Positions 1 through 64,000 of a stretch of 64,000 nucleotides of DNA are shown piece after piece. The position numbers were made by a program, and so were the translations under genes. This DNA comes from Laspinema olomoucense D3b. GTDB lineage: Bacteria > Cyanobacteriota > Cyanobacteriia > Cyanobacteriales > Laspinemataceae. The stretch is taken from the NCBI RefSeq assembly GCF_025370785.1, contig NZ_JAMXFA010000029.1, positions 1-64,000 of the forward strand. Direction: 5' to 3'. The notes below the pieces were generated by a model. The model had not been told where the DNA came from. It searched no databases and worked only from the letters and a program-made list of their open reading frames with translations. Numbering within the stretch: position 1 is the stretch's first letter; each line of letters starts with the position of its first letter.

Positions 1-78
1 CCCCATCCTCCCCATCCTCCCCATCCTCCCCATCCTCCCCATCCTCCCCATCCTCCCCATCCTCCCCATCCTCCCCAC
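1..78. repeat. 9-bp minisatellite (CCCCATCCT)n
   Basis: About eight perfect tandem copies of the 9-mer CCCCATCCT run from the window edge to just before the stop of the following minus-strand gene. The strand is fully pyrimidine-biased apart from the A. The array may continue outside the window. A closely related 9-bp pyrimidine repeat lies at 49232-49300, so the motif is dispersed in this genome. Confidence 0.95.
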
Positions 79-81
79 TCC

Positions 82-648
82 TTATTGCGGTTTATCAAAG
101 CGCCGCATTAAATAGGCTACGCCGAAATCTCCATTCGGGTGTTGTTCGAGAACTTCCGCGAGTTGGAAGACCATTTCCGCAACTTCTGGACCTAGTTTAT
201 CGATGGTGGCATCGCGTTCTTTTTCCGATTGAAGGAACGATCGCACTCGGGCTTGCCATTCCCCCGAAAAGATCTGTTCTAGGCTATCATGGAGTCCTAG
301 TTCTTCGAGAATTTCCCATTCCCCGCGATCGCACCAGAACCCGCCACAACTAGGACAGCGTTCCACATAAAACGGGTTTTTTGCCATCACTTTGGAACGG
401 GAAAGATAGCGATTACATTCCGGACATAATCCCGCTTTCATGTCCGTCTCAGGGGGAATGAAGTGGGTGCCGACTTCGCGAGTCACGTAGGTGGGGGGAA
501 TCATCTGCCGACGTTGCTGCGATCGCCAGGGTTCGTAGTCGGTTGAGGAAATCCAACTCCCTTGACATTCCACACAGTGCTTGACGGGGAGATCCCCGGA
601 CAAAAATCCATCGATTAGGGGTTCATTCTTATCTTTTGGGCATTGCAT
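82..648 (-). CDS. Zinc-ribbon (zf-TFIIB type) protein
   Basis: A 188-residue soluble protein with two zinc-ribbon modules of the zf-TFIIB type. The first is at residues 3-35 (a lone Cys3, then CVEC followed by GSW). The second is at about 75-112, with CPEC, then CPSCGGFWCDRGEWE, which matches the family signature CxxC...CxxCxGxWxDxGE. The C-terminal 70 residues are helical and acidic with no motif I recognise. The family binds zinc and is widespread in bacteria, but its function is unknown. A purine-rich stretch precedes the ATG. The gene ends next to the minisatellite at the window start. I am confident of the domain, not of any role. Confidence 0.8.
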   Translation of the reverse strand: MQCPKDKNEPLIDGFLSGDLPVKHCVECQGSWISSTDYEPWRSQQRRQMIPPTYVTREVGTHFIPPETDMKAGLCPECNRYLSRSKVMAKNPFYVERCPSCGGFWCDRGEWEILEELGLHDSLEQIFSGEWQARVRSFLQSEKERDATIDKLGPEVAEMVFQLAEVLEQHPNGDFGVAYLMRRFDKPQ

Positions 649-759
649 TGCTCTTTCTTTCCCGGTTACACCTTCAAAAATGGGACTTGGAACGAATTGG
701 GGCTAGATAATCCAGGATGGGCGATCGCAACTCCGGATCTTAACCCGGGCCCCTGGAAC

Positions 760-1131
760 TTAATTGGGGGCAGGAATCGACAAAATGGCCTCACAGTATC
801 CGATGCAACCCTTAAGGCGATCGCGGACCTCAGACCAACGTCGCTCAAGGGTCTCCGGTTGTCGGGCCGAACCTAAAAACATCACGTCATTTCCCAGCAG
901 CCGAATCTGCTTGTGCAGTTCCGTCTGGAACGACTGCACCAGGGACACCATACCCGGGTCTAGCTCATCCATCCCTAACCTCAAAATTTGCTCCTGAAAA
1001 AATTGTTGCATTTCAAGTGTACTGGCTCGCACCCTCGCTCGATCGGGATTCGGAGCATTGACCGTCTCGGCTAATTGGCTGAGTGCTTGCATCAAATTTT
1101 GATAACACTGGGTATGAAGATCCGGCAGCAT
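760..1131 (-). CDS. PatD-like small helical protein
   Basis: A 123-residue, Cys-poor, entirely helical protein starting MLPDLHTQCYQ. Its length, N-terminus and spacing resemble the cyanobacterial family annotated as heterocyst frequency control protein PatD, which in Anabaena interacts with FtsZ and limits heterocyst number. The match is from memory of the family, not a search. Members also occur in strains without heterocysts, so presence does not show that this organism differentiates. It is transcribed away from the (p)ppGpp synthetase gene, with about 280 bp between the two starts that can hold both promoters. The alternative call is a conserved hypothetical. Confidence 0.5.
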   Translation of the reverse strand: MLPDLHTQCYQNLMQALSQLAETVNAPNPDRARVRASTLEMQQFFQEQILRLGMDELDPGMVSLVQSFQTELHKQIRLLGNDVMFLGSARQPETLERRWSEVRDRLKGCIGYCEAILSIPAPN

Positions 1132-1410
1132 AAGTAGAAGAAATTTGTTTATATTAAAGTAGGTAATCCGTACAATTTAATAAAACTTTAACTTAGATAT
1201 AAATTGCAAGCCTGATCGATGCAGAGTTTCTGGTCCGGTGTGAACAGCTTCGGGATTTTCAAATTTCCCGCCCACCTCGCTATCGGGACCCTCCACCCTC
1301 AGCTAATAGCTCCTCATTTCCGGGTTTTCTGTATCTGAAGATACAATAAATGCCCTAAAATTGATAAATCTTCTCAAGCCCACCCCATCGTTAATCCTTC
1401 AGACAGTCTT

Positions 1411-3678
1411 ATGATAATGAACCCCGTTGCTCCAACCTGCTCCTTTGATGTCGAGATCCCCGAATGGCTGCAAAGCTGTTTAATCTCCTATAACGAATCT
1501 CCAGACTCAGCCCACCCCGACCTATCCCAGAACGATAACTCCCTGATCTGTCGGGCCTTTGAATTCGCCTATCAACTTCATGAATGTCAGCGGCGCAAAT
1601 CCGGAGAGCCTTATATCATCCATCCGATCGCCGTTGCCGGACTCCTGCGGGAACTCGGCGGCAGCAGCGCCATGATTGCCGCTGGGTTTTTGCATGATGT
1701 CGTCGAAGATACCGAAGTTACCCTCGAAGAAATCGAAGAACGCTTCGGGGAAGAAGTCCGCCAACTCGTCGAAGGCGTCACCAAACTGTCCAAATTTAAC
1801 TTTTCCAGCAAAACCGAACGGCAAGCGGAGAACTTCCGCCGGATGTTTCTGGCAATGGCTAAAGATATTCGAGTCATCGTGGTGAAACTGGCCGATCGCC
1901 TACATAATATGCGCACCCTAGAGTCCCTCGCCGATGTCAAGCGTCAGCGCATCGCCCTGGAAACCCGAGAAATCTTTGCACCCCTAGCCAATCGCTTGGG
2001 GATCGGTCGATTTAAATGGGAACTCGAAGACCTCGCCTTTAAGTATCTGGAACCCGAGTCCTACCGACAGATGCAGGATCTCGTTGCCGAAAAACGGATT
2101 GATCGCGAAAACCGCCTGAATAAAGTCACCGAAACCTTGCGACTGCGCTTGGAAGAACTGGGGATCGGTTGTACAGAAGTCAGCGGACGACCCAAGCATC
2201 TGTACGGGATCTACCAAAAAATGCAGCGCCAGAACAAAAAATTTGAAGAAATATACGACGTAGCAGCGGTGAGAATTCTGGTGCAAAAAAGCGAAGAATG
2301 CTACCGTGCATTGGCGATCGCTCACGATGCCTTCCGTCCGCTACCGGGTCGCTTCAAAGACTATATCGGCCTACCCAAGCCCAACCGCTATCAATCCTTA
2401 CATACCGTCGTCCTCGGACCGACAGGCAGGCCAATAGAAGTGCAAATCCGAACCGTTGAAATGCATCACGTTGCCGAGTACGGGATCGCAGCCCACTGGA
2501 AATATAAAGAGACCGGATCCAGCCACAGTAAACTCAATAACGATGACGAGAAATTCACCTGGTTACGGCAGCTATTGGAATGGCAAAGTGACCTAAAAGA
2601 CGCTCAAGAGTATCTGGAAAATGTTAAGGACAATTTATTTGATGAAGATGTCTATGTCTTCACACCTCAAGGGGATTTAATCTCCTTAAAACAAGGCGCA
2701 ACGCCGGTAGATTTTGCGTATAGAATTCATACGGAAGTGGGTAACCATTGTTCCGGGGCGCGGGTCAATCAACGACTGGTTACCTTAGATACTCCTTTAA
2801 ATAATGGGGATATCGTTGAGATTCTCACCCAGAAAAATTGTCATCCGAGTTTAGATTGGCTGAATTTCGCCATTACAACAACAGCGAAAACCCGAATTCG
2901 CCAATGGTACAAGCGATCGCATCGGGATGAAAATGTCCAACGGGGTCGGGATATGTTGGAAAAAGAATTGGGCAAAAATGGATTTGAATCTCTGCTCAAA
3001 TCTGAACAGATGCTGCAAGTGGCTCAACGCTGCAATTACCACAGTGTGGAGGATTTACTCGCCGCAGTCGGCTATGGAGAACTCACCCTGAATCAAGTGG
3101 TGCATCGCCTCCGGGGTGAAGTTACCGATCGCCAAACCTTGGCTCAGACTCAGCCGTTGTTGTTATTGCCAGGAGTCACCGCCAGGGCCGCGCTTCCCCC
3201 AGCACAGACGAAAGGGAAACACCCGATCGCCGGAGTAGAGGGATTGGTTTATCATCTGGCTCGATGTTGTACACCGATCCCCGGAGAAGCCATTATTGGA
3301 ATTGTCACCCGGGGCGATCGCGGCATCTCCATTCACCGCCAAGGCTGTTCCAACGTCGAAGGGATTCCCGGCGATCGCCTCGTCCCCGTCAACTGGAATC
3401 CGACGGATTGCTCCGAGGGTCGTCCTCAAAGCTATCCGGTTGAGATTCAAATCGCCGTCCTCGATCGCGTCGGGGTCCTGAATGACATTTTGTCTCGATT
3501 GAAAGATAACAATGTCAACGTGCGCAGCGCCAACGTAAAAACCTACATGGGTAAACCGGCAACCATCGAACTGGGGATCGATATTTGCGATCGCCACCAA
3601 CTCGAACGCACCTTTAACCAAATTCGTCAAATCAGCGATGTGCTGAATCTGCGACGCCTAAGCAATGCGGCGGATTAA
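1411..3678 (+). CDS. Bifunctional (p)ppGpp synthetase/hydrolase (RelA/SpoT, Rsh)
   Basis: This 755-residue long RSH enzyme makes and degrades the alarmone (p)ppGpp. Domains in order are: an HD hydrolase (about 45-200) with an intact FLHDVVEDT motif at 93-101 and the KLADRLHNMRT segment; a synthetase domain (about 255-370) with GRFKDYI, KPNRYQSLH and EVQIRT; a TGS domain (about 420-480, VYVFTPQGD); a zinc/helical linker with LARCCTPIPG; and a C-terminal ACT domain (about 675-750). Both catalytic halves look intact, so a bifunctional enzyme is expected, as in most cyanobacteria that carry one long Rsh. The start is the ATG at 1411 or a second ATG two codons on. The stop abuts the 7-bp repeat cluster shared with dusB. 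Confidence 0.95.
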   Translation: MIMNPVAPTCSFDVEIPEWLQSCLISYNESPDSAHPDLSQNDNSLICRAFEFAYQLHECQRRKSGEPYIIHPIAVAGLLRELGGSSAMIAAGFLHDVVEDTEVTLEEIEERFGEEVRQLVEGVTKLSKFNFSSKTERQAENFRRMFLAMAKDIRVIVVKLADRLHNMRTLESLADVKRQRIALETREIFAPLANRLGIGRFKWELEDLAFKYLEPESYRQMQDLVAEKRIDRENRLNKVTETLRLRLEELGIGCTEVSGRPKHLYGIYQKMQRQNKKFEEIYDVAAVRILVQKSEECYRALAIAHDAFRPLPGRFKDYIGLPKPNRYQSLHTVVLGPTGRPIEVQIRTVEMHHVAEYGIAAHWKYKETGSSHSKLNNDDEKFTWLRQLLEWQSDLKDAQEYLENVKDNLFDEDVYVFTPQGDLISLKQGATPVDFAYRIHTEVGNHCSGARVNQRLVTLDTPLNNGDIVEILTQKNCHPSLDWLNFAITTTAKTRIRQWYKRSHRDENVQRGRDMLEKELGKNGFESLLKSEQMLQVAQRCNYHSVEDLLAAVGYGELTLNQVVHRLRGEVTDRQTLAQTQPLLLLPGVTARAALPPAQTKGKHPIAGVEGLVYHLARCCTPIPGEAIIGIVTRGDRGISIHRQGCSNVEGIPGDRLVPVNWNPTDCSEGRPQSYPVEIQIAVLDRVGVLNDILSRLKDNNVNVRSANVKTYMGKPATIELGIDICDRHQLERTFNQIRQISDVLNLRRLSNAAD

Positions 3679-3778
3679 GGTCATTGGTCATTTGTCTTTT
3701 GTCATTTGTCATTTGTCATTTGTCATTTGTCAAGGGACCAGTGACCAATGACCAATGACCAATGACAAACGACCAATA
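3679..3778. repeat. 7-bp tandem repeats forming a large inverted repeat
   Basis: The whole 100-bp space between the convergent rsh and dusB stops consists of heptamers. TCATTTG/TCATTGG-type units run on the left half and their complements (ACCAATG, GACCAAT) on the right, meeting around GGGACCAGTGACC. It is a short tandemly repeated repetitive sequence of the cyanobacterial type. The arms can fold into a long hairpin that may terminate both genes. Confidence 0.9.
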
Positions 3779-4795
3779 TCATTCAGCCCTCATCCCTTGG
3801 GCGATCGCGCGATCGATTAACTCGCATCCGTGGGCCACTGACTCCACTCGGGCTAACTGATCCCGTAGCTCTCCGGCACCGTAAAACCCTTTCACATACC
3901 AGGTCAAATGCTTTCGCGCCTGTTGCACTCCGCGATCGCCTTTGTACTCCCACAACCCCCGTAAATGCTCCTTCGCACATTCCAACCGCTCGATCGGGGT
4001 GGGTGCTTTCAACTCCTCCCCAGTTTTCAGAAAATGGTCAATCTCTCCCACTAAAAACGGATATCCCAAAGTCCCCCGGGAACACATCACCCCATCGGCC
4101 CCCGTTTCCTCCAAACAGCGTACCGCCATTTCCACTGAAAAAATATCCCCATTCCCAATCACCGGAATTGACAGCACCTGCTTAACTCGTCGAATCCACT
4201 CCCACTTGGCACTGCCATGATATCCTTGGTCCCGCGTCCGGCCATGAATCGTAATCATAGCTGCACCAGCATCTTGCATTCCCTTAGCAAAGTCGAGGAT
4301 ATTAATCTCGTGATCGGACCAACCAATGCGGGTTTTCACCGTCACTGGAACCGATACCGCTTTGACCACTGCACGGACGATCTCCTCGGCAGTTTTGGGG
4401 TCCCGCAACAACGAAGAACCCCCGCCATTTTTGGTAATTTTATTCACCGGGCAGCCCATATTAATATCAATAGTATCGGCCCCTTCGGCCACAGCCATGA
4501 CTGCCGCCTCCGCCAAGAAATCTGGGCGACAGTCGAAAAGTTGAACGCTAATCGGTTGTTCGTTGGGGTCCACTTCCATAATTTTGGGAACCTCCCGCAG
4601 ATAGCGCAAACTGCTCGCTTGCACCATTTCGGTGTACATCATGGAGTGCGGTGCATAGCGACGCACCAGACGACGAAAGACTAAATCTGTAACCCCGGAT
4701 AAGGGGGATTGCAAGACCCGACTTTTTACCGTAAGGTGACCAATTTTCAGGGGAGTTGCGAGCTTTTGTTGCAATTCAGGGGAAAGAATGGGCAT
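3779..4795 (-). CDS. dusB: tRNA-dihydrouridine synthase DusB
   Basis: A flavoenzyme of the Dus family that reduces specific uridines in tRNA to dihydrouridine. The TIM-barrel half carries the FMN-binding start SPLSGVTD, the catalytic-Cys motif DINMGCPVNKI, TVKTRIGW, ITIHGRT and the GNGDI phosphate-binding strand. The C-terminal helical domain (about 240-338) ends with the RKHLTWYVKGF segment typical of DusB. An upstream in-frame ATG at 4816 would add seven residues (MTIRNSK). I chose the ATG beginning MPILSPELQQ because it matches the usual N-terminus. It lies downstream of the GGDEF regulator gene on the same strand, with a gap of under 60 bp, so the two may be co-transcribed. Confidence 0.9.
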   Translation of the reverse strand: MPILSPELQQKLATPLKIGHLTVKSRVLQSPLSGVTDLVFRRLVRRYAPHSMMYTEMVQASSLRYLREVPKIMEVDPNEQPISVQLFDCRPDFLAEAAVMAVAEGADTIDINMGCPVNKITKNGGGSSLLRDPKTAEEIVRAVVKAVSVPVTVKTRIGWSDHEINILDFAKGMQDAGAAMITIHGRTRDQGYHGSAKWEWIRRVKQVLSIPVIGNGDIFSVEMAVRCLEETGADGVMCSRGTLGYPFLVGEIDHFLKTGEELKAPTPIERLECAKEHLRGLWEYKGDRGVQQARKHLTWYVKGFYGAGELRDQLARVESVAHGCELIDRAIAQGMRAE

Positions 4796-4852
4796 TTTTG
4801 AATTCCTGATCGTCACGATTGGGGTGAAAGCAAGACAGGGGTGATTGGGTCT

Positions 4853-6553
4853 TTATCGTTTGCCGAACAATCGCCTAATTTCACGTTCAGAAACTGCTGT
4901 TTCTTGTTGAATTTCGTCACATTTTTGTTTTTTCAACAGATTGACTTGAGCTTCGGACTCCACCCCATCCGCGATCGCCCTTAAATTGATGCCGTGGGCC
5001 ATTTGGATAATGGCATTTAGAATGGGAGCATTTTGAGTGGGATTGCCAATCAAACTGCGGGAGATTTTGAGACTATCCAAACCCAAATTTCCTAAATAAT
5101 TGAGGGAACTTTGGGCCATGCCAAATTGGGCGATGGTGAGGTGCAATCCCAGCCGTTTGAATTGGAGGAATTGAGAGGCGAGTGCATTCAGGTTTTTTGC
5201 ATTGGCGATCGCCTCGGCTGGAATCTCTAATTCCAAATATCCAGGGTCGAGACCCGTGCTTTTTAAGCTCTCCATCAGGAGCGCCGTTAGATTTACATCA
5301 TTCAGTAATTGTTCGGAGATGCTCGCCGAAATTCGCACGGAGAGTTTGGCCTCATTTTGCCATATTTTACCTTGCTGACAAGCGATTTGTAACATCCATT
5401 GACTCATCTCTCGCAGCAGTCCCACTTCTTGCGCTAAAGACAAGACTTTAGCGGGAGGAATCGGTCCCAATCGGGGATGATCCCAATAGGGGACTGCCGC
5501 GACTGAACTGATTTTTTTCTTTCGGAGATCGATGCGAGGTTGATAAAAGACTTGCAGTTGTTTTTGCTCCCAACTGCGCCGCAAATCGGAGGCGAGTTCC
5601 AACTCCTTAGCCGTATCAAATCCAAACAAGGGACGGGTATAGATTTTAGAGGAATTTCCTCCAGATTGCTTGACTTCTCCCATTGCTACCCCGGCTTGCC
5701 TGCGCAGTTCTTCCACATTTGATACCGTGGGATAAAAGGCGATGCCGATTGAGGCGGTGAGGGGAATGGATTTGCGTTCAATCTGGTAGGGTTGAGCGAT
5801 TTCTTGTAATAATTGTTGGGCGATCGCCACAGCAGTTTCTTTCTCAGTCACCGGGGGGAGCACAATTCCAAACTCGTCACCCCCTATCCGAACTGCACCG
5901 CCTCCTTGCAATCGTTCAGTAAAATCAATGAGGCGGCGGGCGACCTGTTGTAAAATTAAGTCCCCATTTCCATAACTAATGGTATCATTAATTCGACCAA
6001 ATTTATCCAACCCTAAAAGCAAAAAGGGAACGAGGGTATTTCTGCTCTGACTTTGGGCGATCGCCTCGGGCAATAAACCCTCTTTTCCTTCTAATCCTGA
6101 CCAATTCGGTAAACCCGTGAGAGCGTCAAATTTTTCTAACAGAGTAAGTTGTTCGGACACTTGCTTAAGCTGTTCGGTTTGCTGTTCCGTTCGCTTGAGT
6201 CTGGCTTCGATCGCCTCTAGTAATTCTTTCTTGGTAAAGGGTTTCGTGAGATAATCATCCGCCCCCAGATTCATACCTTGACGCACATCCGAGCGATCAC
6301 CCTTTGCCGTCAAAAAAATTAAGGGAATATTGACGGTATTCGCATCCGCTCTTAATGCTTGTAATACCCCATAACCATCCAGTTCGGGCATCATAATATC
6401 ACAAATAATCAGATCAAACCCCTCGGATTTGGCCAGTTCAACCCCTTCCCGTCCATTGGTAGCCCCACTTCCTTCAAAATCTTCAGCTTCAAGAAAATCG
6501 AGGATATTATTCAGAATTTCCGATGTATCTTCAATTACTAATATTTTGGTCAT
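4853..6553 (-). CDS. Response regulator REC-GGDEF with degenerate EAL domain
   Basis: A 566-residue soluble regulator. The receiver domain (1-120) has its phospho-acceptor Asp52, the acidic pair E8/D9 and Lys104 (LTKPF). A helix links to a GGDEF domain (about 140-310) with an intact GGDEF at 224-228, so diguanylate cyclase activity is possible. No RxxD inhibitory site sits just before it. The C-terminal EAL-like domain (about 320-540) has lost its catalytic motifs: the EAL position reads VAAVPYWDHP and the DDFGTG loop reads AQFGMAQSS. The last 20 residues are unlike normal EAL ends. It probably acts as a cyclase with a non-catalytic EAL sensor or partner module. No histidine kinase gene is adjacent. 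Confidence 0.9.
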   Translation of the reverse strand: MTKILVIEDTSEILNNILDFLEAEDFEGSGATNGREGVELAKSEGFDLIICDIMMPELDGYGVLQALRADANTVNIPLIFLTAKGDRSDVRQGMNLGADDYLTKPFTKKELLEAIEARLKRTEQQTEQLKQVSEQLTLLEKFDALTGLPNWSGLEGKEGLLPEAIAQSQSRNTLVPFLLLGLDKFGRINDTISYGNGDLILQQVARRLIDFTERLQGGGAVRIGGDEFGIVLPPVTEKETAVAIAQQLLQEIAQPYQIERKSIPLTASIGIAFYPTVSNVEELRRQAGVAMGEVKQSGGNSSKIYTRPLFGFDTAKELELASDLRRSWEQKQLQVFYQPRIDLRKKKISSVAAVPYWDHPRLGPIPPAKVLSLAQEVGLLREMSQWMLQIACQQGKIWQNEAKLSVRISASISEQLLNDVNLTALLMESLKSTGLDPGYLELEIPAEAIANAKNLNALASQFLQFKRLGLHLTIAQFGMAQSSLNYLGNLGLDSLKISRSLIGNPTQNAPILNAIIQMAHGINLRAIADGVESEAQVNLLKKQKCDEIQQETAVSEREIRRLFGKR

Positions 6554-7359
6554 ACCGTTTCTCTTTAAGACAATCGTTTATTCATAAAGCGGTGTTTTCG
6601 GCAACATCGCCTTGATTTGTACTGACATACACCCCGACTTGAAGCAAATGGCAGACATCCTTTCAGTTTCACCGCTTGAGCAATGCTTAGGGATTGTCTG
6701 CCTGACTTTCCAGTTTATTATAGAATAAAGTTCTGAGCGCGGCAGTAAGTTAGAGTGGCTAATTTTTCAACAAAGACTGACCGGCGCGTGATTGCTCATT
6801 GAGAGGAGTTTTGCTCGGGAGCAGTAAGGGGTTCGCTATTTGAATGGTGTACTCTCACCGAGCAAGATGTGAACCAGGGGGACATCCCTTACGCCCATCC
6901 CGCACATCGGAGGAGCAGGCGTCGGATCCATTGTCAGAATCCTGGAAGGTTCGCTATAGTCAAAGAAGATGCGGGCTGGGTCTCACGCTTCCCATCCCGG
7001 CCTAGAAGTCCAGGAAAGCCTGAAAAGTAGCGCCTGCGATCGCCACTCTTACCCGAGGCGAAACCTTTCCGGTGAGTCCCTCCTCGTCATCGGTCTTTTT
7101 CCGAAAAATTCAACGTTTAATCTGCTTTCATATTTTGTTTTAGGTTTTTTCTCTGGCCAAATACAATCCTTCAGGGTCAGAATTCAACCAAAAATTACGG
7201 ATTTTGTGAAGAAAGGTAAAGGGAGGAAGAGGCAAAGAAGGTGTGGAAGAAAAATGCCTATCCACCGATCCCCTCACCGATTGCGGAACGGACAGAACCG
7301 CTATTGTAGCTAGCGATATCAAAGCAAATCCATCCATGCACTCACCAGGAGCATCATTC
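6554..7359. other. Long gene-free stretch with structured segment
   Basis: About 800 bp with no convincing gene. A dense set of complementary segments lies between 6811 and 6892: TTGCTCGG (6811-6818) pairs with CCGAGCAA (6858-6865), while GTAAGGG (6824-6830) pairs with CCCTTAC (6886-6892). The two helices interleave like a pseudoknot. The stretch runs up to the ribosome-binding site of the hypothetical gene at 7360. I do not recognise a known RNA family here. One plus-strand frame stays open for 114 codons but has no family features. Confidence 0.4.
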
Positions 7360-7968
7360 ATGCCAAATCAACCCCGTGATCTTGAATGTGGAGAATATTC
7401 TCAATCTCATCTGGAGTTAGAACTCTTAGAGCTACTAACCCAGATAGAAGTTCCTTACCCTTGGAACCCAACAGCCCTTGAGAGTGAGACTTATTTTTCC
7501 ACCGTAGAAGCTTCCGTTGCGCCCATGTGGTTGCCCGACGAAGCTGAGTTTGCACCTCAAGCACAAACGGCGATCGCCGCTTTCGAGAGACTGTGGTCCG
7601 CCAATCCCTCGCAAACCTCCGTAGTAGAGACTGTTAGAGCAGCTTTAGTGCAAAAATTTGGGACACAGGTACCTGTTAGCTGGTTAGAGGCGATCGCCGA
7701 ACGCGCTCAAACCTTAACCTCTAGCACAACCCCGATTGCTCAAAGATTAGTGCAATGTGTCAGCGAACTGCTGCCGCAGTGGACTCCGGAAGATTTACAG
7801 GTTTTAGCCCGACCCTTTGCCTACGCCATGCGAGGCGAATCCCTCGACTCCACGGTAACCACCATGAGCGAGAAAACCTGGTCTAACTTATCCGAGATTG
7901 AAAAAGCCCGCCTGAGTTTGGCGATCGCCCGTTATGCCGTCTCTGAATTAGAAAATTTGTCGGCATAA
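7360..7968 (+). CDS. Hypothetical protein upstream of CHAT-FHA gene
   Basis: I do not recognise this gene. From the chosen ATG it encodes about 202 residues of acidic, soluble, largely helical protein, rich in Ala, Leu and Glu, with no Cys cluster, signal peptide or membrane span. The frame stays open upstream to 7243. I prefer the ATG at 7360 because AGGAG sits nine bases before it. The second half (from about residue 90) looks like a compact helical bundle ending in a run of alternating Ala/Leu/Glu. It lies 330 bp upstream of, and in the same direction as, the CHAT-FHA gene, so a functional link is possible but not shown. Confidence 0.7.
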   Translation: MPNQPRDLECGEYSQSHLELELLELLTQIEVPYPWNPTALESETYFSTVEASVAPMWLPDEAEFAPQAQTAIAAFERLWSANPSQTSVVETVRAALVQKFGTQVPVSWLEAIAERAQTLTSSTTPIAQRLVQCVSELLPQWTPEDLQVLARPFAYAMRGESLDSTVTTMSEKTWSNLSEIEKARLSLAIARYAVSELENLSA

Positions 7969-8298
7969 ATTACCGGGGGTGTTATTTTAATCATCTTGCA
8001 CTCAACTTTAATTCAGGGTCAACACTTTCTTAATGGGATGGCAACCTCATTGGGCCAAGCATCCCCATTTCTTCAACCCCTTGGCTGGTTCAGCATCTCA
8101 ACAAAGAGTCTTGATATATCGGTGTATCCCCCGCGATCGCCTTGATAGGGTTAATCCAAACACTGGATCACACCATGTCATACAAAGGGCGGGGGATATT
8201 GCTGTAATCATCAGCGAATATTCCTCAATTGAACATCATCACCCGAGAACAGATACACTGGTTAAAAGTCCCTTTCACATTAGAGCCAGTGTTGTTGA
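7969..8298. other. Intergenic region before CHAT-FHA gene
   Basis: Contains one HIP1 octamer and no clear promoter, terminator or gene. A 97-codon frame at 8033-8326 overlaps the next start and has no recognisable features. Confidence 0.4.
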
Positions 8299-9954
8299 AT
8301 GTCTTGGTCTGAGATTCCTTGCCTGAGCATCGCGATCGCGCCATTAAATACCAACTCTGATGCCAAACACTTTGCCATCTGGGTTCTGAAAGCCCCCTAT
8401 CCCGGTGGCTACGTTCATTATGACTGTCCCTGGCCCGATAGCCTCACCCAAACCTGGCAAGCGTGGCATCAGCTATTTTCCCTACAGCCCTTGCCCTCAG
8501 TCTGGAATCTACAGCCTTCATCCCAAGACAACGCCTTGTCCCTGCTTACCCCCAGCAGCAGTCAGTCTCCAGCCAGTTACAGTGCTCGCCTAATGCAGCA
8601 GTTAGGACTCCAGCTTTGGCAATGGCTGTTTGGGGAAGCGCTTCAAAATAGCTATGCCCAAAGCATGGGAATCGCAATGGGTCAGGACCGACCCCTGCGG
8701 ATTCAGTTAGAAATTCGGGACCCCGAACTGATCGCGTTGCCTTGGGAGCTCATGCAACCCCGTCCAGGTAAACCCACCATTTGCCTCAATCCCCAATTGC
8801 GATTTAGCCGGACCACCAGTGATGTAGACCCCCTGGGGATTCGTTGTACCGCCCAATCTTTAAAAATTTTATTAGTCTTAGGGGAAGAAGTCGAGACCCC
8901 CGGTCATCCCTCCCAGCCAGAAAACCGCCTGCAACTGCAAAAAGAAGCGAATGCTTTAGCCCAGGTCCTAGAACCGAGCGATCGCAACCGTCAGGGGAGT
9001 GACAATATCCTCCCGGTATCCTGCCATGTGGATACCTTAATCCAACCCACTCCCAGCGAATTGATTGAAACCCTCGAAACGGGAAACTATAATATTTTCT
9101 TCTATGCGGGTCACGGCATCTGTGCACCTGCGGGCGGTCAGTTATTATTACGCAGCGGGACCCCTCTGAGTGGGACGGAATTGGCTCAAGTGCTGGTGCG
9201 CTCAGAAGTGACTTTAGCGGTGTTTAATGCTTGTTGGGGCGCTCAGAGCGATCGCCAGAATGGACAAGCGATTCCTCGCAGTAGTTTAGCTGAGGTCCTG
9301 ATTCATCATGGCGTCCCGGCAGTGTTGGGAATGCGCGACTCGATTACCGATGAAGAAGCATTAAGTTTTATTCAAGCCTTTACCAGCGCCCTGGCAGACC
9401 GAATGTCCATTGATCGCGCTGTAGCAGTGGCCCGACAGCAGTTATTAACGGTTTATAAATTCAATCAACCTGCTTGGACCTTACCTGTCCTTTATATGCA
9501 TCCGCAGTTTAATGGGGAATTAATCCAACCTTTGGACTATCTGGAGACAGAACTCCCGGAGAACACACCCTCGGGGATTCGGCCTTTAATTAGTCTGGCT
9601 TATCTGCGATCGCTCGATGTCAGCAATCAAGTCTGGCCGATTCGGGGGGGCCTCATGCGGGTGGGTCGGCGGTCTCAAAACGACCTGGTGATACAGGAAC
9701 GGTGGGTTTCCCAACGACACGCCGAAATTTTTTACCGAGATATGTCAGGGACAGGTTCAGTTCCCGCTTATTTTCTGCGGGATTTTTCTCGGTATGGGAC
9801 TTTGATTAAAAGTAGTAATGGTTGGCAAAAAGTGCACCATCAGGAAGTGAAGTTAGAATCAGGAATTTTATTAAAATTTGGCAGTTCCCAGGGTCAAACG
9901 TTAGAGTTTGCGATTGAGGAATGGCAAACTCATGACACAGGAGAGAAGGGGTAA
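8299..9954 (+). CDS. CHAT-domain (caspase-like) protease with C-terminal FHA domain
   Basis: A 551-residue protein. Residues about 95-400 form a CHAT domain, a clan CD caspase-like peptidase fold, with the catalytic pair visible as His272 in FFYAGHG and Cys312 in VFNACWG, plus the ELIALPWELM strand typical of the N-terminal half. An FHA domain follows (about 440-540): RVGRRSQNDLVI, then VSQRHAEIF, which gives the Gly-Arg, Ser and His positions used to bind phosphothreonine. No signal peptide or membrane span is seen. CHAT proteases are common in cyanobacteria, for example in HetF-like proteins, and serve in proteolytic signalling or defence. The FHA domain implies recruitment to phosphoproteins. 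Substrates are unknown, and the gene directly upstream is uncharacterised. Confidence 0.85.
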   Translation: MSWSEIPCLSIAIAPLNTNSDAKHFAIWVLKAPYPGGYVHYDCPWPDSLTQTWQAWHQLFSLQPLPSVWNLQPSSQDNALSLLTPSSSQSPASYSARLMQQLGLQLWQWLFGEALQNSYAQSMGIAMGQDRPLRIQLEIRDPELIALPWELMQPRPGKPTICLNPQLRFSRTTSDVDPLGIRCTAQSLKILLVLGEEVETPGHPSQPENRLQLQKEANALAQVLEPSDRNRQGSDNILPVSCHVDTLIQPTPSELIETLETGNYNIFFYAGHGICAPAGGQLLLRSGTPLSGTELAQVLVRSEVTLAVFNACWGAQSDRQNGQAIPRSSLAEVLIHHGVPAVLGMRDSITDEEALSFIQAFTSALADRMSIDRAVAVARQQLLTVYKFNQPAWTLPVLYMHPQFNGELIQPLDYLETELPENTPSGIRPLISLAYLRSLDVSNQVWPIRGGLMRVGRRSQNDLVIQERWVSQRHAEIFYRDMSGTGSVPAYFLRDFSRYGTLIKSSNGWQKVHHQEVKLESGILLKFGSSQGQTLEFAIEEWQTHDTGEKG

Positions 9955-10006
9955 GATCAACAAACATCCGTTGCTCTTCTATGGTTTGTGGGAATAAAAT
10001 GTGAAA

Positions 10007-10062
10007 AGACGCCCTTGCTTTATCTCAGAGGTACAATTGCACATCTGAGAACATGGGCGTCT
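10007..10062. terminator. Two-tier inverted repeat between convergent genes
   Basis: The outer arms AGACGCCC (10007-10014) and GGGCGTCT (10055-10062) enclose inner arms TCTCAGA (10023-10029) and TCTGAGA (10044-10050), so the whole element folds into a long hairpin. It sits between the CHAT-FHA stop and the petD stop and probably serves as a shared terminator. Confidence 0.7.
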
Positions 10063-10094
10063 ATAATTTAACCGGGAATTGACCCGGGAAAAAT

Positions 10095-10577
10095 TTAGAA
10101 TAGACCGAGAGTCAGAGACTTGTCGATCGGCATGATTGCGCCGACTCCCAACCAGATGGTGAACAAAGTACCAAACAGGAAGACTGCCGTCGCCAAAGGA
10201 CGACGAAAGGGGTTTTGGAATTTGTTGACATTCTCGATAAAGGGAACCAACATCAAACCAACGGGAATCGCACCCATCAATGCAATTCCTAACAGTTTGT
10301 TAGGAACGACACGCAGCATCTGGAACGAAGGCCACAGATACCATTCGGGAAGAATTTCCAGAGGGGTCGCAAAGGGGTCAGCAGGTTCTCCGACCATTGC
10401 GGGGTCTAAAACACCTAATCCAACACACAGGGCGATCGTCCCGAGAATAACTACGGGGAAGACATAGAGCAGGTCATTTGGCCAAGCGGGTTCGCCATAA
10501 TAGTTATGGCCCATCCCCATTGCCAATTTTGCCCGCAACTTCGGATCGCTCAGATCCGGCTTTTTCAAAATAGACAT
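10095..10577 (-). CDS. petD: Cytochrome b6-f complex subunit IV
   Basis: PetD, 160 residues, the thylakoid-membrane subunit that completes the cytochrome b core of the b6f complex and helps form the plastoquinol-oxidising site. The protein starts [12 protein letters not shown] and carries the [13 protein letters not shown] segment with the PEWY motif of the Qo site. Three membrane helices are apparent at about 35-55, 93-113 and 128-148. The length is the family norm. It follows petB on the same strand after a 100-bp spacer, the standard petBD operon. Confidence 0.97.
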
Positions 10578-10677
10578 TTTTGAGAATCCTCTCCTTAATT
10601 GTTAAGGTCGGCAGGTCTTGGCTGGAATTGCTAAAAGGATATAGCGATCGTCAGCATGATGAATAGCAAGGATCTCT

Positions 10678-11346
10678 TTACAAGGGACCGGAAATACCTT
10701 GCTTGCGAATCATTAAGAAGTGCAGCAACATGAACACGGCAATCAGCCAAGGCAACACGAAGGTGTGCAAGCTGTAATAGCGCGTCAAGGTGCCTTGACC
10801 CACACTGGTACCACCGCGCAGCAGTTCAACAATGGTAGAACCAACTACGGGGATTGCTTCGGGTACTCCAGAGACGATCTTAACGGCCCAGTAACCCACT
10901 TGATCCCAAGGGAGAGAGTAGCCCGTCACGCCAAAGGAGACGGTAATCGTTGCTAAGATCACGCCGGTGACCCAGGTGAGTTCCCGAGGTTTTTTGAAAC
11001 CGCCGGTTAGGTAAACTCGGAACACGTGCAGAATCATCATCAGGACCATCATACTGGCGGACCAGCGATGAACGGAACGGATGAGCCAGCCGAAGTTGAC
11101 CTCAGTCATTAGGTACTGGATTGAGGAAAAGGCTTCGGTAACGGTGGGGCGATAATAGAAGGTCATCGCGAACCCAGTGGCAAATTGGATGAGGAAGCAG
11201 ACTAGCGTAATCCCGCCCAAGCAGTAGAAGATATTGACATGGGGAGGGACGTACTTGCTGGTGATGTCCTCAGCGAGCGCCTGAATTTCGAGGCGATCTT
11301 GAAACCACTGGTATGTTTTGGAGTTCGTTACTTCTTTGGAAAACAT
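10678..11346 (-). CDS. petB: Cytochrome b6
   Basis: PetB, 222 residues, the haem-bearing subunit of the b6f complex linking photosystems II and I. The start [15 protein letters not shown] and full length match cyanobacterial PetB. Four transmembrane helices are visible. The haem-ligand histidines lie in SVHRW and LHVFR on one helix and in SLHTF and LHFLMIR on another. Cys43 in the YCLGG segment corresponds to the site of the extra c-type haem in this family. It is the first gene of petBD and diverges from ctpA, with about 500 bp between the two starts. Confidence 0.97.
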
Positions 11347-11853
11347 TGCAGCAAGCGTTCCGAAAAGATTAATGCGTTTCTTCCAAAATGTAACATAATC
11401 TAAACACTATTTTCATAAATCTAAGACCCTTTGGCGATCGCGGCTAATCCCCAATCCCTTGGCCCTTCTGTACAAGGGATCGGGGTGGGGATCAGCCTTG
11501 AAGGTGGGGGGCTACTTTTATGAGAAAAGGTCAGCCTCAAGTGGCTCGATCGCCCTGGGTGAGCGATCGCCTCCTGGGGTGGGATCTAGAATTGGAGGGT
11601 TAGGGGTCCAGATTCCCCGGCTCAAATTCCGGTTCTATTCCTGAATGTCTTTGTCGAGGCGATCGCCAATCCCGAATTTAACCTAGACGTGGGTGGGTGG
11701 GAAGTGATCAAGAGGGCGATCGCAGCCAAACCCTTTCTTGTCAACCCTCCCAATGCTAGATAGCTAAATCCCCTAAACTGGGGTAACTTTAGCTCATATA
11801 TTTAGACTGATAAATTTGATATAAGCTTTGATCAACCTTTCAAAATCGGCATT
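11347..11853. other. Divergent petB/ctpA intergenic region
   Basis: About 500 bp between the divergent petB and ctpA starts, with several HIP1 octamers and G-rich tracts. It must hold the promoters for petBD and ctpA, but I cannot assign either with confidence. No small gene was recognised. Confidence 0.4.
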
Positions 11854-13092
11854 ATGGCAAAACGAGTATTCCGAGTAGGGCTATTATTGGTCTTGCAATT
11901 TACCCTTGCCTGTGGCTGGTGGACGCCAGAGGCATTCGCCCTGAGCGAAGAGCAGCAGTTGATTTCGCAAGCGTGGCGAATCGTTAACTACTCTTATGTA
12001 GATGAGAGCTTTAACCATCAAAATTGGTGGTTTGTGCGCCAAAAGGCACTGAAACATCCCCTATCCAATCGCGAAGAAACTTATGAGCAGATTCAAGGAA
12101 TGCTCGCGAGTTTGGATGACCCCTTTACCCGATTATTAAAACCCGAGCAGTATCGAAGTTTACAAGTCAATACCTCGGGAGAGCTAACTGGGGTGGGATT
12201 ACAAATTGCCCTAGATGAGGAAACGGGAACCGTGGCTGTGATTGCCCCGATTGATGGGTCCCCTGGTCAGAAAGCGGGATTGCGCCCGGGCGATCGCATT
12301 CTGGAAATTGAAGGAACCTCTACGATGGGTTTAACCTTAGATGAAGCGGCAGCTAGAATGCGCGGCCCCATTGGAACCACAGTCACCCTAACCATTAGAC
12401 GAGAGGAAACTCAAGAGGTGGAACAGGTTCCTCTCGTCCGGGAGTTGATTGCCTTAAACCCAGTTAACTCTAAATTGCAGCAAACCCCAGATGGTCGTTC
12501 CGTGGGCTACATTCGTCTGAGCCAATTCAACGCCAATGCAGCAACAGAAATTGCCCAGACGGTGCAGGCGTTTGAGGAGCAAGGGGCAGATGCCTACATT
12601 CTCGATCTGCGGAGCAATCCGGGGGGGCTCTTACAAGCGGGGATAGAAATTGCTCGACTGTGGCTAAATGGCGGTACGATAGTTTATACAGTAAACCGGC
12701 AAGGCATAGTCGGCAGCTTTGAAGCGATGGATGAAGCACTGACCGACGATCCCTTAGTCGTGTTAGTCGATCGCGGGACTGCCAGCGCCAGTGAAATTCT
12801 GGCCGGTGCTCTACAGGATAATGGACGGGCCTTGTTGGTGGGAGAAAAAACGTTTGGCAAGGGGTTGATTCAGTCCCTATTTGACTTAGCCGATGGTTCG
12901 GGATTAGCGGTAACCGTAGCGAAGTATGAAACGCCAAATCACCGGGATATTCATAAATTGGGGATCGTTCCCGATAAAGAGGTGGCATTAGATCCGATAT
13001 CGCGCGATCGCTTGGCAACGGAGTTTGATCGCCAATATCAAGCGGCATTGGACTTACTCATTGATCCCAGGGTGGTGGCGGGTGTCCATTAG
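11854..13092 (+). CDS. ctpA: C-terminal processing protease CtpA (S41 family)
   Basis: A 412-residue S41 peptidase with an N-terminal signal peptide (hydrophobic residues about 7-22, likely cleavage after EAFA at about 30). A PDZ domain (about 105-190) contains GVGLQIALDEE and GLRPGDRILEIEG. The catalytic core has RSNPGG, the nucleophile Ser in GTASASEI and the general-base Lys in GEKTFGKG, the Ser-Lys dyad of the family. In cyanobacteria CtpA matures the D1 protein of photosystem II by trimming its C-terminus in the lumen. Paralogues exist, so this could be another Ctp form. Its position opposite petBD fits a photosynthetic role. Confidence 0.88.
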   Translation: MAKRVFRVGLLLVLQFTLACGWWTPEAFALSEEQQLISQAWRIVNYSYVDESFNHQNWWFVRQKALKHPLSNREETYEQIQGMLASLDDPFTRLLKPEQYRSLQVNTSGELTGVGLQIALDEETGTVAVIAPIDGSPGQKAGLRPGDRILEIEGTSTMGLTLDEAAARMRGPIGTTVTLTIRREETQEVEQVPLVRELIALNPVNSKLQQTPDGRSVGYIRLSQFNANAATEIAQTVQAFEEQGADAYILDLRSNPGGLLQAGIEIARLWLNGGTIVYTVNRQGIVGSFEAMDEALTDDPLVVLVDRGTASASEILAGALQDNGRALLVGEKTFGKGLIQSLFDLADGSGLAVTVAKYETPNHRDIHKLGIVPDKEVALDPISRDRLATEFDRQYQAALDLLIDPRVVAGVH

Positions 13093-13403
13093 GGTTGGGA
13101 CGGTTTTCCCGATCCCAAGGGTGCTGAAGCGACTCAGCTTTCATGGGGCAAGGGCCCTCAGTGGTCAAGGGTGAACCACCGGAAGCGGTTTACGGGTCTA
13201 AACCATTCAATGGATTTAAAATCCCTGGTTTAGGGGCGATCGCCTTAACCTGTTCAGCAGTGATGGACGCCGGTTGGACAAAGGAGGAGTCGCACTCCCT
13301 CCCCCTGGACGATCCGGATTGAAAAGTGACACATCCGCAAAGCCAACTTGGAGAGGACCTCGGTAAGGTGATTCTAGTGGGTTATGGAAGAGGATGAAAC
13401 AGT
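13093..13403. other. Intergenic region before TPR gene
   Basis: About 310 bp with one HIP1 site and no clear gene, terminator or RNA structure. Confidence 0.4.
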
Positions 13404-14195
13404 ATGAACCCTGGCTTTTTTGGTCATCAGCAACATAGAAATAGCTATCCCTGCACTCCGGATTCGGCTTTGTCCAATCCAGGGTCGGGGCTGGTCAAGG
13501 GCCCTGCACGGGGCAAACGCCAGCGCCGGTCTACCTGGGAAGGTCCCTCCCCTAGGGGGATCGGGTTGGGGTCCCAAGGGTTATCTCCGCAGCAGTTACG
13601 TCAACAAGCGAGTTTGACGGTTCAACGAGGAGACTATGCCGGGGCGATCGCCCTGCTGAGTTCGTTAGTCTCTCAGAATCTCGCCAGTGCGATTGACTAC
13701 AACAATCGGGGGTTGATGTATTTTCAAAGTGGTGAATATGAGAAAGCCCTAGCGGATTATAACCAAGCCATCGAGCTAGATGCTCAACTGTCCCAAGCCT
13801 ACAATAATCGGGGCAATTGCTATGCGGCGTTAGGGTTGCGCGTAGAGGCGACTTTGGACTATGACATGGCGATCGACCTGAATCCCTTTAACGTGCGGGC
13901 GCTGATCAATCAGGGGATCACTTTGCGCGAAATGGAAATCTATGAATTGGCGATCGAGAATTTTGAAATAGCCTTGGGACTCGGGCAAATTGAAGGGCAT
14001 ATCTTTGCCGAACGAGGCCGGACCTATCATGTGATGGGAGAATGGAATGCGGCGATCGCCGACTATCGACGGGCCCTGGAATTTTTGCCCGAATCTACCG
14101 CTTCATCCGCTGAGGTGTCCACCCGGTTGCGATCGCTGGTCAAAAATTGGATTCATGAACTGATTGGTTCTTCCGACACCGATCCCCATTCCTAA
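13404..14195 (+). CDS. Tetratricopeptide-repeat protein
   Basis: A 263-residue protein. The first 60 residues are Pro/Gly/Arg-rich and probably disordered. From about residue 64 there are five consecutive TPR units, including IDYNNRGLMYFQSGEYEKAL and AYNNRGNCYAALGL, ending near 240. TPR arrays form superhelical scaffolds for protein binding, and no catalytic domain is present. The N-terminal start is uncertain because the low-complexity region could be partly non-coding. The TPR part certainly begins by GLSPQQLRQQ. An intrinsic terminator follows. Confidence 0.75.
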   Translation: MNPGFFGHQQHRNSYPCTPDSALSNPGSGLVKGPARGKRQRRSTWEGPSPRGIGLGSQGLSPQQLRQQASLTVQRGDYAGAIALLSSLVSQNLASAIDYNNRGLMYFQSGEYEKALADYNQAIELDAQLSQAYNNRGNCYAALGLRVEATLDYDMAIDLNPFNVRALINQGITLREMEIYELAIENFEIALGLGQIEGHIFAERGRTYHVMGEWNAAIADYRRALEFLPESTASSAEVSTRLRSLVKNWIHELIGSSDTDPHS

Positions 14196-14252
14196 GCCAG
14201 AGTTTCTCATGATAGCCCTCATCCTACTTCCTCCGGCAAAAACCGTTAGGGA

Positions 14253-14291
14253 AGCATAACCGGCAAGAGATGCCAGGGTTATGCTATTTTT
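14253..14291 (+). terminator. Intrinsic terminator of TPR gene
   Basis: The stem AGCATAACC (14253-14261) pairs with GGTTATGCT (14277-14285). An inner GGCA/TGCC hairpin sits in the loop and TATTTTT follows. Confidence 0.75.
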
Positions 14292-14360
14292 GAAAGCCTG
14301 CTTTTACCCGTCGCCATCCCAGCCTTGTTCAAGGGTTAACGCTTCACTGGCGCAGTCGGC

Positions 14361-14738
14361 TTATTTATCAATCACAATTTGAACTTTATTGGGATCGACC
14401 CGATAGCTATGTTCTTCCATAATACTCGTCGCTTGTTCCGGAGCCATCAACCGTTGCAGTTCCGCCTGCAAGCGATTTACGCGGGTTTCAACATGGTTGA
14501 CTTCAGCACGAATATCCTGTAAATCCTGCTGCCGAGACTGTTGATAGGGAAGCAGGGTGATCACCGCAGAGACGGCAACCACTGAAAGAACCGCGTTGAC
14601 GGCTAACTTCACCGTGGTTTCAGCGGCGATCGCCCGGTAAAGATGTCGCTGTTGGTGCTGTTGCGACAACCCGCGTCTTTTTGGACGTCGCGTTTCCACA
14701 GGTATTAAATGGGGCGTTGAGGGTTGAATTGCATTCAT
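14361..14738 (-). CDS. Membrane-anchored coiled-coil hypothetical protein
   Basis: A 125-residue protein I cannot name. A basic N-terminus (residues 1-40, with RRPKRRG) is followed by one transmembrane helix at about 46-64 and a coiled coil at about 66-105 (DLQDIRAEVNHVETRVNRLQ). The short polar tail ends in VQIVIDK. This layout resembles the small FtsB/DivIC-like or slr-type conserved proteins of cyanobacteria, with the coil outside the membrane. Overall similarity to FtsB is not enough to assign it. It is convergent with the TPR gene. Confidence 0.65.
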   Translation of the reverse strand: MNAIQPSTPHLIPVETRRPKRRGLSQQHQQRHLYRAIAAETTVKLAVNAVLSVVAVSAVITLLPYQQSRQQDLQDIRAEVNHVETRVNRLQAELQRLMAPEQATSIMEEHSYRVDPNKVQIVIDK

Positions 14739-15021
14739 GAGAGTGACTATCCCTTACCTTGCCTGAAATATCAGTTTCAATTCAAAAAAAGCATTTACCG
14801 GAGCTAAACCGGGCTTGGTGGTTGCGCGGCAGGACAAGCGCGTATCCCACCTGAATTCTACTCCCTTGTTTAGCTCTCAACCGCCTACCTTAAGACTTTT
14901 TTTTGAAAAATGCTTGCAAAAAATTCCGAATCCTCAAATCATCCCCCAGATTAACCCGGTTAGGGGATCCTGATTGGCTATTTTATTTTCTGCCATTGAT
15001 TTTGGAAACAGGTTCCCAAAT

Positions 15022-15072
15022 CAGGAGCCTGTCAAGGACCCTTACGGTAGGCAAGGGTCCTCGACAGGCCCT
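15022..15072 (-). terminator. Terminator hairpin of psaM
   Basis: A near-perfect inverted repeat: GCCTGTC (15027-15033) plus AGGACCCTT (15035-15043) pair with AAGGGTCCT (15053-15061) plus GACAGGC (15063-15069). There is one unpaired base per arm. It lies just downstream of psaM on the minus strand. The following bases are not strongly U-rich. Confidence 0.7.
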
Positions 15073-15094
15073 GAGCCGTTGGACTGGGAGAACC

Positions 15095-15190
15095 TTACTT
15101 GTACAGTTCGGTTGCCAGACGGAAGGCTAAGATGCCCGGAATTAAAGCAACAACCAGTGCGACTAGGACTTGGGTTTCAGAGATTCCCAT
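15095..15190 (-). CDS. psaM: Photosystem I reaction centre subunit XII (PsaM)
   Basis: A 31-residue single-span membrane protein reading MGISETQVLVALVVALIPGI and ending AFRLATELYK. This is almost residue for residue the cyanobacterial PsaM pattern, including the LALR-type core and the TELYK terminus. PsaM is a peripheral small subunit of photosystem I at the trimer-facing side, in contact with PsaB. A strong AAGGAGG lies eight bases before the ATG. The gene stands alone, with a terminator hairpin right after it. Confidence 0.95.
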   Translation of the reverse strand: MGISETQVLVALVVALIPGILAFRLATELYK

Positions 15191-15439
15191 AATTTAGACC
15201 TCCTTGATATTTGGATATTTTTAACTAATGTCGGCTATTTCGTGCCGTGAGGAAACCCATTGTTACAATATGCAACAAATAGTTCTGCCATTTTACTCTG
15301 TCTCGCGCCCCGAATGGGACCCCAAAGCCCAAATCAGCCCCTCAGAGGTGGGATTCCTGGGTTGAGTAAAAAATCCTAGTTTTTCCCTGAGAGCCACGAT
15401 ACCTCAGAGCCTCGGTACAGGATTAGATAGAGAAAATAA

Positions 15440-15640
15440 GAAACCGGGGTTCTGGAGCACATTTTTGGCTAACGAGGAGCATTTTGGTCAAAAAACCCCC
15501 TTGTCTTCTGGCTACAGTATTTTTAAGCTCCCAGACCCCAGAAACTGGCTTTCTGGGGCGCATTTACTGCTTTGTGTTTAGCATTTTGGAGAAGAAAGCC
15601 GGTCGTCTTCTGGCTACTGTAGCGATGCTCTAGGGGTTCA
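15440..15640. repeat. Imperfect tandem repeat, about 100-bp unit, two copies
   Basis: Two diverged copies start at about 15440 and 15540. Shared landmarks in the same order are AGAAAC...TTCTGG, then AGCATTTTGG, then GTCTTCTGGCTAC. Each copy begins with an AGAAACCGG-type palindrome arm of the kind found elsewhere in the window. Confidence 0.6.
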
Positions 15641-15837
15641 AAAGGTTTAGCACAGAGGGGGAGCGGGGCGAATTTATTCCGGGAAACCCGAGATTCGGTG
15701 TACTGAAATTTCTCATAAAAGGTTAAGCTGAGTGAAGACCGCTGATCATTCGCTCCGAAGTGATTGCCCCCAATTTTGACCTAGGTCGCTGTAAGTGGCA
15801 GGCTACTTTCGACTCGCCCAGAGGGCTTCACCAGCCC

Positions 15838-15863
15838 AAGTCCCTCGTTACATGAGGACTTTT
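15838..15863 (+). promoter_or_regulatory. Attenuator-like hairpin in terC leader
   Basis: AAGTCC...TC and GA..GGACTT form a short stem around a GTTACAT loop, followed by TTTT. It ends about 90 bases before the chosen terC start. TerC/YkoY family genes are often controlled by the Mn-sensing yybP-ykoY riboswitch. I could not match that aptamer's GGGGAGTAG core here, so only the hairpin is claimed. Confidence 0.3.
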
Positions 15864-15953
15864 GGAGACTCACAGGCAGAAAGAGGGAAAATCATGGATG
15901 AATGATTGGTTCGGTTTCCCTGCGTGACCGCTATCAAGGAAAATTTTTCGTTA

Positions 15954-16724
15954 ATGCTAGACCGATTTAGTGATTTTTATCCCCAAAATATCGGAATTGA
16001 AACAGCTTTCCTGCTGCTGATTTTAGTAGCGTTGGAATCTGTGCTCTCGGCAGACAATGCGATCGCCCTAGCCTCGATTGCGCAAGGATTACTGGACCCG
16101 AAGATCCAGCGTCAGGCCCTCAATTTTGGGCTAGTGGCTGCTTTTATCCTGCGGATAGCGCTCATTTTTACCGCCACCTGGGTGATCAACTTTTGGCAGT
16201 TCCAGCTTCTCGGAGCCGTCTATTTGTTGTGGTTAGTCTTTCAATATTTTACGTCCTCAGAAGGGGAAGAAAATCAGCGGAGTGGCCCGAAATATAATTC
16301 GCTGTGGCAAGCGATTCCGATCATTGCCATGACGGATTTGGCCTTTTCGTTAGATAGTGTCACTACGGCGATCGCAGTTTCTTCAGAAATTTGGCTGATT
16401 ATTACAGGTGCAACCATTGGAATTATCGCCCTGCGGTTTATGGCGGGGTTATTTATCCGATGGTTGGATGAATATGTTCACCTGGAAGATGCGGGTTATA
16501 TTACCGTGGGCTTGGTGGGATTGCGTCTGCTGATGCGCGTATTTAGCGACGATTTTGTCCTACCGGAATGGTTCTTTATTTCCTTGGTTGTAATGTTATT
16601 CATCTGGGGATTTTCCCTCAGAAAGCCCGAGACTGAACTGGAAAATGCTGTTGAATCCGCCACGAATCACGATGCAGAGGCGGTGGCTCCCCTCCAGGAA
16701 AAGGGAGAAATAATTCAGGAGTAA
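15954..16724 (+). CDS. TerC/YkoY-family integral membrane protein
   Basis: A membrane protein of about 256 residues with seven to eight hydrophobic helices. It carries the TerC signature: ALESVLSADNAIALASIA near the N-terminus and TDLAFSLDSVTTAIA in the middle, whose acidic Asp residues lie inside membrane segments. TerC proteins export metals, particularly manganese, or load metals onto exported proteins. In plants and cyanobacteria a relative is needed for thylakoid biogenesis. The reading frame extends upstream to a TTG at 15906, but the ATG beginning MLDRFSDFYPQ, with AAGGA upstream, is a better start. A long symmetrical terminator follows. Confidence 0.85.
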   Translation: MLDRFSDFYPQNIGIETAFLLLILVALESVLSADNAIALASIAQGLLDPKIQRQALNFGLVAAFILRIALIFTATWVINFWQFQLLGAVYLLWLVFQYFTSSEGEENQRSGPKYNSLWQAIPIIAMTDLAFSLDSVTTAIAVSSEIWLIITGATIGIIALRFMAGLFIRWLDEYVHLEDAGYITVGLVGLRLLMRVFSDDFVLPEWFFISLVVMLFIWGFSLRKPETELENAVESATNHDAEAVAPLQEKGEIIQE

Positions 16725-16728
16725 GAAG

Positions 16729-16781
16729 GAGTAAGGGTTAAGAATTCACTCCGGGAAGTTCTTAATTCTTAACCCTTACTC
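16729..16781. terminator. Perfect 18-bp inverted repeat between terC and ndk
   Basis: GAGTAAGGGTTAAGAATT (16729-16746) is exactly complementary to the arm at 16764-16781, with a 17-base loop. It lies between convergent genes and probably terminates both. Confidence 0.85.
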
Positions 16782-16831
16782 ATGGGAGTCTCACGGTCTC
16801 GGCTGCGGAATAAAAGGGCAGATACCCTCTA

Positions 16832-17281
16832 TTATTCGTAAAGCCAAGGTGCCATCGCTGAATCCCAACTGACCAGTTCTTCCGGTGTAAACCACAGGCT
16901 AATTTCCTTAGCAGCGGTTTCGATCGCATCGGAACCGTGGATCAGGTTGCGTCCGACACTGACTCCAAAGTCTCCGCGAATCGTCCCCGGTTCTGCCGTT
17001 AAGGGATTGGTTGCGCCGATGATTTTTCGAGCGGAGGAAACCACTCCATCTCCTTCCCATACCATTGCCACCAATGGTCCGGAGGTGATGAACTTCACTA
17101 ACCCAGGAAAGAATGCTTTTTCCTGGTGAACCTCGTAATGTTTCTCGGCCAACTCCCGAGGCACGCTCATCATTTTCAGTCCCACCAGGGTAAACCCTTT
17201 GGCTTCAAACCGCCGAATAATTTCCCCGATGAGTTTGCGTTGGACTCCATCGGGCTTGATTGCGATAAATGTCCGTTCCAA
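16832..17281 (-). CDS. ndk: Nucleoside diphosphate kinase
   Basis: A 149-residue NDK that transfers the gamma-phosphate of ATP to nucleoside diphosphates through a phosphohistidine. The start [15 protein letters not shown] and the active-site His in RNLIHGSD are intact. The RFEAKGF, NP and GTIRGDFG nucleotide-site motifs are in place. Length is standard. It is convergent with terC. Confidence 0.97.
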
Positions 17282-17589
17282 ACCAATCTCCTAGCACTTG
17301 ACGATTAACAACTATCACCCTTTAAGCGTATCTCAGAACGTCCCCTCCTCCAGGTCTGAGCTAGAATCAATTTCTCAAATTATGGGTTCGGTGTTCTCTG
17401 AAATACATGAGTTTTCGTTCAATGTGCTAATATCCACGGTTATGAGAGCGCTATTGTATTCTTCCGGTTGAGGCCGGATTAACCCTGGGTAATCCTGGGA
17501 AAGGGAGCGCCGCATGATATCCCTTGGCGGGATGATGATCAACGATTTGATGGACTGGAAGCGCGTTGTTGCGAGGCTGCGAAGAAATT
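17282..17589. other. Divergent ndk/speA intergenic region
   Basis: About 300 bp between the divergent ndk and speA starts. No gene or clear structured RNA is seen. It should contain promoters for both genes. Confidence 0.4.
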
Positions 17590-19602
17590 ATGGGAGTTAA
17601 GCCAAATATCGCCGAGACCAACCTCGGGGAAAACTCGACGGATGGGAACGGGACGGAAAACAGGGGATCTGGGGCGATCGCCCCAATTGTGTTGCATCCC
17701 TCTAAGCAGGCGCAACCTTGGACGATTGAGGAGAGTGAGGAACTCTATCGCATTACAGGTTGGGGAGAGCCTTATTTTTCGATTAATGCCGCAGGTCATG
17801 TGACGGTCTCTCCCCGGGGCGATCGCGGTGGGTCGTTGGATTTGCTAGAACTGGTCCAAGCTCTGGGACAGCGCAATCTGGATTTACCCCTGCTGATTCG
17901 CTTTTCGGATATTTTAGAAGACCGGATCGAGCGCTTGAATGCTTGCTTTTCTAAAGCGATCGCTCGCTACAAGTACCCCGGGGTCTATCGCGGGGTGTTT
18001 CCAGTCAAGTGCAACCAACAACGCCACCTGATTGAGGATTTAGTCCGCTTCGGTCAACCCCATCAATTTGGCCTGGAAGCAGGTTCTAAACCGGAACTGA
18101 TGATTGCCCTCGCCACGCTGAAAACTGAGGGCGCACTGGTGATTTGTAATGGCTACAAAGACCGGGAATACATTGAAACGGCAATTTTAGCCCAGCGTCT
18201 GGGTCAACGGGCGATCGTGGTGATCGAACAGTTGGAAGAGGTGGAGATGGTGATCGCTGCCTCGAAAAACCTCGGGATTCAGCCGATTGTCGGGGTGCGG
18301 GCTAAACTGATGAGCAAAGGAATTGGTCGCTGGGGAGGTTCCTCGGGCGATCGCGCTAAATTTGGTCTGACCATTCCTGAAATTATCCATGCGGTAGATC
18401 AACTCGCTGGCGCTGATCTGCTCTCCTGTCTCCAGTTGTTACATTTCCATATTGGTTCGCAAATTTCCGCCATTAGCAAGGTTAAAGATGCTATCCGCGA
18501 AGCCAGCCAAATTTATGTGGAGTTGGCGAAGTTGGGGGCAAATATGAAGTATTTGGATGTTGGCGGCGGTTTGGGGGTGGATTACGATGGCTCTAAAACC
18601 AATTTCCATGCTTCCAAAAACTACAATATGCAAAACTACGCTAATGATATTGTGGCGGAAGTGAAGGAAGCCTGCGAAGAAGGTCAGGTATCGATGCCGA
18701 CTCTAATTAGCGAAAGTGGACGGGCGATCGCCTCCCATCAGTCGGTGCTAATTTTTAATGTCCTCGGCACCAGTGATGTCTCGATTCAACCCCCTGAACC
18801 GAGTACGGAAAAAGAACATCTGATTCTGCGAAATCTCTCCGATACCTATCACTCGATTAAAGCTGAAAATTACCAAGAAGCCTATCACGATGCCATCCAA
18901 TTTAAAGAGGAGGCGATTAGCTTATTTAATTTCGGCTATTTGAGTTTGCGGGAACGCGCCCGGGCGGAACAACTCTACTGGGCTTGCTGTGGGAAAATTC
19001 AGGCGATCGTTCGGGGTGCTGATTATGTCCCGGATGATTTGGAGGAGTTGGAAAAAATTATGGCCTCCATCTACTACATTAATTTATCGGTGTTTCAATC
19101 GGCGCCGGATAGTTGGGCGATCGACCAATTATTCCCAATTATGCCCATTCATCGCTTAGATGAAAAACCCACGGAACGCGGTACTCTTGCAGATTTGACC
19201 TGTGATAGTGACGGTAAAATCGACCAATTTATTGACTTGCTGGATGTGAAGCACGTTCTGGAATTGCATCGCCTTAAACCCGATGAACCCTACTATTTAG
19301 GAATGTTTCTCGGCGGTGCTTATCAGGAAATTATGGGCAATCTGCATAATTTATTTGGGGATACCAATACCGTCCATATTAAGCTGACCCCGAAAGGCTA
19401 TGAAATCGAACACGTGGTCAAGGGGGATACGATGAAAGAAGTCCTCAGTTATGTCCAGTACGATTCTGAAGACATGATTGAAAGTATCCGCCAGCAGACG
19501 GAACAAGCGTTAAAAGAGGGGAATATTACCCTGCAAGAATCTCAACGATTGCTGCAAAATTACGAGCGCTGTTTGGGTCGGTACACTTATTTAACGACAT
19601 AA
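17590..19602 (+). CDS. speA: Biosynthetic arginine decarboxylase
   Basis: A PLP-dependent fold-type III decarboxylase of about 670 residues converting arginine to agmatine, the first step of polyamine synthesis. In cyanobacteria this also feeds arginine/cyanophycin catabolism. Visible are the Lys-bearing strand YRGVFPVKCNQQRHL, the HFHIGSQI motif, the Gly-rich YLDVGGGLGVDYDG phosphate site, ISESGRA and the C-terminal barrel segment YLGMFLGGAYQEIMG. The frame opens at a TTG at 17566. I prefer the ATG (MGVKPN) eight codons later. A hairpin terminator follows directly. Confidence 0.95.
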   Translation: MGVKPNIAETNLGENSTDGNGTENRGSGAIAPIVLHPSKQAQPWTIEESEELYRITGWGEPYFSINAAGHVTVSPRGDRGGSLDLLELVQALGQRNLDLPLLIRFSDILEDRIERLNACFSKAIARYKYPGVYRGVFPVKCNQQRHLIEDLVRFGQPHQFGLEAGSKPELMIALATLKTEGALVICNGYKDREYIETAILAQRLGQRAIVVIEQLEEVEMVIAASKNLGIQPIVGVRAKLMSKGIGRWGGSSGDRAKFGLTIPEIIHAVDQLAGADLLSCLQLLHFHIGSQISAISKVKDAIREASQIYVELAKLGANMKYLDVGGGLGVDYDGSKTNFHASKNYNMQNYANDIVAEVKEACEEGQVSMPTLISESGRAIASHQSVLIFNVLGTSDVSIQPPEPSTEKEHLILRNLSDTYHSIKAENYQEAYHDAIQFKEEAISLFNFGYLSLRERARAEQLYWACCGKIQAIVRGADYVPDDLEELEKIMASIYYINLSVFQSAPDSWAIDQLFPIMPIHRLDEKPTERGTLADLTCDSDGKIDQFIDLLDVKHVLELHRLKPDEPYYLGMFLGGAYQEIMGNLHNLFGDTNTVHIKLTPKGYEIEHVVKGDTMKEVLSYVQYDSEDMIESIRQQTEQALKEGNITLQESQRLLQNYERCLGRYTYLTT

Positions 19603-19615
19603 GGTGCAACGAACT

Positions 19616-19641
19616 CTTACCCTAGTTTTAACTGGGGTAAG
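19616..19641 (+). terminator. Hairpin terminator after speA
   Basis: CTTACCCTAGTT (19616-19627) pairs along 12 positions (one G-T) with AACTGGGGTAAG (19630-19641), over a two-base gap that would open into a small loop. Confidence 0.6.
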
Positions 19642-19647
19642 GGAACA

Positions 19648-19712
19648 GAAACCGGGTGTTCTCCCCCGAGAGAGGGATGAGAACTGGAGTAGTTTTTAGG
19701 GAACCCGGTTTC
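19648..19712. repeat. Inverted AACCGGGT palindrome pair
   Basis: GAAACCGGGT (19648-19657) and ACCCGGTTTC (19703-19712) are perfect inverted copies flanking a 45-base loop. They lie between the convergent speA and nucleotide-sugar pyrophosphorylase genes and belong to the AAACCGGGTTT family also seen at 15440, 34727 and 61242. Confidence 0.75.
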
Positions 19713-19733
19713 CAAAAAAGACTACGAGGGATG

Positions 19734-20903
19734 TTAAGGGCGACCTTCGCTTTCGAGGAGTTCGGCGATCGCTCTGCCTTCCTCGGGGGTATTCACAGGA
19801 ATAGCCTGACGAGTGTCCGTAATCAACCAATCCAGGGCCGCTGCTTGGACATCAATGGATGCACCTGTTTTATCGACGCAGTAGCGCCCAAACACCAGCT
19901 TGTCAACTAAGCGCACCCCTGGACCTAAGCGAGAATATTCAAAAATTACGCTATTTTCCACCGTTGCGCCACTGCAAATTCGGCAACTTGGCCCGATCAT
20001 CGAAGGTCCAATAATTTTGGCCCCATCTTCAATTTGCGTCATCGCCCCAATGTACACCGGCCCTTTAATATCCACCTTATCGAGGTTAACGGAGACATTT
20101 AAGCCGGTGTAAACCCCTGGAATTATCTCTTTGCCGGGAATCGAGACATTTTGGATCTCTCCGGTTAATACCCCGCGAATTGCTCTCCAATAGTCCGGAA
20201 CTTTTCCAATATCCACCCATTGGAAATCCATTGCAATGCCGTAGAATGGAGCACCCATTTCTACCAGTTGCGGGAATAGCTCACCCCCGATATCATATTC
20301 TTGGTCCGAGGGGATGTAATTCAACACTTCCGGCTCGAAAATATAAATACCCGTGTTAATGTTGGTACTCATCGCTTCTTCTACGGACGGTTTTTCTTGG
20401 AACTGCTTGACGCGGCCCGTTTCGTCCGTAACAATTACCCCATAACTGGATACTTCTTCCCGGGGGACAGATTTCATGACGATGGTGGCGATCGAGCCTT
20501 TTTCTTTGTGCCACTTAACTGCTTCCGTTAAGTCCAGATCGATTAAAGCATCTCCACAAAGCACAACAAAGGTATCATCGAAAAAAGGGTTAAAGTCTTG
20601 GATGCGCTTCATGCCGCCCGCACTTCCGATTGCCTCCCCAACAAGTTCGCCATCCACAATCCGACCTTCAAAGGAATAGCCAATTTCGACGCCAAATCTT
20701 TGTCCATCCCGGAAATAGTTTTCGATTTCGTTGGCTAGGTGGCTAACGTTGACCATGATTTGGTTAAAACCATGCTGGCGAAGCAATTCCACTAAAAACT
20801 CCATCACTGGTTTTTGCAGGATGGGAATCATCGGTTTGGGGGTGGTGTATGTAATCGGACGGACTCGGGTACCCTTACCCGCTGCCAGAATCATGGCTTT
20901 CAT
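19734..20903 (-). CDS. Nucleotide-sugar pyrophosphorylase (NDP-sugar synthase)
   Basis: A 389-residue two-domain enzyme. The N-terminal nucleotidyltransferase (1-240) starts MKAMILAAGKGTRVRPIT with the GxGTRxxP..T..KP signature, and has VVLCGDALID for metal and nucleotide binding and FQEKP. The C-terminal part (about 255-345) is a left-handed beta-helix made of hexapeptides (VYIGAMTQIEDGAKIIGPS). The family couples NTP and a sugar 1-phosphate, for example mannose-1-P to GDP-mannose or glucose-1-P to UDP/dTDP-glucose. The sugar cannot be fixed from sequence alone. It probably feeds envelope polysaccharide synthesis. Confidence 0.85.
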   Translation of the reverse strand: MKAMILAAGKGTRVRPITYTTPKPMIPILQKPVMEFLVELLRQHGFNQIMVNVSHLANEIENYFRDGQRFGVEIGYSFEGRIVDGELVGEAIGSAGGMKRIQDFNPFFDDTFVVLCGDALIDLDLTEAVKWHKEKGSIATIVMKSVPREEVSSYGVIVTDETGRVKQFQEKPSVEEAMSTNINTGIYIFEPEVLNYIPSDQEYDIGGELFPQLVEMGAPFYGIAMDFQWVDIGKVPDYWRAIRGVLTGEIQNVSIPGKEIIPGVYTGLNVSVNLDKVDIKGPVYIGAMTQIEDGAKIIGPSMIGPSCRICSGATVENSVIFEYSRLGPGVRLVDKLVFGRYCVDKTGASIDVQAAALDWLITDTRQAIPVNTPEEGRAIAELLESEGRP

Positions 20904-21156
20904 AGATATTTTTCTCTTATCCTTGAGCCTATCAATTTTAACGAATTAATGTTTTGAAATTGCAAAAAGTTGTTATCTTTTAGTCGTGATCCGGAAGGGA
21001 AGGTCCACCCCGGGGAATGAGGCTTGGGGTGAGGGGTTGAGCGATCGCCCTGTAATTCCTAGTCCCCCTGCCCTTCCTGGGGTCCCTGGCCGACTCGGTG
21101 GGTGGCAAGGTGGTTCCGGTTTAGGCTTTCTCTGGAGGGGGGTGCAGTGGTGTGGG

Positions 21157-22020
21157 TTAAACCATGACCTCGTTGAGAGTGGGGGGGTTCTCTAGGGCCA
21201 CTGGATCGACGATCGCCCGGATTTTGAGCTCTCCGTAAAATTGTTCTTGAGACAGTTCCACCTTAGACTGAGCGGATAACAAGAGCAGGGCCGAAAAGAC
21301 ACCCACTCGGTCATTAGAAGTTGGGAGGGACTGGGCAGTGGCGGATTCTCCCGAGGGGCGATCGCCTCGCTGGTCCATCAACCCCTCTAAAAGGGCCTCC
21401 AACTCTAACCAGGATTCACAGATATCCAGTTTTTCCGCGTAAGCTAACAAAAAACGAGTCAGGCGATCGGCCACTTCTGAAATATTTTCTTGTTCTGCTA
21501 ACTCCGTCAGCGCCCGAACCGTACTCGCCGTCGATTTCGACCCGCCATGTCGTTTCGCACGGCGGCGTGGGGGCGTTTCGATCGCCATTGACATCAACTG
21601 CAACTGCTCAATCAACTCTTGAAGCGTAACCCGGCGTTTTTTAGGCGTGGGTGCTACTGCCCGTCGTTTGAGTTGCAATTCTAACTGTCTGGGAACATTC
21701 CCCCCTTGCCCTTCCTCATCCATCGGGTCCAGAAATTCCGCCTCTTCCTCCTCCGAGGCATTCGGGTCATCGATCACCGATTCCGAACGCGCTAGAGCAT
21801 CTGCTTTCAATAAAACCAACATCGAGGCATATAGAAACGCCTGTCCCGTCTCCGATAAAGCCGCTTCCCGCTCAACTCGTCCTGCTTCATGAACTTGAGA
21901 CAGTCTACTGAGATATCGGTCAATCACCTCAATCACTTGGACATCCCAGGGATCGATTTCTCCAGTTTGTGCCAACTCGATGAGGAGTGAGATCGCATTT
22001 TGAGCTAAAGAACCAGTCAT
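21157..22020 (-). CDS. scpA: Segregation and condensation protein A (ScpA)
   Basis: A 287-residue ScpA/kleisin-like protein, the linker subunit that joins SMC heads and ScpB during chromosome condensation. The N-terminus has the family pattern AISLLIELAQTGEIDPWDVQVIEVIDRYL, followed by the SETGQAFLYASMLVLLKADAL helix. A variable acidic and basic middle leads to the C-terminal winged-helix (VFSALLLLSAQSKVELSQEQFYGELKI). Length is typical for cyanobacteria. There is no scpB or smc in the neighbourhood. Confidence 0.88.
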   Translation of the reverse strand: MTGSLAQNAISLLIELAQTGEIDPWDVQVIEVIDRYLSRLSQVHEAGRVEREAALSETGQAFLYASMLVLLKADALARSESVIDDPNASEEEEAEFLDPMDEEGQGGNVPRQLELQLKRRAVAPTPKKRRVTLQELIEQLQLMSMAIETPPRRRAKRHGGSKSTASTVRALTELAEQENISEVADRLTRFLLAYAEKLDICESWLELEALLEGLMDQRGDRPSGESATAQSLPTSNDRVGVFSALLLLSAQSKVELSQEQFYGELKIRAIVDPVALENPPTLNEVMV

Positions 22021-22559
22021 ATCCCTTTTTTATTTTAAAAGTTAAAGTGGGTGCAGCGTGGCTGTTCAGTCTTTTGATTATATCATTCTTAAAGACCGGC
22101 CTACTCCTTGATTTGACTCCGATTAAACGCCATGTCAAAGAGTTTTCTAGGTGAGAATAGGGGTTTAAACTATTGGCAACCCTCAACTTCTCGACCCTAC
22201 ATTTAGGGGTGAATGTTAAACCAGGGGCCCCGCGTCGAGTTCAGCGTGATGGGGTGCTTTGCTCTCAACCCCGGGTCCCTAGGAATGAAAAATCCTCCTA
22301 AAACACCGCTTAGGAATAGTCATGACAAAAATTATCCCCAGTTTTTGGGTAAACCGGAACACTCTGTGAGGAGGCGATCGCGATGGTGGATAATTTTTAA
22401 GTTCAAAATTCCCTAAAATCTGGGTTGGAGAGGATGATCCAGACTCGGGGATGAAAATGGGGATGCACCAAGATCAGGGATTAACGAAGACGATGCACCC
22501 AAACAACCGATTCCTTGACAGTCCCGATAACTCAGACTCAGTTCTGCACCCATTGGGAT
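22021..22559. other. Intergenic region downstream of PEP-CTERM gene and upstream of scpA
   Basis: About 540 bp with no supported gene. It contains one HIP1 site and AT-rich stretches near 22060-22100 that may include the scpA promoter. Confidence 0.4.
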
Positions 22560-22850
22560 TTATTTGTCTGTCACAAAACGTCTTTTTTGCGAGGAGACAA
22601 TTCCTAGACCCGATAGGATAATGGCAGTGACCATGCCCGGTTCGGGAATTTTTTGGCTAGTGGGCGCTTCCCATTCTATGGTGCTTGCCCCTCTGAAGGT
22701 ACACTGATCTGCTTCAGAGCAATCCATCATCATGCCCTGATGGGGGCTAGGAACCTCAGCGGAAGCAGCGGATACAGGTATAAACCCACTCAGTCCGATT
22801 TGAACGATAGATACACAGACCAGTCCCAGAGATAGTTTTAAAAACATCAT
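22560..22850 (-). CDS. Small PEP-CTERM-type exported protein
   Basis: A 96-residue protein. A hydrophobic signal peptide (residues 2-28) is followed by a short Met/Cys-containing polar stretch. The C-terminus has the tripartite PEP-CTERM sorting signal: Pro-Glu-Pro in KIPEPG, a 17-residue hydrophobic span (MVTAIILSGLGIV) and a basic SSQKRR end. Such tails direct proteins to exosortase for processing at the cell surface, often in exopolysaccharide-producing bacteria. The mature part would be only about 40 residues, unusually small for the class. The start may be either of two adjacent ATGs. Confidence 0.7.
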   Translation of the reverse strand: MMFLKLSLGLVCVSIVQIGLSGFIPVSAASAEVPSPHQGMMMDCSEADQCTFRGASTIEWEAPTSQKIPEPGMVTAIILSGLGIVSSQKRRFVTDK

Positions 22851-23322
22851 TTACTTCACTCAATTTTTTGACGATTTATGCTGTTATTAACAGAATCTTT
22901 TAAAATTGCTTAATTGTCGCGAAGGTTACTCACTGCGGTTTCGTGTTTGTGGTCGGTTGGGTGCTGTGAGTGAAGTCACATCAGCCTCCAGGAGTAGCGC
23001 TCAGGGCGTTTCCCACTGAAGGCAGATTGTCGTCCCTCAATTCCTTGCTGAGACTAATTTAATGCGAAACTTCTGGAGCTTCATCTGTCTTGAGTGAGAT
23101 TTGCAGGTGAGACAATTTGAGGCTGGGGTGAACCTAAAGATAGAGTTAAAAACCCGAAGGATTAAACGTTGAGTCAACCACTTTATCCGGAATCCGGTCC
23201 TGATAGACCTATCACAACCGGATTTGGTATGAGCTAACCGCTATGAGGATTCCCCGTACCCGGAATAGAAATAGCCTGCGCTATCGGGAATAGATAGCGC
23301 AGGCTATGAGATGGAATGGCAA
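22851..23322. other. Intergenic region with terminator hairpin
   Basis: About 470 bp between the GH57 gene's stop and the start of the PEP-CTERM gene (both minus strand). It contains the hairpin at 23271-23307 and a 17-base sequence (ACAACCGGATTTGGTAT, 23214-23230) that recurs at 42475-42491. No gene is seen. Confidence 0.5.
23271..23307 (-). terminator. Perfect 15-bp hairpin after GH57 gene
   Basis: ATAGCCTGCGCTATC (23271-23285) is perfectly complementary to 23293-23307, with a 7-base loop. It lies 15 bp past the stop of the minus-strand GH57 gene. No U-tract is obvious. Confidence 0.75.
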
Positions 23323-26001
23323 TTAGCGAAGCTGTTCTAATTGGGGCGTAACCTGAACCTGGAGGGTTTGACCCAATAACAAGAGACGACGGAGTTGGAC
23401 TGGATCTCCGGGAGAAATGGCGAAAGATTCAGCAGAACCCGAGGCAATATTAGTATCCAGAGAGGGGATAGCGTGGCGATCGAGTTGACCCGTGAGCCAA
23501 TAGAAATAAAGCTCTTGAGAGCGTTCTAGGGACAAGCCGAGATTGAGACGTTGACCGACGGCAATCAGGCGTTCTAAGCGCTGAATAGCGGCCTCTAGGA
23601 GTTCCGGTTGGACTTCGTGGAGGAGGTCCCAGAGCGATCGCAGGATGGACCGTTCTAAAATGAGTTTGGCTTCGGGGAGATAGAGATTACAACGGGTATG
23701 TTCAGCTTCCGTGGCGATCGCTTCTAACTCGCCTAAATGAGCGGACATTACCTGTCCATCAGCCTGAGCATTCCCCAATTCCTGTTCTAAACCCAGGACG
23801 GACTCGGTACAGCGATGGCCCAAAGCAATCTCTGCGGCAACCTGTAACTCTTTCGGGACCGGCAGTTCATCCCGATGGAAGCCCATCATGATCCCATAAT
23901 TATCCCGATACACCTGGCTGTAAAGTTGGTCGAGGCGCATCAAGGTTTCTTGACTTAATAGGCGCATAATCCGATGGCGTTCCTCGGCGAACAGGTCGCG
24001 CAGATTATAGGATTTCCCATCAAAATGCTCATTCATGGCCAAAATAGCATGGGCGGCACTGGCTTCTTGCAGGACGCCGAACAGATGCTCTTTCATCTCG
24101 GTGTAGGCCCGTCGTCCCGTGAAGGGTTGAATGCAGCAATGGAAATCCCAACCGCCGATATGGAGTACGGCAAAGACTAAATCGACACTTTCTCGGGTGA
24201 TTTCCGAAACCAGTTGAAGTTGTCCGACTCCCAGGGTCAGGGGACCCATGCGTTGCAACTGATAATCCCGTTGGTAAGCGTCATAGCAGTACACCCGCTG
24301 TTGGGGGCCATAGCTGGTAAAGAGTCCACTGATGGCGTAATGGGCGGCAACTTGCTCTAAGCTAATCTGAGCGGTTTGGACCAGATGGCGATAAACCCCA
24401 GCCCCATCTTTAAAGGCATCGACGTTACTGGGTGCGAAGGCAAGACGGGCGATAAATTCTCGTTCGAGTTGGACTCCGGCGACATCTCCGGCAAGTTCGA
24501 TCGCCCGGGCGGCATAGCGGAGGATTTGCACCCCTTCTGGGCGGGAGAGTTCTTCAAAGAACCAGCCGCAACTGGTGTACATCAGCAAGCTGTGCCGCTG
24601 CATTTCCAGCAGGCGCAGGCCATCTACTTGTTCCAGGGGGGTGAGGGGGTGAGTTTGATGGTGTCGGAAGAAGCGGTCAATATTTTCCGGGGAGCGATCG
24701 CGGACGATTTTGATATATTCATCCCGAGCCTGCCAGGGGTCTAAGAAGAGGTGGCGACCTTGTTCTTCATAGATCTCGGTGAGTTGATCCCGCAACCAGT
24801 TGAGCGACTCACGCAGGGGACGCCGCCACTTTTGATGCCAACCGCCACCGCCACCGCAACCACAATCTTCCTGCCAGCGATCGACCCCATGAGCGCAACT
24901 CCAAGCGGTGACGGATTTGAGTTGGACTTCCCAGGAGGGGGGACTGATGCTTAAATAATGGGCAAAGTTAGTGACGGTCCAGCCATGTTTGGGGAATTCG
25001 CTAACGAAAGCGTAGGCGAGACATTTTTCGGTTCCGCCCTTGTGGTGACCGAAGGTTTCGCCATCGGTGGCGACGGAGAGTAACTGACTGGGGCGACCAT
25101 CTCCTTGAATGGCTAACCCTAAGCGTCCCAGGAGGTTATGGGAATTGTTCAGGAGGTCATCAAAGCCCATATCGCGGGAAATCGGACCATCGTAGAAGAA
25201 GATATCGATGGATTTACGGTCCTCTCCCCCTTGGGGATCTGGGAGAAAACAACGATAAGGCCGGGTGGGATCAATTTGTGCGCCACCGACTTCGATCCAG
25301 TCGGTTTGGGTTTCTTCATCGGTGGGGATCACCCGGCAGCGTTGGGCTTGGGAGGGGGCTAGAATAATAAATTGGATGCCTTCGGCAATTAGGATTTCCA
25401 GGGTGGCATAGTCTACGGCGGTTTCGGCTAACCACATTCCCTCGGGATCACGGCCAAAGCGGGAGCGGAAGTCTTCTTTACCCCAGCGAATTTGGGTGTA
25501 TTTATCCCGTTCGTTGGCGAGGGGCATGATGATGTGGTTGTAGACTTGGGCGATCGCATTGCCATGACCATTGAGACGCTGTGCACTTTTGCGATCGGCT
25601 TCAAGGATGCGATTGTACACTTCTCGGTCATAGCGTTCCAGCCATGTCATTAAAGTTGCACCGATATTAAAGCTGAGATATTCATAGTTATTGACGATCC
25701 CCACCACTTCGCCGCAGTCGTTCAAGACTCGGGCGTAGGCATTAGGACGATAGCATTCGTGATAAATCCGCTCGTTCCAGTCGTGAAAGGGCGAGGCACT
25801 CGGTTGCCGCTCGATCGCATCTAAATAAGGGTTTTCTCGCGGAGGTTGGTAAAAATGTCCGTGAATGGAGACATAGACGCCTGTGGCGGTTTTGATGGGG
25901 TCAACTTTCGTCGGTTCTGTCCGAGTTCCTGGGATTTCTTCTGGAGTTAAGGAAGTTAAGGTGGGATTCAGCATAAGTGCTGTGTCGGTGGGGGTTGTCA
26001 T
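23323..26001 (-). CDS. Glycoside hydrolase family 57 protein with DUF3536
   Basis: An enzyme of about 892 residues. The N-terminal GH57 barrel begins VYVSIHGHFYQPPRENPYLD with the His-containing metal/active-site strand. MWLAETAVDYATLEIL holds a likely catalytic Glu, and ATDGETFGHH, with an acidic-His motif, follows. The C-terminal half (about 340-880) is the DUF3536 helical region that accompanies this class. The family acts on alpha-glucans and the exact substrate is unknown. A role in glycogen metabolism is plausible given the phosphorylase gene elsewhere in the window. I start at MTTPTDT rather than eight residues upstream because the first residues look unrelated. A single-gene transcript is likely. 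Confidence 0.85.
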   Translation of the reverse strand: MTTPTDTALMLNPTLTSLTPEEIPGTRTEPTKVDPIKTATGVYVSIHGHFYQPPRENPYLDAIERQPSASPFHDWNERIYHECYRPNAYARVLNDCGEVVGIVNNYEYLSFNIGATLMTWLERYDREVYNRILEADRKSAQRLNGHGNAIAQVYNHIIMPLANERDKYTQIRWGKEDFRSRFGRDPEGMWLAETAVDYATLEILIAEGIQFIILAPSQAQRCRVIPTDEETQTDWIEVGGAQIDPTRPYRCFLPDPQGGEDRKSIDIFFYDGPISRDMGFDDLLNNSHNLLGRLGLAIQGDGRPSQLLSVATDGETFGHHKGGTEKCLAYAFVSEFPKHGWTVTNFAHYLSISPPSWEVQLKSVTAWSCAHGVDRWQEDCGCGGGGGWHQKWRRPLRESLNWLRDQLTEIYEEQGRHLFLDPWQARDEYIKIVRDRSPENIDRFFRHHQTHPLTPLEQVDGLRLLEMQRHSLLMYTSCGWFFEELSRPEGVQILRYAARAIELAGDVAGVQLEREFIARLAFAPSNVDAFKDGAGVYRHLVQTAQISLEQVAAHYAISGLFTSYGPQQRVYCYDAYQRDYQLQRMGPLTLGVGQLQLVSEITRESVDLVFAVLHIGGWDFHCCIQPFTGRRAYTEMKEHLFGVLQEASAAHAILAMNEHFDGKSYNLRDLFAEERHRIMRLLSQETLMRLDQLYSQVYRDNYGIMMGFHRDELPVPKELQVAAEIALGHRCTESVLGLEQELGNAQADGQVMSAHLGELEAIATEAEHTRCNLYLPEAKLILERSILRSLWDLLHEVQPELLEAAIQRLERLIAVGQRLNLGLSLERSQELYFYWLTGQLDRHAIPSLDTNIASGSAESFAISPGDPVQLRRLLLLGQTLQVQVTPQLEQLR

Positions 26002-26341
26002 ACTGTTAGATCTACAACTAAACAATCGATAAAATCTATCTTTAGGCAGGCCATTTCTGGGGTACAGAGTATGGGATTAAGTGCAGGCAATTTTAAGAAA
26101 GGGGGAGGCGATCGCGAACGGCAATGACAAACTTGGCACAAACTGCCGGGGTCTAAGCCTCAACCGTCATAGCCTTTGCTGTTACTTCAACATCATCTCT
26201 AGGGCTATCTCTTACGCGATCGCTGTTCTATCCGTTTTCTGCTATGAAGCTATCTGTCGGCACTATAACCGATCCCCATTGCAAATAGTGTCACCCCTGT
26301 CTTAATTTCACACTTCAAAACAAATCTTTATTTAATGAAAC
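26002..26341. other. Intergenic region upstream of antiporter promoter
   Basis: No supported gene. A 74-codon frame at 26081-26305 lacks a ribosome-binding site and family features. Confidence 0.4.
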
Positions 26342-26368
26342 TTGCAAATCAAAATGTCTATGCTATAA
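26342..26368 (+). promoter_or_regulatory. Sigma70-type promoter of antiporter leader
   Basis: TTGCAA (26342-26347) and a consensus TATAAT (about 26363-26368) are separated by about 16 bases. Transcription should start near 26375, roughly 400 bases before the antiporter ATG. Confidence 0.65.
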
Positions 26369-26374
26369 TCCGCT

Positions 26375-26777
26375 TCTTACGACTTCCATCGGGGTTTGTA
26401 TCTTGCTCCTGAATACATTCAAACCCAAGGTTACGCGCTTTTGTGCTACAACAGGTTTCGTTATGACTAAACGAATGCTGAACTCCTAGTCTAATTACCT
26501 AGCCAAGGCCGGAGGGAACCGATAGAAGGGGCGGCACGTGAACCCGCCTTGTCTTGAAGCAAGCCCAATCATGCAGGCCAATTTCAAGACACTCTATAAG
26601 CTGAACTCTCCGGAAAACCGTCAGCTCAACCGGACTAAAACTCTAACGGGAGCGGTCGTTCCACCCCCCAGACTCGGACCTCAAAAGCCCGGTTAGCGGC
26701 CTAGGAAGGCCCGCAAATCTTCCCGATTCTTCCGGTTCAATTACCACTCATTTTTTTACTGAGACCTAACCAATTTG
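26375..26777 (+). promoter_or_regulatory. Long structured 5' leader or independent RNA upstream of Ca2+/H+ antiporter
   Basis: A 400-nt non-coding segment with ordered helices: GGCGG (26530-26534)/CCGCC (26544-26548), TGTCTTGAA (26550-26558)/TTCAAGACA (26583-26591), and AGCTGA (26599-26604)/TCAGCT (26621-26626). G+C-rich pairs follow up to about 26715, including GGCC/GGCC. It does not match riboswitch cores I know (yybP-ykoY, M-box, cobalamin, TPP). It could be a cation-responsive leader for the antiporter or a separate small RNA. Confidence 0.45.
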
Positions 26778-27872
26778 ATGTCCATCAAAAACATTATTTT
26801 CATCGGTTTACTTGTTTTTGTTCCCATTTCCATTGCCGGTCATTTTCTCCACTGGGGAGCCTTAACGATTTTTTTAACCGCTTGTTTGGGAATTATTCCC
26901 TTAGCTGCTTGGATGGGAACCGCCACGGAAGAAATTGCGGTGGTTGTCGGTCCAAATATTGGAGGATTGTTGAATGCCACCTTTGGCAATGCCACGGAAT
27001 TAATTATCGCCCTCGTTGCGCTCAATGCTGGATTTATCAATGTCGTCAAAGCCAGCATTTCCGGGTCAATTATGAGTAACCTGCTCCTCGTCATGGGGTT
27101 GTCCATGCTACTGGGAGGGCTGCGGTACAAACAACAAGAATTTCAACCGATTGTAGCCCGGTTGAATGCTTCGGCGATGACTCTGGCGGTAATCGCCATG
27201 TTACTGCCCACAGCGGTAGATTTCACCTCCACCGGCATCGAAGAAAAGACTATGCAGCAACTCTCAACCTGCGTGGCAGTCGTCTTAATCCTCGTTTATC
27301 TCTTAACCCTGGTGTTTTCCATGAAAACCCATGCCTACCTCTGTGATGTCGGGGAAGCGGAGTTAGAAGGGGAAGAAGGTGAAGCAGTTAAACCGCCGAA
27401 TGTCTGGTTATGGACGGGGGTACTATTAGCCTGCACCCTGATGGTAGCTGTCGAATCAGAATTGTTAGTCGATTCCCTGGAAGAAGCTACTTCTATGTTG
27501 GGATTAACCGCACTCTTTACCGGGGTGATTGTAGTTCCCATTATTGGCAATGCTGCGGAACACGCGACGGCAGTTACAGTGGCGATGAAGAATAAGATGG
27601 ACCTGTCCGTGTCCGTGGCCCTGGGTTCCAGTTTACAAATTGCCTTGTTTGTTGCGCCTGTCTTAGTCATTGCCGGTTATATCCTGGATAAACCGATGGA
27701 TTTGGACTTCAACCCCTTTGAACTGGTGGCAGTTGCGGTATCGGTTGTTATTGCTAATTCTGTCAGTTCCGATGGCCGTTCTGATTGGCTGGAGGGGACT
27801 TTGCTCCTGGCGACTTATCTCGTGTTGGGATTAGCATTCTACTTCCATCCGGCGATTCCAGGGATTGGTTAA
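26778..27872 (+). CDS. Calcium/proton exchanger (CaCA family, Cax/ChaA type)
   Basis: A 364-residue inner-membrane antiporter with about eleven hydrophobic helices in two homologous halves. The two alpha-repeat motifs are visible: NATFGNATELIIALVAL in the first half and PIIGNAAEHATAVTVAMKNK in the second. Both carry the Gly-Asn-Ala-x-Glu ion-coordinating core. An acidic loop (GEAELEGEEGEA) lies between the halves. It likely expels Ca2+ in exchange for protons and contributes to salt or alkaline tolerance. A TTG one codon upstream is the only alternative start. Preceded by a long structured leader and followed by a strong terminator, it is probably monocistronic. Confidence 0.92.
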   Translation: MSIKNIIFIGLLVFVPISIAGHFLHWGALTIFLTACLGIIPLAAWMGTATEEIAVVVGPNIGGLLNATFGNATELIIALVALNAGFINVVKASISGSIMSNLLLVMGLSMLLGGLRYKQQEFQPIVARLNASAMTLAVIAMLLPTAVDFTSTGIEEKTMQQLSTCVAVVLILVYLLTLVFSMKTHAYLCDVGEAELEGEEGEAVKPPNVWLWTGVLLACTLMVAVESELLVDSLEEATSMLGLTALFTGVIVVPIIGNAAEHATAVTVAMKNKMDLSVSVALGSSLQIALFVAPVLVIAGYILDKPMDLDFNPFELVAVAVSVVIANSVSSDGRSDWLEGTLLLATYLVLGLAFYFHPAIPGIG

Positions 27873-27910
27873 AAATTTGGCATTGGGTTAAAAGAATTCG
27901 ATAAAATCAG

Positions 27911-27936
27911 GGTGAGCAATGCTCACCTTTTTTTTT
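27911..27936 (+). terminator. Intrinsic terminator of antiporter gene
   Basis: GGTGAG-CAATG-CTCACC followed by nine T residues, a textbook Rho-independent terminator. Confidence 0.92.
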
Positions 27937-28132
27937 GCTAGATTTTTTTGAGGTAGATGGGTTGGGGGTTGGCGCGTTTGAACCTGTTAAGAGAGCGATC
28001 GCCAATCATGCAGCCAGACTTATACCGCAAGACAACTGCCGAGAATCCCACCTATACTACAGATAGTGGTTTCCTGAATTTGCGATCGCCCCAAGTCTCC
28101 ACTCCCCCGCTCAATCCAGCCCCCAAGCGTTT

Positions 28133-30043
28133 ATGAGCTATTGCATCAACCCCACCTGTCCTTCCCCCCACAATCTAGATCACAAACTCTTCTGTCTCGG
28201 TTGTGGGATGCAATTGTTGCTGAATCGACGGTACCGCCCGGTGAAGGCCCTCAGTTCTGGGGGCTTTAGCGTCATTTACCAGGTGGATGACCAAGGCTTA
28301 CCCAAAGTCCTCAAAGTCCTAAATCTCTCCCAATTTACCACCCTCCAAGCCCAAAAAAAAGCGGTTTCCCTCTTTGAACGAGAAGCGCGGGTACTCAGTC
28401 AACTCCATCGCCAGGGAATTCCCTATATGGAACCCTCGGCTTATTTTACGATCGCCCCTCCGGACCGCAAACCTCCCTTACATTGTCTCGTCATGGAAAA
28501 AATCGAGGGAGTTAACCTCGAAGAATGGCTCAAACAACAACCCACTTCCCTCACCCAATCCCTTGCTTTAAAATGGCTTAAACAATTGGTCCTGCTTCTG
28601 GAAGAAGTCCATCAGCACCAATTTTTCCATCGGGATATTAAACCCAGTAATATCATGCGCCAACCTGATGGCAATCTGGCTTTAATTGACTTTGGGACCG
28701 TTCGTGAGGTCGCCCATCAGGAACTCTCATCCCAAAATATCATCCCTGCCGGAACCGTCATCATTTCCCGAGGATATGCGCCACCGGAACAGGAAAAAGG
28801 GCATACAGTGGAACAATCTGACTTTTTTGCCTTGGGTCGAACCTTTGTCTATTTGTTAACCCGCCAGCATCCCCTGACCTTTTATGAACCCTATACGGAC
28901 GAATTTCGCTGGCGCAGTAGTGCGCCTGGGGTTTCCGATGAGTTTGCCGAATTCCTCGATCGCCTGATGGCACCTTTCCCCTCCCAGCGTCCCCGCAATA
29001 CCGGGGAAATTTTATCGGAACTCGCCCGTTTAGAGCAGATTCAGAACAGCCCCCCCGGGGTTCATGCCGTCCCACCCACCCGGAAAATTGCTTTACCTAC
29101 ACCCTCTGCCATTAAACCTACTAGCCCCGATTTTACCCTTGAGCGCACCTTAATCGGGCATCAAGATGGGGTTTGGTCTGTGGCCCTTTCTCCTCGGGGT
29201 CATATCCTCGTCACCGGCAGTTGGGATAAAACGATTAAAGTCTGGAATGTCGCTACGGGGCAGTTATTACGGACTCTGATGGGTCATCAGGAGGCGGTGT
29301 GGTCCGTGGCAGTCACTGCCGATGGTAAAACCCTGGCGTCCGGCAGTTCAGATCAGCAGATTAAAATCTGGAACCTCCCCACGGGACAATTAATTCACAC
29401 CCTCACGGGTCATTCTAACTGGGTCGCGGCAGTGGACCTCTCCCCCGATGGGACCCTGATTGCCTCGGGGAGTTCGGATAAAACCATTAAAGTTTGGTCT
29501 GTCCAGAGTGGGGAATTAATCCACACCCTCCAGGGTCACCGCTATGCCGTCACTTGCATCGCCTTTACTCCCGATGGCAAAACCTTAGTCAGTGGCAGTG
29601 GGGACAAAACCCTGAAAATTTGGTCCCTGACGACGGGAGAATGCTTCTCGACTTTCACGGGACATCGCGCCTCGGTGACTTGCCTTGCCATCAGTCCTGA
29701 TGGCAAAACTGGGGTGAGTGGGGATGTGAAGCAGACTCTTTGTGTCTGGGATTTAGAGACGCAAAGACTAAGCTATACCCTGACGGGTCATTCGGGTACG
29801 ATTTGGTCGGTGGCGATCGCCCCGGATGGCGAACAGTTTGTCAGCAGTTCTCGGGATAAAACGGTTAAAATTTGGAACTTACAGACTGGCGAATTACGCA
29901 GCACTCTCATGGGTCATCGCAGTGCCATTAATGGGGTGGCGATCGCCCCGAGTGGGAAAGTGCTTGTCAGTGCCAGTCATGACCAAACCATCAAAATTTG
30001 GCGATCGGCCAGTCCACTCTCAACCGCTGCGATCGGTTCATGA
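28133..30043 (+). CDS. Serine/threonine protein kinase with C-terminal WD40 propeller
   Basis: A 636-residue soluble protein. The N-terminal 25 residues carry a zinc-ribbon-like set of cysteines (CINPTCP, FCLGCG). A Hanks-type kinase domain follows (about 33-300) with a glycine loop (LSSGGFSVIYQV), the VLKVL Lys, the catalytic loop HRDIKPSNIM, the metal-binding DFG in LIDFGTVRE, and the GYAPPEQ activation segment. From about residue 338 seven WD40 repeats (LTGHSNWVAAVDLSPDGTL type, each ending IKVW/IKIW) should close into one beta-propeller. This architecture is a cyanobacterial speciality. Substrates are unknown. The first 6 residues start right at the ATG. Confidence 0.95.
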   Translation: MSYCINPTCPSPHNLDHKLFCLGCGMQLLLNRRYRPVKALSSGGFSVIYQVDDQGLPKVLKVLNLSQFTTLQAQKKAVSLFEREARVLSQLHRQGIPYMEPSAYFTIAPPDRKPPLHCLVMEKIEGVNLEEWLKQQPTSLTQSLALKWLKQLVLLLEEVHQHQFFHRDIKPSNIMRQPDGNLALIDFGTVREVAHQELSSQNIIPAGTVIISRGYAPPEQEKGHTVEQSDFFALGRTFVYLLTRQHPLTFYEPYTDEFRWRSSAPGVSDEFAEFLDRLMAPFPSQRPRNTGEILSELARLEQIQNSPPGVHAVPPTRKIALPTPSAIKPTSPDFTLERTLIGHQDGVWSVALSPRGHILVTGSWDKTIKVWNVATGQLLRTLMGHQEAVWSVAVTADGKTLASGSSDQQIKIWNLPTGQLIHTLTGHSNWVAAVDLSPDGTLIASGSSDKTIKVWSVQSGELIHTLQGHRYAVTCIAFTPDGKTLVSGSGDKTLKIWSLTTGECFSTFTGHRASVTCLAISPDGKTGVSGDVKQTLCVWDLETQRLSYTLTGHSGTIWSVAIAPDGEQFVSSSRDKTVKIWNLQTGELRSTLMGHRSAINGVAIAPSGKVLVSASHDQTIKIWRSASPLSTAAIGS

Positions 30044-30485
30044 GTTTCTCGCCAACAGCTTGCTCTTATCCCTAACTCCTCTCAAAATTAGCCCACTTCT
30101 GTTCCGTTCCCCCCTTCAATCTCGCCCTACATGGGCGACTTGGGTAAACGGCTATTTCTTTTTAGGGAGTCCGATTAACCCCTTTAGATAGAGGCAAACT
30201 TCCCTATAGAGACGATAACTTAAAGAAACATTAGAAAACTGTCATAAATGGCTCGGACCATTCAGTCTGAAAAAAAACAGAGCATTCCCCTTCCTCCTAC
30301 TACAGCATCGGGACAGGATTACAGCCAAGGGACAATAAACCGGGTTTATCGCCCAGATTTCCTGCTAGTTTCTACAAATTTTCTTCCCTAACCTCGGTTT
30401 GTCTTCCCCCTACTGTACCGACGCTGTAGCCTACAACCTTAATAGACAACTAAACGCCCATCTAAGCCCAAGAGGTACAATTATT
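30044..30485. other. Intergenic region between kinase and DUF760 genes
   Basis: About 440 bp with no supported gene. The DUF760 frame is open across its end but an internal ATG is the better start. Confidence 0.4.
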
Positions 30486-30827
30486 ATGAACCCTGAATCC
30501 AATCGACCGCCAGAATTCCTCTCAGAAGAGGGAGACAATAATTTACTCTGGGATTACTTACAATCCTTGAGTCCAGAAGCTATTTCCCAACTCTCTCGAC
30601 CTAGTTCCTCTGATGTGTTTCAAGTTATGGAACGCAACATCATCGGTTTATTAGGAAATCTCCCCCCGGAACACTTTGGCGTTACGATTACGACGAATCG
30701 CGAACATCTCGGACGGATTCTAGCCTCAGCGATGATTAGTGGCTATTTTCTCCGCAATGCCGAGCAACGCATGGCTTTTGAAAACTCTTTACAATTTACC
30801 GAATCTCATCCTAAACTTCATGAGTAA
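30486..30827 (+). CDS. DUF760 domain-containing protein
   Basis: A 113-residue soluble protein that is nearly all DUF760: LLWDYLQSLSPEAISQLS, then VMERNIIGLLGNLPPEHF and TTNREHLGRILASAMISGYFLRNAEQR. The domain is confined to cyanobacteria and plastids and its function is unknown. The frame opens 29 codons upstream at 30399, but the ATG beginning MNPESNRPP has AGAGG upstream and matches the family N-terminus. mutY follows on the same strand after about 36 bp. Confidence 0.88.
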   Translation: MNPESNRPPEFLSEEGDNNLLWDYLQSLSPEAISQLSRPSSSDVFQVMERNIIGLLGNLPPEHFGVTITTNREHLGRILASAMISGYFLRNAEQRMAFENSLQFTESHPKLHE

Positions 30828-30863
30828 ATGGAGGGTGAAGTCCTAGGGTGGAGTTGAACAAAC

Positions 30864-32006
30864 TTGCAGCAGAACCAGAGTATTACTCGAACCTCGGCAG
30901 GCTCATCCCTGAGTTTGCCGAATTTTGCTATTTTAGACTTGCGGGAATCTCTGCTGAGTTGGTACGCCCAAGGGGGAAGAGATTTACCTTGGCGTCAGCA
31001 ACGAGATCCGTATCCGATTTGGATCTCGGAAATTATGTTACAGCAGACCCAAGTTAAGACGGTTATCCCCTATTATCATCGCTGGTTGGAGCGGTTTCCA
31101 ACTCTCATCAGTTTAGCTGAATCGAGTCAACAGGATGTGCTCAAATTGTGGCAAGGGTTGGGATATTATGCTCGGGCACGCAATTTACACGCCTGTGCTC
31201 GGGCGATCGTTCAGGACTATGATGGCAGCTTTCCCAGGACCCTAGAAGCGGCGCTGGCGTTACCGGGAATTGGGCGAACCACTGCCGGGGGGATCCTCAG
31301 TGCGGCGTTTAATTTACCTCTGCCCATTCTTGATGGGAATGTCAAGCGAATTTTCGCTAGACTCATAGGGTTGCGGGTGCCACCAGCAAAGGCCATGAAG
31401 CTGTTATGGCAGTGTTCAGAAGTTTTGCTGGATCCTGAAAATCCTCGGGATTTTAATCAGGCTTTGATGGATTTGGGGGCGACTCTATGCACTCCCAAGG
31501 CTCCTGAGTGCAGTCGCTGTCCTTGGATGGCTCACTGTCAGGCTTATCAATTACAGATGCAGGCTGATTTACCCATGCGTGAAACTTCTAGTCCCCTCCC
31601 CCATAAACTCATCGGTGTGGCTGTGATTTGGAATGATCGCGGAGAGATTTTAATTGATCGGCGACGTCAGGAGGGACTCCTGGGGGGGTTATGGGAATTT
31701 CCGGGAGGGAAAATCGAACCGGGAGAAACGGTATCTGATTGTATCCACAGGGAAATTCGGGAAGAGTTGGCGATCGAGGTGGAAGTGGGTGCCCAACTGA
31801 TTAGCCTAGAACACGCTTATACCCATTTTCGGGTCACGTTAACGGTTCATCATTGTCGCCATGTTGCCGGGGAACCACAACCCCTGGAATCGGATGAGGT
31901 GCGCTGGGTGCGATTGGATGAAATTGACCAGTTTCCATTTCCAAAAGCGAATGTCAAGATTATTGAGGTGTTACGTCAGCCGGAAAATTCTTCGTTTAAG
32001 CCGTAA
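30864..32006 (+). CDS. mutY: A/G-specific adenine DNA glycosylase MutY
   Basis: A 380-residue base-excision repair glycosylase that removes adenine mispaired with 8-oxoguanine. The helix-hairpin-helix region (about 110-145, LPGIGRTTAGGIL with catalytic Asp in LDGNVKRI) is intact. The [4Fe-4S] ligands appear as C-x6-C-x2-C-x5-C (CTPKAPECSRCPWMAHC). The C-terminal NUDIX-like domain (about 245-375) recognises 8-oxoG and even keeps a NUDIX box (GGKIEPGETVSDCIHREIREEL). The best start is a TTG, with no upstream ATG in frame. It may be co-transcribed with the DUF760 gene. Confidence 0.93.
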   Translation: MQQNQSITRTSAGSSLSLPNFAILDLRESLLSWYAQGGRDLPWRQQRDPYPIWISEIMLQQTQVKTVIPYYHRWLERFPTLISLAESSQQDVLKLWQGLGYYARARNLHACARAIVQDYDGSFPRTLEAALALPGIGRTTAGGILSAAFNLPLPILDGNVKRIFARLIGLRVPPAKAMKLLWQCSEVLLDPENPRDFNQALMDLGATLCTPKAPECSRCPWMAHCQAYQLQMQADLPMRETSSPLPHKLIGVAVIWNDRGEILIDRRRQEGLLGGLWEFPGGKIEPGETVSDCIHREIREELAIEVEVGAQLISLEHAYTHFRVTLTVHHCRHVAGEPQPLESDEVRWVRLDEIDQFPFPKANVKIIEVLRQPENSSFKP

Positions 32007-32141
32007 CCGGAACCCAAATCAGCTAAGGCTTTAAGTTAGGGTTTTAGGGTAGAGAGGCACCGGTTAGGTGCATCTCTTTGAGGGAATATTGGGGTGTGAC
32101 TGCTCAATTTAGAAGGTGCAACTCTGTGGGGAAAGGGGGTT

Positions 32142-34154
32142 TTAAACTTCGAGTTTAGACTGTTTTTCCATATATTCTAAAGTGTTGAGCAAACGAATTG
32201 CTGATTCATAAGATTCCTGGGTTAATTCGCGCAGTTCTTGGGGTGAGTCTACGACATCATCTACGATTAAGCGCAAAAATCCAATCATGGGATTGAGGCG
32301 AGTCCGAATTTCGTAGGAGGTGTTCATTAAGGTTTCGCTGCGAGCTTTTTTGACGAGATCTTGGGTGTCTAGGGAGAACTGCATGGAGTAAAGTTTGGCA
32401 TAGTATCCGCCTTTGCTCAAGAGTTCCTCATGGGTCCCGGTTTCGACGACTTGACCTTTGTCTAAGACGGCAATTTGGTCGGCATTTTTGACGGTGGACA
32501 AACGGTGAGCAATTACCAGGGTGGTGCGATCGCGACTGAGGCGTTCGATCGCCTGTTGCACGAGATGTTCGGAAACGGTATCTAGGGCACTGGTAGCTTC
32601 GTCTAGGATTAAGATATCGGGATTATGAAGCAATGCACGGGCGATCGCAATTCGTTGTCGTTGTCCTCCCGAGAGCAAAATCCCGCGATCGCCCAAGGGG
32701 GTATCAAATCCTTCCGGGAGGTTCATAATGAATTCATAGGCATTGGCCAGTTTTGCCGCTTCTATCACCTCTTGCTCTGTGACATCGGGACGCCCATAAG
32801 CGATATTATTGCGCACCGAATCGTTGAATAAAAAGGTATCCTGACTGACGATTCCCATTGATTTTCGCAGCGATCGCATATCAAATTCGCGCAAGTCTTT
32901 CCCATCAATGGTGATCCGGCCCTCTGTGGTATCGTAAAATCTCGGCAGCAAATCCGCTAAAGTCGATTTTCCCGCCCCCGAACCCCCGACTAAGGCCAAA
33001 GTTGTCCCTTTGGGTAACCATAGATCCACATCTTTAAGCACCACATCTTTATGTCCAGAGTATGAAAAAGACAGGTGATCAAAATGAATTCCATTTTCCA
33101 ATTTTCTGTAAGGTTCCGTTCCATCCTTCATCAAGGGTTTGTCATTTTTCCGCAAAAATTCGCTAACAATAATCGTGCTGGGAATAACATTGGCAAATTC
33201 ACTGCGACTATTATTTAATTGTCCCATTAAGGGGACCACTCTGGACAGCACAAACAAGTACGTGAGCAAAAGGGTTGAAAGGGATTCTATTTGATTGGAA
33301 AATATAATTCGCCCTATTATAATAATGCATAAAATCACAAATAACCCACTCAACTCATTCATCGGCGTAATAATTGAGTAGTTCACTTGGGATTGCATCT
33401 CTGCTTTTTCTCGGTCTTCGATTAGTCTTTTTATTTTGAAATACTCCTGATTCTCTTGTCCCGTAGATTTTACCAAACGAATTCCATTTAATACTTCCAT
33501 TAAGGCGGTGGTATAGGCCCGAGATTTTTCTGACAGAATCTTTCCATACTCCTGGGAACGCCGGATGATAAACTGAGAAAGGAGCGGGACGAGCATTAAC
33601 AAAAGAGTAGAGACCAGGGTGAGCTGCCAAGAGATTAAAATCAGAATCCCCACAAAGATTAAAACCGTCATCGCGTTGGTCAGAGTCCGAATTCCAATCC
33701 GAATAGCGCTGGAACATCGGCCAACCTCTTGATTCACATAATTGAGAATATCCCCCAATTTCTTCTTTGAATAATAGTCAATATCTATATCAAGCAATAA
33801 TTGTACCGCATTTAACCGAATATCTTTGACCAGCAAGCGGGATAAATGAGCAGATGCCAGTTGATTAGAGACCAACGTGACATTTTTCAACACGATCAGC
33901 AGTAGAATGACTCCCATCATCAACCCAAGCTGATATCTTGGACTCACTTGCTCCAAAAGACTAAACGCTCGGGTGACGATAGGAGGCCCTTGCTGAAACT
34001 CTACTTCCTGGCCTAAAAAGGCTAAGATCACAGGAACAATCAGGGTCATACTGACTCCATTGAACAATGCTCCTGACCACCCTAGAACAATAGTCAGGGT
34101 AATCCAAAAAGGGTGTTTTCTAGCATAGTTGAGGAGAAATTGAGTGGGAGACAT
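32142..34154 (-). CDS. ABC exporter with C-terminal pseudo-HisKA extension
   Basis: A 670-residue half-exporter of the MsbA/HepA type. Six membrane helices lie in residues 15-320. The nucleotide-binding domain has Walker A GGSGAGKST (390-398), Q-loop VSQDTF, signature LSGGQ (494-498), Walker B ILILDEA and the H-loop IAHRLS, so it is a working ATPase. Such exporters move lipids, glycolipids or polysaccharide precursors, and HepA relatives serve heterocyst envelope polysaccharide. The last 70 residues are unusual: they resemble a histidine-kinase HisKA helix pair (EIRTRLNPMIGFLRL), but the phospho-acceptor His is Tyr614. The gene starts the surface-polysaccharide region. Confidence 0.9.
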   Translation of the reverse strand: MSPTQFLLNYARKHPFWITLTIVLGWSGALFNGVSMTLIVPVILAFLGQEVEFQQGPPIVTRAFSLLEQVSPRYQLGLMMGVILLLIVLKNVTLVSNQLASAHLSRLLVKDIRLNAVQLLLDIDIDYYSKKKLGDILNYVNQEVGRCSSAIRIGIRTLTNAMTVLIFVGILILISWQLTLVSTLLLMLVPLLSQFIIRRSQEYGKILSEKSRAYTTALMEVLNGIRLVKSTGQENQEYFKIKRLIEDREKAEMQSQVNYSIITPMNELSGLFVILCIIIIGRIIFSNQIESLSTLLLTYLFVLSRVVPLMGQLNNSRSEFANVIPSTIIVSEFLRKNDKPLMKDGTEPYRKLENGIHFDHLSFSYSGHKDVVLKDVDLWLPKGTTLALVGGSGAGKSTLADLLPRFYDTTEGRITIDGKDLREFDMRSLRKSMGIVSQDTFLFNDSVRNNIAYGRPDVTEQEVIEAAKLANAYEFIMNLPEGFDTPLGDRGILLSGGQRQRIAIARALLHNPDILILDEATSALDTVSEHLVQQAIERLSRDRTTLVIAHRLSTVKNADQIAVLDKGQVVETGTHEELLSKGGYYAKLYSMQFSLDTQDLVKKARSETLMNTSYEIRTRLNPMIGFLRLIVDDVVDSPQELRELTQESYESAIRLLNTLEYMEKQSKLEV

Positions 34155-35022
34155 TAAGTTTTCCTGCTACTGAGCTTGGGGGTTAGCTGCGATAAGGGAA
34201 TGGTGGGTACAATACAAGGCTCGGCGTCTACTTGGGTAGCCGGAGCTTTTTTAGATTGCTCAAGGAGAGCGCATTTGGTTTTTCTGCTACTAGCCGATCA
34301 GCTCTCTTTTCCCTGAGCCTAGTTTACACTAAAATGCAAGGCCAAGACTGAGGGGCGGGGGTTCAATGGCTGTTGCTCAACAATGGTTCAATCGGATTGA
34401 GTGCCGTCTGGGGAAACAACAACATCGGCAGCTATAATAATAAAACCAGGTAGGCACTATCCCACTCTGGCATCCCCCGCTTGTCGCCCTCTCAAGCCCA
34501 TTTTTCATGCCGATGCTAACAGAAATTGCGATCGCCCTATATCCAGAACTGCATCAAGCCCTGGAAAAAATTGCTCCCGGTATAATCAATCTCTATCCAT
34601 TAATTTCTTCTAAGGTCCCGACTCGTATCTCTACGGTGGCTCGAAAGAATAAAATGCCAATACGACTGACTTAAATCAATGGGGTTTGTGCGCTCAATCG
34701 GCGGTGCCTCACCTCAATCGGGACCCAGAAACTCGGTTTCTAGGTAAAGTCGTCGGGGTAAGTTTTGGGAAAACCGACAGACTGTTGCAAATCAGTCGGA
34801 TAATGATACCCACCTGCGGTCCCTGATATCCCCTGGGGAAACGTTATTGCTCATTATAGCCGAGGCTTGTCCAACCAGGCAGTCTCGCCTCGATGCGCTC
34901 ACTCAATCAAGTTCCCGGCCATGAATTGACTCTCTTCATTAGGCTGACTTGTTATTTTTCTGTAAATCCTGGAAGATGAAACAGTTTTTCCCTTAATTTT
35001 AGAAATCAATCGAAACCCCACC
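34155..35022. other. Gene-poor region with AAACCGGTTT-type palindrome
   Basis: About 870 bp between the divergent ABC exporter and glycosyltransferase genes. It contains AGAAAC-TC-GGTTTCT (34727-34741), a member of the dispersed palindrome family, a TATAAT-like hexamer near 34433, and a 55-codon frame (34507-34674) without family features. No RNA gene is recognised. Confidence 0.45.
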
Positions 35023-36183
35023 ATGAATCAATCCCGGCAGAATTTGAAACGCATCGCTATCTGGCAACCCTATTTTATGGGGGGAGGTGCTGAAGCAGTC
35101 AGTCTCTGGATCATGGAGGCTTTAGCTCCTCACTATAATGTTACTTTGTTTACTTTAAATTTTATTGATTTCTCCCAATTAGATACTCTCTATAATACCC
35201 ATTTAACCCATCAAAATATCACCATTCATCCGCTCTTACCCAGGTCTATAGATACCCAGTGGATTAATGCATTGATAGCCAATAGCCCTCAAATCAGATT
35301 CGCCTTAATTCATTGGTCCATCCGAGCTTTTAAAGCGCTCACGGCTGACTCAGATTTAGTCTTCTCGACTTATAATGCGGTGGATATGGGACAACCCGGA
35401 CTGCAATATTTGCACTGGGTTCATGTCGTTGATCCCCAGCCTAAAGACAATAAAGGCTGGAACCGCTTGATCATGAACTTATCAGGATTTTCCCTGGAGA
35501 AACTCAAACAGAATCAGTCTGTAGCAAACTCTTTCTACACCGCTGATCGAATTAAAGCAGAGTATGGAATTAATTCCCGGGTCATCTATCCCCCTGTAAT
35601 CACAGAAATGGAGAAACGGCCCTGGGAGGAAAAAGAGGATGCGTTTCTCTGTAGCGGTAGAATTGTTGCGGCAAAGCAGACTCATCGAGTGATTGAAATT
35701 TTGCAGGCGGTGCGCGATCGCGGCTTTGATGTGAAATTGCATATCACCGGAGGAGGGGGGGGTACTTACAAACGGTCTTATGAACAGAAAATTCAGGGTC
35801 TAGCCGATAAAAATTCAGACTGGATTCAAATCTATCAAGACCTCCCCTATAAAGATTATCTCCAGGTCCTAGCACGCTGTCGTTACGGTATCCACTCTAA
35901 GCCTGAACCTTTTGGAATCTCTGTTGCAGAAATGGTGAAAGCGGGGATGATTCCCTTTGTTCGAGATAAAGGGGGTCAGGTAGAAATTGTCGGCGCTCAT
36001 CATGAGGAATTGCTGTTTGATAACAAGAATGCCACCGCCGTGGAGAAAATAGTCCAGGTTCTCCAGCAACGCGATCGCCAGATGGCTCTACTTGAATCCT
36101 TGAAAAAACAGCAATCTCTCTTTTCTACGGAAAAGTTTATTTCTGAAATTCAGGCGGTGGTTGCTGAATACTTCCAAAACTAA
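35023..36183 (+). CDS. Glycosyltransferase, family 4 (GT-B)
   Basis: A 386-residue GT-B fold enzyme transferring a sugar from an activated donor. The N-terminal Rossmann domain has the early Gly-rich acceptor loop YFMGGGAEAVSLWI. The C-terminal domain has FLCSGRIVAAKQTHRVIEI and the donor-site segment SKPEPFGISVAEMVKAG with the EPFGISVAE (E-x7-E) motif of family 4. No membrane span or signal peptide is present. The donor and product are unknown. With the pyruvyltransferase-like gene 46 bp downstream it forms a small operon in the polysaccharide region. Confidence 0.88.
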   Translation: MNQSRQNLKRIAIWQPYFMGGGAEAVSLWIMEALAPHYNVTLFTLNFIDFSQLDTLYNTHLTHQNITIHPLLPRSIDTQWINALIANSPQIRFALIHWSIRAFKALTADSDLVFSTYNAVDMGQPGLQYLHWVHVVDPQPKDNKGWNRLIMNLSGFSLEKLKQNQSVANSFYTADRIKAEYGINSRVIYPPVITEMEKRPWEEKEDAFLCSGRIVAAKQTHRVIEILQAVRDRGFDVKLHITGGGGGTYKRSYEQKIQGLADKNSDWIQIYQDLPYKDYLQVLARCRYGIHSKPEPFGISVAEMVKAGMIPFVRDKGGQVEIVGAHHEELLFDNKNATAVEKIVQVLQQRDRQMALLESLKKQQSLFSTEKFISEIQAVVAEYFQN

Positions 36184-36229
36184 GTTTTAATCCCCGATTC
36201 CTATTCCATCTAAAGGAGTGATTGAGTCA

Positions 36230-37090
36230 GTGTCTTATCTGGTAAACTATCATGTCAGGCATTCCATTAATATTGGGGATTGGTTTTCCTCTCCCCTGCT
36301 GTACTTTAACTTTCCCGGAGTCCAAACCGAAGCCAAAGATATTGACGATTTACCCCAAGAACCACTCCAGAATCCACATCTAATTCTCGGTGGAGGGGGA
36401 CTCTTATTTCCTCGGTTTCTGGGACCAATCCAGCATTTAAAAACTCAGGTAGATAAAGGCAAGTATATCTTTTGGGGAGTCGGACAGCAAAGTTATAAAG
36501 ATCCATCACTTACCTTTGCTCAATTTGACTATAGCCCTTATGTGGAATCCGTTGATTTACTGGGAATTAGAGATTATGGAGTCGGTTTAAATTGGGTTCC
36601 CTGTGTCAGTTGTATGCATCAGGAGTTCGATCGCCCCCGGGTTCCGCAGCATGAGGTGGTTGTGTTTTCCCACAAAAAGTTTCGGATTCAGGTTCCCGGA
36701 CTACCCACCCTCACGAATGAGTCAATGGATTTCCGGACTGTACTGGATTTCTTAGGGTCTGGAGAAACCATTTTAACCAGTTCTTTTCATGGAGCCTACT
36801 GGGGAACACTTTTAGGGCGGAAAGTCATCGCTTTTCCCTTTACTAGCAAGTTCTATGGACTGAAGCATTCCCCAGTTTTATATCCCGTTAAAAAATGGAA
36901 ACAAAAAAGTTATAAACTGTCTCTGTTTGGCAAGACGCTCTATGAATCTCGGGATCCGAATTGGTTTGAATGCGAGATGGATGATTGGCGTTCATGGCTG
37001 AGTGAATGTCAAAATTATCCCTCTAGTTTGCAGGAATGCCGCGATCGCAACCAGTGGTTTTATCAACAAGTTCTGGATTTATTAACGTAA
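36230..37090 (+). CDS. Polysaccharide pyruvyl transferase-like protein
   Basis: A protein of about 286 residues with the layout of the polysaccharide pyruvyl transferase family: an N-terminal NIGDWFSSPLL segment, LILGGGGLLFPRF, GVGQQS, and a C-terminal donor-binding region TSSFHGAYWGTLLGRKVIAFPF. The SFHG/GR pattern is the family hallmark. Members add pyruvate ketals to exopolysaccharide sugars or, as variants, act as polysaccharide transferases. The frame could begin with a GTG at 36218 overlapping the Shine-Dalgarno. The GTG at 36230 sits eleven bases after AAAGGAG and is preferred. It is co-oriented with the glycosyltransferase upstream. Confidence 0.8.
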   Translation: MSYLVNYHVRHSINIGDWFSSPLLYFNFPGVQTEAKDIDDLPQEPLQNPHLILGGGGLLFPRFLGPIQHLKTQVDKGKYIFWGVGQQSYKDPSLTFAQFDYSPYVESVDLLGIRDYGVGLNWVPCVSCMHQEFDRPRVPQHEVVVFSHKKFRIQVPGLPTLTNESMDFRTVLDFLGSGETILTSSFHGAYWGTLLGRKVIAFPFTSKFYGLKHSPVLYPVKKWKQKSYKLSLFGKTLYESRDPNWFECEMDDWRSWLSECQNYPSSLQECRDRNQWFYQQVLDLLT

Positions 37091-37146
37091 AATTTTGAGG
37101 TTTGCTCCCCAATTTCAGGTGCTTCGGTAAACCAAAAATGGGAGAT

Positions 37147-38397
37147 TTATGAACCATGAACTGACCCAGCGATCGGTGCAATCACTCCGGAGAGAATCTC
37201 TGCCATCGCGTGAAAACTATAATATTGGACGCATCTTTCCCGGGCTTTTTGGCCCCGTTCCTGGGCAATTTCCCAATTTTCAAAAATCTCTTCAATGGTT
37301 TGAGCAATCTGTTGGGGAGCATTCGGATCAACCAAATAACCTGTCTCAGCTAATATCGCCGGAATATCTCCGACTCGCGTTGCTAATACGGGTTTTGCCA
37401 TTGCCATCCCATCGGTTAATTTGAGGGGGAATTGTGCAGCGGCGGCAGCTTCATCTCGCTGGGGAACGACTATAATATGGGCTGCAGCAACTACTTCAGG
37501 CATCTGTTGAATCGGTAAGGTTGGCAGTTTGATAATCCACCGCCCCCATTGTTCCATGAGTTGATTGTCGTAATCATCATAAGGACTACCCCCCACGATC
37601 GCTAGTCTTAAATCTGGCTGATTCAGGCGATCGAGGGCAATTAATACATCTTCTATGCCTTTATAGGGTCTTGGTGCACCGGGAAACATCAGAATCCGAT
37701 ATCCCGAAAGTTGATAGTGATTTCGGCTGGTTTCCGGTTCATAGCGAGTTGGATCAAATAAATCCGTATCTTTGCCATTGGGTAAATACACCCCGCCAAA
37801 GCGCTTTTGCAAAAACTGATTGTGCAGGGTCACCCCATCTGCCCGCGCAATCCATTTTTCCATCCATTTTAAATACAGTGGATGATCTGGATATCGCAAT
37901 TGCCCATTTTCTTTAAAAATATCCCGGGCTAATTGTTTGATACTGGGCGGGCGATATTTCCAAGCGTCACCCCCATGCCAACTCAGTTCCCAGTCATCAA
38001 TATCTAAAAGGACTGGCCGACCAGTTTTCATTTTATTTAATAAAGCCAGTCCAAAACTACTGGGTTTCGGTTTATAGGCATAAATAATATCTCCCGTCAT
38101 TTGATTCACCAAGGAGGTAGCTGATTGAATAAAGTGGGGATATTTTTTGCCGGGAACGGTAATAATGGGGATGTCTTCAAAAGAAGTTTGGACGTTGGGT
38201 TCGTCGTCAAATACAAATCCGAGAATTTCAACGTCATAGTTGAGGCGCTTGAGCACTTGACTGAGTAAAAAGGGGCGAACTCCACCGCCGCCCCAGCGTC
38301 CGGCCCCTTTTTTAGAAAGGTCACTCACCAGAACGGAAATTTTAGGTTTGGCGCTGGCATTTTGCAAGGTATCTCCGGATTGGTTTGGACGATTCAT
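37147..38397 (-). CDS. Glycosyltransferase, family 4 (GT-B)
   Basis: A 416-residue GT-B enzyme. Its N-domain includes KGAGRWGGGGVRPF and LLDIDDWELSWHGG. The C-domain has FPGAPRPYKGIEDVLIAL, then VPQRDEAAAAAQFPLKLTDGMAMAKPVLAT, a family-4-like donor site in which the usual second Glu is replaced by Asp, and finally VGDIPAIL and a Gly-Tyr-Leu-Val tail. No export signal is seen. It faces the operon 35023-37090 convergently and probably contributes to the same surface glycan. Substrate unknown. Confidence 0.87.
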   Translation of the reverse strand: MNRPNQSGDTLQNASAKPKISVLVSDLSKKGAGRWGGGGVRPFLLSQVLKRLNYDVEILGFVFDDEPNVQTSFEDIPIITVPGKKYPHFIQSATSLVNQMTGDIIYAYKPKPSSFGLALLNKMKTGRPVLLDIDDWELSWHGGDAWKYRPPSIKQLARDIFKENGQLRYPDHPLYLKWMEKWIARADGVTLHNQFLQKRFGGVYLPNGKDTDLFDPTRYEPETSRNHYQLSGYRILMFPGAPRPYKGIEDVLIALDRLNQPDLRLAIVGGSPYDDYDNQLMEQWGRWIIKLPTLPIQQMPEVVAAAHIIVVPQRDEAAAAAQFPLKLTDGMAMAKPVLATRVGDIPAILAETGYLVDPNAPQQIAQTIEEIFENWEIAQERGQKARERCVQYYSFHAMAEILSGVIAPIAGSVHGS

Positions 38398-38461
38398 GGG
38401 GGGTAATCATGTTGCCTATACAGTCCTATTATCGCTAGTCAGCGATAATTTTATCCGTATT

Positions 38462-39466
38462 TTAATCAACTTTATGACGCTGTTGATGCCACTGCCATGC
38501 ATGGGAGATGATATCATAAAGGTCGGGATACTCGGGATTCCAACCTAATATCTTTCTGGCTTTTTCACTGCTTCCGACTAAAACTGGAGGGTCTCCAGGA
38601 CGGCGATCGCCAATTTTTTTAGCTACCTCTTTCCCCACTACTTTCTCGGCAGTTTCAATCACATCTTTGACCGAAAAACCACTCCCATTCCCTAAATTGA
38701 ATATCTCCGTTTCTCCCCCCTTCAACAAATATTCCAGTCCCAAAATATGGGCAGAGGCTAAATCATTCACATGAATATAATCCCGAATACAGGTGCCATC
38801 TGGGGTTGGATAATCGGTTCCGTAAATTGAAATAAATTCTCGGTGTCCCAAGGCAGTTTGTAACACTAAGGGAATCAGATGAGTTTCTGGATCATGATCT
38901 TCCCCGATCGCCCCATCGGGATCGGCCCCGGCTGCATTAAAATAGCGGAAAATCACGGACTTTAAGCCGTATGCAGCATCAAAGTCACTCAAAATCTTTT
39001 CTACCATGAGTTTGGTCATCCCATAGGGATTGATCGGATGCTGGGGATGGTCTTCCGTTAAAGGAATCTTCTCAGGAATCCCGTAGGTGGCACAGGTGGA
39101 GGAAAAGACAAAGTTTTTTACCGATGCGGCTAACATCGCTTCTAATAAGGTTAACGTCCCTGTGACATTGTTGCGGTAATATTTCGCCGGGTCCGTCACC
39201 GACTCGCCCACATAAGCGTAGGCCGAAAAGTGCATAACGGCTGAAAAATCATGGGTGGCAAATACGTTATTTAAAAGGGCGCGATCGTTGGTATCTCCTT
39301 CTATTAATTCGACTTTTAAAACATCCTCTACGATGTCCCGATGTCCATAGACTAAGTTATCTAAAATAGTGACTTGATACCCAGCTTTTTTCAGACTTAA
39401 GACGGCATGGGAACCAATATAACCGGCCCCGCCTGTGACTAAAATTGTTTTATTGTTGTCGCTCAC
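38462..39466 (-). CDS. galE: UDP-glucose 4-epimerase
   Basis: A 334-residue extended short-chain dehydrogenase interconverting UDP-glucose and UDP-galactose. The NAD site TGGAGYIGSHAV opens the protein. The catalytic Ser-Tyr-Lys set is visible in FSSTCATYG and NPYGMTKLMVE. The FRYFNAAGADPDG and NLGNGSGFSV motifs are typical. The best start is a GTG following AAAAAAGG. It supplies galactosyl donors for the neighbouring glycosyltransferases and lies 65 bp upstream of one of them on the same strand. Confidence 0.95.
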   Translation of the reverse strand: MSDNNKTILVTGGAGYIGSHAVLSLKKAGYQVTILDNLVYGHRDIVEDVLKVELIEGDTNDRALLNNVFATHDFSAVMHFSAYAYVGESVTDPAKYYRNNVTGTLTLLEAMLAASVKNFVFSSTCATYGIPEKIPLTEDHPQHPINPYGMTKLMVEKILSDFDAAYGLKSVIFRYFNAAGADPDGAIGEDHDPETHLIPLVLQTALGHREFISIYGTDYPTPDGTCIRDYIHVNDLASAHILGLEYLLKGGETEIFNLGNGSGFSVKDVIETAEKVVGKEVAKKIGDRRPGDPPVLVGSSEKARKILGWNPEYPDLYDIISHAWQWHQQRHKVD

Positions 39467-39557
39467 CTTTTTTCATTCCTTTGTCTGTATTCTTGATTTT
39501 TTAAAAGAGTTGCCCGCTCATCGACGGATGCGCATGATGGGTTCACTCCCTAACTAA

Positions 39558-39764
39558 TTAGGTGATAATTTTAATCCGATCGCTCTGGATTAGTTCAAAA
39601 ATCCGATTGATTTGCCGCCGGTCTTCATCGGTAATATTTTTCCCTGATAGCAAAACATTGGCAATTTGCAGATGTTCTTGAGTGGTGATTTCATTGCTTT
39701 CTAGGATTCGCTCAATCATTTGATGAATGGTAAAAAGCGGTTTAATCGGAGTCGGTCTTCCCAT
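39558..39764 (-). CDS. Small conserved hypothetical protein
   Basis: A 68-residue soluble helical protein with no Cys and no membrane span: a basic N-terminus, then ERILESNEITTQEHLQI and DEDRRQINRIFELI. It resembles small proteins found widely in cyanobacteria, but I cannot name a domain. The gene stands about 90 bp upstream of galE on the same strand. Confidence 0.7.
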   Translation of the reverse strand: MGRPTPIKPLFTIHQMIERILESNEITTQEHLQIANVLLSGKNITDEDRRQINRIFELIQSDRIKIIT

Positions 39765-39964
39765 TAGCTTTTTTCGGACTAGAGTGGGGTAAAGTTTGGC
39801 TCAAAGCCTTAACGGTTCTATTTTATCTGCTTCAATTCAGGATTCCGGTAAATTTGTTACCCTAAAATTATAAAGACTTGATAAAGTTTTGGCAAGTTTT
39901 GACCGCGCCGTCAATTTTACCGCAGTTATCCATCATTTATATTCACTCCAGGAGGAAGGATTCA

Positions 39965-40738
39965 ATGCAAGTTTATCGGCTCAATGCCCTTGCGGACAAT
40001 TATATCTTTTTACTGCACGACCCCGCGCAAAATGTGGCAGCGGTGGTGGATCCGGCTGAGGCGGATCCGGTACTGAGGCAATTGCAGGCCCTGGGCGCTA
40101 AGTTAACGGCGATCTTCAATACCCACCACCACCGAGATCATGTGGGGGGTAATCAGGCATTGATGCAGCATTTTGAGGGGGTGACGGTGTATGGAGGGGC
40201 CCAGGACCGAGGCAGAATTCCGGGACAGCAGGTGTTTTTGCAGGAGGGCGATCGCGTGGAATTTGCCCAACGCACGGGGACCGTGTTCTTTCTGCCCGGA
40301 CATACCCGCGCCCACATTGCCTATTATTTTCCCCCGGCCCCTGGAGAGGAACTGGGGGATTTGTTCTGTGGGGATACCTTGTTTGCCGGGGGTTGTGGGC
40401 GCTTGTTTGAAGGGACCCCCGCCCAAATGCTTTCGTCCCTGAGTAAACTCCGGGAATTACCGGATCAGACGCGAGTTTGGTGCGCCCACGAATATACCTT
40501 ATCCAATCTTCAGTTTGCCTTAACGGTGGATGGAGAGAACCCAGATTTACAGGAACGGTTTGCCGAGGTGAAGGCGGCGCGATCGCGGAATGAGGCGACG
40601 ATTCCTGCGATTTTGGGTGTGGAAAAGCGCACCAATCCCTTTTTGCGCTGGGAAGATCCGGTATTACAGCGGGCAGTCAATGGGGCTGACCCCGTACAAA
40701 CTTTTGCTCGCCTCCGGGGTCGCAAGGATTCCTTTTAG
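39965..40738 (+). CDS. gloB: Hydroxyacylglutathione hydrolase (glyoxalase II)
   Basis: A 257-residue metallo-beta-lactamase-fold enzyme hydrolysing S-lactoylglutathione in methylglyoxal detoxification. The metal site is intact: [10 protein letters not shown], a His in LPGHTRAH, an Asp in [10 protein letters not shown], and a His in [10 protein letters not shown]. The C-terminal glutathione-binding part includes EKRTNPFLR. The frame opens 29 codons earlier, but the ATG (MQVYRLNAL) with AGGAGG upstream is the clear start. Confidence 0.95.
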
Positions 40739-40862
40739 CACAGTTTGGGTTCCAGAGTATCCCTAACGGTAGTGCGATCGCTGTTAAGTACCTTGCTCCC
40801 GCCTCTAAAGGAAATACAATAAAAAAGGCTCAGTTTATTTGCTCTTTTTCTTGCTACTGAAT

Positions 40863-41252
40863 ATGACCGAAAATCCCGAATCGGGGACAACTTACGAAGG
40901 CGGCTGTCACTGTGGTGCAGTGCGATTTCGCGTCACGGTTGATCGCCACGAAGCGATTGACTGTAACTGTTCCATCTGTCAGAAAAAAGGCTTTTTACAT
41001 TTGATTGTTCCCCCCGATCGCTTTACCCTGTTACAGGGAGAAGAGATGTTACAAACTTATACCTTTAATACCAGATCCGCGAAACACTTGTTTTGTCAAC
41101 AATGCGGGATTCATTCGTTTTATAGACCGCGATCGCACCCTGACAGCTTCGATGTGAATGTGCGATGTTTGGATGGGGATGTCGCGGCGAAATTTGCCGT
41201 AACTCCCTTTGATGGACAAAACTGGGAAGACAACATCCAAACGATTCAATAA
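40863..41252 (+). CDS. GFA / CENP-V family zinc protein
   Basis: A 129-residue protein of the GFA family, named after glutathione-dependent formaldehyde-activating enzyme. The zinc-binding cysteines are all present: CHCG, CNCSIC and CQQCG. The family binds glutathione or related thiols through a twin-zinc fold. Most members have no proven activity. The frame extends eight codons upstream. I use the ATG at MTENPESG. It stands 125 bp after gloB, another glutathione-linked gene, which may be coincidental. Confidence 0.85.
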   Translation: MTENPESGTTYEGGCHCGAVRFRVTVDRHEAIDCNCSICQKKGFLHLIVPPDRFTLLQGEEMLQTYTFNTRSAKHLFCQQCGIHSFYRPRSHPDSFDVNVRCLDGDVAAKFAVTPFDGQNWEDNIQTIQ

Positions 41253-41280
41253 AACCGGCGATCGCCTGGGACCGAGGGGG

Positions 41281-42135
41281 TTAATCTCCCCCTGGCATCC
41301 CGAGTAACTGCCATTCCCCGTTAATTTTGCCAAATAAAGCGTGAGATTCTAGGGGAGAATACACATAACGATTGTAAACATAGCCCTCGCGATCGTCACT
41401 GAGTCGAATCGCCGTCCAACTATCAATCGGGTCAAAGGTTTCCGGGAGTTGGCGATCGCGGTCCAGTTGCACCACTTCATTCGACAGAGTAGCGATCGCC
41501 TCACTGTCTAAACTGGGTTGCGATCGGGCATTGACATTTTCGCCCACCACCACCACGCGCTCCAGTTGCCAAGAAACTCCTTCAGAGGAAGCCGGTGGCG
41601 GAACCTGTCTGGCAAAGGCTTGAGCCACATTCGGACAAACCCAAATTTCCGAACCTGGATCAGTATTATCCGGCGGAGGATTTTCTGCCGGAGCACAGCC
41701 GATGGCGACTGCTTTTTCCAGAATCAACCAAAATCGCCCTTTAGGGTCATCTAAATTCAAATTCTCCCGAGTTTGGGGACGAGAAAAGCCAATGGTTATA
41801 CCTGTTTCGGGGAGGATTGAACCCAGAAATTCGGCATTGCGCTTTTGTACCGCCTCTCGTAATTGGGCCCGAAACTCATAGAAATCGCTACCGGGTTCGG
41901 CTTCATCTTCTAAAATGAGCTGTCCTTCCGAATTTGGGGGGGCAACGGGTCCCGAAGCCCCAAAAGTGATCATCCTGGGTTCACCGGCTTTAGAATGAGC
42001 GCGGATTAGGGCTGCCAAAAGAGCACCCAAAGCTAATCCGACACCGATCGCCATTAAGATCGACCAGCGGAGTTTTTTTAGGGAGTAACGCCCTCTCTTT
42101 GTAGCCTTTTTAGCCATGTGGTCTGATTTGCTCAT
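41281..42135 (-). CDS. Membrane-anchored SH3-domain protein
   Basis: A protein of about 284 residues. A short basic N-terminus (KKATKRGRYSLKKLR) and one transmembrane helix (about 25-45) place the bulk outside the cytoplasm. Residues about 185-265 form a bacterial SH3-like fold (VVVGENVNARSQPSLDSEAIATL, then EGYVYNRYVY). The middle is unassigned and includes the strand GRFWLILEKAVAIG. SH3b domains bind peptidoglycan or proteins. Two nearby ATGs could serve as start, and the frame runs up to 42189. No function beyond the domain is claimed. Confidence 0.75.
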   Translation of the reverse strand: MSKSDHMAKKATKRGRYSLKKLRWSILMAIGVGLALGALLAALIRAHSKAGEPRMITFGASGPVAPPNSEGQLILEDEAEPGSDFYEFRAQLREAVQKRNAEFLGSILPETGITIGFSRPQTRENLNLDDPKGRFWLILEKAVAIGCAPAENPPPDNTDPGSEIWVCPNVAQAFARQVPPPASSEGVSWQLERVVVVGENVNARSQPSLDSEAIATLSNEVVQLDRDRQLPETFDPIDSWTAIRLSDDREGYVYNRYVYSPLESHALFGKINGEWQLLGMPGGD

Positions 42136-42686
42136 GAGCAACCCAGTGACCCCCTGTCGTGCCATGCTCCAGATCAGGAGCCTTGTCACCGGGTAGAGTT
42201 AAGCCAGTCTGGGGGATTTCCCCGCTATTTTAGCGGAAAAGCGATCGGCACTCAACCCGGGCCAAGGCACAGATGTCAAGATTTGATCCATAAACTCCCG
42301 GAAAAAATTATTTTTTCCGTTCAAGATCGGGGCAGATCATCCCCGGCGATCGCCACACAATCAGATCTAATACGGAATCTGTTTGCTAAAGACCTACTTT
42401 ACTCTTGAGCCTGCGGAGGCAGGCTTCGTCCGCAAACGCCCCACCCTTTAGGGTGTGGAATTTTATAGACTTTAACAACCGGATTTGGTATAACCTTCCG
42501 CACAACCCAGAACTGAGCCTCCGGCGCAAACGGGCTCAAAAACTGAGAAAAGTATTAAAAGAGATTAAATATTCGGCGCAGTGCTCACAAAATGGGCTAT
42601 AGAAAACAAAAGAACACCCACGTTATTATTGTCATCATTGTCCGAGTTAAGTTCTTAGTCCATCTTCAAAAAATTGTCCGTAGCTT
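42136..42686. other. Intergenic region with possible transposon end
   Basis: About 550 bp. A hairpin-rich stretch at 42410-42462 (CCTGCGGAGGCAGG and CCACCCTTTAGGGTGTGG) resembles the ends of IS200/IS605-type elements seen in cyanobacteria, but no transposase is nearby. A 17-base sequence at 42475-42491 recurs at 23214-23230. No gene is supported. Confidence 0.35.
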
Positions 42687-45293
42687 ATGCAACCAATTCG
42701 CACGTTTAACGTTTCTCCCTCTCTGCCTCCACAACTGGAACCCTTACGCACCTTAGCCTACAATCTCCACTGGGACTGGAATGTAGAGACCAAAGACCTG
42801 TTCCGGCGTTTAGACCGGGACCTGTGGGAATCGAGCCGTCACAATCCCGTCTTGATGCTGGGAACCATTTCCCAGGAACGCCTGGAAGAAATGGCAGAAG
42901 ATGAAGGCTTTCTGGCCCAGATCGACCGCGCCGCGCGGCAACTGGACGACTACCTGAAAGAGCGCACCTGGTATCGCAAACACCGGGAGAAAGAGAAACA
43001 TCAAGAATGTTTTGTGTATTTCTCGGCGGAATTTGGCCTCACGGAATGTCTGCCGATTTACTCGGGGGGCTTAGGGTTACTCGCTGGGGATCACCTGAAA
43101 TCTGCCAGCGATCGCGGTTTACCCCTAGTTGGCGTCGGACTCCTCTACCAAGAAGGATATTTTAGCCAATATCTGAACGCCGATGGGTGGCAGCAAGAGC
43201 GTTACCCCATCAACGACTTCTACAATATGCCCCTGTACCTAGAGCGAGACGCACAGGGGAATGAATTACGCATTGAGGTAGACTATCCCGGGCGAAAAGT
43301 ATATGCGCGGGTCTGGCGGGTCCAAGTAGGGACTGTTCCCTTGTATATGCTCGATACCAACATCGAACCAAACAATCCCTACGATCACGATATCACCGAC
43401 AAACTCTATGGCGGAGATCTCGATATGCGGATTCACCAAGAGATGATGTTGGGAATCGGTGGCGTGCGAATGCTCAAGGCCCTCGGCTACGAACCCACCG
43501 CCTACCACATGAATGAAGGGCATTCGGCCTTTTTAGCCTTAGAACGGATTTCAATTTTAATCCGAGAACAGGGTCTCACATTCAAGGAAGCCAAAGAAGT
43601 AGTTGCTGCCAGCAATGTCTTCACGACTCATACTCCAGTTGCTGCCGGATTTGACCTGTTCCCCCATGATAAAGTCATGCACTATTTAGGTCATTATGCC
43701 GAGGAATTTGGCCTGGGAAGAGAACAATTTCTAGCCTTGGGACGGGACAATACAGGGGATTTGGAGTCTCCTTTTAGTATGGCAACCCTGGCGATCGAGA
43801 TGGCAAGTTTTATTAATGGGGTCGCCAAATTACATGGCGAAGTCTCCAAGGTGCTATTTAATAACCTCTGGCCCAAACTTCCCCCTTCGGAAGTGCCGAT
43901 TACCTCGATTACCAATGGTGTACACGCCCGCAGTTGCGTGGCAAAATATACCCAGGAACTCTACGATCGCTATCTCGGACCCAAATGGTCCACCACCCCC
44001 GCCCACTATCCCTTGTGGGAACGGGTAGACGCCATCCCCGATGACGAACTGTGGCGCAACCAGGACCTCTGCCGTGCGGAACTCGTCGTCTTCGTCCGGG
44101 AACGACTCCAAAAATACTTACGAGCTCGCGGCGCTTCCTTCACCGAAATTGATGCATCGCGAGAAGTGCTGGACCCCGGAGTTCTCACCATTGGGTTTGC
44201 ACGGCGCTTTGCCACCTACAAACGGGCTACATTGTTCCTCCGCGACCTCGATCGCATCAAACGGATCTTACTGGGGTTAAATAACGACCTGATTCCCGGT
44301 GGTAAAAACGCCCTCAAAAAGCCAATGGTTCAGTTTGTCATCGCCGGAAAAGCTCACCCCCACGACATTCCGGGCAAAGAAATGATCCGTCATATCACCC
44401 ATTTTATTCGGGAACAAGGATGCGAAAAAAATGTGGTGTTTATCCCCGATTACGATATTAACGTAGCGCGGATGATGGTATCAGGCTGTGATGTGTGGTT
44501 AAATACCCCCCGTCGTCCTCGGGAAGCATCGGGAACCAGTGGAATGAAAGCGTCCATGAATGGATTATTGAACCTCAGTATCCTGGATGGATGGTGGGAT
44601 GAAGCGGACTACGTTCGCACCGGGTGGCCGATCGGACATGGGGAATTCTATGACGACCCTAATTATCAAGATGAAGTGGAAGCGAATGCTCTGTATGACT
44701 TGCTGGAAAAAGAAGTGATTCCCCTGTTCTACAATCGGGATGAAGAGGGCATTCCCCGCAAGTGGGTGGCGAAAATGAAAGATGCCATTCGCTTGAATTG
44801 TCCGCTGTTTAATACAGCCCGGATGGTGAGTGAATATGCAACTCGGGCCTATTTCCCGGCAAGCGATCGCTACTATGCCATGACCACCCACGGTTGTCAA
44901 CCGGCCAAAGAACTAGCGGCTTGGAAAACTCACCTGTTTGAACGCTGGTATGACATCAAGATTCTGGACATTGATATTTCTGAGTCTGATGATGTCAAAG
45001 TCAACCAAAGTATTAATGTCAAAGCGCTGCTAGACCTAGCCGGATTGAGCGACTCTGACCTAGAAGTTCAACTCTACAAAGGACCAATGGATGCCGATGG
45101 TAATATTATCAATGGCGTCTCCGTCGTCATGGATTATCAAGGCACTGATGCTAATCAACAAAGTATCTATACCGCAAACATTGCCTACAATTCTTCGGGA
45201 TTACAAGGATTGTCTCTGCGGGTGTTACCGAAACATCCCTATTTAAGCAGTCCGTTCCAACGGGGTTTACAAGTGCTTTGGGCCAATGCTTAG
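42687..45293 (+). CDS. glgP: Alpha-glucan (glycogen) phosphorylase, GT35
   Basis: An 868-residue alpha-glucan-family phosphorylase releasing glucose-1-phosphate from glycogen. The N-terminus is of the short bacterial type (LAYNLHWDWNVETKDLF), then YFSAEFGLTECLPIYSGGLGLLAGDH. The PLP-binding Lys is in the GTSGMKASMNG segment after RREASG. The substrate-loop motifs TTHTPVAAGFD and SITNGVHARSC are present. This form lacks the long allosteric N-terminal extension of eukaryotic enzymes. The stop overlaps the end of the convergent DUF429 gene by four bases. Confidence 0.94.
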   Translation: MQPIRTFNVSPSLPPQLEPLRTLAYNLHWDWNVETKDLFRRLDRDLWESSRHNPVLMLGTISQERLEEMAEDEGFLAQIDRAARQLDDYLKERTWYRKHREKEKHQECFVYFSAEFGLTECLPIYSGGLGLLAGDHLKSASDRGLPLVGVGLLYQEGYFSQYLNADGWQQERYPINDFYNMPLYLERDAQGNELRIEVDYPGRKVYARVWRVQVGTVPLYMLDTNIEPNNPYDHDITDKLYGGDLDMRIHQEMMLGIGGVRMLKALGYEPTAYHMNEGHSAFLALERISILIREQGLTFKEAKEVVAASNVFTTHTPVAAGFDLFPHDKVMHYLGHYAEEFGLGREQFLALGRDNTGDLESPFSMATLAIEMASFINGVAKLHGEVSKVLFNNLWPKLPPSEVPITSITNGVHARSCVAKYTQELYDRYLGPKWSTTPAHYPLWERVDAIPDDELWRNQDLCRAELVVFVRERLQKYLRARGASFTEIDASREVLDPGVLTIGFARRFATYKRATLFLRDLDRIKRILLGLNNDLIPGGKNALKKPMVQFVIAGKAHPHDIPGKEMIRHITHFIREQGCEKNVVFIPDYDINVARMMVSGCDVWLNTPRRPREASGTSGMKASMNGLLNLSILDGWWDEADYVRTGWPIGHGEFYDDPNYQDEVEANALYDLLEKEVIPLFYNRDEEGIPRKWVAKMKDAIRLNCPLFNTARMVSEYATRAYFPASDRYYAMTTHGCQPAKELAAWKTHLFERWYDIKILDIDISESDDVKVNQSINVKALLDLAGLSDSDLEVQLYKGPMDADGNIINGVSVVMDYQGTDANQQSIYTANIAYNSSGLQGLSLRVLPKHPYLSSPFQRGLQVLWANA

Positions 45294-46210
45294 AGGTCGA
45301 TGACGTCAGGTTTCGGGGTCTCAGTGGATGGGGGATTTGAACCACGGATTTCACTGATTTCACTGATATGATGACTGATTTGTAGGGGTGATTTATGGAT
45401 TGCCCCTACATCAGTTATTTGATTGACGGAAGGATGATTTGGAATGATGATATAGCCGTTGGCATAAGCTTCGGTGACCGGATCGGTACTGACTCCTAAT
45501 ACGAGATTGCGATCGCACCCCCAGTACCACCAATGAGCGCCGATATAAGCGCAAATGATGGCATCGAGTTGGTCTTCAATGGCTTTGAATAATTTAGAGC
45601 TTTTAGCGGTTAATTTTTCAATAAAAATATCGAGAGGTTCACTCAAAATCCAAAAATCTGACTTTAAACTTAAACTGGGTTCTAAATTGGGCAAAATTTC
45701 GACAATATATTGCCGGAGTTTGATTAATTCTAAGCGGCGATCGCCTAATTTACCTTTTTTGTATTTGAGAATCCGAGATAACCCAAATAAATTAATCATC
45801 GCCGGATGAGGAAACACCTCAATTTGATAGCGATCGCACCGTTGGGGAATCATCATCGGTGCGTGCATAAAACCCCGCATCTCTAAACTATTCCCAAACC
45901 CCACAGTATGACTGGCAAATCGACTGTTGAGATTTGCCGGATAACACCCAGCATGATAGCGCCCAAAATAGCGATGAGTCTGCTTATCCGGCAGTCTCAT
46001 CCCCGTAGCATTTGGAATCAGCGTCGGCGCATCCACCGCAATCAGTCCCGGTTCGGGTTCAGGAACTCTTTGATCCACCCACTCCAGGATATCCACCGTT
46101 GATAATTTACAGTCTAAATCCGTCAATTGTAATTGATTATTTTCCCAAACCAAACAACATAAACCACTCGCGCCGGAACTCCATCCAAGGTCAATTCCAA
46201 TAAATTTCAT
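45290..46210 (-). CDS. DUF429 domain-containing protein
   Basis: A 306-residue protein with the DUF429 layout: an RNase H-like N-terminus (MKFIGIDLGWSSGASGLCCL, giving an Asp-containing first strand), IAVDAPTLIPN, a central RYQIEVFPHPAMINLFGL segment, and DAIICAYIGAHWWYWG near the C-terminus. The family is predicted to be nuclease-like, with no proven substrate. The last 50 residues, rich in Ser, Pro and His, look like a variable tail. The stop overlaps the glgP stop region by four bases. Confidence 0.8.
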   Translation of the reverse strand: MKFIGIDLGWSSGASGLCCLVWENNQLQLTDLDCKLSTVDILEWVDQRVPEPEPGLIAVDAPTLIPNATGMRLPDKQTHRYFGRYHAGCYPANLNSRFASHTVGFGNSLEMRGFMHAPMMIPQRCDRYQIEVFPHPAMINLFGLSRILKYKKGKLGDRRLELIKLRQYIVEILPNLEPSLSLKSDFWILSEPLDIFIEKLTAKSSKLFKAIEDQLDAIICAYIGAHWWYWGCDRNLVLGVSTDPVTEAYANGYIIIPNHPSVNQITDVGAIHKSPLQISHHISEISEIRGSNPPSTETPKPDVIDL

Positions 46211-46442
46211 CGGTTTTTAATCATTATTTTGACAGAATCGCTAATCATTCTAAACAGTAAAACAGGTAAATCAGGTTAATTGTCTCAAGGGTTGAACGCC
46301 GCATCAACTAACGGATTGAATCCCACACCAGACGGGTGCATCCGTTGTTACCAGAATTTTAGCCTTTAGAAGTGGCAGGAAAAAGAAGCAGACTGAGCCA
46401 GTTTTATGATAAACTGTTAAATACACAGCGGAGGGAAAAATT

Positions 46443-46685
46443 ATGTCCCAAGTCGATATTGCTGAAGCGAAAGCCAAACTGCACGAGTTATTGGAAATCG
46501 CCCTCAATGGCGAAGAAGTTGTAATCACCAAAGACAGTCACCCGGTTGTGAAACTGGTCCCCGTGCCAGATCAAGCGCCACAAAAACGTCCCCGTGCCCA
46601 ATTTGGCAGTATGAAAGATTTAATCTGGGTTGCTGATGACTTTGATGAACCGCTAACCGAAGAGTTTAAGGAATATATGGAATGA
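46443..46685 (+). CDS. Type II antitoxin, Phd/YefM family
   Basis: An 80-residue antitoxin. The N-terminal half is the DNA-binding Phd/YefM fold (SQVDIAEAKAKLHELLEIAL, then EEVVITKDSHPVVKLVPV). The acidic C-terminus (DDFDEPLTEEFKEYME) would wrap the toxin. The ATG follows GGAGGG, and a TATGATAAACT-like -10 lies about 45 bases upstream. The stop overlaps the toxin ATG (ATGA), the usual translational coupling. It should repress its own promoter with the toxin. Confidence 0.92.
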   Translation: MSQVDIAEAKAKLHELLEIALNGEEVVITKDSHPVVKLVPVPDQAPQKRPRAQFGSMKDLIWVADDFDEPLTEEFKEYME

Positions 46686-47068
46686 GACTGCTTCTGGATA
46701 CTCATACCTTCATTTGGTTTGTGATGGGCGACCCTAGAATACCTCCTGACTTGCAGGATATAATTGCCGATGAGAATAACCAGAAGTTGCTCAGTAAAGC
46801 AAGTGTTTGGGAGGTGGCGATTAAGCAACGCATCGGCAAGCTAAACTTTGCTCGACCTTTTCGAGATGTTATAGAGCAACAACTCGCAGCCAATGGTATT
46901 GATCTGCTCGATATCAGTCTAGCCCATATTGAGGTTGTTGCCAGTCTACCCAGGCATCATCGAGATCCGTTCGATCGCCTCATTATTGCTCAAGGAATTG
47001 TTGAGAATATTCCAATTATCAGTGCTGATACTATTTTTGATGCCTATCCGATTCAGCGAATCTGCTGA
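46682..47068 (+). CDS. PIN-domain toxin (VapC family)
   Basis: A 128-residue PIN-domain ribonuclease. The acidic catalytic residues are in place: Asp in LLDTHTFIWF, Glu in SVWEVAIKQ, and the RDPFDRLIIAQG and ISADTIFD segments. It pairs with the Phd-type antitoxin directly upstream through a four-base overlap. The toxin would cleave a tRNA or other RNA when the antitoxin is degraded. The exact target is unknown. Confidence 0.93.
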   Translation: MRLLLDTHTFIWFVMGDPRIPPDLQDIIADENNQKLLSKASVWEVAIKQRIGKLNFARPFRDVIEQQLAANGIDLLDISLAHIEVVASLPRHHRDPFDRLIIAQGIVENIPIISADTIFDAYPIQRIC

Positions 47069-47129
47069 CGAGACAGATAGCGTTACAGCAAGCATTTGAA
47101 CTAACTCAACGCTTAGATGCGAGACTGCC

Positions 47130-47681
47130 TTACCGGGCTAATTTTAATAAACTGGCGAGTTGTTCCGGTTGATGAGATCCAATTAAGATTTTTTCACCAT
47201 TTTTAAGTTCTAATAAGACGCCGCGATCGCCACTCACATTAAAAGCTTTTCCCTGGGGACCATACCGAACCCCCCATCCCCCATAATCCCGCAACGGATG
47301 ATAGGTGAGCACTTCCGATTTGACTACGGAGTCAAACGGAATTTGAAGTCGCTTAAATAACAACGGGTAGAAACTGAGATACAATCCATCGGTTCTGACT
47401 TCAGTTACTAATTTGGCGCTATAAAACAAAATGGGGAAAACTACACCAAATACCAGTCCAAAACCAATTAAAATAATATTTAAAATTGTATTTTCTTCCC
47501 AAGATTGTTCTAAAAAAAATGGCATAATTGCCGCACAGAGGGCAGCCAAAGAGCTGCATACTAGGACGAACCAAATCCAACCCTGCCGAAATTGCTGCAC
47601 CTCCCGAAACAGGAGGGTTGCATAAATTTCCTCGTCTATGCTCACTTCGTCTGACATCGATGCCGTTGTTAGTTTTTCCAC
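47130..47681 (-). CDS. Membrane protein with PH-like domain, probable DUF6141
   Basis: A 183-residue protein with two transmembrane helices (about 36-57 and 68-90). After them, residues about 95-180 form a beta-rich PH-like domain with YHPLRDYGGWGVRYGPQGKA and GVLLELKNGEKILIGSHQP. The pattern is what I associate with DUF6141, from memory. The start is a GTG five bases after AGGAGG, so the MEKLTT form is preferred over the later ATG. It is convergent with the toxin gene. Confidence 0.7.
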   Translation of the reverse strand: MEKLTTASMSDEVSIDEEIYATLLFREVQQFRQGWIWFVLVCSSLAALCAAIMPFFLEQSWEENTILNIILIGFGLVFGVVFPILFYSAKLVTEVRTDGLYLSFYPLLFKRLQIPFDSVVKSEVLTYHPLRDYGGWGVRYGPQGKAFNVSGDRGVLLELKNGEKILIGSHQPEQLASLLKLAR

Positions 47682-48121
47682 AGCTACCTCCTATACTCCT
47701 TCGGAAAGAGGTTTCGCGAATCAGATTCGCTTTGTTCGGGCAAGGGTTTCGGGCCCCTGTTCAGATGGGGACTTTTTGGATTTCCCCCATTACCCATTCC
47801 CTCTATCCATAATATTCCCAAAAAAGTAGTCTATTGGGCGTGAAAAAACAACGAAAACAGTAGAAACTATGTAGGGCATAAATGTTGAGCTTTGTATAGG
47901 CGATCGCCACTTCATGAAGACCCCAGCAGCAGACTACCCAAAATGGACCTAAACCGGGTGGTCCCTAGAAGCGATTCCCTATCAAGGCGATCGCATGACC
48001 CGAGACCCAAGATTTGCTAGGATATTTGAGCTTTATGTCAAAAAAAGTCAACAATAAGAGAGAGAAACACCGATTCAGTCCGGTTTTCCTCATCCTTTCC
48101 GTCGCAATATAAGAGCAAATT
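47682..48121. other. Intergenic region before trpS
   Basis: About 440 bp, divergent between the DUF6141-type gene and trpS. It contains a small palindrome GCGAATC-A-GATTCGC (47716-47730), two HIP1 sites and A+T-rich stretches that must include the promoters. No gene is seen. Confidence 0.45.
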
Positions 48122-49132
48122 ATGGGTAAGCAGCGCGTTTTATCTGGAGTCCAACCCACCGGCAACCTACATCTCGGTAACTATCTCGGTGCGATCCGCA
48201 ACTGGGTCGAAATTCAAAGTCAGTATGAGAATTATTTCTGTGTTGTGGACCTCCATGCCATTACTGCACCCCACACTCCTGCCACTTTAGCCCAAGATAC
48301 CTACACGATCGCCGCCCTCTATCTCGCCTGTGGCATCGATTTACAGCATTCCACCATTTTCATCCAGTCCCACGTCACAGCCCACGCCGAACTCACCTGG
48401 CTGCTCAACTGTATCACCCCCCTCAACTGGCTGGAAGATATGATCCAGTTTAAGGAAAAAGCCGTCCGTCAGGGAGAAAATGTCAACGTAGGGTTACTAG
48501 ATTATCCCGTCCTGATGGCAGCGGATATTTTGCTCTACGATGCGGATAAAGTCCCTGTCGGTGAGGACCAAAAACAGCATTTAGAACTCACCCGAGACAT
48601 TGCCGCCAGGGTGAATCATCAATTTGGCAAGGAAAAATCGCCAGTCTTGAAGTTGCCAGAACCCTTGATTCGCAAGGAAGGGGCCAGGGTAATGAGTTTA
48701 ACCGATGGGACAAAAAAAATGTCCAAGTCTGATCCATCGGAACTAAGTCGGATTAATTTGCTCGATCCACCAGATGCGATCGTCAAAAAAATCAAAAAAT
48801 GCAAAACAGACCCGATGCGGGGACTGGTGTTTGATGACCCGGAACGTCCGGAATGCCATAACTTATTGACGCTTTATCAGCTACTCAGCGGCAAAACCAA
48901 GGAAGCAGTGGCAGCGGAATGTCAAGAGATGGGTTGGGGTCAATTTAAACCGTTACTCACTGAAACGACGATTGAGGCACTCAAACCGATTCAGGACCAA
49001 TATAAGGAAATTATGGGCGATCGCACTCATCTGGAAGCAGTCTTAAGAGAAGGGAGAGAAAAAGCCGCCACCATTGCCAACGCCACCCTCAACCGAGTCA
49101 AAACTGCTTTTGGATATTCTCTACCGTTGTAA
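48122..49132 (+). CDS. trpS: Tryptophan-tRNA ligase
   Basis: A 336-residue class Ic aminoacyl-tRNA synthetase that charges tRNA-Trp. The HIGH-equivalent is in PTGNLHLGNYLGA near residue 11, and the KMSKS loop in KKMSKSDPS is intact. The central AADILLYDADKVPVGEDQKQH segment forms the Trp site. Length is normal. metF follows 174 bp downstream past the pyrimidine repeat tract. Confidence 0.97.
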   Translation: MGKQRVLSGVQPTGNLHLGNYLGAIRNWVEIQSQYENYFCVVDLHAITAPHTPATLAQDTYTIAALYLACGIDLQHSTIFIQSHVTAHAELTWLLNCITPLNWLEDMIQFKEKAVRQGENVNVGLLDYPVLMAADILLYDADKVPVGEDQKQHLELTRDIAARVNHQFGKEKSPVLKLPEPLIRKEGARVMSLTDGTKKMSKSDPSELSRINLLDPPDAIVKKIKKCKTDPMRGLVFDDPERPECHNLLTLYQLLSGKTKEAVAAECQEMGWGQFKPLLTETTIEALKPIQDQYKEIMGDRTHLEAVLREGREKAATIANATLNRVKTAFGYSLPL

Positions 49133-49231
49133 GCATTAGGGATGAAATCGGGACCTTGAGTGATTTAGAGGCAATTTTCTTTTCGCCCTTAAATCGAACA
49201 AGAAGAAACGACAGCAAGTCGTTATTACAAA

Positions 49232-49306
49232 CTTCCCCATCTTCCCCATCTTCCCCATCTCCCCCATCTTCCCCATCTCCCCTATCTCCCCCATCTCCCT
49301 CTTCCT
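49232..49306. repeat. 9-bp pyrimidine minisatellite directly upstream of metF
   Basis: About eight units of the 9-mers CCATCTTCC / CCATCTCCC run without interruption into the metF ATG at 49307, so the 75 bases ahead of the start contain no purine-rich ribosome-binding site. The array is related to the (CCCCATCCT)n array at 1-78. Confidence 0.9.
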
Positions 49307-50287
49307 ATGAAACAACCGCACAACTTATCTCGCTTCCGTCAGGCTGTTAAAGACGGTGAATTCTTGATGACGGCTGAGGTAATGCCACCGAAAGGGGGTA
49401 ATCCAGCCCACATGATTAAAATGGCAAATGGTTTAAAAGGGCGAGTTCATGCGGTGAATGTTACCGATGGATCGCGGGCTGTTTTGCGGATGTCATCGTT
49501 AGCGGCATCAACGATTTTGTTGCAGCAGGGAATTGAGCCGATTTATCAGATTGCTTGTCGCGATCGCAACTCGATTGGGTTGCAGGCGGACCTCCTCGGT
49601 GCCAATGCCTTGGGAATTCAGAATGTTTTGGCCCTTACGGGGGACCCGGTAAAAGCCGGAGATCATCCCCAGGCGAAGTCGGTTTTTGATATGGAATCGG
49701 TGCGTCTGCTGAAGGCGATCGCTAAACTGAATCAAGGCTTTGATATTAATGATAAACCCCTGAGCGATACTCCCACAGACTTGTTTGCCGGTGCTGCGGT
49801 AGATCCACAGTCGAAAAGTTGGTCAGGTTTAAAAAGTCGGTTTGAGAAAAAATTAGCCGCAGGTGCAGAGTTTTTCCAAAGTCAGCTTGTCTGCGATTTT
49901 GACAAGTTAGACAAGTTTATGAATGAAATTGCCCAAGGGTGCGGTAAACCCATTTTAGTCGGTATTTTTCTCTTAAAATCCGCCAAAAATGCGGAATTTA
50001 TTAATCGTTGTGTCCCGGGTGTGGATATTCCCCAACATATTATCGATCGCTTGGCAAAGGCAAAGGACCCTTTGCGCGAAGGGGTGGCGATCGCCGCTGA
50101 ACAGGTACAAGCTGCCCGGTCCCTCTGTCAAGGCGTGCATCTGATGGCAGTGAAACGGGAAGATTTGATTCCGGAAATCCTCGATTTAGCTGGCATTCCA
50201 CCCATCTCCTCCGAACCGATGTCACTGGATTCCCCAACTCTGGGCGATCGCCCTGGGCTTATCCGGATCTCCACTCCCACAGCCTGA
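49307..50287 (+). CDS. metF: Methylenetetrahydrofolate reductase family protein
   Basis: A 326-residue TIM-barrel flavoprotein of the MTHFR family, reducing methylene-THF to methyl-THF for methionine synthesis. Family motifs include the TAEVMPPKGGNPAHM acidic strand, IYQIACRDRNSIGLQADLLGA, and VLALTGDPVKAGDHPQAKSVFDMES. FQSQLVCDFDKLDKF and KPILVGIFLLKS line the barrel. The gene is preceded by the pyrimidine repeats and has no conventional Shine-Dalgarno sequence. The reading frame begins only at MKQPHNL. It could also be an uncharacterised MTHFR paralogue, since cyanobacteria have more than one related family. Confidence 0.87.
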   Translation: MKQPHNLSRFRQAVKDGEFLMTAEVMPPKGGNPAHMIKMANGLKGRVHAVNVTDGSRAVLRMSSLAASTILLQQGIEPIYQIACRDRNSIGLQADLLGANALGIQNVLALTGDPVKAGDHPQAKSVFDMESVRLLKAIAKLNQGFDINDKPLSDTPTDLFAGAAVDPQSKSWSGLKSRFEKKLAAGAEFFQSQLVCDFDKLDKFMNEIAQGCGKPILVGIFLLKSAKNAEFINRCVPGVDIPQHIIDRLAKAKDPLREGVAIAAEQVQAARSLCQGVHLMAVKREDLIPEILDLAGIPPISSEPMSLDSPTLGDRPGLIRISTPTA

Positions 50288-50320
50288 ACACCTCAACTAT
50301 AGATGCACCCTGATACAGAC

Positions 50321-50357
50321 GCCTCTGGGCACACCCTGCCCGAGGCTTTTTATTTTC
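50321..50357 (+). terminator. Intrinsic terminator of metF
   Basis: GCCTC(T)GGGC and GCCCGAGGC arms enclose a short ACACCCT loop, followed by TTTTTATTTT. Confidence 0.88.
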
Positions 50358-50750
50358 TAGAGTTCATGGCGATCGCATCCCCCACCTCCTCAGTTGTGGG
50401 GTTACGCCCCCTGGGGGTGCGGTCCATCTTCCAACTTCGGAAAAGATATGTATTAATGAATTAACCTAAAGAACTTCACCACAAAGAAGCTCTTAAAAAA
50501 GGTTGCATCTACATGATCGAGTTACATAGGCGTCTTGCCATCAGGGTTCCGCAATCTTTCCGGAGCTGGCTAATCAGCCCCCAGGAATCTGCGAAAAACA
50601 TCACCTCTCCAGCATCAAGTTGGGAGGTATTGTTTTTTTGGGGCTTCGGGCGTTGTCAGCGCGAAAACGCCCTAGGATGTCAGTAGCCTAGGACCTCCCC
50701 AAACTCAGGTAAGGGGGGTCACCGTAGCCAAGTGCTCCTTACCCGGATCA
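50358..50750. other. Gene-free segment with a plus-strand terminator
   Basis: Holds the candidate plus-strand RNA unit (50480-50638) and an alternative pairing: TTGGGAGGT (about 50620) can pair either with ACCTCTCCA (about 50602) or with ACCTCCCCAA (about 50693). No gene is supported. Confidence 0.4.
50480..50638 (+). ncRNA. Candidate plus-strand small RNA with intrinsic terminator
   Basis: From about 50520 a set of short hairpins, for example GGAGCTG...CAGCCCC near 50562-50582, leads to a clear terminator: ACCTCTCCA, a short loop, TTGGGAGGT and then ATTGTTTTTTT (ends 50638). No open reading frame of note lies inside, and the metF terminator separates it from metF. The promoter is not certain. 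It is not a family I recognise. Confidence 0.35.
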
Positions 50751-50811
50751 GCACAAAGGGACTTAACCCGGATGAGAGTGAGGGGCAAACCGGGCATCTT
50801 TTAGGGAATCC

Positions 50812-50885
50812 AAAAACAAAACACCCCCCTAGGGCTTGGGGGGTGATGCAACACTCAGGGTGTCGAACAAATTCAGGGTGATCGT
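50812..50885 (-). ncRNA. Candidate small RNA, array copy 1
   Basis: Read on the minus strand: a -10-like CATAAT (plus-strand ATTATG, 50892-50897), a predicted start near 50885, two CACCCTGA motifs, a small ACAC/GTGT hairpin, and a perfect 8-bp stem (50822-50829 with 50838-50845). A U-rich tail TTTTGTTTTT follows, ending at 50812. Predicted length is about 74 nt. Confidence 0.55.
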
Positions 50886-51087
50886 GTTTTCATTATGATT
50901 GCAGGAGTCAGGAAAAAGCATCAGCTAAATGGCTGAACTTTGCCTTGCTTGATTTAGATCCAAATTAAAGACTGTGGCAGCAGAGTCAGAAGATATCCTG
51001 AATCAACAGGATGGGGTGATGCATCCGCACAAATCAACTTAAGCCGGATGACACTCAGGGGCAAACCGGGCATCTTTTAGGGAATCC

Positions 51088-51161
51088 AAAAACAAAACAC
51101 CCCCCTAGGGCTTGGGGGGTGATGCAACACTCAGGGTGTCGAACAAATTCAGGGTGATCGT
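51088..51161 (-). ncRNA. Candidate small RNA, array copy 2
   Basis: Identical in its core to copy 1, displaced by 276 bp: -10-like box at 51168-51173, the same hairpin and U-rich tail. About 74 nt. Confidence 0.55.
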
Positions 51162-51364
51162 GTTTTCATTATGATTGCAGGAGTCAGGAAAAAGCATCAG
51201 CTAAATGGCTGAACTTTGCATTGCTTAATTTAGATCCAAATTAAAGACTATGGCAGCAGAGTCAGAAGATATCCTGAATCAACAGGATGGGGTGATGCAT
51301 CCGCACAAAGGGACTTAACCCGAATGAAACTGGGGGTTAAACCTGGGAGATCTTCATGTAGTCT

Positions 51365-51438
51365 AAAAATAAAAAACCCCCCTAGGGCTTGGGAGGTGAT
51401 GCAACACTCAGGGTGTCGAACAAATTCAGGGTGATCGT
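51365..51438 (-). ncRNA. Candidate small RNA, array copy 3
   Basis: The core is nearly unchanged: -10-like ATTATG at 51445-51450 and CACCCTGA motifs. The terminator stem CCCCCC/GGGAGG has one mismatch and the U-tract is TTTTTTATTTTT. The flanking sequence upstream of the -10 and downstream of the terminator has diverged from copies 1 and 2, whereas the transcribed part has not. Confidence 0.5.
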
Positions 51439-51636
51439 GTTTTTATTATGGTTTGAAGAGCCACGAAAAAACATCCGCCAAATGGCTTAACTTGATCTAA
51501 GCCAAATTACTGACGGATGGGCTGGGAAATGGCAATGAGGGCGATCGCCACTGAGGGACCGATATCTTGCCCGGGTCGGATACTGTTGCGGAGTCTCCCG
51601 GTCTTTGCTGCTGTCACCATATCTGACAATAACGAT

Positions 51637-51670
51637 TGCCTCCTATAGGGGACTAAAAATATCGGAGGCA
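51637..51670. terminator. TGCCTCC/GGAGGCA inverted repeat
   Basis: A 7-bp perfect inverted repeat (51637-51643 with 51664-51670) downstream of the HTH gene on the minus strand, with a 20-base loop. It could terminate that gene. Confidence 0.4.
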
Positions 51671-51709
51671 GTTCCCGAGATTGAAAAAATATTACTACCC
51701 AAAAAAAAA

Positions 51710-52156
51710 TTAGACCCGACTCAGAGGTAAGCGGATCTTATGCTTGCGGAGAATGCGGATGAGTTGAGTGCCACTGAGCTGAATTCCCGTTACCTGGGCT
51801 AAATGTTCGGCTAATCGTTGACTTGTCCAGACTTCCAGGGGATACCCAAATTGGCTGGGGTTTTTTTTGACAACTTCTAAGAGCAACTGAATATAAGCTT
51901 GATCAGCTTTGCGATAGTTCCCCTGTTCCCGGCGATCGCGCAGACTATCAAGATTGTCTGGATCCCCATGCACGCACCAATAAGCAACGGTTCGGTAAGA
52001 ACAGCCTAAAAACTCGGCAATTTCTTCGTAAGTTTTACCATCATTTTGCAATAACAAAATCAGGGCGTGTTCCCGAAACCGAGAGCAATCACTCTGGCGG
52101 ATGGCATTTTGCAAGCTCTTTTTTTGGGTGGGGGTGAGAAAATTTTTGGCGGGCAT
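51710..52156 (-). CDS. Solitary HTH protein resembling the N-terminal part of IS630-type transposases
   Basis: A 148-residue basic protein with two helix-turn-helix units: ALILLLQNDGKTYEEIAEFLGCSYRTVAYW, then a winged-helix part around EVWTSQRLAEHLAQVTGIQLSGTQLIRILRKHKI. This is the DNA-binding half of IS630/Tc1-like transposases. No DDE catalytic domain or terminal inverted repeats are found next to it. It is therefore either a remnant or a domesticated stand-alone regulator, which is a common form in cyanobacteria. Confidence 0.75.
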   Translation of the reverse strand: MPAKNFLTPTQKKSLQNAIRQSDCSRFREHALILLLQNDGKTYEEIAEFLGCSYRTVAYWCVHGDPDNLDSLRDRREQGNYRKADQAYIQLLLEVVKKNPSQFGYPLEVWTSQRLAEHLAQVTGIQLSGTQLIRILRKHKIRLPLSRV

Positions 52157-52263
52157 CAGGGGAAGACAGAACGTAGTCGTTTTAATTTTATGCTACTTAG
52201 ATGTAAATCATATCCCAGGCGATCGCGATCGCCTCCTCCGTCAGAGACTGGGGAATAAAGCAG

Positions 52264-52300
52264 ACGAGAAGCTGTTTTTGGCAGCATCACAGCTTCTCGT
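52264..52300. terminator. Perfect 12-bp inverted repeat downstream of pentapeptide gene
   Basis: ACGAGAAGCTGT (52264-52275) with ACAGCTTCTCGT (52289-52300). It lies between the pentapeptide gene's stop and the next minus-strand gene and is followed by a HIP1-centred 18-bp palindrome at 52325-52342. Confidence 0.7.
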
Positions 52301-52435
52301 ATTTTGGATTGTAGATATATCCGCTCGGGGCGATCGCCCCGAACTCCGGAGACGACCCAAAAGCCGCAAGGAGATCGCGATGGTGGAGTCATCTCCCTCA
52401 ACCCGATCTCCTGAACCCCTTATTAATTCCAATCT

Positions 52436-52954
52436 CTAATGGGTCTCAGTAATGATGTCCGAATCCGACACAAATCCAATCGCCCCTTCCATTTTACTGC
52501 TTTCGAGATTAGCGCCCTCAAAATTAGCACCACTTAATTGAGCATTAAAGAAATTCGCATTCGATAGATCTGCATTTTCTAAGCTGGCCCCCCTGAGATC
52601 GGCATAGCTGAAATCTGCACTGCTCAAATCAGCACTACTCAAATCGGCATTCCTGAGATTCGCACCCTTTAAGTTCGCTGTAGATAGCACGGCACTATGG
52701 ATCCGAGCGCCTTGTAGGGAGGCATTTTCTAAATCAGCAAAAAACAGATTAGCACTGCTGAGATCAACGCGATCCAGATTCGATCCTCTGAGGTTAGCCC
52801 CACCCAACACTCGCTCCTTGAGATTTGCACCGACTAGATTGCACCCCTGACATTGATTGTTTTCCTGCAAGTGTTTCAGATCTGCGCGATCACTCATACA
52901 GCTAGAGCAGAAGGTTAGCACCACTACCGCAATTGTCAGGTTTATTGCTTTCAC
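52436..52954 (-). CDS. Pentapeptide-repeat lipoprotein
   Basis: A protein of about 172 residues. The signal peptide (VKAINLTIAVVVLTFCSSC) ends in a lipobox, so it should be lipid-anchored and face outside the cytoplasm. The rest is a long run of A(D/N)LxX pentapeptide repeats (ANLRGSNLDRVDLSSANLFF type), about 20 units, forming a right-handed quadrilateral beta-helix. The function of such proteins is generally unknown. I prefer the GTG start, with AAGGA ten bases upstream. A 12-residue longer form (ATG at 52990) would put extra residues before the signal. Confidence 0.82.
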   Translation of the reverse strand: MKAINLTIAVVVLTFCSSCMSDRADLKHLQENNQCQGCNLVGANLKERVLGGANLRGSNLDRVDLSSANLFFADLENASLQGARIHSAVLSTANLKGANLRNADLSSADLSSADFSYADLRGASLENADLSNANFFNAQLSGANFEGANLESSKMEGAIGFVSDSDIITETH

Positions 52955-53252
52955 GTTCTTTAGTTCCTTATTAGTGCAACCAATCATCACGGCTCCCGGG
53001 TGGGAACCTAATTACATAAATATTAGTAATTGTCAAAGGGGGTGATACCCATCAGTATAGATTTCATAAAACTTAATAAAAAAGTTGGAGAAGATTCACA
53101 GGCCCTAGGGCAGCGATCGCCTCCGTTGTAGCAGACCCTCTCACCGAATCTGTTCAATGCAGTTACAGTAAAATCAGCGATCGCCCAGTTGGTTTAAGGG
53201 TCTAACCCTACGAAACCCGCGATCGCCCCGTCAGAAGAATGGAGAGCAGCAC
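52955..53252. other. Intergenic region between pentapeptide and isochorismatase-like genes
   Basis: About 300 bp between divergent starts, with several HIP1 octamers (four between 53110 and 53230). It should hold both promoters. No gene is seen. Confidence 0.4.
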
Positions 53253-54326
53253 ATGAACCCAACCCACACCTTACCCATTCCCCCTCACTTTGAGCGCGCA
53301 AAAGTCGGCCAAGTTTGGCGAGTCCCTTATCAGCAGCTTGCTCAGGACGCCCAAACTTGGGCCAAAACTCACCAAATTCAACCGGCGATCGCCGACTCCC
53401 CTAAAATTTGCCTCTTAGCGATCGACATTCAAAATACATTCTGCATTCCCGACTTTGAACTCTTTGTGGGGGGACGCAGCGGCAACGGTGCCGTTGAAGA
53501 TAACCAGCGCTTATGTGAATTTATCTATCGAAATTTGCATCGGATTACCGCCATCATCCCCACGATGGATACCCATACCACCGGGCAAATTTTTCATCCC
53601 ATATTCTGGGTCGATCGCAACGGGGATAATCCGCCTCCTTTGACCCAAATTTCCCTCAAGGACGTAGAAAATGGCGTTTGGAACGTTAATCCAGCGGTTG
53701 CTCAGAGTCTAGGCGATCGCCACCCCGAACAAATCCAACAGTATGCTCACCATTACGTTAAACAACTAGAAATTGAGGGCAAATATCCCCTGATTATTTG
53801 GCCCTATCACAGTTTATTGGGTGGAATTGGTCACGCCTTAGTTTCTGCCGTAGAAGAGGCGATATTTTTTCATAATTTGGCCCGCCATGCCGCCACAGGA
53901 TTTGAACTGAAAGGAAACCATCCCCTCACGGAGAATTATTCCGCCTTACGCCCAGAAGTATTATTAGACCAAACAGGAACGGCGATCGCCCACCCTAACA
54001 GTCTATTAATGGAAAAATTACTAGAATTTGACGTATTGATGATCGCCGGACAAGCCAAAAGTCACTGTGTAGCTTGGACTATCGATGATCTACTCCGGGA
54101 TATCCAAGAACGAGACCCAAAATTAGCGCAAAAAGTTTATCTGTTGGAGGATTGTACTTCCCCAGTCGTCGTTCCAAATGTGGTAGACTTCACCGATGCT
54201 GCTGATGCTGCATTTGCCCGATTTTCGGAGGCTGGAATGCATTTGGTCCAATCCACCGATGCGATCGACCATTGGCCTGGACTGGAGGGTGCGGGTTCAT
54301 TTTCCAATCAATCGAGGGGGAAATAA
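53253..54326 (+). CDS. Isochorismatase-like cysteine hydrolase
   Basis: A 357-residue enzyme with the nicotinamidase/isochorismatase fold. The catalytic Asp is in LLAIDIQNTF near residue 53-62, and the nucleophilic Cys in IAGQAKSHCVAWTIDDLL near 270. A metal-type strand with Asp and His appears in PTMDTHTTGQIFHP. It is longer than typical nicotinamidases (about 200), with an extra 45-residue N-terminus and an internal insertion. The likely substrate class is amides such as nicotinamide, or a related ester or amide. It cannot be fixed from sequence. Confidence 0.8.
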   Translation: MNPTHTLPIPPHFERAKVGQVWRVPYQQLAQDAQTWAKTHQIQPAIADSPKICLLAIDIQNTFCIPDFELFVGGRSGNGAVEDNQRLCEFIYRNLHRITAIIPTMDTHTTGQIFHPIFWVDRNGDNPPPLTQISLKDVENGVWNVNPAVAQSLGDRHPEQIQQYAHHYVKQLEIEGKYPLIIWPYHSLLGGIGHALVSAVEEAIFFHNLARHAATGFELKGNHPLTENYSALRPEVLLDQTGTAIAHPNSLLMEKLLEFDVLMIAGQAKSHCVAWTIDDLLRDIQERDPKLAQKVYLLEDCTSPVVVPNVVDFTDAADAAFARFSEAGMHLVQSTDAIDHWPGLEGAGSFSNQSRGK

Positions 54327-54588
54327 TTTTAGCGCAGAAACCTCTGATTATTTTGACCTCGGGAAAAACGGATCCCACCCCCGGGTTGAGGGGGAACTTG
54401 ATAAAATCTCTGCAAGTCTTCCAGATCAGTGACCCAGATGAGGAACAGATCGAGTATATTGCGATCGCGTTTATTTAAAGACCCTAGTCAAACGCCCTCC
54501 ATTGAGCAGGCCACCCAAAACCGGGCCTGTATGTCATAAAAGTTTACAAAGCAGCTAAAATACTCTGGTGAGTGACGGATTTAAGCTT

Positions 54589-55122
54589 ATGTTGTCTCCT
54601 GATTCTGCTATGCGACGAGTCTTTTTAGGAATAGCTGTTACCGGATTGCTGATTACCGCCATGCCCATGCCGCCAAGTTGGGCATTCCGGTGTTCGGGTT
54701 TAACGGTTTTTGGTGGGGTTAAGCGAGAGTACGAACTCAAATATTGCGTGCAAAGTGGCCGGGAAGATAGCTGGGACCGCTATTGGCTAAAAATTCCCAA
54801 GGAAAAAGTCAGCTTGGCTATTTCTGAGTTGCGGATTAACTATCCCGAAAGCTACCGAGGCGAATTCAACGAAGAGCGAATCGAAGTCACAGTGAATGGG
54901 GACAAGATTGAATTAGACGAGGCATTGTGGGATCGGGATAATCGCTTTATTCAAATTTATCCAACGGAAGCCATTCCTGCGAATTCAGATGTGGAAGTGG
55001 TTTTATCCAATGTCCGCAACCCCAACTTTGGAGGAATGTTTAATTTTAATGCCCTGGTAGTGACTCGCGGAGGTCCTCCGATTCCGGAATATATTGGGAC
55101 TTGGGTTTTAGCAATTGACTAA
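54589..55122 (+). CDS. DUF2808 domain-containing exported protein
   Basis: A protein of about 177 residues with an N-terminal signal peptide (RRVFLGIAVTGLLITA, cleavage likely after SWA). The rest is the beta-rich DUF2808 domain (WDRYWLKIPKEKVSLAISELRI, NEERIEVTVNGDKIELDEA, ENT-type strands to NFNALVVTRGGPP). The family is cyanobacterial, located in the periplasm or thylakoid lumen, and has no known function. A GTG 21 bases upstream is an alternative start. It precedes rpmH by about 280 bp. Confidence 0.85.
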   Translation: MLSPDSAMRRVFLGIAVTGLLITAMPMPPSWAFRCSGLTVFGGVKREYELKYCVQSGREDSWDRYWLKIPKEKVSLAISELRINYPESYRGEFNEERIEVTVNGDKIELDEALWDRDNRFIQIYPTEAIPANSDVEVVLSNVRNPNFGGMFNFNALVVTRGGPPIPEYIGTWVLAID

Positions 55123-55402
55123 GCCCCCTCCACCCACACCGAGGGGACTCATGGCAACGAGGGAACGTCAAAGGTTTTGGCGTTCCCTTTCATTTTGAAG
55201 CAGACTCTGGTCCCCTCGGCTTCGTCCCACTCTGTGGGACAATCTCACCAAGAGACCTCTCCCCCAACGGGGGCTTAGGTCCGATTCCCCTAACAGCTCA
55301 AAAAATTGAGGGGTCCAGCGGTTTTAAGTCCAAAGTCATGATATTATAAAAATTTGTGATTTTTTTTGAAAGTTTAGAGTCGCAACCTAGGAGTTATTCG
55401 TT

Positions 55403-55540
55403 ATGACACAGCGCACCCTACATGGCACAAGCCGTAAAAGAAAGAGAGTTTCAGGGTTTAGAGTTCGGATGAGAACGGCCAATGGTCGCCGAGTGATTAA
55501 ATCCCGTCGGAACAAGGGACGTTATCGGTTAGCCGTGTAG
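55403..55540 (+). CDS. rpmH: Ribosomal protein L34 (bL34)
   Basis: A 45-residue strongly basic protein, [20 protein letters not shown] through [22 protein letters not shown], the universally conserved bL34 pattern. It is the first gene of the rpmH-rnpA cluster. GGAG sits about ten bases before the ATG. rnpA begins 160 bp further on. Confidence 0.98.
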
Positions 55541-55701
55541 TCGGGTTCTCCACAAAAATGGAGTCAAACCCTCAGCAGGACGAAACCGTTCCCGGTGCGA
55601 TCGGTGGCAGAATGAACCCAATTGCCACCGTTAGACCTCCACGTTCCAAGAGAGCGAGACAGAGGTAGAACCGGACTCGGGGGCGATCGCCTCCTCGGGG
55701 A

Positions 55702-56175
55702 ATGAGAATCACCCCAATCCTTCTGCATCCGGAAAAAAACACCGTGTTACCTGCATCGAATCGGTTAAAGCGCCCGAAAGAGTTTAGCGCTGTTTATCGC
55801 ACGGGAATCAGTCGCAAGACCACTCACCTGACCTTGAGAGCCAAACGGCGCAAAGGAGATTTGCCTGTGACGAAACAGCCTGATCTCAAGTCGGAGAACC
55901 CCGCTGAGGCGAAGTCGGCTGATTTGCCGACCCGCGTGGGAATTTCGATTAGCCTGAAAGTAAGTAAAAAAGCCGTGATTCGGAATCGAATCAAGCGGCA
56001 AATCCGCGCCGGATTGCGGGAATTTCTCCCCCGAATTTCCCGGGGGTGGGACCTAGTGTTAATCGTGCGTCCTTCAGCAGTAGAGTGCAATTATCGCCAA
56101 CTTCTGCAAGAATTAGAGCAGTTGTTGACACAAGCGGAGGTACTCAATGGCGATTCGCGAGGAAGTTTACTATGA
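55702..56175 (+). CDS. rnpA: Ribonuclease P protein component
   Basis: The protein subunit of RNase P, which trims tRNA 5' ends. The core pattern is clear: KRPKEFSAVYRTGISRKTTHL, then the conserved central RVGISISLKVSKKAVIRNRIKRQIRAGLR with the RNR motif, and WDLVLIVRP. It has a 30-residue low-complexity insertion after THLTLRAKRRKG that standard RnpA lacks. A GTG at 55744 is an alternative start with a more usual N-terminus. The last 29 bases overlap the following PH-domain gene. Confidence 0.92.
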   Translation: MRITPILLHPEKNTVLPASNRLKRPKEFSAVYRTGISRKTTHLTLRAKRRKGDLPVTKQPDLKSENPAEAKSADLPTRVGISISLKVSKKAVIRNRIKRQIRAGLREFLPRISRGWDLVLIVRPSAVECNYRQLLQELEQLLTQAEVLNGDSRGSLL

Positions 56176-56542
56176 AGGGGGTCCTCATATTGGGGAACTA
56201 CTTGTGAACATCCTGTTAGGATTTACGGTGATTGCTTTACCGTTAACGGTTGGAGCAATCGTGCGGGCATTGTGGCTGCGCTACCGCATCACCAACCGCC
56301 GAATTTCTATCAACAGCGGCTGGATGGGAAGAGATCGCAGTGATATTATCTACTCGGAAATTGTCCAGGTAAAGACCGTAGCTCGGGGTTTCGGACTCTG
56401 GGGCGATATGGTATTCACCCTCAAAGACGGTTCTCGCTTAGAAATGCGGGGCGTTCCTAATTTTCGGGAAGCGTATGACTACATTTCGGACAAATTGTCC
56501 GCCAAAGCAAAACAGGCCAGTGGAGCCATTGGCAATCGTTAA
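56147..56542 (+). CDS. PH-domain (bPH2) membrane protein
   Basis: A 131-residue protein with one or two membrane helices at about 18-45 (LLVNILLGFTVIALPLTVGAIVRAL). They are followed by a bacterial PH-like domain (about 48-125) with YRITNRRISINSGWMGRDRSDI, WGDMVFTLKDGSRLEMRGVPN. The gene starts inside the rnpA end and is likely translated by coupling. In cyanobacteria this gene is a fixed member of the rpmH-rnpA-yidC cluster, but its role is unknown. Confidence 0.85.
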   Translation: MAIREEVYYEGGPHIGELLVNILLGFTVIALPLTVGAIVRALWLRYRITNRRISINSGWMGRDRSDIIYSEIVQVKTVARGFGLWGDMVFTLKDGSRLEMRGVPNFREAYDYISDKLSAKAKQASGAIGNR

Positions 56543-56739
56543 CAAAGCGAACCTAGGCAGTAGTAGCAAAGAGCGTACCCTCAAACCATCAAAATGGGCG
56601 GCGATCGCCCCTACTGCCCCCCTGTTCCCTCAAGCCCTCAACCCAAGGGCCAACCATCAAACCTCTTAAACATGGTTAATATTTAAGCAAGGTTGTTATA
56701 CACAAAAAATCTTCCCACCGCATAGGTTGACATAAAAGA

Positions 56740-57885
56740 ATGGACTTTGGAGTCGGATTTCTTTCCAATAACGTCATGCTGCCGATCCTGGACTTCTTCT
56801 ACGGGATCGTGCCGAGCTATGGTCTGGCAATTGTAGCCCTGACCCTCGTGATCCGCTTTGCACTGTATCCCTTGAGTGCTGGCTCAATTCGCAGTATGCG
56901 AAGAATGCGAGTCGCCCAACCCGTCATGCAAAAGCGGGTCAAAGAAATTCAAGAACGCTACAAAGAAGAACCTGCAAAACAGCAGGAAGAAATGAGCAAG
57001 GTTTACAAAGAATTTGGCAATCCCTTGTCCGGCTGCTTGCCAGTCGTCCTGCAAATGCCAGTTCTGTTTGCCTTGTTCGCCACCTTACGGGGTTCACCCT
57101 TCTCGGATATCAATTACAACGTCAACGTTGAAATTTTTCCCAGTGAACAGGTTGAACGAATCATTCCCCAGGCATTCGCCACCCCCCAGCAAAATATTTA
57201 TTTCTCCGATGGACAACACGCCCCCATCGTGGCGTTACTCCCCTCCGGCAATAAATTAACCGTCGGCGAAAAAACCCAACTAGAATTTCAGTCCGTTGAG
57301 GGCAAACCCTTAAAGGAATTACTCGCCCAGAATCCCAATACGGAATTGTCTCCCCGGTGGCAAGTCACCTCCGGAGAAGACCGCCTGCGGATTAATGAAG
57401 ATGGCACCATAGAAGCCCTCCAGCCTGGAGAAGCCACCATTCAGGCCACCTTACCGGGTCTGGCGGCTAATAAAGGATTTCTGTTCATCGAAGCCCTGGG
57501 TCGCGTCGGTGCTGTGGATCCCGAAGGCAATATCCACTGGGATATCGTGGGTATGGTGCTATTCTTTGGGATTAGTTTGTACGTGAACCAATTGCTTTCG
57601 GGACAAAGTGGCCCTGGTGCCAACGATAACCCGCAGCAGTCCACAGTCAACAAACTGACCCCAGTGATTTTCTCGGGAATGTTTTTGTTCTTCCCCCTGC
57701 CTGCTGGGGTGTTGATGTACATGGTAATTGCGAACATCTTTCAGACAGCGCAAACCTTTATTCTCTCCCGCGAACCCCTGCCTGAAAATCTTCAGAAACT
57801 GGTGGAAGCCCAGGAAAAAACTGCAAGTGGCAAGGGCCGCGAAACACTTCCCTTTGAACCCGGACGTCCCAAGAAAAAAGCCTAA
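56740..57885 (+). CDS. yidC: Membrane protein insertase YidC/Alb3
   Basis: A 381-residue Oxa1/YidC/Alb3-family insertase that integrates proteins, including light-harvesting and photosystem subunits, into the plasma and thylakoid membranes. The first helix ([26 protein letters not shown]) and the Arg-bearing hairpin ([28 protein letters not shown]) are standard. Between helices 2 and 3 lies an extra luminal segment (about 120-260) whose second half (about 165-250) reads like a Big2-type Ig domain ([15 protein letters not shown]...[18 protein letters not shown]). The last helices and [19 protein letters not shown] follow. The khpB start overlaps its stop. Confidence 0.95.
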
Positions 57886-58376
57886 TGGTATCCCCAACCC
57901 AAAGTCCAATGCAACGAGGTCAGCAGTGGATTGAACAACTGCTGAAATTATTGCGAATTGACAGTTCAGTCACAACGCAGGAGCAAGAAGATAGCTTTTG
58001 GTTGACCATCGATGAGAAAAATTTGACCCCAGAACAAATTGAAATTCTGACGGGTCCTAATGGACAGGTTCTGGATGCGATTCAGTATCTGGCGAACACG
58101 ACTCTCAATATCGCCCAGCCCACCGATGTCCAAGCCTCCTATACGATCGAGCTGAATCAGTACCGGGTACGCCGAGAGGAGGTACTCCGGGAGATGGTGG
58201 CTAAAGCGGTCCAAACGGTTCAGGAGACTGGGGAAGCCTATGAAATGAAGGGGCTTTCTTCTGCGGAACGACGGCAGGTTCATAACTTACTCAAGGACTA
58301 TGAGGACCTGGAATCCTTCAGTCGCGGACAAGAACCCGACCGACGACTGGTGGTGCATCGGCGCGAAACGGTGTAA
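57885..58376 (+). CDS. khpB: KhpB/Jag-type RNA-binding protein (R3H)
   Basis: A 163-residue cytoplasmic protein with a KH-like middle (ENLTPEQIEILTGPNGQVLDAIQYLANTTL) and a C-terminal R3H domain (MKGLSSAERRQVHNLLKDYEDLESFSRGQEPDRRLVVHRRE). KhpB pairs with KhpA to bind RNA, and with YidC it forms a conserved gene pair. Start and yidC stop overlap at TAATG, indicating coupled translation. The Jag N-terminal domain of the longest homologues is absent. Confidence 0.9.
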   Translation: MVSPTQSPMQRGQQWIEQLLKLLRIDSSVTTQEQEDSFWLTIDEKNLTPEQIEILTGPNGQVLDAIQYLANTTLNIAQPTDVQASYTIELNQYRVRREEVLREMVAKAVQTVQETGEAYEMKGLSSAERRQVHNLLKDYEDLESFSRGQEPDRRLVVHRRETV

Positions 58377-58528
58377 AAAACTGAGCGCCTACCGCAAGGC
58401 TCTTCGCACCCGCCCGATCGCCCTTGAGGAGTGAGGGAAATGCCCCTGGTGAAGGGGGGTTTCCCAACCCACGGGTTAACCCCTTGATTCACTACGATGA
58501 AATTACTTTCCCTCTGAGGGTTACCAGA

Positions 58529-59044
58529 ATGCTGGAAGCAATTTATATTCCTCGGTTAGCCAAAGCCCACGAACAAACGGAAACCTTTGAGTTTCAGCAG
58601 TTCATTCAGGATTTAGAAACGTTGACCCCAGTGCGGGGACGAATCCAGGTTAGACATGGGGGCAACTTTTTAGAGGTGAGGGCCCAAGTGGAAACCATTG
58701 TTACCCTCACTTGTTATCGATGCTTGCAACAGTACAACCATCGGCTTAAAATCGAGCCAACGGAAATTATCTGTCTGAATGATACGGGAAATAGTCCGGA
58801 TGATGGACCCCTGGAACGAGAAATTGCCCTGGAAGAGTTAGTGGAAACGCTCTCCTCTCAAGGCACCTTTGACCCGGAAGCCTGGTTGTATGAACAGATT
58901 TGTTTGGAAATTCCCTCCCGCAAGCTGTGCGATGAGGATTGTCCGGGGATTGAGTTTTCCCCAAGCCAGGGTAGCCCTCTGTCTGTGGCCGATCGCCGCT
59001 GGGCTGCGGCCTTAGAACAACTGAAAAAACAACTGCCAAGCTAG
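58529..59044 (+). CDS. YceD-family (DUF177) zinc-binding protein
   Basis: A 171-residue protein of the YceD/DUF177 family: MLEAIYIPRLAKAHEQTET N-terminus, VRAQVETIVTLTCYRCLQQYNHRL with a CxxC pair, and a C-terminal ICLEIPSRKLCDEDCPGI with two further cysteines. The frame extends upstream to 58424, but GAGGG eight bases before the internal ATG marks the true start. Bacterial YceD affects 23S rRNA accumulation and plant relatives are needed for ribosome assembly, so a role in ribosome biogenesis is plausible. It is 150 bp after khpB. Confidence 0.88.
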   Translation: MLEAIYIPRLAKAHEQTETFEFQQFIQDLETLTPVRGRIQVRHGGNFLEVRAQVETIVTLTCYRCLQQYNHRLKIEPTEIICLNDTGNSPDDGPLEREIALEELVETLSSQGTFDPEAWLYEQICLEIPSRKLCDEDCPGIEFSPSQGSPLSVADRRWAAALEQLKKQLPS

Positions 59045-59119
59045 TTAACCGTTTTTGGATGGCAGGATGTCAAGCGGTCCAAAATCATGAGAACATCCTA
59101 CTCCAAAATTTAACCGGCT

Positions 59120-60646
59120 ATGACATTCAATGAAGAGTTTAAGCTATTCCTGCGAGCCAGATATCCGTTAATTTACATTCCCACGCGAGAAGAAGAACGA
59201 GTTGAGGCGGCGATCGCCCATTGTGCCCAGGAACTCGGTAATCGTGCTGTCTATATCTGGGATTTTGTTGATGGTTACCAGGGCAATCCCAACGATACCG
59301 GGTTCGGTCGCCGCAACCCCCTCCAAGCCTTAGAATTTGTGGAAAAATTGCCCGCCTCTGCACCGGCAATTTTTATTTTGCGTGATTTTCACCGCTTTTT
59401 AGAGGATATTTCCGTTTCCCGAAAACTCCGAAATCTCTCCCGAACCCTCAAATCTCAGCCCAAAAATATTGCCATTATTTCCCCAGGTATTGCCATTCCC
59501 GAAGACCTCAGCGAAGCCCTAACGGTATTAGAATTTCCCCTCCCCAATGCCCCAGAAATTAAAGGGGAAGTCGAACGGTTACTTTCGGCAACGGGACATC
59601 CTTTAGAGGGAAAATTTTTAGATGAAATCGTGCGATCGTGCCAGGGTCTTTCCATCGATCGCATTCGCCGTGTCTTAGCTAAGGCGATCGCCACCCACGG
59701 ACAACTTCAACCCGATGATGTTGAACTCATTCTCGAAGAAAAACGCACCATCATCCGCCAAACCCAAATCCTGGAATTCTACCCCGCCACGGAACAAATC
59801 TCCGATATCGGCGGCCTCGATAACCTTAAAGACTGGCTGATCCGTCGGGGCGGGGCCTTCTCCGAACGGGCGCGCCAATATGGCTTACCCCATCCCCGAG
59901 GATTGCTTCTCGTGGGCATCCAAGGCACGGGCAAATCCCTCACCGCCAAAGCCATTTCCCATCATTGGCACCTTCCCCTCCTCCGCCTGGATGTGGGAAG
60001 ACTCTTTGGCGGATTAGTCGGGGAATCCGAATCGCGCACCCGCCAAATGATTCAACTGGCTGAAGCCCTGGCCCCCTGCGTCCTCTGGATTGATGAAATT
60101 GACAAAGCCTTTGGCGGATTAGACAGTAAAGGAGATGCCGGGACCACCAGTCGCGTCTTTGGCACCTTTATTACCTGGTTAGCGGAAAAAACCTCCCCAG
60201 TTTTTGTCGTTGCTACCGCTAATAATATCCAGTCCTTGCCCCCAGAGATGCTCCGCAAAGGCCGATTTGATGAAATTTTCTTCGTCGGATTGCCTGCCCA
60301 AGAAGAACGAAACGCCATTTTTACGGTACACTTGTCCCGATTGCGACCTCATAATCTGAAAAGCTATGATATTGAACGGCTGGCTTACGAAACTCCTGAT
60401 TTTTCCGGGGCCGAAATCGAACAAGCGTTGATCGAAGCGATGCATATTGGATTTAGTCAAAACCGCGACTTTGCCACGGATGATATTCTAGAAGCCGCCA
60501 GTCAAATCGTTCCCCTCGCCCGTACCGCCTCAGAGCAAATCCAGGTTTTAAAAGATTGGGCGGCGGCAGGAAAAGCTCGTCTTGCTTCCAGATACAGTAC
60601 ATTAAATAGTCGGATGCAACGTCAACTGCAACAGCCTGAATCCTAA
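59120..60646 (+). CDS. ycf46: Ycf46-type AAA+ ATPase
   Basis: A 508-residue AAA+ protein. The N-terminal region (1-220) is specific to the Ycf46 family: LFLRARYPLIYIPTREEERVE and WDFVDGYQGNPND. The ATPase domain (about 230-420) has Walker A GIQGTGKS, Walker B CVLWIDEIDKAFGG, sensor 1 (VVATANNI) and an Arg finger region RKGRFDEIF. Ycf46 is found in algal plastids and cyanobacteria and has been tied to CO2 utilisation in Synechocystis. The molecular role is not settled. A short SH3 gene follows after 6 bp. Confidence 0.92.
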   Translation: MTFNEEFKLFLRARYPLIYIPTREEERVEAAIAHCAQELGNRAVYIWDFVDGYQGNPNDTGFGRRNPLQALEFVEKLPASAPAIFILRDFHRFLEDISVSRKLRNLSRTLKSQPKNIAIISPGIAIPEDLSEALTVLEFPLPNAPEIKGEVERLLSATGHPLEGKFLDEIVRSCQGLSIDRIRRVLAKAIATHGQLQPDDVELILEEKRTIIRQTQILEFYPATEQISDIGGLDNLKDWLIRRGGAFSERARQYGLPHPRGLLLVGIQGTGKSLTAKAISHHWHLPLLRLDVGRLFGGLVGESESRTRQMIQLAEALAPCVLWIDEIDKAFGGLDSKGDAGTTSRVFGTFITWLAEKTSPVFVVATANNIQSLPPEMLRKGRFDEIFFVGLPAQEERNAIFTVHLSRLRPHNLKSYDIERLAYETPDFSGAEIEQALIEAMHIGFSQNRDFATDDILEAASQIVPLARTASEQIQVLKDWAAAGKARLASRYSTLNSRMQRQLQQPES

Positions 60647-60652
60647 GAATTT

Positions 60653-61096
60653 ATGCGGAGTCTTGCCAGTTTAGTCCAGTTTATCCTCGGTTTTACTTTG
60701 GCGCTGATCATCCTCGCGGGTGGGAGTGTCGCCGCAGCGCTGTATTTCGTCACGAAATTAACCGCACTGCCTGCCAGACCGAGTTTCACGAATGATCAGC
60801 CAGCGGTTACAGCAACCCAGGCGGGAAATTCCAAAGGGGCAGCCACCAGTGAAAAGTCTGGGAATGCTCCTGCGGCGCTTCCTGCTAATGCTTACCGTGC
60901 CAAGGTAATTTGGCCCGATGGCTTGATTTTGCGCGATCGCCCCGGTTATGAAGCCAACTCCATTGGCGGACTCGATTTTAACGCCCAGGTGGTGGTTCTC
61001 GAAAAAACCTCGGATAACGAATGGGAGAAGATTCGCATCGAAGGCAGTGGTCAAGATGGATGGATTAAAGGTGGCAATACAGAACGCCTGAACTAA
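60653..61096 (+). CDS. Membrane-anchored SH3b-domain protein
   Basis: A 147-residue protein with an N-terminal membrane anchor (residues 7-32), an Ala/Asn/Lys-rich linker (about 40-78) and a C-terminal bacterial SH3-like domain (AKVIWPDGLILRDRPGYEANSIGGLDFNAQV, then WEKIRIEGSGQDGWIKGG). It should be exported with the domain in the periplasm, perhaps in contact with the cell wall. Transcribed six bases after ycf46, it is likely in the same operon. No function can be assigned. Confidence 0.78.
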   Translation: MRSLASLVQFILGFTLALIILAGGSVAAALYFVTKLTALPARPSFTNDQPAVTATQAGNSKGAATSEKSGNAPAALPANAYRAKVIWPDGLILRDRPGYEANSIGGLDFNAQVVVLEKTSDNEWEKIRIEGSGQDGWIKGGNTERLN

Positions 61097-61454
61097 CCGC
61101 CCCTAACCCGAGTTGACGGATCTGAACCTAAATATTGAACGCGACCCCCAGGGGAGCGCTTACTTTTGGCTGTTTTTATGACTGGCAAGAACACCTACAG
61201 CGTTAGCGCGCCTCTACTCTGGGGGTACAGCAACGGTTAGAAACCGGGTTTTTTTACAAATTCTGTGCAATTGAACCCAATTGAGGCAAAAACCCGGTTG
61301 CTGGTCCCTGGGATCCCGAAGCCCGCCTATCAAAGTATTAAGAAATTTTGCAAACTAAGAAGAATAATTGCAATCTCTAGGGATTCGGTTTACCGGAAAA
61401 AATAAAGATGCTAGGGTTCCTATCAACTGGAAAATATTACCCTAGATAGCAAAG
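61097..61454. other. Intergenic region with inverted AACCGGGT repeat
   Basis: About 360 bp. It contains the inverted repeat 61242-61299, and AT-rich sequence before 61455 that should hold the promoter for the small membrane protein. No gene is seen. Confidence 0.45.
61242..61299. repeat. AACCGGGTTTTT inverted repeat with nested hairpin
   Basis: AACCGGGTTTTT (61242-61253) is complementary to AAAAACCCGGTT (61288-61299). Inside lies CAATT (61268-61272) / AATTG (61279-61283). It belongs to the dispersed AAACCGGGTTT family of this window. Confidence 0.8.
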
Positions 61455-61631
61455 ATGGATAACAAAAATTCCAATCAAGACCTCGCCACTGCTGCGGTTA
61501 CGGCAGCTTTGGGAGCCGGTGTTGTTACTTCATTTGCGGTGAGCCAAGGTCAAAATCCATTGGTGGCGTTAGGAATTACGGGGTTTGCTGTGGTTGCTGC
61601 ATTATTGATTGATCGCTTGGGTTTGATTTGA
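61455..61631 (+). CDS. 58-residue hydrophobic protein coupled to RecA-like gene
   Basis: A short gene of about 58 codons beginning MDNKNSNQDLATAAVTAALG, then two hydrophobic stretches (AAVTAALGAGVVTSFAV and PLVALGITGFAVVAALLI) split by SQGQN, and ending DRLGLI. It is likely a two-helix membrane hairpin. I do not recognise the family. The stop TGA overlaps the TTG start of the RecA-like gene, so the two are probably translated together. The 5' coordinate is uncertain by one base. Confidence 0.55.
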   Translation: MDNKNSNQDLATAAVTAALGAGVVTSFAVSQGQNPLVALGITGFAVVAALLIDRLGLI

Positions 61632-62536
61632 CTGATGTAACCCGCCAGATGGAGAAGTTTGGGACGGGGGCGCTGACTTTAGATGTAGCGTTAGGTGGCG
61701 GATTACCAAAGGGACGGGCGATCGAGATTTTTGGACCGGAAAGTGTGGGAAAAACTACTGTGGCCCTCCATGCGATCGCCCAACTGCAAAAAACCGGCGG
61801 AATTGCCGCCTTTATCGATGCAGAACACGCCCTGGATCCTTCTTATGCAGGGAAAATAGGGGTTGATATTGACCGCCTGCTGGTTTCGCAACCGGATACG
61901 GGAGAGATGGCCCTAGAGATTAGCGATCGCTTAGTGAGGTCAGCAGGGGTGGATTTAGTGGCGATCGACTCTGTAGCTGCCTTGGTCCCAGAAGCGGAAA
62001 TTGCTGGAGCAATGGGAGAGACAGCCTCCAGTTTACAAGCGCAATTGATGAGTTACTGGTTGCGAAAAATTACCCACAATATGCGGCGATCGGACTGTGC
62101 CGTAATTTTCCTCAACCAACTGCGCCACAGTTTCTATTCCATTGCCGGACCCGAAACCACCGCAGGCGGAGATTCCCTGAAATTTTATGCCTCAGTTCGT
62201 ATCGATATGCGATCGATTCAAGTCCTCAGCAAGGGGTTAGAAGACTATGGAATTCGAGTGCAAGCCAAAGTCGTCAAAAATAAGGTCGCCCCACCGTTTG
62301 AAGTGGGGGAATTTGATATTATTTTTGGGCAAGGGATTTCTCATTTAGGTTGTTTGTTTGATTTGGGGGAGAAACTCCGGTTAATTACCCGTAAAAGGTC
62401 GGGGTATCGCTATCAAGGGAAGGCGATCGGGCAGAGTCGAGAGGAGTGCCTGTGTTATCTGGAACGGGATTTAAAACTTTATGAACACCTGGAAAAAACG
62501 GTTCTGAAAGTCTTAAAACTTCGGGCAGATTCGTGA
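61628..62536 (+). CDS. Short RecA paralogue
   Basis: A 302-residue RecA-family ATPase. The core has Walker A GPESVGKT (36-43), the DAEHALDPSYA strand, Walker B VDLVAIDSVAALVPEAEI, and a DNA-binding L2-like loop with GPETTAGGDSLKFYASVRID. It differs from ordinary RecA (about 350 residues). The first 50 residues, including the helical N-terminal domain, are absent, and an in-frame TGA lies just upstream, so no longer form is possible. The NQLR..FYSIAGPETTAGG segment also differs from the canonical NQIREKIG/GG. The start is a TTG overlapping the previous stop. It is more likely a specialised paralogue than the housekeeping recA. Confidence 0.82.
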   Translation: MTDVTRQMEKFGTGALTLDVALGGGLPKGRAIEIFGPESVGKTTVALHAIAQLQKTGGIAAFIDAEHALDPSYAGKIGVDIDRLLVSQPDTGEMALEISDRLVRSAGVDLVAIDSVAALVPEAEIAGAMGETASSLQAQLMSYWLRKITHNMRRSDCAVIFLNQLRHSFYSIAGPETTAGGDSLKFYASVRIDMRSIQVLSKGLEDYGIRVQAKVVKNKVAPPFEVGEFDIIFGQGISHLGCLFDLGEKLRLITRKRSGYRYQGKAIGQSREECLCYLERDLKLYEHLEKTVLKVLKLRADS

Positions 62537-62591
62537 GTGAAGCGCTATAAACAGGAGTTTTGAAGGTTTTTCGAGGTCTAGGTCGGGATTA

Positions 62592-62640
62592 GGAGGCAGA
62601 GCCTCCCTTATGGCATTCCCAGGCAGAGCCTGGGAACGAG
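62592..62640. repeat. Dispersed twin-hairpin repeat (GGAGGCAGAGCCTCC / CCCAGGCAGAGCCTGGG)
   Basis: Two adjacent short palindromes, GGAGGCAGAGCCTCC and CCCAGGCAGAGCCTGGG, separated by a GGCATT spacer. The pattern, with GGCAGAGCC in both loops, is familiar to me from many cyanobacterial genomes as a dispersed miniature element. It lies between the RecA-like gene and msrA. Confidence 0.65.
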
Positions 62641-62705
62641 GAAAAGGGGGCTGATGCTACATTTCATGTAGCCGCATCCTGCATTCAGGGAGCGGTTTTT
62701 GTAGA

Positions 62706-63365
62706 CTAAACCGCTGAAGCAGTCATGCCAGGACAAGCCACATTTGTGCCGCCTAAACCACAATAGCCATTAGGATTTTTCGCCAGGTATTGCTGATGAT
62801 ATCCTTCGGCATAGTAGAATTCGGGGGCGTCGAGAATTTCGGTCGTAATTTCGCCATATCCTGCGGCAGCAAGTGCTTTTTGGTAGGCATTTTTGGAGGC
62901 TAAGGCTAACTCTTTGTGTTCGGGAGAATACACATAAATTCCTGAACGGTATTGAGTGCCCGTATCATTGCCTTGACGCATTCCTTGGGTAGGATTGTGG
63001 CTTTCCCAGAATACTTTGAGCAGGGTTTCAAAACTAATGACTTTGGGGTCGTACACGACTAACACCACTTCGTTATGACCCGTCATGCCGGTACAGACTT
63101 CTTGGTAGGTGGGGTTCGGGGTGATTCCGGCAGCGTAGCCTACGGCAGTGACGAAGACGCCTTCTTGTTGCCAAAATTTACGTTCGGCACCCCAAAAGCA
63201 GCCCATGCCGACGATGACTTGTTCCATGCCATCGGGAAAGGGGGGTTGGAGGGGATTGCCATTAACGAAGTGATTTGCGGGGACTGGAATGGGTTCCTGG
63301 CGTCCCGGTAAGGCTTTGTCTGGGGTGGGTAGGGTCAGTTTTTTGCCTAATCCAAATAGTCCCAT
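62706..63365 (-). CDS. msrA: Peptide methionine sulfoxide reductase MsrA
   Basis: A 219-residue enzyme reducing methionine-S-sulfoxide in proteins after oxidative damage. The catalytic motif [11 protein letters not shown] is present, followed by [20 protein letters not shown] and the [15 protein letters not shown] region. The C-terminal [23 protein letters not shown] has a further Cys that could serve as a resolving residue. The N-terminal 40 residues form a short extension before the core. No partner msrB or thioredoxin gene is adjacent. Confidence 0.95.
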
Positions 63366-63473
63366 GATGTTCTGACTCCGAATGATGAGTGATGTCTTTA
63401 CTTTTCTTAATAATAGCTAGAATTTGGGGGAGCGCGATCGCCTTGGGGGGTTGGCGGCCCTTGCAACCCACAG

Positions 63474-63513
63474 AAAAAGCGGCAGGAAGGGGTCGAATCC
63501 CTTCCCTGCCGCC
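63474..63513 (-). terminator. Intrinsic terminator of DUF4383 gene
   Basis: Read on the minus strand: a GC-rich stem (GCGGCAGGAAGG arm at 63479 on plus, pairing with the CCTGCCGC end near 63513) with a TCGAAT-type loop, followed by TTTTT. It lies about 30 bp past the stop. Confidence 0.85.
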
Positions 63514-63541
63514 AGTCAAAACCTGGGTTAGAGAGATTGCA

Positions 63542-64000
63542 CTAGATTTGAGAAGCCATATTTTCGGAGTGAGCAGCAGCTTCTTGGGTGGGTTTTACGA
63601 ACCCGAAGTAAGCGGCACCCACGGCTGTTAAGGCGTTAAACCAGATATTATGGCCGTAGATAGGCATGAATCCGAACAGAGTGCCGGTGTAAGGGAATAA
63701 TCCCAGCAGGGCTAGGGCCAGATAGGAAATCGCAAAACCCCGATTGTAGAGGCGTGCGCGGCTTTTATCTGTGGAGGAAAAAATCCCTAAGCCTCCTACG
63801 AGCAGGTGGGCAATGTTATGTAGGGTATTCACTGGAAATAGCCCAAATAAAGCCCCAAATTCGCGGTCCCCGGGAAAATAGTGGGGTTCAAACAATAAGG
63901 TGGGGGAGGGATTTTCTGGCATCCAAACTAAGCCGGGAATAAATCCAGCCACGCCCAGGACTACGAAGATAATTCCGAGAGTCAAGGTGAAATTACGATC
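63542..64000 (-). CDS. DUF4383 membrane protein, 5' end outside window
   Basis: A protein of at least 152 residues with four transmembrane helices (about 1-20, 57-75, 88-108 and 116-135 in the visible part). It has the DUF4383 pattern FPVNTLHNIAHLLVGGLGIFSS. The family is of unknown function and often occurs as single genes. The reading frame stays open to base 64000 and reads DRNFTLTLGIIFV at the edge, so the true start is beyond the window. The TTG at 63985 is not a good start. A terminator follows the stop. Confidence 0.85.
   Translation of the reverse strand, partial: DRNFTLTLGIIFVVLGVAGFIPGLVWMPENPSPTLLFEPHYFPGDREFGALFGLFPVNTLHNIAHLLVGGLGIFSSTDKSRARLYNRGFAISYLALALLGLFPYTGTLFGFMPIYGHNIWFNALTAVGAAYFGFVKPTQEAAAHSENMASQI

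Follow-up and report, generated by a model that had tools for sequence, protein, structure and literature searches.

The window, that is, the whole stretch of 64,000 nucleotides analysed here, carries three direct copies of a small-RNA-like unit on the minus strand, each with a predicted transcript of about 74 nt. Every copy contains a CATAAT -10 element, two CACCCTGA boxes whose starts lie 18 nt apart, a G+C-rich hairpin and a T-rich tail, all of them on the minus strand, as the original prediction had described. The three direct copies also stand, but not the exact 276-bp period ascribed to them, as the 141-nt cores are spaced by 276 and then 277 bp. Copies 1 and 2 are 96% identical across 276 bp, and copy 3 matches both at 87% over the 141-nt core and also at 72% over 83 nt on the downstream side of the transcript. 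Only these three matches to the array unit are found in the whole 7-Mb host genome, all at the array (50751-51500). The features are as follows, where R1 denotes a covariance model built from 16 aligned units, copies 2 and 3 among them, out of 19 distinct units with the double-box pattern (two from locus L005 and one from L006 were omitted).

50812..50885, minus strand: small-RNA unit, copy 1 (predicted transcript, its 5' end placed from the -10); R1 score of 110.8 bits at 50806-50890
51088..51161, minus strand: small-RNA unit, copy 2 (predicted); R1 model, 110.8 bits, in the model's own alignment
51365..51438, minus strand: small-RNA unit, copy 3 (predicted, HTH-proximal); R1 model, 108.6 bits, in the model's own alignment
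50873..50880 (copy 1), 51149-51156 (copy 2), 51426-51433 (copy 3), minus strand: box 1, CACCCTGA, read from the sequence
50855..50862 (copy 1), 51131-51138 (copy 2), 51408-51415 (copy 3), minus strand: box 2, CACCCTGA, partly in a predicted hairpin loop
50822..50845 (copy 1), 51098-51121 (copy 2), 51376-51397 (copy 3), minus strand: intrinsic-terminator-like stem-loop, from a terminator scan
50892..50897 (copy 1), 51168-51173 (copy 2), 51445-51450 (copy 3), minus strand: -10 element CATAAT, read from the sequence
50919..50934 (copy 1), 51195-51210 (copy 2), 51472-51487 (copy 3), minus strand: operator-like 16-mer AGCCATTTRGCNGATG, 21 nt upstream of the -10
51710..52156, minus strand: HTH gene next to the array, upstream of it and in the same orientation; its 148-aa product corresponds to the N-terminal, DNA-binding part of an IS630-type transposase
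50298..50354, plus strand: separate NsiR1-type unit; 28.0 bits, E 0.005, below the cut-off of 39

Between 50200 and 51800, 15 terminator-like sites were detected, compared with 1.8 (sd 1.4) in shuffled sequences, a count that includes overlapping versions of one hairpin and the operator palindrome read as a hairpin; the first three sites in that list correspond to the unit hairpins. At the -10 boxes of the units, a simple scan for sigma-70 -35/-10 pairs gave no match. Predicted folding leaves box 1, in the 5' region, unpaired in copies 1 and 2 and partly paired in some other units. In three of the five units folded, the minimum-energy structure places box 2 at the loop of a short hairpin, which the other two lack. 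The fold z-scores of these five units are only -0.7 to -1.5.

Distribution and conservation of the units

A DNA search (BLAST) found array units in 9 of 59 genomes; these nine include the host and all belong to its family. No unit match was found in the other 50, so the distribution of the array is narrow. The R1 model gives strong matches in 9 of the 291 genomes of the order, again including the host, and one marginal match elsewhere (G289, E 0.064). Across 84,980 species genomes, the exact double-box pattern occurs at 12 loci, five of them in filamentous cyanobacteria of this group and seven in unrelated bacteria (four in a Microbacteriaceae bin and one each in Streptomyces, Rhodobacteraceae and a gammaproteobacterium); the records of Laspinema sp. 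D2d and Laspinema palackyanum D2a bear the same array. Two genomes of the host's own genus, G001 and G002, have no unit match, which may reflect their assembly: in G002, the MTHFR-type gene, which neighbours the array in the window, ends 434 bases from the end of a contig, and G001 has no match to this gene at E 1e-60.

Of the 21 units that the R1 model detects in four genera, 20 have both boxes exact, with variation in the linker and the terminator; the single exception has CACCCTAA in box 1 and is one of the four units of G008. This count is fairer than the invariance of the boxes in alignment A1, which exists by construction, since the units in it were chosen by the exact double-box pattern. 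The original prediction had also held that the flanks of copy 3 have diverged around a core that is kept, and this holds across six genomes of the genus. When the HTH-proximal units are compared with the others (15 units, picked by a 20-nt pattern inside the box region), the far upstream flank has a mean identity of 0.28 and the stretch immediately before the operator one of 0.40. The 16-mer reaches 0.89, the 21-nt spacer 0.74, the -10 1.00, the leader 0.88, the box region 0.99 and the terminator 0.93, and the downstream side stands at 0.74. Choosing units by exact pattern missed none of the 15 genus units found by BLAST and R1, and in G008 it missed one of four. Flanks of about 28% identity beside a box region of 99% and a -10 of 100% argue for selection on the transcript, in agreement with the predicted multicopy small-RNA-like unit under selection, which is kept outside the host genome as well. 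Moreover, the upstream flanks of HTH-proximal units from different species are 0.82 identical to each other and, thus, the types of unit seem to be older than the species, with the transcript remaining the same. Gene conversion between copies could also help to keep the cores similar. Of the two signs of constraint considered at the outset, conservation of the core beyond the host genome is found, but covariation among the aligned units is no higher than in shuffles and, therefore, the conservation is of sequence.

Promoter architecture and the linked HTH gene

In all three units of the window, the palindromic 16-mer AGCCATTTRGCNGATG stands exactly 21 nt before the -10. This architecture was first noticed at two other places in the host genome and then searched for. 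In its exact form, it occurs at 30 sites in 11 of the 14 genomes of the family, 19 of them array units and 11 other loci, two of which had shaped the search pattern; in the 45 genomes outside the family, there is one exact site. With at most one mismatch, 26 of the 59 genomes have a match, and the reversed pattern yields nine sites over all 59; outside the family, 17 such sites compare with 8 for the reversed pattern and, therefore, nothing is claimed there.

Within the genus, the same operator architecture recurs in two orthologous groups. The first, in five genomes (L150:1257, L166, L169, L170, L185), comprises a small-RNA candidate of about 65 nt with a conserved terminator-like hairpin, and the second, in seven genomes at no more than one mismatch (L149:2021, L164, L167, L186-L189), a longer leader and an 84-aa frame, which is broken in G003. 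A different RNA occurs in G013, which represents another genus of this family, as three tandem small-RNA-like units of 162 bp (L192, G013:C62:105300-107800). Their operator is similar to the AGCCATTTRGCNGATG architecture, not exact, and they adjoin a phycobilisome linker gene.

The HTH gene lies 117-228 bp upstream of the operator, on the same strand, in 9/9 array genomes. Its 148-aa product has homeodomain-like and winged HTH domain matches and no DDE domain, and aligns with positions 2-112 of the 299 of an IS630 transposase model at 98.3 bits (cut-off 100), while G004 has a 370-aa relative that includes a DDE domain and is a complete IS630 transposase. The gene is under purifying selection, with a dN/dS of 0.04-0.11 in five within-genus pairs; two between-genus pairs were saturated or undefined and were left out. 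In six further genomes (L119, L121, L124, L125, L127, L128), homologues of the HTH gene are followed by neither a CACCCTGA box nor an operator core in the next 1100 nt, so the HTH protein may have other duties, and the shared order of gene and array may be plain inheritance.

The MTHFR-type gene was also considered as a partner of the array and was dropped, being more than 3 Mb from the unit in G009. In G004 and G003 (L060, L063), the MTHFR-type gene and the array are separated by genes encoding an ArsR-like regulator, ArsD and an ArsA-type ATPase (domains were tested for L063); these genes are absent from that spot in the host window.

NsiR1 and the interpretation of the array

NsiR1 is a small RNA of Nostoc sp. 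PCC 7120 and a heterocyst-specific regulator, reportedly first presented by Ionescu in 2010; its expression is HetR-dependent and tied to nitrogen stress. Laspinema, a filamentous genus, is not known to form heterocysts. A term search of the main text of the Laspinema paper does not find the word 'heterocyst' (PMC9500459). The original prediction made the right comparison in naming NsiR1, but overlooked that CACCCTGA is the core of the NsiR1 model (RF02399). The sequence CACCCUGA is the core both of Rfam NsiR1 and of the array boxes and is present twice per unit, and the Rfam consensus contains GCACCCUGAU, aligned with box 2 of copies 1 and 2. As in NsiR1, the units have this core within a short RNA with a putative terminator and, judging from sequence, form tandem copies each with its own promoter; GAU precedes box 1, where NsiR1 has GAUG.

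The Rfam search anticipated in the original prediction does return NsiR1, but at 16.9 bits for copies 1 and 2, below the gathering cut-off of 39, with copy 3 not listed. At an E-value limit of 10, the NsiR1 model also leaves the units of eight relatives' loci unmatched. No Rfam family reaches its gathering cut-off within the 64-kb window, CRISPR-DR63, DdR13 and lysM-Actino matches were rejected as below their cut-offs, and no LhrC, presumably part of the model set, is among the Rfam matches up to E 5. Moreover, the DIF1 element (TCCGGA) is found at -35 in none of the three window units, and the array does not adjoin hetF. In copies 1 and 2, TCCTGA, which differs from DIF1 by one letter, stands 10 nt from the -10 and is too close to serve as a -35 element, and a unit in G010 has the exact TCCGGA, likewise too near the -10; one mismatch close to -35 is permitted by the DIF1 definition as given in excerpts of PMC6133370.

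The host genome has a HetR gene and, elsewhere, six NsiR1 genes over the cut-off, plus weaker ones; the six carry GATGCACCCTG[AG]T. In five of the NsiR1 copies listed, TCCGGA occurs upstream in exact form; another four have in its place a GGGGTnnnACCCC palindrome, which we take to resemble a HetR site, and the three array units lack both. The palindrome-bearing copies (two in L143, L054 and L145) have it shortly upstream of the -10. An NsiR1 array of two genes above the cut-off, with a weaker one between them, lies on contig C45 upstream of a gene for a HetF-like protein, whose sole match in NCBIfam is to HetF and runs full length at 770.6 bits (cut-off 1200). An NsiR1 array upstream of hetF is described for Nostoc in excerpts of PMC9045159. 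The separate NsiR1-type unit of the window immediately follows the MTHFR-type gene, in an orientation convergent with that of the array, and its TCCGGA falls inside the end of that gene. G009 is a second genome with NsiR1 units in this position, five of them directly after the MTHFR-type gene, each with TCCGGA upstream (L146, G009:C1, about 4618900-4619510).

The array is NsiR1-like in form and box, yet it has a low score, no DIF1 and another context and, therefore, is not filed as a member of the family. Since related genera conserve both the motifs and a common switch-like promoter element, the array looks like a real, undescribed relative or mimic of NsiR1. We consider it probable that the units encode NsiR1-like sibling small RNAs with a doubled seed, under another activator, and that the boxes of these RNAs would block the translation of mRNAs by pairing. 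Each unit would be independently transcribed and self-terminated as a small RNA of about 74 nt, and would offer two identical CACCCUGA seeds to mRNAs with UCAGGGUG near the start codon, where translation would be blocked. Having multiple gene copies, each RNA with two seeds, could raise the dose and the number of pairing sites, by analogy with NsiR1 and LhrC. The promoters, with a -10 and no recognisable -35, would depend on an activator at the palindromic 16-mer, centred near -43, as suggested by its fixed 21-nt spacing and conservation, and would differ in this from the -35 DIF1 promoter of NsiR1.

Regarding targets, pairing of the boxes with G-rich ribosome-binding sites, as first proposed, is something we infer. 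The pattern TCAGGGTG followed by ATG has 78 sites in the host genome and 104 in G004, compared with 26 and 29 for the reversed pattern, which is a poor control because its composition differs. In 20 regions of each genome, one of them shortened by a contig end, one start per genome of a frame of at least 100 aa and outside a longer frame has the seed, and it belongs to the same pentapeptide-repeat gene in both, with CUCAGGGUG just before the start. This gene is a weak target candidate, as its duplex is not significant (17/300 shuffles bind as well) and is not centred on the seed.

Alternatively, the units could be diverged true NsiR1 genes that moved from hetF, doubled their box and kept the regulon and targets of NsiR1. 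This origin would agree with the common box, tandem layout and size, with the TCCGGA-bearing NsiR1-type unit about 0.5 kb away and with the TCCTGA of copies 1 and 2 and the TCCGGA of G010, all too near the -10, but seems rather unlikely in view of the 16.9 bits, the unmatched units of the relatives and window promoters that have another conserved operator in place of TCCGGA. An improbable alternative is a protein sponge, in which the CACCCUGA boxes would titrate an RNA-binding protein and the copy number would set the capacity; identical repeated boxes in several copies, kept as the linker changes, would suit this role, but each RNA has only two boxes and the demonstrated mode of NsiR1, according to excerpts of PMC9045159, is base-pairing. 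That there is no RNA gene, just a DNA repeat or mobile-element remnant tied to the IS630-derived gene, is highly improbable: the tandem repeat and the link to an IS630-type DNA-binding part in every array genome are in its favour, but the limits of conservation are the promoter and the terminator, not the repeat ends, the genome has no matches beyond the array and the HTH gene is under purifying selection.

The host keeps a HetR gene and an NsiR1 array beside a HetF-like gene together with a conserved twin-box array with its own promoter class, which represents a natural test of the role of the CACCCUGA seed outside heterocyst development; moreover, the operator is defined, so its regulator can be sought directly. 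A bolder and unlikely extension is a family-specific small-RNA regulon, partly in tandem arrays, with one activator-type promoter whose regulator would be the product of the adjacent HTH gene, a domesticated IS630 DNA-binding protein. In that case, part of a transposon would have turned into the switch of an NsiR1-like small-RNA network.

Comparison with known systems

In the titles and abstract openings listed from the open-licence literature on NsiR1 (cyanobacteria, non-heterocystous, Arthrospira) or Laspinema, the array is not described. The closest known system is NsiR1, with which the units share tandem copies with their own promoters, the CACCCUGA core and a 3' terminator. However, NsiR1 is about 60 nt long in Nostoc and has one box, whereas the array units are about 74 nt by prediction and have two, score below the Rfam cut-off, have no -35 DIF1, lie away from hetF, use a different operator and are found in one family only. 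In Nostoc, NsiR1 acts by base-pairing at the translation-initiation region, according to excerpts of PMC9045159. The NsiR1-like RNA162 of Limnospira indica PCC 8005 likewise comes from a cyanobacterium that forms no heterocysts, but it is 57 nt long and is said to resemble NsiR1, and the excerpts of its description mention no twin box or array (PMC8400943). LhrC1-5 of Listeria, as described in excerpts of PMC6794450, comprise five small-RNA copies with three C-rich UCCC seeds each, whose pairing represses targets; both organism and motif are unrelated, and the likeness is an analogy of mechanism only.
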